A stretch of 31,226 nt of DNA, from the IMG/VR virus record IMGVR_UViG_3300030117_001964, positions 1,393 to 32,618 of that record; one strand, 5' to 3'. Positions 1 through 31,226 of this stretch are shown in pieces. Position numbers and translations under genes: made by a program. This DNA comes from a virus. The notes under the pieces were generated by a model. It ran no database searches. It saw nothing but the letters and a program-made list of their open reading frames with translations, and was not told the DNA's origin. The stretch's first letter is position 1, and each line of letters starts with the position of its first letter.

Positions 1-245
1 AAGTAAATGATTTTCTTCTTCAGTTTGGGTCTGATAAATTTATGCATTTCATGGCAGGCTCTGCTGGATTTGCAATTACAGAATCATGGATTGTATTGTC
101 TATCTTAGCTTTTGGTAAAGAATTATATGATTATATAGATCATAAAGCATGGTCTAACAAAGATGTGATAGCGACTGTATTAGGCGGTATTTTTTCTTTT
201 GTTTCTATGTATATTTGGAACCTATTACCATTTAAGGTGTTCTGA
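1..245 (+). CDS. YfiM/DUF2279-like membrane protein, 5' end missing
   Basis: The frame is open from the first base, so the gene starts left of the window; the ATG at 42 is internal. The visible part reads through a SDKFMHFMAGSAGFA segment, a hydrophobic stretch, a GKELYDY motif and a Gly-containing second hydrophobic stretch (VIATVLGGIFSFVSMYIW). The order DK-x2-HF-x-AG ... GKE-x2-D ... D-x-(I/A)AT-x2-G is what I know from YfiM/DUF2279 lipoproteins and their phage relatives. The stop TGA overlaps the next ATG (TGATG), so it is translationally coupled to the following membrane protein. A role in the lysis or envelope step is inferred from the cluster of small membrane proteins that follows. 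The missing N-terminus would show whether a lipoprotein signal is present. Confidence 0.6.
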   Translation, partial: VNDFLLQFGSDKFMHFMAGSAGFAITESWIVLSILAFGKELYDYIDHKAWSNKDVIATVLGGIFSFVSMYIWNLLPFKVF

Positions 246-562
246 TGGATTTTATGGCTGTATACGGTGAAGCAGGGATGATAGGTGTAGTAGGTGCAAT
301 GTTTGTGTATCTAGTTGTTTCTCTGTCTAACAAGTCAGCACAGCAACAAGAAACCCTTGAAAACTTGAAGACAGAAAACAGGGGCCAATCAGAAACGCTA
401 GAAAATATGGAAGGTATGATTATAAAATTGATTGAACGCTGGAATAAATCCGATGATAAGTTAGATCGGAAGTTTGACGGAATCACCAAAGAGATTAATG
501 ACCTAGACAATCAAATAAGTCGAGTTGAAGGTAGCTTATCTCGCATTAATGGAAAACACTAA
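245..562 (+). CDS. Small membrane protein with one TM helix and a coiled coil (holin- or spanin-like)
   Basis: 105 residues. A hydrophobic helix at about residues 8-28 (GMIGVVGAMFVYLVVSL) is followed by a charged, heptad-like region to about residue 100, rich in Glu, Lys, Asn and Leu, that should form a coiled coil. This N-terminal anchor plus soluble coiled coil is the shape of BhlA-type holins, i-spanins and several unrelated phage membrane proteins; sequence alone does not decide. It starts on the TGATG overlap with the previous gene and ends on a TAATG overlap with the next, so it sits in a tightly coupled membrane-protein cassette. Lysis function is inference from this context. Confidence 0.65.
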   Translation: MDFMAVYGEAGMIGVVGAMFVYLVVSLSNKSAQQQETLENLKTENRGQSETLENMEGMIIKLIERWNKSDDKLDRKFDGITKEINDLDNQISRVEGSLSRINGKH

Positions 563-708
563 TGGACAGTTTAAAGGTTTCTGGTGTATCGTTTATGAAT
601 TACGGCATACATCTTGCCGAAATAAACTTGATACTACAATGCATTATAGGTATAATGACTATTGTGTATCTTACATACAAAATAAAAACAGTTAAAAATA
701 GGAGTTAA
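562..708 (+). CDS. 48-residue single-TM protein
   Basis: The ATG overlaps the preceding stop (TAATG). The product begins MDSLKVSGVSFMNYGIHLAE, has one hydrophobic helix (INLILQCIIGIMTIVYLTY, about residues 21-39) and a short basic tail (KIKTVKNRS). Its end carries the GGAG used by the next gene. Size, topology and position between a coiled-coil membrane protein and the tail genes fit a holin or holin partner, but small single-TM phage proteins are hard to assign. The tight coupling on both sides and the clean basic tail after the helix make it a real gene. Confidence 0.6.
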   Translation: MDSLKVSGVSFMNYGIHLAEINLILQCIIGIMTIVYLTYKIKTVKNRS

Positions 709-710
709 CT

Positions 711-887
711 ATGTTAGCGAAGTTAATAGCAGATGATCTGCTGTCAGATGAGAATGGTGCAGAGGTAATTGCTGAAATAAATAAGTCGGTTGATATACCT
801 ATCATTTCGGAAGCCACAGAGCAAAAAATCCTTGAAGCACTTTGGAAAGTGATCAAGGCTGTTTTGCTTAAGAAAATAGGTGTCTAG
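711..887 (+). CDS. 58-residue hypothetical protein
   Basis: It starts at an ATG six bases after GGAG and ends at a TAG that overlaps the GTG of the next gene (TAGTG). The product is helical: an acidic N-terminal half (MLAKLIADDLLSDENGAEV) and a Leu/Lys-rich C-terminal amphipathic helix (ILEALWKVIKAVLLKKIGV). No family recognised. The C-terminal helix could bind membrane or the neighbouring proteins; that is speculation. The ribosome binding site and both couplings make the gene itself likely. Confidence 0.6.
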   Translation: MLAKLIADDLLSDENGAEVIAEINKSVDIPIISEATEQKILEALWKVIKAVLLKKIGV

Positions 888-3457
888 TGCCTAAACAGCA
901 TCTAGTTTTAAATGATTTTTCTGGAGGTCTCAATACCTATCAAGAGTATAGAGACCTTCAGATTAATGAACTCTCCGAGTGTTACAATTTTACATTTCAA
1001 AAAGGTAGAACTGTAAGAACTAGAGGTGCTTTTGAAACTCACGGCACTGCCCCTCAGCATGCGGCTACTATTTCTGGTGGATATGGACTTGCATCTTTTG
1101 AATCCGACTACTCTTCTACGGAATATGAAGCTGTAGATATAACTAAGTCTACTAATTTACAATTTTTACAAGATGGTGGTGAGGGCGGAGAGGCTGGTTC
1201 TGGAACCTTGCTAGGAAGATTTATTGAAGCTGGTAGATTGGTGCAAAGTTCCGATGCCAGCAACCAGTCTGGATTAAAAGACAGTATTGTTACAAATTTA
1301 GTTGTCGGTGGGCAAATAGCCATTAGGGGAACTCTAAAAAACAATGGTATTTATACCATTGCAGGCATTGGAGACAGTATTACGATTGATGGCACTGCTA
1401 ATCTCAATGCCATTGAAATAGAGACTGATAGTGCTACATTTCTAGACGAAACAATAGCCGCTAATTCTACCACTAATGGAGCGGTCAGTATTACCTCTCA
1501 TTCTCTTGGAGAAAATTCTTTAGTACTGTCAGACGTTGCAAACTCTGAATTGGATGTATACAACCTATCAAGCGATGCATTTACAGCGGGAAGAATATCT
1601 ACAAAAACATCTGGTGTGGTATCTGGTGCGGCCGCAATATCGCCTGAGTATTCTTTTTATATTGTAGACAATGTAGTTAGGGTTAGTGACGGTAAAGATG
1701 TTCCGACACTACAAAAAGTAAAGTGGTATGGATACATTAACAGGCATCACTTTAGAGGTGTTCGGGTTGACACCAACTCAGATGGTTTTGGAGACACGGA
1801 TTTAAGAGGTGATGCTACAGTACATAAAGGTTGGTTTTCAAAAGATAATACACTGGCACCCCCTACCTTTGCAAGGACGGCCACAACAAACATATATCCT
1901 GATTACGATAGCACAAACGTTGGATTTAGCATAGACTACGATTCGACAAATGCAAATGAGAACGCCTTTTTTGAAACAAAAACATGGAAGATAGCAGTTA
2001 GTTTTGTATACGATGGTAATCAAGAGTCGTTATTATACATACCTACCACCAACAACACCTTCACAACGGTGCTTGGCAACGACTTAAGATTGAGGGTTAT
2101 GGCTAAAATAGGGAGTTCTGGCACCGGATACGATGCAAGGATTAGCGGGGGTAGAATGTATTGCAAAGATAATACTGACGATACTGCAAACTGGTTGTTA
2201 TTAGCCAACATTGATTTAGTAGAGGGTGTTTCTGCTTCACTAACAGGGGACAAAAGCAGTTGGGAGGCCGCAAATGCAACTAATTTGTATGCGGATATAG
2301 AATTGATTAATATGAATTTTGACACCTTTGAAAGCATCAATGGTTACTCTCCAGAGATTAGTGCCAATAGCATAGGTCGTTTAGGAGAGGGTTGGAGAAC
2401 TGGGATTATAGCTAATAGAAGGGCTTTTGTTGCCAATGTAAAAATAAAAAATACATACGATGCAAACATTACAGCGTATGGAGACAGGATTATGTTTAGC
2501 CTGCCAAATAGATTTGACACTTTTCCATCTTTTAATTTTATTGATGTAGTTAAGGGTGATGCGGAGGCCTATCTGAGACTTCATTCTTTTGCAGATAGGT
2601 TGGTAGCATTGAAACATAATTCTGTTCAGATAATTAACATTTCCTCACCAAGTGAGTCAGGTTGGTTCTTAGAAGAAGATATTAAGAATAATGGGGTCAA
2701 CCATCCTGCGGCATCTTTTCGCTCGAATAAAGGTATATTATGGGCTAATAAAAAGGGTTTATTTATATATACAGGCTCACAAATAGCAAACCTCATAGAT
2801 AAAAAGATAGATCAGTCTGAGTGGTCTTCTTTTATGACAAACTTCTCAATAGTGGGTTATGATGGCAATGCAGATATGGCAATAGTAATTAGAGACTCAG
2901 AGAACTCAGCGACCAATCAGGGAGATGCCTACATATACGATTTCAAAACAAATGCTTGGTCTTTTCATTCAGACTTGCTAACAGCTAGTGCTGGCAAGTA
3001 TACGAATTTTGTTACAGACTACAATGGTGATTTAGTTGTTGGTGTTCAGAACTCAACCAATGTAGATATTAAAAAATTTAACTATACAAGAAATGCGGTT
3101 GTTGCAACGGATGAAGCATATTTTTCTACAAAAGATTTTGACTTTGGCTTTCCAAGCTTGAAAAAGAAGATATATGCTATAACCGTTACATATAAAAGTG
3201 ATGCGGCTCAAACAAATCCAATATCATTTGCACTAGACGGCTCTACAAGCTTCACAGAAGCAACTGGTAACTTTTCAAACACTTCTAGCTGGAAAAGACT
3301 ACGTGCAACATTATCGAGCCCTCAATCTTGTCAGTCTGTTAGAATAAGAATAAAAAATAATAGTAGCAACACTATAGATAATGATGATGGAATACAGATT
3401 AACGATATTAGTGTAGAATATAGGCTGATTAATAAGGGCAGAGTAGCTTCAGACTAA
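887..3457 (+). CDS. Tail/virion structural protein (856 aa, beta-rich, tail-stabilising type)
   Basis: The start is a GTG overlapping the previous stop. The N-terminus (VLNDFSGGLNTYQEYRDLQ, then ELSECYNFTFQKGR and a TRG motif, about residues 7-48) has the form NDFxGGLNT ... RDIxxNELxxxxN, seen in marine podovirus tail proteins that I associate with tail tubular B / stabilisation proteins. The remainder is Ser/Thr/Asn/Gly-rich, short on long helices, with many short strand-like runs, as expected of a beta-propeller or beta-sandwich virion protein. It is followed four bases later by another beta-rich protein. I call it structural with good confidence; the precise position (tail tube, nozzle or adaptor) is inference. 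Confidence 0.65.
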   Translation: MPKQHLVLNDFSGGLNTYQEYRDLQINELSECYNFTFQKGRTVRTRGAFETHGTAPQHAATISGGYGLASFESDYSSTEYEAVDITKSTNLQFLQDGGEGGEAGSGTLLGRFIEAGRLVQSSDASNQSGLKDSIVTNLVVGGQIAIRGTLKNNGIYTIAGIGDSITIDGTANLNAIEIETDSATFLDETIAANSTTNGAVSITSHSLGENSLVLSDVANSELDVYNLSSDAFTAGRISTKTSGVVSGAAAISPEYSFYIVDNVVRVSDGKDVPTLQKVKWYGYINRHHFRGVRVDTNSDGFGDTDLRGDATVHKGWFSKDNTLAPPTFARTATTNIYPDYDSTNVGFSIDYDSTNANENAFFETKTWKIAVSFVYDGNQESLLYIPTTNNTFTTVLGNDLRLRVMAKIGSSGTGYDARISGGRMYCKDNTDDTANWLLLANIDLVEGVSASLTGDKSSWEAANATNLYADIELINMNFDTFESINGYSPEISANSIGRLGEGWRTGIIANRRAFVANVKIKNTYDANITAYGDRIMFSLPNRFDTFPSFNFIDVVKGDAEAYLRLHSFADRLVALKHNSVQIINISSPSESGWFLEEDIKNNGVNHPAASFRSNKGILWANKKGLFIYTGSQIANLIDKKIDQSEWSSFMTNFSIVGYDGNADMAIVIRDSENSATNQGDAYIYDFKTNAWSFHSDLLTASAGKYTNFVTDYNGDLVVGVQNSTNVDIKKFNYTRNAVVATDEAYFSTKDFDFGFPSLKKKIYAITVTYKSDAAQTNPISFALDGSTSFTEATGNFSNTSSWKRLRATLSSPQSCQSVRIRIKNNSSNTIDNDDGIQINDISVEYRLINKGRVASD

Positions 3458-3461
3458 TAGC

Positions 3462-4163
3462 ATGTCTTTACTAGAAAGAAAAGTCAGGAGAGTTCAGAAC
3501 AGTAAGGGTAACGCTATATCCGAAGGTAGTAATAAAACTGCGATGTCACATCCCCCTGCTAAAAATAACATGTCTGATGGTGAGCAGGTTTTTGCTTTAC
3601 TAAGCAATAGAACATTAGGTTTATTTAAAAAATTAAATGGAATGCTGTATAAAGTTAGCCTTTCGCATGATGGCAATCAAATAGTAGACAATAAGCTAAC
3701 TGCTAAAAGAATAGAATACATCAATGAGTTTACAGATTATAGGTGCTTTGTTCATAATTTTCAAGATGACATAGCAACTTCAGAGGTGTTTCTTCCTTGG
3801 TTTGCAATAACCGAACAAACAGGTATGGATCAAGAACACACAGCATATCTTACTCCATACACAATGACCTGTGAAAAGATTGTATTTAGACCTGAAGTAT
3901 TAACAGATACCAGTGCTGATTTAACATTTAAAATTAAAAAGCAAGATGATGGAGATGCTACTGTCGATACGGTTGCAACTGCAACGTATACGGCAACATT
4001 AGCTAGTCATACATCCATAGTAATAAAGAGAACAGACTTTGACAATACCCCAACAGTGGGAGATAAAGACAAAGTAGCAATTAGTGTAACAGCAGGTGCT
4101 GACCCTTCTGGTGTAATAGACTGGTATGTAACATCAGTTTGGAGGACAGAGATTAAAGTATAA
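3462..4163 (+). CDS. Beta-rich virion protein, possible fibre or decoration protein
   Basis: 233 residues. The N-terminal 60 residues are basic and low in structure; the C-terminal half, from about residue 130, is a run of short strands (DLTFKIKKQDDGD, YTATLASHTSIVIKR, KVAISVTAGADPSGVIDWYV) ending WRTEIKV, which looks like a jelly-roll or immunoglobulin-like domain of the kind found in tail fibres and capsid decoration proteins of marine phages. It lies four bases after the 856-residue tail protein. No catalytic motif seen. Receptor binding is possible but not shown by the sequence. Confidence 0.55.
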   Translation: MSLLERKVRRVQNSKGNAISEGSNKTAMSHPPAKNNMSDGEQVFALLSNRTLGLFKKLNGMLYKVSLSHDGNQIVDNKLTAKRIEYINEFTDYRCFVHNFQDDIATSEVFLPWFAITEQTGMDQEHTAYLTPYTMTCEKIVFRPEVLTDTSADLTFKIKKQDDGDATVDTVATATYTATLASHTSIVIKRTDFDNTPTVGDKDKVAISVTAGADPSGVIDWYVTSVWRTEIKV

Positions 4164-4220
4164 TGAAGTTTGCCTCTAGAAAAGTGATAAAATATTTATT
4201 AAATTCAAAGGAATTATATC

Positions 4221-5585
4221 ATGCTTAACCATTCTAACAAATCCAAAGGTTTTCTCCCTGTTAAATCCGGCCCCAATATGACAGGCTTTGATATGGGCAA
4301 GCCCCAAAGCCTTATGGAGATGATGCAAACTGGTGGCCCAACTACTAGAGGTGGTGCGGCTCTTGCACGAGCTATGCAACAGCAGGCAGATATAAAGAAG
4401 CTTGAGGAGTTTCAAAGGCAAGAGGCCAAAAGGCAAGGCAAAGGTCGCTTGTTTGGTTCGGTTGCTAAGACCATAGGGGGCTTGCTTGGTAGTACTTTAG
4501 GCCCAGTGGGTGCAGGAATTGGTGCTGGCCTTGGTCAAAGATTAGGCGAGGGTCTTGGTGCTGGTAAATCAAGAAGCTACGATGCAAGTGGTACCGTGTT
4601 TGGACAGCAGGCTTTTCGGGATGTAGATCAGTCTAGTAGAGATTATACTAGGGGTATGGGGGCACGAGCTTTGGTTGGCGGTCTTGAAGCTGGTATTGGT
4701 GGGGCTCTTAGCCCGAAGGGGCTTTTTGGTAAGGAGTCTCCAGTTAGAGCGGCTATAGCCGATAGTTATGGTGGTGTTAAAGATTTTGCAGGTGACGTGT
4801 ATAATACGTTAACTACTACTTTTGATATTGGGCAATCTGGCCCTGACATTTCTTCTGTTGCTGGAGTAGACACTTCTTCGTTTTTACAAGATTTATTTTC
4901 TAGTAACGATAATGCACGGTTATTTAGGCCCGGAAAGGGAGGTGGCTTTAGGATGTTAGCAAACGCACAAGATGGTGGACTCCTTGGTATGCAGACTGGT
5001 GGGTTTACAGCTCAGTCTGTGTTGCAGTCTCAAGGACTTGCACCAACAGATGAGCAGTTAGCTTTATTTCAGCAGTTTGACCCTACTGGATTGCAGGGCA
5101 CTGCTGAATCTCTAAGAATGGGACAAATATCTGGTGCAAGACAAGCTAGGCAACAGCAAGCCGGAACTGGCTTTGCTGGTGCTGGTGGGGTAGAACAGGC
5201 TCAATCAGCAATATCAAGAGCGGCTCAAAGGGCTTTTGGCACTGCGGTTGGTCAAGAGCAGGCAAGATTTACCTCTGATGTTTTGGGAACTGCGGCTGAT
5301 ATTGTAGCTGGTGGAGGAGAGTTTAGAAAGTATTTTGGAGACCAATCTGAAGCTTATGAAGATGCATCGAATCCAGTAGGGCCAGCAGGTGCACCAACAT
5401 CTCCACCTGCTGGGTCGGGTATGCAGGGAATGCCAGATCAAAACATTGGTGCTCAGGAAAAAGGCCCAGATGGCCAAACGTATGAGTGGAATGGTAGTTC
5501 TTGGGTACTTGTACCCGGAGGAGGAGGAATGGGCTCTGAGTTAGGCGGAGACACATTTGGTTCTTCTGGTGTTACTGGGCCATAA
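4221..5585 (+). CDS. Gly/Ala/Gln-rich virion protein with tail-type YxWNGxxW motif
   Basis: 454 residues with a good ribosome binding site (AAAGGA, eight bases before ATG). Features in order: Met/Gly-rich N-terminus (residues 1-50); a charged helix (IKKLEEFQRQEAKRQGKGR); a Gly/Ala hydrophobic segment (GSVAKTIGGLLGSTLGPVG, about 79-97, continuing through further GxG repeats) that resembles membrane-interacting parts of ejection proteins; Ala/Gln-rich helices (about 290-370); and a C-terminal GPDGQTYEWNGSSWVLV module near residues 414-430, similar to short aromatic modules in other phage structural proteins. MQTGGPT, AQDGGLL and MQTGGFT echo motifs repeated in the protein at 26212. It heads the 454 / 406 / 1332 trio, which by order resembles T7 internal virion proteins gp14-gp15-gp16. 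Confidence 0.55.
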   Translation: MLNHSNKSKGFLPVKSGPNMTGFDMGKPQSLMEMMQTGGPTTRGGAALARAMQQQADIKKLEEFQRQEAKRQGKGRLFGSVAKTIGGLLGSTLGPVGAGIGAGLGQRLGEGLGAGKSRSYDASGTVFGQQAFRDVDQSSRDYTRGMGARALVGGLEAGIGGALSPKGLFGKESPVRAAIADSYGGVKDFAGDVYNTLTTTFDIGQSGPDISSVAGVDTSSFLQDLFSSNDNARLFRPGKGGGFRMLANAQDGGLLGMQTGGFTAQSVLQSQGLAPTDEQLALFQQFDPTGLQGTAESLRMGQISGARQARQQQAGTGFAGAGGVEQAQSAISRAAQRAFGTAVGQEQARFTSDVLGTAADIVAGGGEFRKYFGDQSEAYEDASNPVGPAGAPTSPPAGSGMQGMPDQNIGAQEKGPDGQTYEWNGSSWVLVPGGGGMGSELGGDTFGSSGVTGP

Positions 5586-5596
5586 AGGAATATAAT

Positions 5597-6817
5597 ATGT
5601 CTAACGGAATAAGAACAATATATAGCAGGGATCAAAGATTGGCCCCCGGCCAATACGAAACGCCTCTTGCAGATTTTCTAGACAGACTACCCGGACTTGT
5701 TAATCAGTACCAACAAAATCAATTAGCACAGCAAAGGCAAGACTTAGCAGACAAAAGGTATGAAGATCAGATTAAATATAGAGATAGGCAGGAAAGACGT
5801 GCCATAGAGCGACAGAAGATTCAAGATGAAAGATTTGCACAGGCTCAGCAATTAAGTAAAGAACGCTTTGATTTACAGCGAAAAGATATAGAGACAAATA
5901 GAAAAAGAGCAGACGATCAATTTATAAAAACAAATGTAATGAGCTTAGTTAGGAATGGTGACTATGCACTTGCCGGTCAAATGCTTTCTGGCTTAGAGGG
6001 AACTCCAGAATTTGACTCTTTAGGTGCTATGATTGACCAAGCGGCTAAAAATAAAGAAGAATTAGATTCTGCTTTTAAAGAGGTTAGGAATTTATACTAC
6101 GACCCCAACGTGTCCATATACGAAAAACAAGATAGTCTAAAGAGCTTTCAAGAAAAATTTTCTGACAGATTTGAATTAGGAAAAGGTATTGATGATTCTA
6201 TAACCAGATTTACAAGTTCTGTCAATTTAAAAGCAGAGGCTCAAAACAGAGGGTTTAGACCTGTAGAAGAGTGGATAAATATCAAAGGCGGCAGGGAAGA
6301 TATTGCAACTTATGAAAATGCTCAATCTGCAATAAAAGAAGCTCAGAAAGAGATTAATAAAATAGATTCTGGAATTGGGGGGGTGACGGGCACAAAACAA
6401 AAATTAAGAGAAGTTATAGAAACTAATGAAAAGATTATACAAGGCTTAATGAATAACCCTAAATACAAATTAGAAACTCGTAGTCAATATGACGAGAGAA
6501 AGAAAATGGAAAAATTACCATTAGGAGCCATGTTGCCCTTGGGTGTAGGTCAAGATCAATTTTATGCAAGTTCTGCTTTTGATGGGGGTTCAGATGAAGA
6601 GTTTCTACCCTCTTCTGAAAGCGACATGGCTGAACTTGAAGACAATTTAAATAAAGAATTAGACCAGATTACATCCAACCCCTCTGAAGAATCAATGGAC
6701 GATCCAAAAAGTACTTTGCAGGACGTATTAAATCTTCCAGAAGCTCAGGCCGCTAGAAGAAAACCATTATCTATTGTAGACCCTATAAGAATTGCTAGGC
6801 TTCTTCAGGGGATATAA
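5597..6817 (+). CDS. Coiled-coil virion protein, probable internal/ejection protein
   Basis: 406 residues; ribosome binding site AAAGGA before the ATG. Residues about 35-115 are an uninterrupted Gln/Arg/Lys/Glu-rich helix (for example QQNQLAQQRQDLADKRYEDQ) that should form a long coiled coil. The middle (about 120-290) is helical and acidic, and the C-terminal 80 residues are acidic and less ordered (LEDNLNKELDQITSNPSEE). No enzyme motif. It ends two bases before the start of the 1332-residue protein, and gene order suggests a counterpart of T7 gp15 in the ejection machinery; that is analogy, not detected homology. Confidence 0.5.
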   Translation: MSNGIRTIYSRDQRLAPGQYETPLADFLDRLPGLVNQYQQNQLAQQRQDLADKRYEDQIKYRDRQERRAIERQKIQDERFAQAQQLSKERFDLQRKDIETNRKRADDQFIKTNVMSLVRNGDYALAGQMLSGLEGTPEFDSLGAMIDQAAKNKEELDSAFKEVRNLYYDPNVSIYEKQDSLKSFQEKFSDRFELGKGIDDSITRFTSSVNLKAEAQNRGFRPVEEWINIKGGREDIATYENAQSAIKEAQKEINKIDSGIGGVTGTKQKLREVIETNEKIIQGLMNNPKYKLETRSQYDERKKMEKLPLGAMLPLGVGQDQFYASSAFDGGSDEEFLPSSESDMAELEDNLNKELDQITSNPSEESMDDPKSTLQDVLNLPEAQAARRKPLSIVDPIRIARLLQGI

Positions 6818-6819
6818 AC

Positions 6820-9800
6820 ATGCCTACAAAGCCGCAGGATTATAGAATTTTTTCTAACTCCTTAGACAAGTTATATCAAAACCCAACCTCAGTTACACAG
6901 CAAACTATAGATCGTTTTTATGAAACTTCTGATTATTTAGAGGAAGATTCTAAATATGAAAACTCTTCTTTTAGTCTTAGTGATTTTTACAAGGAAAAAG
7001 ATAAGCAGATAGAAAGAATTAAAGTTTCTTCTGATGATGAAACACTATATGGTTTTCAGGCACCCTCTTGGACTCCAGACTGGATAAAATCTGGCTATAA
7101 TAGAAGTATAACTGGTATGTCTATAAAAGCACTTAATGGTGAAAAAATAAAAGAGTACGATTTAAATATTATGGAGGACATAGGAGCAACTATCATATCT
7201 ATGGTACAGCCAGTTGATTTGGCAACTGGCATTCTTGGTGGTGGGGTAGGTGGATTTGCGGCAAGGCAAGCATTGAAAACAGGTACAAAAGAAGCATTGA
7301 AAAAAGGCTTGTCTAAAACGGCAACAAATAAACTTATAGCAAATAAATTAGATGATACTGTTGTAAAACAAATTTTAAAAAACACACCTAACAAAGCTAT
7401 TCAAGTAATGACTGGTGCTGGCATTAAAGAGAATATAGCTAGAAAAGCAGTTGAGAAAGCTGGCCCAAGAGTAGTGCAAAGAGCCTTAATAGAAGGTGCA
7501 AAAGGTTCTGCTGGGTTGGGATTTTATCAAGGGTTGTCTACGGCATCTTATGACAAAGTAACTACGGGTGACATTGATGAGGTTAAAGTATTAAAAGAAA
7601 CTTTAAAGGGAATGACTTTAGGTGCTGTCACTGGTGCAAGCTCCCCCGTTGTTAAATCGGTTTTAAAAAATTTAAATCCTTTAACTCAAGAACTAGCATC
7701 AAAAGCTGTTGAGACCATAGAGTTTGGTACGCTGTCCCCCTTTTTAAATGGGCAGGATATAAATCCTGAAACTTTAGTGGAAAGCTATATTCATGCGGCT
7801 GGTGTCGTGGGGGGATTGACTGCCCAAAAACGAGCTTACGCTTTTGCAAAAAAGGGTATAAAGTCAATTAAGGAAAAACAATTCGACAGTCCAATGGATG
7901 CTGAGACTGCGGCTAGGTATATATTGGAAAGCGAATTGCCAAATCAGCCTAAGAAATCAAAAAAAACAAGCAGAAATTTAATAGAGTCGCAAGAAGTATT
8001 TGTTAATAAGTATGGTACTAAATTTGATAATTTAAAATTTTCAGACTCTTCCAAGGAAGTCACTCTTAGAAACGTCAAAACAAGAAAGGTTGATAAGCTT
8101 AACTACGATCAGTTTAATGACCTTTTATTTAGAAGGCAAAGCAAAGCTAGGACAGTAGCCGGATTAGCTAAAAGTAGAAATAAACAAATATTAGACATTA
8201 AAGATAATTTAAAAGTTCCAGATAGCAGATTTAAAGATTACATAGATGCTGTGAGATTGACTGAGGTAGACCCCAAGATAAAAAATAAATACTCTTTAAA
8301 TAGTTTAAGCGGAGTGGAAAGGCTAAAGCTTTTAAATGAAATGAGGCATGAAAAAAGAATAGCTGATTTAAGTAAGAGCTTTTCAAAGGCTGGATGGGAG
8401 GGAAGCCTTTTGCCAAAGCAAAGATTTATAGATCAGGTTTTGCCAAACCTACCCAAAGCTTATAGGCAAGCTAAAAACAGAGCTACTACACAGTTAGAAG
8501 TTATTTCTTTTAGGGACTTTGACAATTATAACGTAAGGGAATTAACGCTACTTGGTGGATATTTACAACAACTGCAAAGTGCGGGAGCTCTTAAAAGAGG
8601 CTTATTCAAAAAACAAGCTTTATTAGATGATGCAAAAAAATTAGCAGATCGTTTAGAAGACCCTAATTACGCTAACCCAAAAAATAAAGACCTACCAGAT
8701 TTTAAAAGGGTGTCTGAAGTGAGGCGTATTTTAGATAAGATATGGGATGATGCAAACAGTATAGGTATTGATCTTGGCCCGAAGGAAGAATTTTATTTTC
8801 CAAGAATGATAAAGCCTGAAATACTAAAAATATTTAACTCAGATATAGCTAAGTTTGGTAAGGATAATCCTTCTCTTGCCTTTGATTCAAAGGGACTTGC
8901 TAAGACGAGAGAGTTCCAAGAACTTGTAGCTGGCTATGTTAGGAACAATCAATTTGATGAAGCAACAATTAAATCCATAAAAAAAATAGCAGGGATTGCT
9001 GATGATGCACCTGAGCCTAAAACTAGGTCAGAACAAAGAGATGCGAACAAAAGAATCGCTGAGGCTTTTGATACTTTCTCTAAAAATATCACTGTTCAGT
9101 TTAGTAGTAAGGCAAAGAATTTAGAGTTCGCTAGAAAAAATATAGACATTCCAAAAGACTTTCTTGAACGTGATGCGAGGCTTGTGTTGGCACGATATGC
9201 TAAGCAAGCATCTTCTAGGATAGCAGAGGTGGAAAACTTTGGAGTGAAAGGAGAGAGAATATATTCAAGAATATCAGCATTAAGAAAATCTGCAATTAAC
9301 GCAAGGCAAGAAGGTAATTCTAACCTGTCAAAAAGGCTTGAAAACTCTGCTAAAACTATAGATTTCTTATTTAAATCGGCCACTACTAGAATAGAGCTAG
9401 ACCCTACTTATAATTACAAGTCATCATTTATTAAGAGCTTTTGGAATAATGTAGTTGACTTTGAAATAGGCACTAAGATAGGTCTTGGGTTTGCGACAAT
9501 ACCAAATTTAACTCAGTTGTCAATATCTACAGCCCTTAGAACTGGATACTATCCTCTGATGAGAGCTATGGTAAAGCTGTCAACAGATCAAGAGTATAGA
9601 AACCTAGTAAAAAAGTCTGGAAGCACTAACCTGTCTGTATTTCAGCAAATGCATAATCTGGAGCCAACGGACACTTTTTTTGGTAAATTTGCAGACGTGA
9701 CAACAAAACTTTCAGGTTTTCAAAAGATCAATGAATTTAATCAGTTGATATCAGCCGCCGCCGCTAGGGAGTGGATAAGTTCACTAAGAAAAACAGCTAA

Positions 9801-10818
9801 TGGAAAAAGTGCATTACTAGATGTTGGCTTTCAAACTCCGAGATTACTAGGTGGCAATAGAATAAGCAGAAGGCAGTGGGCTATAGAGACATTAAAAGAG
9901 TTGGGTATATCTGATTACAAAAAGCCTCCAACAGAAAGACAACTAATAGAGTCGATGTATAGGTTCTCAAGAGATAGTCAGTTACAGAGAAATGTTTTGA
10001 ATGAACCGCTAGTTACACAAGACCCTAGGTGGAGACCTTTTTTCTTATTTAAAAAGTTTGGATACAAGCAATTTAACTGGGTCAGAGAGCAGTTAGACCA
10101 AGAGGTTTCTCGTGGTAATTTATTTCCCATATTAAGACTAGGTATGGCTGGCATGGCTGGCGGTGAAATGGTTTCTTATGCTAGGGACTTATTATCTACT
10201 TGGATATCAGGTGATGAAATCTATGATAAAAATAGATACATACTTCCATACCTCCCAAAGACAATGCCTTTTTCAGATGTTGGGCCTGAACAATTTATAG
10301 ACATATCGCAATTAACCATAGATGACTATCTTGATAGATTCGCTTCTGTGGGTGCAATGGGAATTGTAAGTGATATAGTAGCAAACGAAAATAAAATCAG
10401 GGCACTGGAGTTCGCTTTTAAGCCTGCTGTTGTGCAAGATTTTAGTAAAATTTGGAGTGCTATGACTAGAACGATGCAAGACACTAAGACTTATGGATTA
10501 GGAACCGCCAAGAGAATACCTAAATATATAGCACCCATAACCGGAACGGCTCCAAGAAGATTTCTACAACGTTTTGAAACCACAGGGCAAAGAATTGAAT
10601 ATGTAAAAAGAATAAAGGGTTTAAGGCTTGGAGAAATACGGGATGCAATTATAGAGGGCAATAGCAATAAAGCTGTTAGGATAATAGAAGATTATAATAG
10701 GGCGTTTGGTTCTGAGAATCCAATATTGTATGATGATTATGATGCAGATGCAATTACAAAAAGACTTGAAAATAGAATTAAAAAAAGAAGCTACAATATA
10801 ATAAGGTCTAATCCTTAA
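6820..10818 (+). CDS. Large internal virion / DNA-ejection-type protein (1332 aa)
   Basis: This is the largest gene in the window and the last gene of the late operon; its length is close to T7 gp16 (1318 aa), the ejected inner-core protein. The sequence is Lys-rich and mostly helical. Gly/Ala hydrophobic stretches occur near residue 137 (ILGGGVGGFAARQAL) and residue 265 (LGAVTGASSPVVKSVL), and a LAVGGL-like HAAGVVGGLTAQKRA segment lies near 327-341, all plausible membrane-contacting parts. I see no transglycosylase Glu motif or other enzyme signature. The C-terminus is strongly basic (NRIKKRSYNIIRSNP). Its 3' end overlaps the convergent minus-strand gene by 11 bases. Assignment rests on size, position and composition. 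Confidence 0.55.
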   Translation: MPTKPQDYRIFSNSLDKLYQNPTSVTQQTIDRFYETSDYLEEDSKYENSSFSLSDFYKEKDKQIERIKVSSDDETLYGFQAPSWTPDWIKSGYNRSITGMSIKALNGEKIKEYDLNIMEDIGATIISMVQPVDLATGILGGGVGGFAARQALKTGTKEALKKGLSKTATNKLIANKLDDTVVKQILKNTPNKAIQVMTGAGIKENIARKAVEKAGPRVVQRALIEGAKGSAGLGFYQGLSTASYDKVTTGDIDEVKVLKETLKGMTLGAVTGASSPVVKSVLKNLNPLTQELASKAVETIEFGTLSPFLNGQDINPETLVESYIHAAGVVGGLTAQKRAYAFAKKGIKSIKEKQFDSPMDAETAARYILESELPNQPKKSKKTSRNLIESQEVFVNKYGTKFDNLKFSDSSKEVTLRNVKTRKVDKLNYDQFNDLLFRRQSKARTVAGLAKSRNKQILDIKDNLKVPDSRFKDYIDAVRLTEVDPKIKNKYSLNSLSGVERLKLLNEMRHEKRIADLSKSFSKAGWEGSLLPKQRFIDQVLPNLPKAYRQAKNRATTQLEVISFRDFDNYNVRELTLLGGYLQQLQSAGALKRGLFKKQALLDDAKKLADRLEDPNYANPKNKDLPDFKRVSEVRRILDKIWDDANSIGIDLGPKEEFYFPRMIKPEILKIFNSDIAKFGKDNPSLAFDSKGLAKTREFQELVAGYVRNNQFDEATIKSIKKIAGIADDAPEPKTRSEQRDANKRIAEAFDTFSKNITVQFSSKAKNLEFARKNIDIPKDFLERDARLVLARYAKQASSRIAEVENFGVKGERIYSRISALRKSAINARQEGNSNLSKRLENSAKTIDFLFKSATTRIELDPTYNYKSSFIKSFWNNVVDFEIGTKIGLGFATIPNLTQLSISTALRTGYYPLMRAMVKLSTDQEYRNLVKKSGSTNLSVFQQMHNLEPTDTFFGKFADVTTKLSGFQKINEFNQLISAAAAREWISSLRKTANGKSALLDVGFQTPRLLGGNRISRRQWAIETLKELGISDYKKPPTERQLIESMYRFSRDSQLQRNVLNEPLVTQDPRWRPFFLFKKFGYKQFNWVREQLDQEVSRGNLFPILRLGMAGMAGGEMVSYARDLLSTWISGDEIYDKNRYILPYLPKTMPFSDVGPEQFIDISQLTIDDYLDRFASVGAMGIVSDIVANENKIRALEFAFKPAVVQDFSKIWSAMTRTMQDTKTYGLGTAKRIPKYIAPITGTAPRRFLQRFETTGQRIEYVKRIKGLRLGEIRDAIIEGNSNKAVRIIEDYNRAFGSENPILYDDYDADAITKRLENRIKKRSYNIIRSNP

Positions 10819-11005
10819 CCCTCTCTAATATTTCCTCTGCCCACTCTGGAAATCCTTGCTTCCTCCAAAACTCAGCAAGTCTTTTGTAGTATGTATTCAA
10901 ACTAATTCTGTCAAGCTGTACTTCTTTCATAATTAATCTAAGTTCTGTAGCTTCTTCGTCTCCTAGAAACTGATCTTCTTTTGGAAATTCGTCTAGTATA
11001 TCCAT
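10808..11005 (-). CDS. 65-residue acidic hypothetical protein, last gene of the early operon
   Basis: The start ATG overlaps the preceding stop (TAATG) with a GGGAGG site just upstream, so it is coupled to the Cys-rich gene before it. The product is acidic and helical (MDILDEFPKEDQFLGDEEAT at the start; a WRKQGFPEWAEEILERVKD tail). No family recognised. The tail-to-tail overlap of 11 bases with the 1332-residue gene leaves no room for a terminator between the two opposing operons. Confidence 0.6.
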   Translation of the reverse strand: MDILDEFPKEDQFLGDEEATELRLIMKEVQLDRISLNTYYKRLAEFWRKQGFPEWAEEILERVKD

Positions 11006-11247
11006 TACAACCTCCCGCTAATTTGCAAAACCGTTAATCTGTCTGCTTTCTTTTTTGTGTATGTTGATCTTTGACCCTTTGTCATTTGCAACCAACAGTT
11101 TGGTAGCGATGAAACACGAGTGTCATAGCTACCTGCAATACCACAAAATTCTTTTTTAACATCGTCATGTTTGAAAATATCTGGGTTATAAGTGGAAACA
11201 CAACAAAAACCACACACTTTATCAATCTTACTACATTTTTCAAACAT
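11005..11247 (-). CDS. 80-residue Cys-rich small protein
   Basis: The product has a Cys cluster (CSKIDKVCGFCCVSTYNPDI) and further Cys at FCGIAG and NCWLQM, enough to bind a metal ion, though the spacing matches no zinc finger I know. The C-terminal half is basic and Thr/Lys-rich. The ATG at 11247 has only a distant GAGGG (about 14 bases), so a start at the GTG of VCGFC is possible. Its last codons supply the ribosome binding site of the next gene. Function unknown. Confidence 0.5.
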   Translation of the reverse strand: MFEKCSKIDKVCGFCCVSTYNPDIFKHDDVKKEFCGIAGSYDTRVSSLPNCWLQMTKGQRSTYTKKKADRLTVLQISGRL

Positions 11248-11332
11248 TTCTTAAAAAAATACCCTCTATATTCGCCATATTCGCCATAAAAAAACTTTTC
11301 TAACATAAGTATCGCTTAAATAAATTACAAGG

Positions 11333-11358
11333 AATAAGGGGGCCGTAGCCCCCTTATT
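11333..11358 (-). terminator. Hairpin terminator after the 11370-11582 gene
   Basis: A perfect 11-bp stem (AATAAGGGGGC / GCCCCCTTATT). In the minus-strand RNA the loop is UACG closed by C-G, a UNCG-class stable tetraloop, which fixes the orientation. It begins 12 bases after the stop codon. The following sequence (CCTTGTAATTTATTTAAG) is T-rich without a clean U tract, so it may act as a terminator of moderate efficiency or as an RNA 3'-end protector. Confidence 0.6.
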
Positions 11359-11369
11359 TAACAAAGAGG

Positions 11370-11582
11370 CTAGAAAGGACTCTGATCTTTCTTATAGGGC
11401 TCTTTAAATGTCCCAGATAGGTACCTATTGCCTTTATCGTCTTGATTGATCCACAAAGAGAAATCTTTCTTCTCTCCGTTGACCATCCCGTTACCAGTGT
11501 AATCTGGTTTTTTATCGCCATCTTCTTTGTACTTGTTTTTCCACAGCTTGAAAGTGCTGTCTTTTGGTTTGTAATCGGCCAT
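11370..11582 (-). CDS. 70-residue hydrophilic phage protein (DUF736-like in form)
   Basis: It starts ADYKPKDSTFKLWKNKYKE after Met and continues with PDYTGNGMVNGEKKDFSLWI and a KGNRYLSGTF strand. The layout 'short basic N-terminus, GxGxxNGxxxxxSxWxxxxxxGxxYLSG' is a small beta-rich protein common in phages and mobile elements, often listed as DUF736-like; I cannot confirm the family here. A GGAGG lies five bases before the ATG. It is followed by a strong hairpin, suggesting it ends a transcript of its own. Function unknown. Confidence 0.6.
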   Translation of the reverse strand: MADYKPKDSTFKLWKNKYKEDGDKKPDYTGNGMVNGEKKDFSLWINQDDKGNRYLSGTFKEPYKKDQSPF

Positions 11583-11607
11583 GCATGCCTCCTATTTATG
11601 AGATGGT

Positions 11608-11826
11608 TCAGTTTAGGTCTTTATGTGCCAACATAAAGTCTGATCTTATCTTGCTTCCTTCTTTATACCTAATACCAAACCATCTCGTTTGTTGTTCATG
11701 TCTTTTTTCTAATTCTATTAATCTTCTGTAAGCTGGGCCATTTTGCTGAACTCGATTGCTTTTCAAAAGTTTTTTATAAAATGCTATAACCGCTCTAGTC
11801 TTAACGTCATTTGGATTTCGTGCCAT
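11608..11826 (-). CDS. 72-residue basic hypothetical protein
   Basis: Begins MARNPNDVKTRAVIAFYKKL; Arg/Lys-rich and helical throughout. The ATG has GGAG seven bases upstream, located inside the end of the preceding nuclease gene, which it overlaps by 20 bases. The basic helical composition would suit nucleic-acid binding, but there is no recognised domain. Confidence 0.6.
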   Translation of the reverse strand: MARNPNDVKTRAVIAFYKKLLKSNRVQQNGPAYRRLIELEKRHEQQTRWFGIRYKEGSKIRSDFMLAHKDLN

Positions 11827-12148
11827 CTGCCATCTCCTTCATTATTGATAGTAAGTTTAAGAAGTACTCGTAATCTAATACGATAAAAGGTTTTCCCCTA
11901 TCCTCTCTTATAACTACGCCCTCTTCGCTTTTTTCTGGCTTGCACCACTTTGCAATTCTTGTTCTTCTTTTACATCCGTAGTAGTGTCCTTCTATTTCTA
12001 TGTCTCCCTGTTCGTGCTGTGCACCACCTCTGTCACGATTAAATGCTTGGAGCCCTACATCCTTTGCCATCTTTACAGCTTGTCTTTGTAGCTCGGCACC
12101 TCTTTGCCTTGCTCTCTTACCTCTTCTTATATTCTCTGGGTTTTTCAT
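11807..12148 (-). CDS. PD-(D/E)XK endonuclease, Holliday-junction-resolvase-like
   Basis: 113 residues. I chose the ATG at 12148, just after the preceding stop and 13 bases from AGGAG, over a TTG at 12184 buried in the upstream gene. Motifs: RGAELQRQAVKMA with Glu19 at the end of helix 1; QGDIEIEGHYYGCKRR with Asp49 in GDI and Lys60 in the KRR position; then RIAKWCKP, matching the K-R-x-x-x-x-x-x-W pattern of phage resolvases. Family members normally carry an acidic residue two before the Lys (ExK); here that position is Gly58, so one catalytic acid seems to be missing or supplied from elsewhere (Glu51 or Glu53 are near). It would resolve branched DNA or cut during recombination or packaging. 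Family is a good guess; activity is uncertain. Confidence 0.6.
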   Translation of the reverse strand: MKNPENIRRGKRARQRGAELQRQAVKMAKDVGLQAFNRDRGGAQHEQGDIEIEGHYYGCKRRTRIAKWCKPEKSEEGVVIREDRGKPFIVLDYEYFLNLLSIMKEMADGTKSK

Positions 12149-12152
12149 ACCG

Positions 12153-12398
12153 TTAATCAATCTCCTGTATGACAGAGCTCTCAACTACATGCTCTCCCTT
12201 TTTTCTATCCAGCATTGCATCGTTCTCCTTCTCAGACATTTGCTTTTCTATACGCTTCATGTCTTTCAGTAAGGACTCGTACCTACCTCTGTAGTGTACC
12301 ATGCTTGGATCATTCAAAGATATTTTTAATGCATTGATATGCAACTGAACTTCTTGCCTTGTGTATTTTATTTTAGCTGTGCATATATATTTATTCAT
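12153..12398 (-). CDS. 81-residue hypothetical helical protein
   Basis: Overlaps the upstream nuclease gene by four bases (ATGA) and ends five bases before the next ATG. A short basic N-terminal strand (MNKYICTAKIKYTRQEVQLH) is followed by a charged helix rich in Lys, Glu and Met (ESLLKDMKRIEKQMSEKEND). No family recognised. It is set between two PD-(D/E)XK candidates and may be an accessory to either. Confidence 0.6.
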   Translation of the reverse strand: MNKYICTAKIKYTRQEVQLHINALKISLNDPSMVHYRGRYESLLKDMKRIEKQMSEKENDAMLDRKKGEHVVESSVIQEID

Positions 12399-12877
12399 AC
12401 TATTTCATTTCCTTCTTTAAATGGTAGGTAGGCATTTGTTCTCATAATAATGCCACCGTTAATTGTTTTTTGTGTCCTTGTATTCTTAACGTCAAAATCA
12501 AACATAAAGTTCCCATATTTATTTGTAATCTTCCAATACATTACTATATCATCTTTGATAAGATATAGAAAACCAAGATATGGAACTCGTAACATTTCTG
12601 AAAGTCGTTTGCCATCCAGTATCTTTTCAAATGTCACAAGCCAAGACCCATACTCCATCAGTTGTATAAGGCCCATGTCTCTGCATTTGGATTCAAAAAT
12701 ACCTGACAGCTCATTATTTTTTATAATAATACCATCTATCTTGGCATCCATATCTTTGTTTGTTTCTATCAGCATAGAACTATTCTTATGTTTCTTGCAA
12801 ATACTTTCCCTGATCTTCTCTAGCATTTTTCTCTCGTACTCTAGAGACTTCTGTCCTTTTGTAGTAAGTATATCCAT
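12395..12877 (-). CDS. PD-(D/E)XK-type nuclease
   Basis: 160 residues. After an N-terminal helix (LEYERKMLEKIRES) the segment DAKIDGIIIKNNELSGIFESK gives Asp48, then a strand, then Glu62-Ser-Lys64, the D-x(n)-E-x-K core of the restriction-endonuclease fold. The helix after it (MGLIQLMEYGSWLVTFEKIL) and the following strands fit the same fold. Size is that of a single catalytic domain with no obvious DNA-recognition extension. Start ATG overlaps the previous stop by one base (TAATG). Possible roles are DNA recombination, host DNA degradation or end processing; which one is not shown. Confidence 0.6.
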   Translation of the reverse strand: MDILTTKGQKSLEYERKMLEKIRESICKKHKNSSMLIETNKDMDAKIDGIIIKNNELSGIFESKCRDMGLIQLMEYGSWLVTFEKILDGKRLSEMLRVPYLGFLYLIKDDIVMYWKITNKYGNFMFDFDVKNTRTQKTINGGIIMRTNAYLPFKEGNEIV

Positions 12878-13353
12878 TAGAATGGCACCTCAGCACTTTT
12901 AAATAATTGTATCACCCTGCCAACAGGATAGTACACTTCAGATTCAAAATCGTTCATAAACTTTTTCATAAATACATCCACCAATACTTTAGCACCCTTG
13001 ATATCATGGAGATAAAGGTAGGGTAGTTGCCCACCCTTACCCTTATCTCTGCGGAGTTGCATCACAGAAAGGAACTTTGCGAAACCCCAGTTCTTTCTGT
13101 GTTCGTATAGACAATCGTCTACTTTTTTGTACCTAAAAACACCATCGTCTTTGACCACACATGCCTCGTACTCTGGGTGTTCTTTTCCATCTATTTCATA
13201 CTCTGGCTTAAACACATCTGCTACATACCTACCAAACCTAACATTCTCAGATGTGCTCATGTCTGTTATGATTGCAGTATACCTGCCTGCGGGGACAGAT
13301 TTACTGAACTGATTGTCATCAGCGGGATAAAATGCATCTCCAAAATCAACCAT
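12877..13353 (-). CDS. Possible ssDNA-binding protein (DUF669-like)
   Basis: 158 residues, beta-rich in the first half: SVPAGRYTAIITDMSTSEN, then RFGRYVADVFKPEYEIDGK, the pattern 'P-x-G-x-Y-x-A-x-I ... G-R-Y-V-x-D' of DUF669-type phage proteins thought to have an OB-like fold and bind ssDNA. The C-terminal half contains basic RRDKGKGGQLPYLYLHDIKG and ends SAEVPF rather than the acidic tail usual for SSBs. It lies between nuclease genes, where an SSB or annealing partner would be expected. Alternative: an unrelated structural protein. Family call is tentative. Confidence 0.45.
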   Translation of the reverse strand: MVDFGDAFYPADDNQFSKSVPAGRYTAIITDMSTSENVRFGRYVADVFKPEYEIDGKEHPEYEACVVKDDGVFRYKKVDDCLYEHRKNWGFAKFLSVMQLRRDKGKGGQLPYLYLHDIKGAKVLVDVFMKKFMNDFESEVYYPVGRVIQLFKSAEVPF

Positions 13354-13354
13354 G

Positions 13355-13753
13355 TTAGAAGTGTTTCATAGTTCCTATCTTATCTAAACAGGCCTGTAGG
13401 TTTTCAAGAGTGATGTTACCGTTCTTAAGCTGATATAATACTTTATTCTTATCCTTCTGCCCTAAAGTAGCAACCGCTCTTTTGATGTACTCTTCATCTG
13501 TTTCCTTAATTACTTCACCGTCAAACTTCTTTACTACTGCATCTTTCAGTTCACCGTTTGTCATCGCTTTGTTCTTGTCAAGCATACCCTTGATGCCATC
13601 GTAACCGTGTATGATAAACTGCACCCACTTTTCCATTGTCTTCATATTGTCAGGGTTTAATTCCTGTCCTTTCTCGATAAAGGCAACTGCGACACCATGT
13701 CGTATCTTGCCTTCTGTTATCTTATCCCAGTCGGGTTGTTTCTGATCGCTCAT
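13355..13753 (-). CDS. 132-residue conserved phage-type protein, function unknown
   Basis: Begins MSDQKQPDWDKITEGKIRHG followed by a helical protein; the 'PDWDKIxEGKxRHGVAVAF' opening is one I associate with early genes of marine phages next to recombination nucleases. GGAG lies seven bases before the ATG. The start overlaps the upstream nuclease stop by four bases (ATGA). The C-terminal half (LYQLKNGNITLENLQACLDK) is a helical bundle. Co-translation with the Cas4-like nuclease suggests it works with it, but that is inference. Confidence 0.6.
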   Translation of the reverse strand: MSDQKQPDWDKITEGKIRHGVAVAFIEKGQELNPDNMKTMEKWVQFIIHGYDGIKGMLDKNKAMTNGELKDAVVKKFDGEVIKETDEEYIKRAVATLGQKDKNKVLYQLKNGNITLENLQACLDKIGTMKHF

Positions 13754-14478
13754 AGATCATCTCCTTTTTCTTTTAACCCCCCACCACATACTTGATAAAA
13801 GTTGCAGTACTTAATATTGCATTCCCACTTATAAGCAGGTGCAACCCCCAGTTCTATAGCAGGGTTTCCTTTTTTAAATCGCTTGTTTACATCATACCAG
13901 TATTCTTTTGCTCTGTCTATATATGATGTTAATATTCTCTTCTCTCGCATTCTTGAGTTGTCTTTGTTATAGTATAGTAACGACAACTTTTTTAATTTGT
14001 TCCCAAATTCTTTTTCATACCACCATCCATACGTTCCAAGTTGCAAGTAATAATTCTTGGGAGGGTTTGGGTCTGGCTTTCTTCCAAAGATCCCTTTCCA
14101 TTTCCATGCATTGCATGTTTTTATATCATACAATGCATTATCGTCAACCATCACAACATCCAGAAACCCCCTTACATTTACTTCTGGAAGTTGTATCTCA
14201 CGTTCAATTAATATCTGTGATCCGTTCAAACTTGCGTACTCCATTAGTGCTTCCTGTATGTCTCCATGCACAAGGTCTCCAAGTCTAAATAATCTTAGTG
14301 TATCATCACCCACAGGGGTTGGTTTCACACCTGCAACATGCTGAAAGTAATGCTTACGCATACACATCCCAGAGGCGGAGGCATGAAACCATTGCTCGTT
14401 ACCTTCGTACCTTTTCTTGTAGTGTGCATCGTTACCTTTACGAAGCCACTTATCGTATATGTCTTGTATGTCAATCAT
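13750..14478 (-). CDS. RecB/Cas4-family Fe-S PD-(D/E)XK exonuclease
   Basis: 242 residues from the ATG at 14478, seven bases after AGGGG (a TTG one codon earlier is less likely). Motifs: GDLVHGDIQEAL with His71; RGFLDVVMVDD with Asp107; YDIKT with Asp118 and Lys120 as the (D/E)xK pair; and QLGTYGWWY with Gln146 and Tyr150, the QxxxY motif. Four Cys match the 4Fe-4S signature of AddB/Cas4: Cys39 in GMCMRKHYF, then Cys220, Cys225 and Cys231 in WECNIKYCNFYQVC. Such enzymes resect or nick DNA ends; phage copies usually serve recombination with an annealing protein, or act on host DNA. No cas1, cas2 or CRISPR array is nearby, so adaptation is unlikely. Its leader appears structured and may control translation. 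Confidence 0.8.
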   Translation of the reverse strand: MIDIQDIYDKWLRKGNDAHYKKRYEGNEQWFHASASGMCMRKHYFQHVAGVKPTPVGDDTLRLFRLGDLVHGDIQEALMEYASLNGSQILIEREIQLPEVNVRGFLDVVMVDDNALYDIKTCNAWKWKGIFGRKPDPNPPKNYYLQLGTYGWWYEKEFGNKLKKLSLLYYNKDNSRMREKRILTSYIDRAKEYWYDVNKRFKKGNPAIELGVAPAYKWECNIKYCNFYQVCGGGLKEKGDDL

Positions 14479-14585
14479 CAATATTCCCCTGTGGTATGTG
14501 AAAGAAACAGGGCAGTCCCAGATGTGTAGTTGTGGTAAGGTAGAGTAGGAGCTTAGGAACTCTGACCTTGAGAACTGCCCTGTGC
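14479..14585 (-). ncRNA. Structured leader of the Cas4-like nuclease, riboswitch-like layout
   Basis: In the minus-strand RNA, ACAGGGCAGU (14583-14574) pairs perfectly with ACUGCCCUGU (14516-14507); three inner U-G/C-G/U-G pairs extend it to 13 bp. Inside is a second hairpin: AAGGU and AGAGU (14569-14559, one bulged C) pair with ACUCU and ACCUU (14546-14537) around a 12-base loop. The 3' arm CCCUGU can alternatively pair with ACAGGG at 14492-14487, which contains the ribosome binding site AGGGG of the nuclease. The two pairings exclude each other, as in translational riboswitches. Ligand or protein partner unknown; no known riboswitch class recognised. Confidence 0.55.
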
Positions 14586-14589
14586 GGAA

Positions 14590-14796
14590 TCATTTATCTC
14601 TGTACTTTAATATGTCATGATCACGTGAGTACAGAGTAATCTCTATATATTGACCGCTCTCTGTCCTAATGACCATAGTCCTGTAGTACTTGTTATGTCT
14701 ACTCATTGAAGCTTCTAGTTTGCTAGTTTCTTCAATGGATACTGATGAGACACCGTGTATACTGATGTCCTGTATTTCACCCACTTGTAAGTTCAT
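14590..14796 (-). CDS. 68-residue hypothetical protein
   Basis: The ATG at 14796 has AAGGA in front of it within the end of the preceding gene (20-base overlap). The product is beta-rich: MNLQVGEIQDISIHGVSSVS, then MVIRTESGQYIEITLYSRD. It resembles a small one-domain beta barrel, but no family is recognised. Its stop lies five bases before the structured leader of the nuclease gene. Confidence 0.6.
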   Translation of the reverse strand: MNLQVGEIQDISIHGVSSVSIEETSKLEASMSRHNKYYRTMVIRTESGQYIEITLYSRDHDILKYRDK

Positions 14797-15004
14797 AGTT
14801 ATCCTTTCCTTGTTGTTCTTCTGCCCACTTATCCAGAGCAGTATATTCCTCTGCCTCAGCCCTTGCAATATGTTCTAAGGCACGCTTTAGTCCACATATC
14901 TCTGCAAAGTAATAGTCGTTAGATGGGTTATCATCCCACAGTTCCTCTGCTTGAGTTATGTCTTTATTTATCCTGTACTTTAGTTTGCTCAACACACTGA
15001 ACAT
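14777..15004 (-). CDS. 75-residue acidic helical protein
   Basis: Two in-frame ATGs occur at 15010 and 15004. Only the second has a usable distance (six bases) from AGGAG, because the first directly abuts it; so I start at 15004. The product is helical, acidic and Ala/Glu-rich (LEHIARAEAEEYTALDKWAE). It overlaps both neighbours. Function unknown. Confidence 0.6.
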   Translation of the reverse strand: MFSVLSKLKYRINKDITQAEELWDDNPSNDYYFAEICGLKRALEHIARAEAEEYTALDKWAEEQQGKDNYELTSG

Positions 15005-15170
15005 CGTCATCTCCTTTTATGTCGTATATGTCTCCAATATCGTAAGTAAATCCTGTCTTCGGATCGTACATGATAGGCACTCGTATATGCTTCTCTCCAT
15101 TGAAGCCTTGATACTCGTACCGTACTCTAAGTGATTGTTGAAGCTTTTTATTTATTGTTACTTGTTTCAT
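14964..15170 (-). CDS. 68-residue hypothetical protein
   Basis: The ATG at 15170 (MKQVTINKKLQQSLRVRY) follows AGGTG; a GTG three codons earlier is possible. Beta-rich with KHIRVPIMYDPKTGFTYDIG in the middle and an acidic end (DDDVQC). It overlaps the following gene by 41 bases and the HNH gene by four. A promoter-like sequence lies so close upstream that a transcript from it would be almost leaderless. Function unknown. Confidence 0.6.
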   Translation of the reverse strand: MKQVTINKKLQQSLRVRYEYQGFNGEKHIRVPIMYDPKTGFTYDIGDIYDIKGDDDVQCVEQTKVQDK

Positions 15171-15691
15171 TTTGTACACCTATAACGACTAACTATATCA
15201 ATAAGTTCCAAATTTTTTTCATATTCTTTTATCATTGCCTGTATGTCCTTGTAATAATCATACTCTTTATACGTTTTTATTTTGTGACAGTTGCGACATC
15301 GAACCTCACACTTATCTATCTCTGCTTTAATTGTACTCCACTTGTACCCATTTCTCACCATGTAAGATACGCCTTCTGTTCTATGGAACTTTTTCTTAAC
15401 TCCTCTAACATGATCGAACTCCAGAACTCGATGGTCTGTCGTACCGCAGTCCACACAACCCTTAGCAAAGTAGAGATATAAAACTCTTTCGTAGTTCTCA
15501 TTGCGTAATCTTTCTTTTCTTTCTTTTACCTGCTGTAATCTTGAATCTCTGTTCTTTGCGTACCATTCCTTGTTGTGATAGTTGGTTTGACACTTCATGC
15601 AGTAGTGCTGTCTACCATCTGGCTTTTGCCTATTGATATAAAAATCTTTTTTGGGTTTGTCTTGTTTGCAACTAGCACATCTTTTCATCAT
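15167..15691 (-). CDS. HNH endonuclease with N-terminal zinc finger
   Basis: 174 residues (ATG codons at 15691 and 15688; no strong ribosome binding site). A CxxC...CxxC finger is formed by Cys5, Cys8, Cys31 and Cys34 (KRCASCKQ, HYCMKCQ). A basic linker helix follows (LQQVKERKERLRNENYER). The HNH core is GCVDCGTTDHRVLEFDHVRG (Cys79, Cys82, Asp93-His94) and CEVRCRNCHKIKT (Asn134, His136, Cys132, Cys135). This is the free-standing phage HNH type often acting as a homing endonuclease, or in other phages as a packaging partner of the terminase. Here it is far from the terminase and inside the early operon, and no intron or split gene is visible beside it, so homing between phages is the more likely role. 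Confidence 0.8.
   Translation of the reverse strand: MMKRCASCKQDKPKKDFYINRQKPDGRQHYCMKCQTNYHNKEWYAKNRDSRLQQVKERKERLRNENYERVLYLYFAKGCVDCGTTDHRVLEFDHVRGVKKKFHRTEGVSYMVRNGYKWSTIKAEIDKCEVRCRNCHKIKTYKEYDYYKDIQAMIKEYEKNLELIDIVSRYRCTK
15180..15211 (-). promoter_or_regulatory. Promoter-like repeat copy (weak): TTGGAAC-19-TTATAG
   Basis: TTGGAAC at 15211-15205, 19 bases, then TTATAG at 15185-15180, with CG before the -10 as in other copies. It lies within the end of the HNH gene and only about 10 bases from the next ATG, so its use is doubtful. Confidence 0.35.
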
Positions 15692-15737
15692 TCAACTACA
15701 GTCCTAATTTATTAATAATCAGAAACATATACCACCT

Positions 15738-15905
15738 TTATTTCTTAGCTGATTCTTTTGACTCTATTAAGTATACTATCATCTCGTCCCACATGTTTAC
15801 ATCCCACTTTTCTTTAATAGCTAATACAGATTTCTTCAGTTGATATGCACGGTTTCTAACACCCTGCATGTCCTCTTCCATTTTAGCTTTGTCTTTACTG
15901 TCCAT
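15738..15905 (-). CDS. 55-residue charged helical protein
   Basis: ATG at 15905 with AGAGG six bases upstream; that AGAGG is the end of the preceding gene. The product starts MDSKDKAKMEEDMQGVRNRA and has one Trp-containing amphipathic helix (KEKWDVNMWDEMIVYLIESK) and a Lys tail. No family recognised. The spacing and ribosome binding site support a real gene in the chain. Confidence 0.6.
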   Translation of the reverse strand: MDSKDKAKMEEDMQGVRNRAYQLKKSVLAIKEKWDVNMWDEMIVYLIESKESAKK

Positions 15906-15908
15906 TAC

Positions 15909-16199
15909 TTACCTCTGTTTGTTTATGTATTTTAAATGTTTCTTTAATTGCTTGTACTCTAGCTTCACATCTTCATATTCTTTCTTGCAACTATCTAATG
16001 TACTTTGCTTAACATTGGATTTCTTTACAAGTTCGTAGCTGTATTTAGCCTCCTCTACCATTCTCTCCTCTTTGAACCAGTATAACTGATATTCTAAGTC
16101 TTCTATGTAATTGTTCAAAGAGTCGTATCTAAGATGATATGAACCGCCCCAGTCTAGCGGTGGCGATTTTTCTAATACTTGTTTTAATTGTGCATCCAT
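15909..16199 (-). CDS. 96-residue coiled-coil hypothetical protein
   Basis: ATG at 16199 (MDAQLKQVLEKSPPLDWGGS) with AAGGA seven bases upstream and a promoter copy at 16230-16260. An upstream in-frame TTG/ATG extension would run across that promoter, so I reject it. From residue 25 on it is a Lys/Glu/Tyr-rich helical region (LEYQLYWFKEERMVEEAKYS; CKKEYEDVKLEYKQLKKHLK) likely to form an antiparallel coiled coil. First gene of its transcript. Function unknown. Confidence 0.6.
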   Translation of the reverse strand: MDAQLKQVLEKSPPLDWGGSYHLRYDSLNNYIEDLEYQLYWFKEERMVEEAKYSYELVKKSNVKQSTLDSCKKEYEDVKLEYKQLKKHLKYINKQR

Positions 16200-16229
16200 T
16201 TGTTTTCCTTTTTTTGTGTGCCGTTTACT

Positions 16230-16260
16230 CTTATACGCTCTAAGTTTCAAAAAGTTCCAA
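16230..16260 (-). promoter_or_regulatory. Early promoter copy: TTGGAAC-18-TATAAG
   Basis: TTGGAAC at 16260-16254 and TATAAG at 16235-16230, separated by 18 bases that end GAGCG. It lies 31 bases before the ATG at 16199. It is one of six minus-strand copies with the same -35, spacing and frequent GAGCG before the -10. Confidence 0.6.
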
Positions 16261-16261
16261 A

Positions 16262-16546
16262 TTAATTTCCAAGAGGGGAAACAATATATCGGTAACATCG
16301 CCTATCTAATCGGTTACGATATGAAAATTCAGCGAATCGTATAACTCGATTATGTTCTGCAACAAAAACCATTTTCACATAATCCCTAATATGTTTAGGT
16401 ATCCTCTTTCCTTTTCTCCATCGCAATGTTCTATTGTCTCCCCAATTATGGTAACTGAACTCGCTAGGCATTGCACCACACATGCCTAGCAATAGCATTA
16501 TTTTAGCTTCTATGGCCGTTTTATGGTTGTAGCTATACTTTACCAT
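16262..16546 (-). CDS. 94-residue basic hypothetical protein
   Basis: Starts two bases after the stop of the preceding gene, so it is probably coupled to it; there is only a weak AGG before the ATG. Strongly basic in its second half (RWRKGKRIPKHIRDYVKMVF; FSYRNRLDRRCYRYIVSPLG). The RKGKRIPKHIRDYV segment might be a DNA-binding helix pair, but no domain is recognised. Its stop is immediately followed by the -35 of a promoter. Confidence 0.55.
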   Translation of the reverse strand: MVKYSYNHKTAIEAKIMLLLGMCGAMPSEFSYHNWGDNRTLRWRKGKRIPKHIRDYVKMVFVAEHNRVIRFAEFSYRNRLDRRCYRYIVSPLGN

Positions 16547-16548
16547 AC

Positions 16549-16998
16549 CTATTCGTCTGGTGTCTCAAAACAATAGACTTCCACATGGGTGTGGCAATCA
16601 TAGTTGGAGCAGGAAAAGTTGGATGCGATACCTTCCCTGCTCTCATCGTACAATACCTCTTGTATGTCGTGGTCTCCACCCCATATTAGTTCGGAGTTGC
16701 AATGCCAACATCTGAACTTCTGGAAGTCGTTTGGATCACGCAATGCAAGTCGCTCTTTTAATTTTTTTATCTTGGCTTCCCTTCTTTCTACCATGCTTTC
16801 ATACTTTAGCATTTCAAGGTAGTAATGCTGTGCCTCTTCCTGAGAAATAGACAAGTCGTGCAACTTCACATCTTTTCTGTGCTTCACTTGCCTCTCCAGT
16901 CTTGAATGGTGTACATAACCATGCAAATAGCAAACAACACCATCGTTAGAGACACTAAACTCATGGACAGGACAAACAGGTTTACCACCCATTCCCAT
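16549..16998 (-). CDS. 149-residue protein with two Cys/His clusters (zinc-binding)
   Basis: N-terminal cluster: VCPVHEFSVSNDGVVCYLHG, giving C-x2-H ... C-x2-H (Cys9, His12, Cys23, His26). A charged helix follows (MVERREAKIKKLKERLALRD). C-terminal cluster: CWHCNSELIW (Cys97, Cys100), FSCSNYDCHTH (Cys130, Cys135) and Cys143, a zinc-ribbon-like arrangement. The ATG at 16998 has no ribosome binding site of its own; the only good one (AAGGAG, 17026-17021) fits the overlapping small gene at 17015. Translation of this gene may depend on re-initiation. A role in binding nucleic acid or a host regulator is inference. Confidence 0.55.
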   Translation of the reverse strand: MGMGGKPVCPVHEFSVSNDGVVCYLHGYVHHSRLERQVKHRKDVKLHDLSISQEEAQHYYLEMLKYESMVERREAKIKKLKERLALRDPNDFQKFRCWHCNSELIWGGDHDIQEVLYDESREGIASNFSCSNYDCHTHVEVYCFETPDE

Positions 16999-17015
16999 AA
17001 ATCTACCAGTATCAT
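16884..17015 (-). CDS. 43-residue membrane microprotein overlapping the zinc-binding gene in another frame
   Basis: ATG at 17015, five bases after AAGGAG, overlapping the stop of the preceding gene by four bases (ATGA). The product MILVDLWEWVVNLFVLSMSL continues hydrophobic to about residue 35 and ends TIQDWRGK. It shares nearly all its length, in a different frame, with the N-terminus of the 149-residue protein. Its start has better signals than that of the larger gene. Both could be real, or it could be a leader for re-initiation. Confidence 0.45.
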   Translation of the reverse strand: MILVDLWEWVVNLFVLSMSLVSLTMVLFAICMVMYTIQDWRGK

Positions 17016-17155
17016 TTTTTCTCCTTGAGTTTCTGAATTTGTGTTTTGATATACCACCTCATTAGGTAGTGGTATACAAGGTGCAATACTGCAAGGTACA
17101 CCACGATAAACACATCAAAACCATTCTCTGATAAAGACTGTAACCAATGTATCAT
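17012..17155 (-). CDS. 47-residue single-TM microprotein
   Basis: ATG at 17155 overlaps the preceding stop (TAATG); AAGGA is seven bases upstream. N-terminal MIHWLQSLSENGFD, then a hydrophobic helix (VFIVVYLAVLHLVYHYLM, about 15-32) and a basic tail (RWYIKTQIQKLKEKK). The codons for the tail supply the AAGGAG of the next microgene. Single helix with basic tail suggests an N-out membrane protein. Function unknown; superinfection exclusion or membrane perturbation are possibilities. Confidence 0.6.
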   Translation of the reverse strand: MIHWLQSLSENGFDVFIVVYLAVLHLVYHYLMRWYIKTQIQKLKEKK

Positions 17156-17328
17156 TATTTATCCTTTGCATTTGCGATGTGCCAAGCATCTATTATCTTT
17201 GCCATCATGTCCACATTTATTTTATACTGCTCCATCAAATGGCCACACAACTCGTTTAACTCATCATCTAGGTCGCTAAACAAATCCTCTGCTAATTCAT
17301 CAATGGCTATATCAGTTTCGTTTGTCAT
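17155..17328 (-). CDS. 57-residue acidic protein
   Basis: ATG at 17328 overlaps the preceding stop by four bases (ATGA) and has AAGGAG ten bases upstream. Acidic N-terminal half (MTNETDIAIDELAEDLFSDL, then DDELNEL) and a helical C-terminus (NVDMMAKIIDAWHIANAKDK). It ends in a TAATG overlap with the membrane microgene. No family recognised; its strong acidity beside a very basic neighbour (37 aa) raises the possibility that the two bind each other. Confidence 0.6.
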   Translation of the reverse strand: MTNETDIAIDELAEDLFSDLDDELNELCGHLMEQYKINVDMMAKIIDAWHIANAKDK

Positions 17329-17438
17329 TTCTTTGCTCTCCTTTTGTATTTTCTTTTCTTTCTGGGTTTTACAGAAGTTGGTTTATCTCCAAGAATTATC
17401 CTTGTTACCAACTCCATCGTCTTTACAAAACTATTCAC
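17325..17438 (-). CDS. 37-residue very basic microprotein (GTG start)
   Basis: GTG at 17438, five bases after GGAGG, inside the end of the preceding gene (8-base overlap); its stop overlaps the next start as ATGA. The product MNSFVKTMELVTRIILGDKP is followed by TSVKPRKKRKYKRRAKK, a tail with 11 Lys/Arg in 17 residues. This looks like an RNA- or DNA-binding tail. The chain of overlaps and the SD make it likely to be translated despite its size. Confidence 0.5.
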   Translation of the reverse strand: MNSFVKTMELVTRIILGDKPTSVKPRKKRKYKRRAKK

Positions 17439-17763
17439 TATCCCCTCCTTGTTTCTTGTATGTTCTTATCATAGCTACCAATAGCAACAGATAGTTAATG
17501 ATGTCCATTATCCTACCTTCTATCCCTTCGGAATATTCTTTGCCATCCTTAAAGTAATTAAATACACTACTCGTATGCTTGAGTAAATATACAGATAGCA
17601 CTTGCATAGGTGATAGTCCTAAAGTTTTTGCAATGTTCTCGAAGTTCCATAAAACATTTTCATGGTGATTGCCTTCTGTGTATTCAATCCTCTTACGATC
17701 TGAAAGTTCCAACGTTTCTGTAAGAAACTTTCCTCTCATAACTTGGTAATCTTTAGCGTTCAT
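17431..17763 (-). CDS. 110-residue protein, Nmad1/DUF1599-like helical fold (tentative)
   Basis: I start at the ATG at 17763 (MNAKDYQVMRGKFLTETLEL) with GAGG six bases upstream; a longer form to 17850 would overlap the 41-residue gene completely. Motifs: HHENVLWNFENIAKTLGLSP, then LLKHTSSVFNYF and GIEGRIMDIINYLLLLVAMI. The order 'NF-x-x-I-A-x-x-LGL-x-P ... K-x-x-R/S ... D-I-x-N-Y-L-L-L' is how I know DUF1599/Nmad1 and related all-alpha MazG-like phage proteins. These are linked to nucleotide or DNA-base modification pathways in other phages; here no modification enzyme is seen beside it, so the role is open. Confidence 0.5.
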   Translation of the reverse strand: MNAKDYQVMRGKFLTETLELSDRKRIEYTEGNHHENVLWNFENIAKTLGLSPMQVLSVYLLKHTSSVFNYFKDGKEYSEGIEGRIMDIINYLLLLVAMIRTYKKQGGDSE

Positions 17764-17878
17764 TCTTGCCTCGTTTCTTTTTTGATTTGCGACTTTCTTC
17801 TTTCCACTCCTCAATAGACTTACGCTCTTGCTCTTCTGCAAGTTTCTCAAAGTAATCTGTTTCTGTAATGTTACCCAT
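17753..17878 (-). CDS. 41-residue charged microprotein
   Basis: ATG at 17878 with AAGGAG six bases upstream, the best type of site in the region. The product starts MGNITETDYFEKLAEEQERK and continues SIEEWKEESRKSKKKRGKNER: acidic helix followed by basic tail. It overlaps the next gene by 11 bases. No family recognised. Confidence 0.6.
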   Translation of the reverse strand: MGNITETDYFEKLAEEQERKSIEEWKEESRKSKKKRGKNER

Positions 17879-17890
17879 TTATTTCTCCTT

Positions 17891-18049
17891 TTAATCTTCT
17901 GTTTCTAGTGTTATTTCTCCTGCAGGATTTACATCTACATCTACAACCCGTTTAACTCCTGAAACTCCACCTGAGTAAACAATAACTGGAAATCCTTTAT
18001 ATTCGTCTGCAACATCTTTTAAAGCCTTAATTAGTTCTTTTACATTCAT
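17891..18049 (-). CDS. 52-residue small protein, paralogue of the one at 19164
   Basis: ATG at 18049 with AAGGAG six bases upstream and a promoter copy at 18082-18113. Starts MNVKELIKALKDVADEYKGF then PVIVYSGGVSGVKRVVDVDV and an acidic end. The 'MxVxELIxxLxxxxDxxxPVVV' form is a widespread small family in phages and bacteria without known function; the gene at 19164-19352 is a second member in this phage. Likely one helix packed on a small sheet. Confidence 0.65.
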   Translation of the reverse strand: MNVKELIKALKDVADEYKGFPVIVYSGGVSGVKRVVDVDVNPAGEITLETED

Positions 18050-18081
18050 TTGTTTCTCCTTCTTTTTCATTGGATATGGCA

Positions 18082-18113
18082 TGTATACGCTCCCTATGTT
18101 TAATTAGTTCCAA
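18082..18113 (-). promoter_or_regulatory. Early promoter copy: TTGGAAC-19-TATACA
   Basis: TTGGAAC at 18113-18107, 19 bases ending GGAGCG, TATACA at 18087-18082, 33 bases before the ATG at 18049. It lies in the 71-base gap between two genes. Confidence 0.6.
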
Positions 18114-18120
18114 TTTATTT

Positions 18121-18615
18121 TTAATAATGTACATCTGCGGGTACTACAAAAACCTTTTGATCTTGTAGGTTTTTATCATCCCATTTTTTTAGTACGTTGT
18201 TCAAATGCTCTCTATCTTTTATCCCTTCTCCATCTCCATCGTACAACCAAACATTATTTCCATAATAATCTCCCACAGATTTGTAGTGATACTGAAGCCA
18301 ATCTTTTCCGATGCCTCGTATGATTTCTGTAATCTTCTTTCCTTCTGTAATTTCTTTTATCTTTCGTAAGTGGTATCGCATATCTCGTAGTGTGGCATTC
18401 CATCCTTCTACCACCATCTTACGCCCTATCTCGCTTGTTACATCTGCTACTGCTGGATACTTGTCTCCCCAGTACGAAGTGCCACCATTGTCAAAAGTAT
18501 CGTAGTAGTCAAATGGATACTGTCCTTCGCATAAGTAGTCCATGTTATTTTTAGCTTTGCCTAGTGCTTCGCCTTTACTATTAGCGTAGACTATGTTTCT
18601 TATTATCATGTGCAT
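18121..18615 (-). CDS. 164-residue conserved mobile-element protein (ends VVPADVHY)
   Basis: ATG at 18615 (MHMIIRNIVYANSKGEALGK) follows GGGAG by nine bases; an upstream in-frame extension overlaps the preceding gene and is rejected. Motifs: YPFDYYDTFDNGG, YGNNVWLYDGDGEGIKDREH, LNNVLKKWDD and the terminal VFVVPADVHY. I recognise this combination from phage and plasmid proteins, usually near DUF7249-type genes as here, but do not know a function or a reliable family name. The Asp/Tyr-rich motifs suggest a binding rather than catalytic protein. Confidence 0.6.
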   Translation of the reverse strand: MHMIIRNIVYANSKGEALGKAKNNMDYLCEGQYPFDYYDTFDNGGTSYWGDKYPAVADVTSEIGRKMVVEGWNATLRDMRYHLRKIKEITEGKKITEIIRGIGKDWLQYHYKSVGDYYGNNVWLYDGDGEGIKDREHLNNVLKKWDDKNLQDQKVFVVPADVHY

Positions 18616-18616
18616 T

Positions 18617-18829
18617 TTATTTGCTCCCTTTTTTACATTTTTTAATAAATTCATTTTCATTGATAGTACCACAAACTAAACAAGTGTTTTCCCATATTGG
18701 ACTTGTCCATTCGCATGGCGTACAATACTTATAAGAATCATATTCCAATTCTCCTTTGTTTACAGCCTTTAAAACTGCATCTTGTCCATGTTTTTCATAT
18801 ATTTTATATGCTTTTTTATAATTGTCCAT
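18617..18829 (-). CDS. 70-residue zinc-ribbon protein
   Basis: ATG overlaps the previous stop (TAATG) with GGAGG upstream. N-terminal helix (MDNYKKAYKIYEKHGQDAVL) then a CxxC ... CxxC ribbon: Cys36, Cys39 (KYCTPCEW), Cys50, Cys53 (NTCLVCGT), and a basic tail (FIKKCKKGSK). Likely binds zinc and perhaps nucleic acid or a protein partner; no family assigned. Confidence 0.6.
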   Translation of the reverse strand: MDNYKKAYKIYEKHGQDAVLKAVNKGELEYDSYKYCTPCEWTSPIWENTCLVCGTINENEFIKKCKKGSK

Positions 18830-19146
18830 TATACCACCTCCCCGTCATGCTCTCGTACTGCCTCTTGTCGCTCTTCCCATAGATGCGTAGCAACCTCATA
18901 GAAATTAACCTCTCTTACAGAACTGTTCACCATGTCAGAAATAAAACCATGTGCATATTCGTATGAAGTCAGCACATCCTCAGCCATTTCTTCAGCCCAC
19001 TCTTCCAACTTTTTACTGAGTTCGTACTCATTCTCAGAATCAAAAGCGAGCTCCAGAGCATGACTATAATCCTCCTCTTCGTTTGTGATCCATAAGTTAA
19101 AGTTCCATGTCTCGTAATTTGTCCATCCATTGTATTTATTACTCAT
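18829..19146 (-). CDS. DUF7249-type protein (105 aa)
   Basis: Starts MSNKYNGWTNYETWNFNLWI; the WTNYETWNxxLWIxN motif (residues 8-22) marks a family common in phages and conjugative plasmids, DUF7249 as I remember it. The rest is very acidic (EDYSHALELAFDSENEYELS; LEEWAEEMAEDVL). GGGAG lies ten bases before the ATG. Charge and size resemble DNA-mimic or anti-defence proteins found in the early or leading regions of mobile elements, but the function is unknown. Confidence 0.65.
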   Translation of the reverse strand: MSNKYNGWTNYETWNFNLWITNEEEDYSHALELAFDSENEYELSKKLEEWAEEMAEDVLTSYEYAHGFISDMVNSSVREVNFYEVATHLWEERQEAVREHDGEVV

Positions 19147-19163
19147 TTGTTACTGCTCCCTTT

Positions 19164-19352
19164 TTATATGCTTGTTAATAATCTTACTTCGCCTTCTATC
19201 TCATACCCACTCGAACCCGTTTCACTCTCTTCTACATTTTGCACCCAATGGTTATAAAAATCTCCCGAACTATCTTCAATATCTGCAACTACTACAGGCA
19301 AATCTTTATCTTTGATTTGTTCTAGTTTTTCAATTAATTCTCTTACTTTCAT
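19164..19352 (-). CDS. 62-residue small protein, paralogue of the one at 17891
   Basis: MKVRELIEKLEQIKDKDLPV is followed by VVADIEDSSGDFYNHWVQNV and an acidic end. It shares with the 17891-18049 product the MxVxELIxxL helix and PVxV strand. GGAG lies six bases before the ATG, and a promoter copy is at 19381-19411. The GGAGCAGTAA before it also occurs before the next gene (19146), suggesting a local duplication. Confidence 0.65.
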   Translation of the reverse strand: MKVRELIEKLEQIKDKDLPVVVADIEDSSGDFYNHWVQNVEESETGSSGYEIEGEVRLLTSI

Positions 19353-19380
19353 TACTGCTCCTTTTATTGTTTGTTTACTT

Positions 19381-19411
19381 ATTATACTACACTATTTATT
19401 TAAAGTTCCAA
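19381..19411 (-). promoter_or_regulatory. Early promoter copy: TTGGAAC-18-TATAAT
   Basis: TTGGAAC at 19411-19405, 18 bases, then a perfect TATAAT at 19386-19381, 29 bases before the ATG at 19352. It has the best -10 of the six minus-strand copies. Confidence 0.65.
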
Positions 19412-19412
19412 A

Positions 19413-19586
19413 TTATTTTTTATTTATTGTTAATATGTTTATCATGTCTTTTATGGTGGTATCTAACTCATTTTTAAATCTTTTTAAAGATGCTTTTTTA
19501 TTTATCGTATATACTCCGTTTTCATCTTTATTTAAAATAATTTTTATTTCATGACCTATCTCATAATATATTTTATCTTTTTCCAT
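19413..19586 (-). CDS. 57-residue hypothetical protein
   Basis: ATG at 19586 (MEKDKIYYEIGHEIKIILNK) directly after AGGGGGCAAA. A longer in-frame form would read through the hairpin at 19597-19623 and is rejected. Beta N-terminus, then a Lys-rich helix (KRFKNELDTTIKDMINILTI). No family recognised. The ribosome binding site touches the hairpin, so expression may be structure-controlled. Confidence 0.55.
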   Translation of the reverse strand: MEKDKIYYEIGHEIKIILNKDENGVYTINKKASLKRFKNELDTTIKDMINILTINKK

Positions 19587-19596
19587 TTTGCCCCCT

Positions 19597-19623
19597 AAAG
19601 GGGATGCTTTACGCATCCCCTTT
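19597..19623 (-). terminator. Intercistronic hairpin, 11-12 bp stem
   Basis: AAAGGGGATGC / GCATCCCCTTT around GUAAA (minus RNA), with one more possible A-U pair. It sits between genes, directly before AGGGGGC, the ribosome binding site of the gene at 19586. No U tract follows, so it may be an attenuator, RNase barrier or translation control element as much as a terminator. Confidence 0.5.
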
Positions 19624-19639
19624 AATTTGTGTAATTTAG

Positions 19640-19873
19640 TTATAGTGTGTACTTTGTTCTTATCCAAAAACTCTTTGGTGGTTTTACTTTTTGTACTTTG
19701 TAGCCGTACTCAGAACCCACATAATTTATGTGCTTTGATGTTGTTACAGAGTACCAGTCCAAAGGGGTAATTATTTTGTTTTTGTGGTCAATCTCTGCCA
19801 CTCTTGTTCCATAACTATATACTGCATCGTCTGTTGCTCTGAGATTTAGTTTATATCTGTTAAACGTTCTCAT
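19640..19873 (-). CDS. 77-residue phage protein (DUF8033-like form)
   Basis: MRTFNRYKLNLRATDDAVYS, then YGTRVAEIDHKNKIITPLDW and YSVTTSKHINYV. This 'short strand - YGTxVAxI - strand - TSKHINYV' pattern is that of small phage proteins I associate with DUF8033; the phrase 'SKHINYV' recurs in many phage genes. AGGAG lies eight bases before the ATG. Beta-rich, probably a single small barrel. Function unknown. Confidence 0.6.
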   Translation of the reverse strand: MRTFNRYKLNLRATDDAVYSYGTRVAEIDHKNKIITPLDWYSVTTSKHINYVGSEYGYKVQKVKPPKSFWIRTKYTL

Positions 19874-19912
19874 TTTTACACTCCTTTTTTATTTTATTAC
19901 TTGTTATACTCT

Positions 19913-19939
19913 GGAAGTCGGGAAAGGTTCCCGACTTCC
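19913..19939 (-). terminator. Perfect 12-bp intercistronic hairpin
   Basis: GGAAGTCGGGAA / TTCCCGACTTCC with a three-base loop, between the genes at 19955 and 19640. On the plus strand it is followed by T8 (a classic terminator pattern for rightward transcription); on the minus strand it lacks a U tract. It could be bidirectional, or protect minus-strand RNA 3' ends. Confidence 0.55.
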
Positions 19940-19954
19940 CAAAGTTTTTTTTAT

Positions 19955-20185
19955 TTATGAAAATAATCTTTTGTCAAATGTTACAAGATAGTCAAAGCGA
20001 CCTAACATAGCACCAAAAACTAATTTATTATCTTTGTTGGCTTTGACTTCATAAATATTCCCTTTTTTAACAACATTAAATATTTTTTTACCTTCTTTAG
20101 TTTTCGCACCTCTTAAAGATTTTAAAACCTCTTGTACGTTTTGTTTACTCCATTTTCTGGTTAACATATTATTATTATTTGACAT
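19955..20185 (-). CDS. 76-residue basic hypothetical protein, first gene of the early block
   Basis: ATG at 20185 with AGGAG eight bases upstream and a promoter copy at 20216-20247. MSNNNNMLTRKWSKQNVQEV then LKSLRGAKTKEGKKIFNVVK and KANKDNKLVFGAML. Basic, helix followed by a small sheet. As the first gene after the iteron region it could be an early regulator or an origin-binding factor, but no domain is recognised. Confidence 0.55.
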   Translation of the reverse strand: MSNNNNMLTRKWSKQNVQEVLKSLRGAKTKEGKKIFNVVKKGNIYEVKANKDNKLVFGAMLGRFDYLVTFDKRLFS

Positions 20186-20215
20186 TATTAAAACTCCTAA
20201 TTAATTATTATATAT

Positions 20216-20247
20216 ACTATACGACCACCACTAAAAAAAAGTTCCAA
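20216..20247 (-). promoter_or_regulatory. Early promoter copy: TTGGAAC-19-TATAGT
   Basis: TTGGAAC at 20247-20241, 19 bases with a T8 run just after the -35, then TATAGT at 20221-20216, 31 bases before the ATG at 20185. It is the likely start of the main early transcript. Confidence 0.6.
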
Positions 20248-20371
20248 AATAATTAAAAAAAATAAAGTTTTTTTGGGGGGCTGTGTACGGGGTACGGGGT
20301 ATAATATTTTACTTATATAATATATTCTATTTCTGTAAATAGTTTACTATATATAACTAACCTATATTTAC

Positions 20372-20504
20372 CTACGTGCGTGCACAATATATAATAATAT
20401 TAAACTACTTGCGTGCATATTCTTATATAATCTACCAACGTGCACAATATTTAATAAATATCTGTAAAGTCTACTTACGTGCACAATCTACTTACGTGCA
20501 CAAA
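20372..20504. repeat. Five iteron-like 17-bp direct repeats
   Basis: Consensus CTACTTACGTGCACAAT, starting at 20372, 20405, 20432, 20471 and 20488 (spacing 33, 27, 39 and 17 bases; the last two abut). Copies 4 and 5 differ only in the last base; copies 1-3 differ at two to five positions. The GTGCAC core is palindromic, so either strand may be read. Between them is almost pure A/T. Such arrays are binding sites for an initiator or regulator. Confidence 0.7.
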
Positions 20505-20534
20505 AATATAAAAAATAAAAAAAATAAAAGAATC

Positions 20535-20552
20535 GGGCCCCTTTCGGGGCCC
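20535..20552 (-). terminator. Rho-independent terminator of the DUF932 gene
   Basis: Minus strand: GGGCCCC-GAAA-GGGGCCC, a 7-bp all-GC stem with a GNRA loop, followed by GATTCTTTTATTTTTTTT. It begins 15 bases after the DUF932 stop codon. It isolates DUF932 transcription from the early block. Confidence 0.8.
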
Positions 20553-20567
20553 TATCTCTGTTTTGTG

Positions 20568-21497
20568 TTATGATAAAGGCAACTCAGTTTGATTAGGATC
20601 AACAAACGGTTGTTCGTATGTATCTTTACCGTATTGTAAAAGCCCATCAACTACTATGGTATTATTTTCAAAGTTGGCATTTGTTAGCTTATCAGCATGC
20701 CATAGGACATTAGTCCCCGCATTCAAAAAACCCCATGCGGTAAAATCATTGTCCTTATAGTACTTATCCATAAGTTGGCCAAACTGGGTACCCGGTAATT
20801 GAGGAATATGTTTTTCCCTAATTAGCTTTATTTCTGTATTGTCTATTGGTTTCTGTAACTTACCACAGGCATCAACAAACTTACCCAGTCTATGTTCAGA
20901 TTGATTTCTAAGAAGTGAGGTAGCTTGCATGATCTGTTCTTCCCAGTTAACATTCTGAGCGGTATGAGTAAAAGTATGCCCAAAACCATAAGCTCTAGAA
21001 GTCATACCATTAAGGCAAGCCAGTCTCTGGAAGTATATCTTAATGCCGGCTCTAGAAGTACCATTATATGAATTGATAACTTCTAATACCATACCTATTA
21101 AGTCCCCAACTTCAGATACAGGTTTTTCCAAACCACTATCATTAGCATAATAGATGTCACGAAAACAACCTTTATTGCTAAAGAATCGCTTTTCATGGCT
21201 CCAGTCAATCATAGAATCTACCATTATTTGACTAGCCACATCTACCAAGTCCTTATTGCTTACTGGTAGATAGTTACTGGTAACATCTTTAAACTGGGTA
21301 CCGTCTTCACCTAAAATAGAGTATGTCATAGGATTAAGTGTTCCATCAGGAAAATAATTATTTACTTTTTCAATTTCCATAAATGGATTTTTATTACCTC
21401 CCCAGTTTTTAATAGTGGGTTCTGTAACTGTTTCAGGTTCTGTAACTGGGTTAGGTTCTAAACTCCAATTAGGTACTACTTGTAACTCGCTATTCAT
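20568..21497 (-). CDS. DUF932 family protein (phage/plasmid-like)
   Basis: 309 residues; GGAG eight bases before the ATG. The N-terminal 30 residues are a Pro/Glu/Thr/Val repeat (LEPNPVTEPETVTEPT) without structure. The core has the DUF932 pattern: NYLPVSNKDLVDVASQIMVD, FFSNKGCFRDIYYAND, VSEVGDLIGMVLEVINSYNG, FQRLACLNGMTSR, and GHTFTHTAQNVNWEEQI. DUF932 proteins are common in phages and plasmids, often among early recombination genes; biochemical function is not established. It ends QTELPLS, which loosely resembles sliding-clamp binding peptides. It is transcribed alone, with a long leader that looks structured and its own terminator, so it is regulated apart from the early block. Confidence 0.8.
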   Translation of the reverse strand: MNSELQVVPNWSLEPNPVTEPETVTEPTIKNWGGNKNPFMEIEKVNNYFPDGTLNPMTYSILGEDGTQFKDVTSNYLPVSNKDLVDVASQIMVDSMIDWSHEKRFFSNKGCFRDIYYANDSGLEKPVSEVGDLIGMVLEVINSYNGTSRAGIKIYFQRLACLNGMTSRAYGFGHTFTHTAQNVNWEEQIMQATSLLRNQSEHRLGKFVDACGKLQKPIDNTEIKLIREKHIPQLPGTQFGQLMDKYYKDNDFTAWGFLNAGTNVLWHADKLTNANFENNTIVVDGLLQYGKDTYEQPFVDPNQTELPLS

Positions 21498-21549
21498 TTT
21501 ATAGCTCCTATTATTTATTGTGATTAATTAATTAAGGTGAGATTATAAT

Positions 21550-21687
21550 GTACCCGTCACTATACGATAGGGTACCACGCATCAGAAATTCATATTGGCC
21601 TATTTTCACCGCACCCAAAGCTCCGCGTAGATCTTACACCATAACGGGGCCAAGGGCTAGCCGGGCCAGCACCATGCATATTGCGTA
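21550..21687 (-). ncRNA. Structured leader RNA upstream of DUF932
   Basis: Noncoding, visibly more GC-rich than its surroundings, transcribed from the promoter at 21717-21748. Pairings in the minus RNA, all nested: outer UACGCA (21687-21682) with UGCGUG (21581-21576); hairpin GCUGGC-CCG-GCUAGC (21670-21656, one G-U); long-range UUGGCC (21653-21648) with GGCCAA (21600-21595), enclosing hairpin GUGUA-AGAUC-UACGC (21639-21625); and 3' hairpin GUACCC / GGGUAC (21575-21550). No known RNA class recognised. It could control DUF932 or act as a free small RNA. Confidence 0.5.
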
Positions 21688-21689
21688 TC

Positions 21690-21718
21690 CTAATTGTCAA
21701 AAAACTAATTACAATTAG
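21690..21718 (-). promoter_or_regulatory. Inverted repeat overlapping the DUF932 promoter -10
   Basis: CTAATTGT (21718-21711) and ACAATTAG (21697-21690) form 8-bp inverted arms 13 bases apart, the first overlapping the -10 and the start site. Operator for a dimeric repressor, or an early RNA hairpin. Inference from position. Confidence 0.4.
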
Positions 21719-21748
21719 TATACGCTCCAGAGTTTAAAAAAGTTCCAT
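21717..21748 (-). promoter_or_regulatory. Promoter copy for DUF932: ATGGAAC-19-TATACT
   Basis: ATGGAAC at 21748-21742, 19 bases ending GGAGCG, TATACT at 21722-21717. Same family as the early promoters except for one -35 base, but about 220 bases from the DUF932 start, leaving a long leader. Confidence 0.55.
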
Positions 21749-21908
21749 AATAATGAAACTTTTTTAAAAAAAATTGTGACGTGTAATAGAACTGGCTTAG
21801 ACCGATTTGCTTTTTTCAACACAACAATCCTAACCTAGAATGCGACAGGGGGGCGGTCGTGTATAAAAAAAGAGAAACGCACATACTGATATAATTTTTT
21901 AAAATTTT

Positions 21909-21938
21909 TTGGAAGTTTTACCGAGCGGGCACTATAAA
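21909..21938 (+). promoter_or_regulatory. Rightward promoter for the late operon: TTGGAAG-17-TATAAA
   Basis: TTGGAAG at 21909-21915, 17 bases, TATAAA at 21933-21938. Resembles the minus-strand family (TTGGAA, run of T after it, GAGCG in the spacer). It is the only good sigma-70-like candidate I see for the genes from 22165 rightward. Confidence 0.45.
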
Positions 21939-21957
21939 ATACTAGGCGGGTACTATA
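21925..21957 (+). repeat. Direct repeat GCGGGYACTATA, two copies 21 bp apart
   Basis: GCGGGCACTATA at 21925-21936 and GCGGGTACTATA at 21946-21957. The first covers the spacer and -10 of the rightward promoter. The 21-base distance equals two helical turns, as for cooperative binding of a regulator. Confidence 0.45.
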
Positions 21958-22080
21958 TATACTATATATACTACTTACTACTTACTATATATACTATATA
22001 TACTATATATACTATAGTACTATATATATATAATATATATATAATATATACTATTTACTATATATACTATAGTACTATTA
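21951..22080. repeat. AT microsatellite (TACTATATA-type)
   Basis: Imperfect tandem copies of a 9-10 base unit such as ACTATATAT, with only occasional C and G. Low thermal stability; may serve as DNA unwinding element or arise by slippage. It would form the leader of the late transcript. Confidence 0.75.
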
Positions 22081-22164
22081 TAAAAAACCACAACAAATAA
22101 AAAACAAGATAAATAAATATATATAACGCTAAGCATTGTTGTCAAGTTTTTATTAAATTAAATC

Positions 22165-22401
22165 ATGAATATATACAAAACACTTTACCAAAAAGCCCTT
22201 GATGGCGATTTTGAAATAAACGATGTCTACTACAATCTAGAGCGTTGCCGTGAGATAAGCAAAGAGCTAAAGATAATGGACATCATAGACCCTAACTCTA
22301 AGCAAATAGGCTTGCTATCCGAACTATTGTTTCGGATGAAGAATATGCCAGAGCTAGAAATACTTGATATTACAAGACTGGACGATCAGGAGCCAAACTG
22401 A
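22165..22401 (+). CDS. 78-residue acidic hypothetical protein, first late gene
   Basis: MNIYKTLYQKALDGDFEIND, then a helical acidic protein (YYNLERCREISKELKIMDII; LLSELLFRMKNMPELEILDI). No clear ribosome binding site precedes the ATG, so expression may be weak or the transcript may start close by. It ends one base before the TerS start proposed here. No family recognised. Being first in the packaging operon it may assist TerS, by position only. Confidence 0.55.
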   Translation: MNIYKTLYQKALDGDFEINDVYYNLERCREISKELKIMDIIDPNSKQIGLLSELLFRMKNMPELEILDITRLDDQEPN

Positions 22402-22402
22402 T

Positions 22403-23161
22403 TTGGCCCTGACTCGTACTATCAAGGGGGTAAAGCATTATGCTTACGAATCAAAGGCAGAGTTCCGCACTGCACATCCAGATACACCACTAATGAAAGA
22501 CTGGACAAAAGCGGAAGAGGGAGACTGGTGTCTTGCTGATGATGGTAAGATAGTACAGATACTAAAGAAAGGTTCGTATGGCTTCAAGAAAAACAAACAA
22601 ACCCCCTACACCAGAACGATTATTGGTATGTTTAGTTTGAGAGGTAATACTTCTTTTATTGGCTCTGTTAAAGATGATATGTATCGGTTTGCAAAAACAT
22701 CTAGCCATATTTTAAGCAGATCGGTGTACATGACAGACTCTAAAAAACGCTTTGCAAAATATATAGCACATGGAATGGAGCCAGTAAAAGCCTATCAAAA
22801 AGCATTTCCTAAAACAAATAGCTTAGACCATGCAGAAAGAAGGTCGACACTACTACTTAAAAACAAAACAGTGAGGCAAGCAGTGGATAAAGAAATAGAA
22901 AATTTAATGTCAGAGGTAGGCATTACAAAACGTTACCTACTGGAAACAACAAAAGATGTTATTGATAAGAGAGATGTAAAGGATAACGATAAACTAAGAG
23001 CAATAGAAACTTTAATGAAAATATCCGGTCTACTTTCTACCGAAAAGAAAGTAGACTCGGTAGCTCTCATACAAGAGTTTTCTGGATTTAGTAGGGAAAA
23101 ACTACAGGCTTTTGAGCAGGGCATGTTACCAGAAAGGCAAAAAGAACTAACTGATGGCTGA
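22403..23161 (+). CDS. terS: Terminase small subunit
   Basis: 252 residues from a TTG at 22403, ten bases after AGGAG; a TTG at 22364 would overlap the previous gene further. Residues 1-105 form an N-terminal domain with a small beta module (GDWCLADDGKIVQILKKGSY; PYTRTIIGMFSLRG). Then the terminase_2-type DNA-binding part: SKKRFAKYIAHGMEPVKAYQ, KAFPKTNSLDHAERRSTLLL, KNKTVRQAVDKEIENLMSEV, and a helical oligomerisation region with ITKRYLLETTKDVID. 'F-x-x-x-x-x-x-G-x-x-x-x-x-A-Y-x-x-A-F-P' is typical of TerS. It recognises phage DNA and hands it to TerL. The extra N-terminal domain is unusual for XtmA-type TerS. The end overlaps the next gene by eight bases. Confidence 0.75.
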   Translation: MALTRTIKGVKHYAYESKAEFRTAHPDTPLMKDWTKAEEGDWCLADDGKIVQILKKGSYGFKKNKQTPYTRTIIGMFSLRGNTSFIGSVKDDMYRFAKTSSHILSRSVYMTDSKKRFAKYIAHGMEPVKAYQKAFPKTNSLDHAERRSTLLLKNKTVRQAVDKEIENLMSEVGITKRYLLETTKDVIDKRDVKDNDKLRAIETLMKISGLLSTEKKVDSVALIQEFSGFSREKLQAFEQGMLPERQKELTDG

Positions 23162-24152
23162 TAATTTATTACAAATGGCACAACCCGCATCAACAGATGT
23201 GCACAACAATATAGACAATCTAATATTGCAAGCTGACTTAGATAAGTTTGATAAGACTGGAGTTATGTATGCTGACAAAACACCGCAATACATTGGTGGT
23301 GCAGATGATGTAGTAGCTAACGTAGCACTAGGGCCACTGTTAACATTAAAAAGTCTTGGTAGCGTAGGTAAAAAACTCTTAGAAAGAACTGGTTTAAGAA
23401 ATCCTGTAACGCATTACACAACTGGTAGTGGAGCTACTGAAATATTAAAATCAGGAACAATACGAGGTAGAGATCAAGCATTTCCGGGTAAGCCATTTAA
23501 AAGCGACAGTAAAAGGGGAATGGAAAAGAGGATAAGAGAGCTTGAGGAAAAAACTTTATCCAGTCCTGACGAACTCCAATATTATAAAGACATGTTTCAA
23601 CCGGGCTCTCCAGCGGTTTCTGTTACTAGAGACCCTATGTTTCTATCTAGGCCCCATGCTCATGTAGGTTCAGACATTGGTCTTATTATGGATAGAGGGC
23701 AGTTAGTAAAACAAGGTATGAAGATTCAGCCTTTTGCAGAAGCAAAGTTTGGAAAGGTATTGCCGTATCTACACACTCAATACAAAAAAATGAATCCAAG
23801 ATTTGAATTTGAAGAGCGAGTAAGGGGCTATATACCTACTGAAAACATTAGGCTTATAGATTTAGCTAGGCTTCCTTCAGAGCAAAGCAATATAGATGTA
23901 GAAAGATTTAAAACATTATTTGAATTAGCAAGGTCAAATAAACCAATAATAAAAAGCTTTGAGGCTAAAGAGGATCTACAAAGAACATTGAATATGTTAA
24001 ATAATATTTCTAGGCTTAGACTGGGCAAAGGAAAACCGTTTTCTCAATATTTTAAAGAACAAGGAATTGATACGCAAGATTATATACAAGCCACTAAAGA
24101 TTTAATGAATACTCCCACATATAGATTTGATCCATTTTCTAAATTACAATAA
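23154..24152 (+). CDS. ADP-ribosyltransferase-like protein between the terminase genes
   Basis: 332 residues. Hydrophobic/Gly segment near residue 50-75, then a domain with NPVTHYTTGSGATEILKSGT (His-Tyr, residues 87-88), SPAVSVTRDPMFLSR (the S-x-T-R-D strand, about 152-160), GLIMDRGQLVKQGMKIQPF, and FEFEERVRGYIPTENIRLID with an E-E-R-V motif (about 218-222). The order H-Y-T-x(n)-A-x-x-I-L-x-x-G ... S-x-T-R-D ... E-E-R-(V/I) is that of phage proteins I place in the ADP-ribosyltransferase superfamily (H-Y/S-E types, related to polyvalent-protein ART domains). The C-terminal 90 residues are helical and Lys-rich. Placement between TerS and TerL is unusual. Target is unknown: host proteins, DNA, or virion components carried into the cell. 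Confidence 0.5.
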   Translation: MADNLLQMAQPASTDVHNNIDNLILQADLDKFDKTGVMYADKTPQYIGGADDVVANVALGPLLTLKSLGSVGKKLLERTGLRNPVTHYTTGSGATEILKSGTIRGRDQAFPGKPFKSDSKRGMEKRIRELEEKTLSSPDELQYYKDMFQPGSPAVSVTRDPMFLSRPHAHVGSDIGLIMDRGQLVKQGMKIQPFAEAKFGKVLPYLHTQYKKMNPRFEFEERVRGYIPTENIRLIDLARLPSEQSNIDVERFKTLFELARSNKPIIKSFEAKEDLQRTLNMLNNISRLRLGKGKPFSQYFKEQGIDTQDYIQATKDLMNTPTYRFDPFSKLQ

Positions 24153-24157
24153 AGCAA

Positions 24158-25750
24158 ATGAGCATATTTAATATTACCCCACCTTCATCAGAGATGAATA
24201 AAAGAGATGAGGTGCTAGCAAAGGCATACAGCAACCTTATCTACTTTGGTAGAGCGTTTTTGCCTAATGACTTTTTAAAGAAGTCTGAATCAGCACCGTT
24301 TCACTACGAAATGGGACAGAAGATGATAGATACTGCACCCGGTGCTCGTATTTGCAATATTATACCTAGAGGACATGGTAAGTCTGTGATAGCTAAAGCC
24401 GCTATCATGCATAAACTGTGTTTTGCGGCTGACGATCAGCAACACTTTATAGCATGGGTATCGGAAGAACAATCTCAGGCTATAGATCATTTAAAGTATA
24501 TCCGCTCCCACTTTGAAAACAACAAGATGATACGCTACTACTTTGGTAATATGGATGGTGGAAGTGTGGGAAAGAGGTGGACAGAAAAAGATTTAGTAAC
24601 CCCAAAAGGAGATAGGGTTATATCTAAGGGCACGTCACAAAGGCTTAGAGGTAGGGCAGAAGTAGATGTACGGTATACTGGTATTGTACTTGATGACTTT
24701 GAATCAGAACTAAACACTAAAACGCCTGAAAGGCGTGCTGACATCAAGAAATGGATTGTATCCACAGTGTACCCTGCCTTAGAAGAAACACCGGGGAATG
24801 AGGGCTGGATATGGCTTTCTGGGACTATTGTACACTACGACTCCTACCTGCAAATGACATACGATGGTTGGAAAAAAGCAAAAGAAGACAAAAGGACATA
24901 TCCTTGGGATGTAAACTTTTACAGAGCAATAGAGGATGGGATTCCTTTATGGGAATCCCAGTTCTCGAAAAAGAAACTAGAATCTAAGAAAAGAGAGTTT
25001 ATTGAAGCTGGTCTAGTAAATAAGTTTGCTCAGGAGTACATGAATGATGCTAGAGATGTGACCAATGCTTCGTTTAAAATAGATAGAATACAGTATTACA
25101 ACGGAAAGGTTGAATGTAAAAGTAATTTTAACTATCTTATAGATGGTGATGATGCAATCCCGATCAATATCTACATGGGTGTTGACCTTGCGGCAACAGC
25201 TTCTGAGACTTCTGACTACCAAGTCATACTTGTTATGGGTATTGACTCCAGTAATAATCGCTATGTCTTGGAGTATTTCCGTGAGAGAATACCTACATTT
25301 GACGTTCCTAAAGAAATTATCCGTCTTGCAAACAAATATACTCCTGTACGTAGAGTTACGATTGAAACAGTTGCGGCACAGGAGATGGTTCGGGATATGG
25401 TTACACGGCTTTCCACGCAAGAGAAAAGACTTCTACCGGGAATATTTAAAGGCGTTAAGCCTCCAGCTAGAATTAAAAAGCAAGACAGGCTTGAAACAAC
25501 TCTTGGGCCTATTGTCAACTCTAAAAAATTATACATACAAAGAGAAATGACAGAGCTGGTAGATGAGTTCTTTGAGCATCCTAAACCTAAAAATGATGAT
25601 GTGATGGATGCCCTGTACTATGCGGATTACTTTGCAAAAGCACCAAAGAGTTCACGGTCTAAAAAAGAATCTCTTTTAGATGATGATGCTACCCCTGTAA
25701 GCAAAATAACAAAAAAAGCCTATAGCTGGATGACAGGTGCACGAGTTTAA
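24158..25750 (+). CDS. terL: Terminase large subunit (ATPase-nuclease)
   Basis: 530 residues, the usual TerL length. ATPase: Walker A IIPRGHGKS (Pro70-Ser76), Walker B TGIVLDDFE with Asp179-Asp180 and Glu182, and a motif III-like WLSGTIVHYDS (about 219-229). Nuclease: IYMGVDLAATASETSDY with Asp343, TIETVAAQ with Glu403, and KNDDVMDALYYAD with Asp480/Asp481 and Asp484, the RNase H-like acidic set. It pumps DNA into the procapsid and cuts concatemers at the portal. Follows the ART-like gene by five bases. No sign of an intein or HNH insertion. Confidence 0.95.
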   Translation: MSIFNITPPSSEMNKRDEVLAKAYSNLIYFGRAFLPNDFLKKSESAPFHYEMGQKMIDTAPGARICNIIPRGHGKSVIAKAAIMHKLCFAADDQQHFIAWVSEEQSQAIDHLKYIRSHFENNKMIRYYFGNMDGGSVGKRWTEKDLVTPKGDRVISKGTSQRLRGRAEVDVRYTGIVLDDFESELNTKTPERRADIKKWIVSTVYPALEETPGNEGWIWLSGTIVHYDSYLQMTYDGWKKAKEDKRTYPWDVNFYRAIEDGIPLWESQFSKKKLESKKREFIEAGLVNKFAQEYMNDARDVTNASFKIDRIQYYNGKVECKSNFNYLIDGDDAIPINIYMGVDLAATASETSDYQVILVMGIDSSNNRYVLEYFRERIPTFDVPKEIIRLANKYTPVRRVTIETVAAQEMVRDMVTRLSTQEKRLLPGIFKGVKPPARIKKQDRLETTLGPIVNSKKLYIQREMTELVDEFFEHPKPKNDDVMDALYYADYFAKAPKSSRSKKESLLDDDATPVSKITKKAYSWMTGARV

Positions 25751-25804
25751 AAGTATTGCAATATTCTATAGTTTATAGTTAAGATAAGATAGCGAAATAC
25801 ACAC

Positions 25805-26212
25805 ATGCCAAGGTACTCATCAAGATCAAAAAGAAGATTAGCAACTTGTGACCAACGATTGCAAGATGTGTTTAATGAGGTCATTAAGCACGTTGACTGC
25901 TCTATTTTAGAAGGTTACAGAAACAAGGAAAGGCAAAATAAGTTATATGATGAGAAGCGTACTAAGGTTAAGTATCCTAACGGCAGGCATAACGTTAACC
26001 CTTCTAAAGCCGTTGACGTTACCCCTTATCCTGTGGATTGGGAAGACAGGGAAAGACAAACCCTCTTTGCTGGGTTCGTTATTGGCATTGCTCGCAGTAT
26101 GGGGATTAAGATAAGATGGGGTGGCAACTGGGACATGTATTCAGAAAATGGGAGATGGGAAGTAAAAGATAATAGATTTGATGATTTTCCACATTTTGAG
26201 ATAAAAGAATAA
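25805..26212 (+). CDS. M15-family peptidoglycan peptidase (endolysin)
   Basis: 135 residues. Motifs of the peptidase M15 family (VanY / L-alanyl-D-glutamate peptidase): ILEGYRNKERQNKLYDEKRT, then GRHNVNPSKAVDVTPYPVDW with zinc ligands His62 and Asp71, RWGGNWD, and FDDFPHFEI with catalytic Asp127 and zinc ligand His130. The SxH...D / DxxHxE spacing is complete, so it should cut the peptide stems of Gram-negative peptidoglycan. No signal peptide, so it would need a holin. It lies among packaging genes, about 6 kb or more away from the membrane proteins at the left edge unless the genome is circular. Ends on TAATG with the next gene. Confidence 0.85.
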   Translation: MPRYSSRSKRRLATCDQRLQDVFNEVIKHVDCSILEGYRNKERQNKLYDEKRTKVKYPNGRHNVNPSKAVDVTPYPVDWEDRERQTLFAGFVIGIARSMGIKIRWGGNWDMYSENGRWEVKDNRFDDFPHFEIKE

Positions 26213-27936
26213 TGCCCGGAACTACAGATACAGTAAAAGCAATACTTACACCCGGTGAGTTCGTTATTCGTAAAGAGGCGGTAGATATGATTGGTGCTCC
26301 AATACTTGAAAGAATTAACGACATGCCAGAAAAGGGTGGTCATTCTAGCATAGATAGACTAATACAAATGGCTACAATGTCAAACATGAAAGCTATGTAT
26401 GGCGGTGGAATGGTCAATGCTGGCCCTAAACCTATGCAAATGGGAGGCATGACTGAAGAGTATGGTCATGGTGGTATGGTTAAAGACAAAATGATGATGA
26501 TGGCAAAAGGTGGACAGCTAAAACCAGTTCCAGAAGACAACCCCGGATTGGCGAAGCTACCTGAAAAAGTTAGAAATCGTATGGGGTATATGCAAGATGG
26601 CGGGGAAGTCCAAGACAACACAGCAACAAATATAATGAATTTACTTGCATTGAGTGACATGGCTGAAAGAACCCCTCAGTATTCAATGTTTGATGCAGGT
26701 TCTCGTGGTGGTGTTTTTTCAGAAGAAGATATTCTTGGTATTTCTGAAGGTAATTTTGTACCTGCGGCTGGTGTTTTGAGTGGATTTGGATTGCTTAGGG
26801 GTCGAGGGGCTTTGGGAAAGGCTGTTTACGATAGGGCTGTAAGAAGAGAAAGAATTAGTAATTTAAGAGACCTAATAAGAAATGCGACTGGCAAAGCAAG
26901 CAAGGGAGAAATGAGAAAATATAGAAAAGAGCTTGGCCTGTTGTTAAAAGATAAAAAAATGGAAGCAGAAAAAGCCGATGAATTTATAGAGGGAATATTA
27001 AGACCTAAACAAGATGGCGGTATGGTAGAAGATAATTTAATGGGTATGATGGGCGGTGGCATGATGAAAAAGCCTATGTCTAGCTATCAAAATGGTGGTA
27101 CGGTTAGCCTTCCTCAATACGTTGATGCGGTAAAAAAGGTTACAGGTGCACTTGGAGGCTCTTTTGATGAGGACATGTATACTGAAGAAGGCGGTTTTAG
27201 TAGGCTTAATTTAGCTAATAGGCTTGGAGTTGATCCAGAATCTATGACCATAGACACTTTATCTTATGAAGGCCCCGGATCTTTTGTGTTTGATGTTAAG
27301 GGAATGTCTCCAGAAGGTAAAGAACTCTCAGCACAGGAAACTATGAGTGGAGGAGGGTTGCCAGTAGAAATGGTTTTAAATCGTGCAATAGAAGATCACG
27401 CCAACAGGGGAAAGGGAGACAGTGCAGAAGCATTTAGGCTATCCGATCAAAGAAATTCACTACTAAACATTTTACAAGGAATTAAAGACAATGTTAGATT
27501 CCAAGAGGGCGGAATGGTAGGCCCTCCACCTCCCCCTATGGATGATCCACTGCAAATAGGCATGAGACAAGCAAGTCCTGAAATGTATGCAGGTCAAACA
27601 CTTGGTGGTATGAGTGAAGAGGAAGCACTAGAGCAAGGCATTATGCAGAGTCAAATGATGAAAAATCAGGCAATAGAAGACAGTGCTATGCAGTCTTTGC
27701 AGTTGCTAAGATTGCGAGCTATGATGGCTGACCCTTCAATGCAAGAATCTATAAATCCAATCTCTCTTGACTCTCTTATAAACACTCCAATGCAGTCTGA
27801 AGGTATGCAGGGGCCAACTATAAATAGAGACATGGCAGAAATGTTAAATATGGAAATGATGAAGAGAGGCAGAGAAGCATTGATGCGGGGAATGATGAGA
27901 GAAGGTCAGAAAGACCCTCTTGAGGCTTTACGGTAA
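26212..27936 (+). CDS. Gly/Met-rich virion protein with repeated Q-x-G-G-x-V motifs
   Basis: 574 residues; starts on the previous stop (TAATG) with no separate ribosome binding site. The N-terminus has VKAILTPGEFVIRKEAVDMI, the 'AxLTPGEFVIRKxA' motif of many marine phage structural proteins. Eight short motifs follow along the chain: MYGGGMVN, MQMGGMTE, YGHGGMVK, MAKGGQLK, MQDGGEVQ, KQDGGMVE, YQNGGTVS and FQEGGMVG. Met content is unusual (MVKDKMMMMA; MMGGGMMKKPM). Between motifs are helical and mixed domains, including one near residues 200-260. It lies between endolysin and portal, so a head-associated or internal protein is likely. Function unknown. Confidence 0.5.
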   Translation: MPGTTDTVKAILTPGEFVIRKEAVDMIGAPILERINDMPEKGGHSSIDRLIQMATMSNMKAMYGGGMVNAGPKPMQMGGMTEEYGHGGMVKDKMMMMAKGGQLKPVPEDNPGLAKLPEKVRNRMGYMQDGGEVQDNTATNIMNLLALSDMAERTPQYSMFDAGSRGGVFSEEDILGISEGNFVPAAGVLSGFGLLRGRGALGKAVYDRAVRRERISNLRDLIRNATGKASKGEMRKYRKELGLLLKDKKMEAEKADEFIEGILRPKQDGGMVEDNLMGMMGGGMMKKPMSSYQNGGTVSLPQYVDAVKKVTGALGGSFDEDMYTEEGGFSRLNLANRLGVDPESMTIDTLSYEGPGSFVFDVKGMSPEGKELSAQETMSGGGLPVEMVLNRAIEDHANRGKGDSAEAFRLSDQRNSLLNILQGIKDNVRFQEGGMVGPPPPPMDDPLQIGMRQASPEMYAGQTLGGMSEEEALEQGIMQSQMMKNQAIEDSAMQSLQLLRLRAMMADPSMQESINPISLDSLINTPMQSEGMQGPTINRDMAEMLNMEMMKRGREALMRGMMREGQKDPLEALR

Positions 27937-27938
27937 AT

Positions 27939-29969
27939 ATGGAAAAAGACTCAAGGGCCGTATATAACGAAGAGCTATACAGGCAGTGGAGAGACTCACG
28001 CTCCGATTGGGACACAGAAGCTCGTAGAGACATTGATTTTTATCTTGGGAATCATTTTAGTCAGGATGAATCTGACGAACTAGCACAAAGAAATCAAGCA
28101 GATATACCAATGGATAGGATATCTGCGGCTATAGAAAAGTTCAAAGCTGTTCTTACATCTCGCCCTCCAGCATTTACCATAACTCCTAGAGAAGATGCCG
28201 ATGTTCAAGTGGCAACTTTATGGAGAACGATCATGGGTTATATATGGCAAAACTCAGATGGTGACTGGCAAATGAAGCAAGCCATACAGGACTATGCAAC
28301 CACTGGAATGGGTTACATGTATGCTTACATAGATTCAGAATCAGATTTTGGTAGAGGTGATGTCAAGTTCACATATATTGACCCCTTCAGAGTTTACGCA
28401 TCTCCCAGCTCAAGAGATAGGTGGTTCAGCGACTCGGATGGTCTTATCCTTTCCACCATCCTAACAGGTGAGCAAGCCGTCAACCTCTACCCTGAATTAG
28501 GAGATAAAGTAGACCCGTTAACAGGAGAAACAATACCGGGATTGATAAACGACATATCTGGTTTTACATACGATGAAGAAGATTACCCATCTTCTCAAAA
28601 TAAAAATTCTATGTCTGTGTTTACACCAGCAGATGTAAAAGATAAAGATTACTATCAGGTAAAAAAGTATCAAGTATTAGAAAGATTTTATAAAGTTAAA
28701 GTTCCTTTTTACAGGGTTATCAACATGAAAACCCAAGAAGAAGACATTTTATCTCAGGAAGAGTATGCTGTTTTCTTTCAAACAAACAGCGAAGCAATAG
28801 AGATTGGTTCTTACAAGGCAATAGAGGTGCTACAGACTAGAGTAAAAGTTTGTGCTTCTATGGGTGAGGTTGTTCTATATGAGCAAATATTAAATACCGA
28901 TGACTATCCGATAGTCCCGCTACCGAATATATGGACTGGCACACCATATCCCAAGTCAGATGTTTCAAGAGCAAGGCCTATGCAACGCCTGCTAAACAAG
29001 CTTTGGTCTCTAGCCCTTTCACATGCACAGGCTTCGGCCGGTTTAAAATTATTAGTACCTCTGGGTAGTGTGGATGACATAGATCAACTAGAGAAAGACT
29101 GGGCCAATCCCAATGCGGTTATCGAAGTCGATTCATCCCAAGGCGAACCGCACTACCCAGCCCCCCAACCATTAGCTGGTGAGTTCTATAGGTTGATACA
29201 GCAGTCAGAGTTTTACATAGATTTTATCTTTGGTCTTCCAGAAATGATGCATGGATTTGCTGAGAAAGCACCTGAGACTATGAGGGCTACTGAAAGAATG
29301 ATTGCACTTGGTAGCGAAAGGCCAAAGTCAAAACTGAGAGATATAGAGTTTAGTATCAATAAACTTGGTAAAGTGTTGTATAACCTGTCTAAAGGGCACT
29401 ATACCTACAAAAAGATTTTTAGGCTAACACAGCCAAATAATAACATTACAGAAGTAATGGCCAATTTTTATACTGATGTTTCTGGTGCAATACTGGACTT
29501 GAAAAAAGAAAGGCACATGTTAGACCAGCATGATGTAAGAATAGAATCTGGTTCTACTATGCCATCTAGTAAGTATGCAGAGCTTGCAGTATATTTAGAG
29601 GCATACCAAATGGGTATTGTTGATAAATATGAAGTATTAAAAAAGAATCCTGAACTGTTTGACAAGGAAGGAATTATGAGAAGAACAGAAGAAAAGCAGT
29701 TATTACAACAGCAGATTCAGGCTATGAGCGAACAAATAAAGAATTTGCAAGGTGACTTGCAGACAGCCCAAAGAGAGTCTGTCAGCGATAGAAAGAGAGT
29801 TGAGGTTGAAAAGTTTAAAACTAGACTTTCAGAAATCAATTCTGAATCTAAGGCAGACAGAAGGGTGCAACGTGGAAAACTAGAAAACGAGGTGAAGCTA
29901 GAAATGGAGAAATTGGCAGGCAATCTAAAAGATGTGCAGAGAAAAGTCAGTTCAGCTCCCGAAGCCTAG
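27939..29969 (+). CDS. Portal protein
   Basis: 676 residues. N-terminus EELYRQWRDSRSDWDTEARR and DFYLGNHFSQDESDEL, then RNQADIPMDRISAAIEKFKA, the 'P-x-N-x-I-x-x-x-v-x-x-v-x-G' region of P22/T7-like portals, followed by TSRPPAFTITPRED. The wing/stem part contains DYATTGMGYMYAYID and YIDPFRVYASPSS, typical portal strands. Residues about 590-676 form a long charged coiled coil (QQQIQAMSEQIKNLQGDLQT), the crown or barrel. It forms the dodecameric ring at the capsid vertex through which TerL packs DNA. Length fits podovirus portals with a barrel. It is followed 17 bases later by the scaffold gene. Confidence 0.85.
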   Translation: MEKDSRAVYNEELYRQWRDSRSDWDTEARRDIDFYLGNHFSQDESDELAQRNQADIPMDRISAAIEKFKAVLTSRPPAFTITPREDADVQVATLWRTIMGYIWQNSDGDWQMKQAIQDYATTGMGYMYAYIDSESDFGRGDVKFTYIDPFRVYASPSSRDRWFSDSDGLILSTILTGEQAVNLYPELGDKVDPLTGETIPGLINDISGFTYDEEDYPSSQNKNSMSVFTPADVKDKDYYQVKKYQVLERFYKVKVPFYRVINMKTQEEDILSQEEYAVFFQTNSEAIEIGSYKAIEVLQTRVKVCASMGEVVLYEQILNTDDYPIVPLPNIWTGTPYPKSDVSRARPMQRLLNKLWSLALSHAQASAGLKLLVPLGSVDDIDQLEKDWANPNAVIEVDSSQGEPHYPAPQPLAGEFYRLIQQSEFYIDFIFGLPEMMHGFAEKAPETMRATERMIALGSERPKSKLRDIEFSINKLGKVLYNLSKGHYTYKKIFRLTQPNNNITEVMANFYTDVSGAILDLKKERHMLDQHDVRIESGSTMPSSKYAELAVYLEAYQMGIVDKYEVLKKNPELFDKEGIMRRTEEKQLLQQQIQAMSEQIKNLQGDLQTAQRESVSDRKRVEVEKFKTRLSEINSESKADRRVQRGKLENEVKLEMEKLAGNLKDVQRKVSSAPEA

Positions 29970-29986
29970 ACATCTAAGGAGAAACT

Positions 29987-30772
29987 ATGTCAACACTAGA
30001 ACAACAGGAAGTGAATGTCCCCAACGAACAGCCCAGTGCTAATAGTGCTTTTGAAGAGGATATCATTAGTCAGCAGGCAGGCCCACAGCTTGTAGCTGAA
30101 ACTCAAGAACCCGCACAGGAAGAAGTTCCTGCTGTAGATTATGAAGCTGAGTCTAAAAAGTTTCAGTCTATGTATGATCGGTCACAAGCTGAGAATGCTA
30201 AACTGCAACAGGGTGCTCAGATACTACAGCTATTGGAACAGAGACCTGATTTAGTTCAGGTTCTTGAAGATGGTATAGCCGGAAACAGAACACAACAGCA
30301 ACCAGAGCCAACAGTAGTTAAGGATGATTTCAATCCTTGGGATGCGTTTACAGATGAAAACTCTGAATCAGGTAAGTATGTTAACAATAAAATTGAAAAC
30401 ATGGTACAACAGAGATTGAACTCTGCGTTATCCCAACAACAGCAACAGATGCAGGCTGAAATGCAAATGCAGAATACTGTGAATGAACTTAGAGGAACGT
30501 ATAAAATGTCAGATAATGATATTAATGCTTTTTTGCAGTTCACAACACAGCCAAAAGAAAAAGTAGGTTTAAATAACCTAGTAAAGCTTTGGCAAATGCA
30601 AAGTGGTCAATCCGTTGCTAATAATGATACAATGGAAGCGGTAACTGCGGCAAAGCAGGCTCCTCGCACAGCAGGAGTTCTCCAAGGAGAGCCACCAGTT
30701 TCAAAAAAGAATGATGCGGACACAATGTTTGATTCAATCATGTCAACTGGAAGTTCTGGAAGATTACCGTGA
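29987..30772 (+). CDS. Scaffolding-type protein
   Basis: 261 residues; AAGGAG six bases before the ATG. Acidic and disordered N-terminus (MSTLEQQEVNVPNEQPSANS; PAQEEVPAVDYEAES), helical Gln-rich middle (RSQAENAKLQQGAQILQLLE; LNSALSQQQQQMQAEMQMQN), and a C-terminal Ser/Gly end (DSIMSTGSSGRLP). Composition and place between portal and capsid are those of scaffolding proteins of T7-like and marine podoviruses, which direct procapsid assembly and then leave. No protease motif. Confidence 0.75.
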   Translation: MSTLEQQEVNVPNEQPSANSAFEEDIISQQAGPQLVAETQEPAQEEVPAVDYEAESKKFQSMYDRSQAENAKLQQGAQILQLLEQRPDLVQVLEDGIAGNRTQQQPEPTVVKDDFNPWDAFTDENSESGKYVNNKIENMVQQRLNSALSQQQQQMQAEMQMQNTVNELRGTYKMSDNDINAFLQFTTQPKEKVGLNNLVKLWQMQSGQSVANNDTMEAVTAAKQAPRTAGVLQGEPPVSKKNDADTMFDSIMSTGSSGRLP

Positions 30773-30805
30773 TTAATAATAACCACATAACACAAAGGTA
30801 ATAAA

Positions 30806-31226
30806 ATGGCAATATCATTTAATTCTGGAGTATTAAAATCCAGTGATATAAGTGCTACTACCTCTGATGCTGGTGTAGGTCAAAGACCGGATAGAAGACG
30901 AATATTTAACTTCGGTGACAGGGTTGCCGAATTGGTTCCAGAGGAATCTCCGTTTTTCGTCTATCTAAATCAGGTTGCTAAGTCACCTACCGATGACCCC
31001 GTGTTCCGTTATTTAGAAAACCGTAACCGAATTAGCTTTACAGATCGTTCTTTACTTTTAAAAGGTAATGTGAATGGTGGTTCTGCTGTTTCCGCAGGTT
31101 CTTCGTATTCATTTACTGTTGATACTGCTGGTGGAGCCGCTGTAGAATACCTTGTCAAAGGTATGGTCTTAGCTGTTGGTACGGTTGATTCAACATCGGG
31201 CTATGGTCAAGCATTAGTTAGAGTAG
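30806..31226 (+). CDS. Major capsid protein, N-terminal 140 residues (3' end outside window)
   Basis: AAAGG precedes the ATG by eight bases. MAISFNSGVLKSSDISATTS begins a variable N-arm, then RIFNFGDRVAELVPEESPFF and VYLNQVAKSPTDDPVFRYLE. The 'NFGDRVAELxPExSPFxxYLxxxxKxPTDDPVFxxxExR' motif is the start of HK97-fold capsid proteins in marine phages. The region from residue 85 (LKGNVNGGSAVSAGSSYSF) would be the E-loop/P-domain. The frame is open to the last base of the window, so the gene is cut by the window edge, not broken. Confidence 0.85.
   Translation, partial: MAISFNSGVLKSSDISATTSDAGVGQRPDRRRIFNFGDRVAELVPEESPFFVYLNQVAKSPTDDPVFRYLENRNRISFTDRSLLLKGNVNGGSAVSAGSSYSFTVDTAGGAAVEYLVKGMVLAVGTVDSTSGYGQALVRV

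Follow-up and report, generated by a model that had tools for sequence, protein, structure and literature searches.

The nuclease operon

The window, by which we mean the whole 31,226-nucleotide stretch of DNA that was analyzed, is part of a 38.9-kb virus record (IMGVR_UViG_3300030117_001964) with a P22-like portal and terminase. A nuclease gene lies on its minus strand in an early operon, with these neighbors:

12877 to 13353, minus strand: gene for a 158-aa protein with a predicted OB-fold-like structure (AlphaFold pLDDT 84.7), a candidate single-strand-binding protein
13355 to 13753, minus strand: 132-aa gene with no assigned function, its start overlapping the nuclease stop
13750 to 14478, minus strand: PD-(D/E)XK/Cas4-like nuclease gene (Pfam PF12705, E 8e-9; PHROG 1706, E 2e-22; PHROG 1990 Cas4-domain exonuclease, E 5e-10)
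14590 to 14796, minus strand: upstream 68-aa gene with no assigned function, which most relatives have immediately ahead of the leader
14777 to 15010, minus strand: 77-aa gene, directly before the nuclease in other lineages, with a long hairpin preceding it

The 158-aa protein matched no sequence family (Pfam, PHROGs). The best PDB match of its model is PrgE of plasmid pCF10 (E 2e-3), which we take to be an ssDNA-binding protein, entry 8s4t being DNA-bound, and SSBs follow (E 2e-3 to 0.1); the model also matches DUF669 phage proteins (E about 1e-4). Judging from these matches of a predicted structure, it is likely a divergent ssDNA-binding protein of these phages. The predicted fold of the 68-aa protein gave no PDB match below E 0.1, and this protein was rejected as an obligatory partner of the leader, as the record of one leader-bearing relative (L059) has no match to it. 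An HNH endonuclease gene is found shortly upstream of the nuclease operon (15167-15691, minus strand).

Structure of the leader

Between the stop of the 68-aa gene and the start of the nuclease lies a structured leader, whose parts are listed here in 5′ to 3′ order of the RNA:

14479 to 14589, minus strand: the whole structured leader
14571 to 14583, minus strand: outer stem 5′ arm ACAGGGCAGUUCU, from base pairing and covariation
14559 to 14569, minus strand: inner hairpin 5′ arm AAGGUcAGAGU, from pairing, folding and covariation across 21 distinct arm pairs
14537 to 14546, minus strand: inner hairpin 3′ arm ACUCUACCUU, from pairing, folding and covariation
14520 to 14536, minus strand: unpaired, nearly G-free linker ACCACAACUACACAUCU, whose ACUACAC core is, within the main lineage, better conserved than any other unpaired stretch
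14507 to 14519, minus strand: outer stem 3′ arm GGGACUGCCCUGU, from base pairing and covariation
14485 to 14490, minus strand: nuclease ribosome-binding site, AGGGGA here and AAAGGA in most relatives, within the conserved context CACAUACC

The core of the outer stem pairs ACAGGGCAGU (14583-14574) with ACUGCCCUGU (14516-14507) in 10 perfect base pairs, and reaches 13 bp, including two G-U, when extended to 14571/14519. It encloses an inner hairpin (14569-14559 with 14546-14537) of 10 bp and one bulged C. An earlier, sequence-only reading of this DNA had described exactly such an outer stem (10 bp, or 13 counting G-U) enclosing a bulged 10-bp hairpin, and both are present base for base on the minus strand. 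The minimum energy of the window leader is −33.7 kcal/mol (z = −2.3), with 5 of 200 shuffles equally good; this single-sequence folding signal, taken alone, is only suggestive. When 25 leaders were folded in context, 24 had an outer stem probability of at least 0.96, while the nuclease ribosome site had a mean unpaired probability of 0.52, and is thus predicted to be about half accessible. The layout is that of a gp32-type operator, in which the folded part comes first and a ribosome-binding region with less structure follows.

Homologues and covariation

Searching with the nuclease yielded 64 viral contigs, and alignment of the nuclease added 19 viral loci (L093-L111) and one cellular contig. 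The latter (L112, DKQR01000126.1), from MAG UBA7303, a Candidatus Marinimicrobia bin, is the only cellular match and has both nuclease and leader; its presence in that bin may be a host assignment or else binning contamination. No cultured relatives of the nuclease were found by tblastn at E 1e-5 in 50,697 phage records. The nuclease has a leader arranged like that of the window ahead of it in 50 loci of the first set, in L093-L096 and in L112.

Across 56 sequences with homologous leaders, compensatory change is strong in the outer and the inner stem alike. MAFFT alone misaligned the inner stem; the stems were anchored by hand and by covariance model. Among 41 leaders aligned to the covariance model, changes on both sides occur in 14 of 16 pairs. 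This 41-row alignment has 104 double-change cells, where shuffles give 27 ± 5 and slid registers no more than 25, and its covariation score is 0.484 vs. 0.186. Alignment to a covariance model is biased towards the model's own structure, and the outer stem was therefore also anchored by hand: its 33 distinct arm pairs form 385 pairs between own arms, compared with 295 ± 8 after permutation of the arms among phages; the highest of 20,000 permutations gives 335. Covariation is visible even between close relatives, as in GCAGGC/GCCUGC of L026 vs. GCAGAC/GUCUGC of L034. Pairs −2 to +7 of the outer stem include G-U and no A-C, and because of this the structure can be assigned to RNA of the nuclease's own strand.

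The covariance model matches the window leader, which is one of its training sequences, at 14476-14587 (68 bits, E 4.9e-17), and also recovered diverged leaders on which it had not been trained (L016, L023, L024, L030, L027, L059, L042, L047). A model scan of 30 whole records placed the leader always upstream of the nuclease, with at most one strong copy per record. DNA scans combining the linker with the outer arm or the ribosome site find essentially this nuclease locus only. A mobile or repeated element was considered and rejected, being opposed by the copy number and by pattern scans of viral contigs, which match this locus only, save for two unrelated records sharing one sequence. The sequence-only reading had named covariation among homologues as the check on its stems; compensatory changes are found in both arms, and a conserved cis-acting RNA structure ahead of the nuclease is confirmed computationally, together with its strand and place.

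No known aptamer had been recognized in the leader, and Rfam agrees: neither the window nor ten relatives had a match at gathering threshold, and with E allowed up to 10 the best sub-threshold match was to an unrelated snoRNA (E 0.64). The leader is a structured RNA family so far unlisted in Rfam, of a known general kind, the cis-acting phage mRNA leader.

Unpaired segments and the proposed switch

ACUACAC in the long 3′ linker is almost invariant within the main lineage and is replaced in L016, L023, L027, L059, L042 and L047. Unpaired bases vary between sub-lineages (ACAACUACAC, AACGUCAUGU and others). The apical loop is U-rich, and G content is only 9% in the linker and 6% in the loop. Most relatives have the ribosome site embedded in CACAUACYAAAGGA, surroundings that other genes of the window do not use. 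CACAU is found in the linker and then again just before the ribosome site.

The leader had been read as riboswitch-like, the 3′ arm of its outer stem pairing either with the 5′ arm or with the nuclease ribosome site. CCCUGU is indeed complementary to ACAGGG (14492-14487), which holds the ribosome site, but the mutually exclusive switch built on this complementarity is not conserved. Strong pairing (−10.6 kcal/mol) is limited to the window and its closest relative, L001, and over 43 distinct leaders the 3′ arm pairs with its own ribosome site at −4.16 kcal/mol vs. −4.26 kcal/mol with the site of another phage. The AAAGGA site of most relatives pairs poorly with GCCCCGU or GCCCUUA. Two further candidate pairings were rejected, one an apical loop/ribosome-site pseudoknot hinted at by UCCUU/AAGGA (own −4.40, cross −4.50, permutation 0.70), the other between apical loop and linker (permutation 0.19, the same as with shuffled linkers). 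What stands of the riboswitch-like leader is a conserved cis-acting RNA fold with covariation; a conserved expression platform and a fixed ligand pocket do not, and the lineage-variable unpaired bases argue against a fixed small-molecule aptamer.

A reading frame through the leader

The sequence-only reading had missed a frame that is kept open throughout the leader:

14471 to 14593, minus strand: small open reading frame (sORF) of 40 codons (MIPHRAVLK...), its ATG overlapping the upstream TGA and its stop TGA lying inside the nuclease start region

Across the family the sORF has 33-41 codons; it opens at the stop codon of the upstream gene and in most cases closes on the start of the nuclease. 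Of 24 representatives, 17 have an ATG at the upstream stop or only a few bases away from it (often as ATGA or TAATG), and in relatives with the ATG the sORF stop is mostly at +1, +4 or +5 of the nuclease. Operon neighbors also overlap start-to-stop. In 17 of 18 leaders the frame extends as far as the nuclease start region, where dinucleotide shuffles predict 7 (P about 4e-7 if independent). Of 16 distinct length patterns, 12 agree in the phase of the distance from the ATG to the AGG of the ribosome site (94 to 112, in steps of three; permutation P 0.002). The leaders share ancestry and are not independent, so both P values are optimistic. Other frames of the same leaders often contain stops.

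From lineage to lineage, the segments between leader landmarks differ in length by numbers not divisible by three, and compensating indels are found (L008 vs. L011, L026 vs. L028) with largely unrelated intervening peptides. Because indels compensate while peptides change, selection appears, from these comparisons, to act on the frame rather than on the peptide. A conserved sORF peptide was rejected, since frames shift internally between close relatives; what the computation shows is a constraint on the frame and none on the peptide. The canonical ATG at the upstream stop is absent in L006, L007, L037, L044, L094 and L096, the through frame is absent in L006 and L047, and an early end or phase shift occurs in L033, L036, L043 and L047. 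With some lineages lacking the canonical ATG or the through frame, the sORF cannot be essential everywhere. The overlay of structure and frame selection in this leader is unusual.

Other hairpins in the operon and in other lineages

We found further hairpins between early genes of the window. One, UUAAAGGGGAUGC...GCAUCCCCUUUA (19596-19624, minus strand), lies just before a small gene and is kept in five relatives (L122-L124, L127, L128), with change in both arms (GGGAGUG/CACUCCC vs. GGGGAUG/CAUCCCC). More strong palindromic hairpins are at 19913-19939, 11333-11358 and 20535-20552; the first of these is not kept in the relatives examined. At the leader itself, an intrinsic terminator was rejected, with no scan match and with variable downstream bases that have no common U-tract, and so was a sigma-70 promoter, promoter-like matches being at chance level.

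In lineages with the 77-aa gene directly before the nuclease, a long hairpin sits before the 77-aa gene instead. In L051 this is a 14-bp stem around ...CCACAACUAC... that lacks an inner hairpin, and its homology to the window leader is plausible. For the 10-15 bp stems with other loops in L055, L058 and L098-L102, and the 14-16 bp stems further upstream in L048-L050 and L097, model matches are weak and homology is uncertain. In L099-L102, about 240-350 bases before the nuclease and ahead of the 77-aa gene, two long helices interleave, TAGCAGAGT...ACTCTGCTA and AGGGAGTGAG...CTCACTCCCT; they could be mutually exclusive or combine into a pseudoknot. Among the nucleases examined, the most diverged (L103-L111, at 56-59% identity) have no comparable stem up to 1.6 kb upstream.

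Function of the leader

The explanation that we tentatively prefer, while putting it at a little short of probable, is that this is a translated, structured coupling leader that tunes translation of the nuclease/OB-fold-protein operon. It would exert cis-acting translational control on a recombination-type phage operon consisting of the nuclease, the 132-aa protein and the OB-fold-like protein. Ribosomes ending the upstream 68-aa gene would restart on the overlapping ATG, translate 33-41 codons across both stems, terminate at the nuclease start codon or just past it, and reinitiate at that point. The fold would set the share of ribosome traffic that reaches the nuclease and, when free of ribosomes, would show its G-poor linker and loop to a regulator. 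Translation of the sORF, coupling as the driver of nuclease translation and the existence of a trans-acting partner are what we infer here, and several observations point this way: covariation in both stems, the fixed place upstream of the nuclease, the frame constraint and the gene overlaps of the operon. There is natural precedent in the AUGA-overlap uORF of M. tuberculosis ppe2 (PMC11260477). As in a coupled uORF, start and stop overlap and the frame appears to be kept by selection, with the qualification that several lineages lack the ATG and that the lineages are related. Against this explanation, several lineages are without canonical ATG or through frame, the ribosome site is predicted to be about half accessible and hence offers no clear on/off geometry, and the structure may be partly generic because there are other intercistronic hairpins in the same operon.

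Those GGG/CCC hairpins, one of them changing in both arms, are the reason that a generic processing or stabilizing hairpin is a serious rival, even if we consider it unlikely. An RNA-processing, 5′-end-protecting or stabilizing stem would punctuate the operon, giving the nuclease segment its own mRNA level while sensing nothing. It would fit with conservation of intercistronic hairpins such as that at 19596-19624, with the excess of terminator-like stems in the early region (14 vs. 4.9 expected), and with the persistence of a 10-16 bp stem upstream of the operon in other lineages while sequence, loops and neighboring gene change. However, it leaves the conserved ACUACAC linker, the inner hairpin and the frame constraint unexplained, and a terminator would have no family-wide U-tract. 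The leader duplex has a 10-16 bp outer and a 5-10 bp inner stem with an 18-25 nt one-sided loop between, which breaks the duplex, unlike the continuous substrate of RNase III. We regard as rather unlikely an autogenous operator like that of T4 gene 32, at which the operon's OB-fold/SSB-like protein or another phage protein would nucleate on the fold, spread over the G-poor RNA and the ribosome site, and shut the operon off when in excess. Such operators have a folded element 5′ of a less structured ribosome-site stretch and are strongly diverged between phages (PMC535899), and the nearly G-free linker and loop, as well as the repetition of CACAU in the linker and just before the ribosome site, are consistent with one here. 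The candidate partner that suggests itself is the 158-aa protein, encoded two genes downstream in the controlled unit, whose predicted OB fold is similar to those of ssDNA-binding proteins; its action would be compatible with the coupling leader. Yet the first gene controlled is the nuclease and not the OB-fold protein, binding is putative, the OB-fold assignment comes from weak structural matches (PDB E 2e-3) with no sequence family, and the T4 operator has a pseudoknot, whereas loop-linker and loop-ribosome-site pairing is here no better than with swapped partners.

Control of the nuclease by a small-molecule riboswitch, which the sequence-only reading had raised, now seems very unlikely. 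A nested stem pair with conserved unpaired bases does stand ahead of the ribosome site, and marine phages can carry riboswitches, for example the glutamine riboswitch of phage Melnitz (PMC9004378), but no Rfam family matches, the switch pairing is limited to two near-identical phages, and the alternative pseudoknots were rejected. Moreover, the leader is found always and only at the nuclease, and its unpaired bases differ among lineages where ligand-binding nucleotides should be near-invariant. We also consider it very unlikely that the sORF is a real small gene, for instance for a membrane peptide, that shares its RNA with the structure by chance. Its open frame and its start/stop overlaps are typical of phage genes and several of its versions are hydrophobic (L016, L036, L042, L059), but the L026 and L020 versions are not, internal frame changes between close relatives swap most residues, substitutions among near-identical leaders alter amino acids, and several lineages have no ATG.

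These uncultured (apparently marine) phages have a real, unlisted RNA family with one conserved genomic address, a recombination-type nuclease operon. The leader provides a testable case in which translation through RNA structure would be selected while the peptide is not, and a candidate example, outside T4, of phage recombination proteins that control their own synthesis. It is possible, though on balance doubtful, that the coupling leader represents a new class of phage RNA regulator, in which a covarying fold and a frame-selected, peptide-indifferent frame would occupy the same 110 bases, and ribosome passage would be the signal setting nuclease/OB-fold-protein output in infection.

Comparison with known systems

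T7-type RNase III sites are intercistronic processing hairpins of phage operons. Like them, the leader has a stem between early-operon genes, ahead of a ribosome site; unlike them, it has a long one-sided conserved internal loop and a frame constraint, and any processing of it is putative. The glutamine riboswitch carried by the marine phage Melnitz (PMC9004378) is likewise a structured regulatory RNA in a marine phage, but there the aptamer is a recognized one, whereas the leader has no Rfam match or conserved ligand pocket. The T4/RB69 gene 32 operator consists of a folded element 5′ of an unstructured ribosome-binding region and diverges fast between phages (PMC535899). It resembles the leader in belonging to a phage mRNA for a DNA replication/recombination gene set and in placing its fold just 5′ of the ribosome region; it differs in having a pseudoknot where the leader has two nested stems, and in the leader the nuclease comes first, a frame-selected sORF is present and protein binding is putative.

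In M. tuberculosis ppe2, a B12 riboswitch leader acts through a coupled uORF with an AUGA overlap, by termination-reinitiation (PMC11260477). Both combine a structured leader with a short upstream frame, the stop of which overlaps with the start of the gene under control. In ppe2 a ligand-binding riboswitch is linked to the gene via the uORF, whereas the sORF of the phage leader passes through the fold itself and would receive its ribosomes from the upstream gene, and a ligand is hypothetical.
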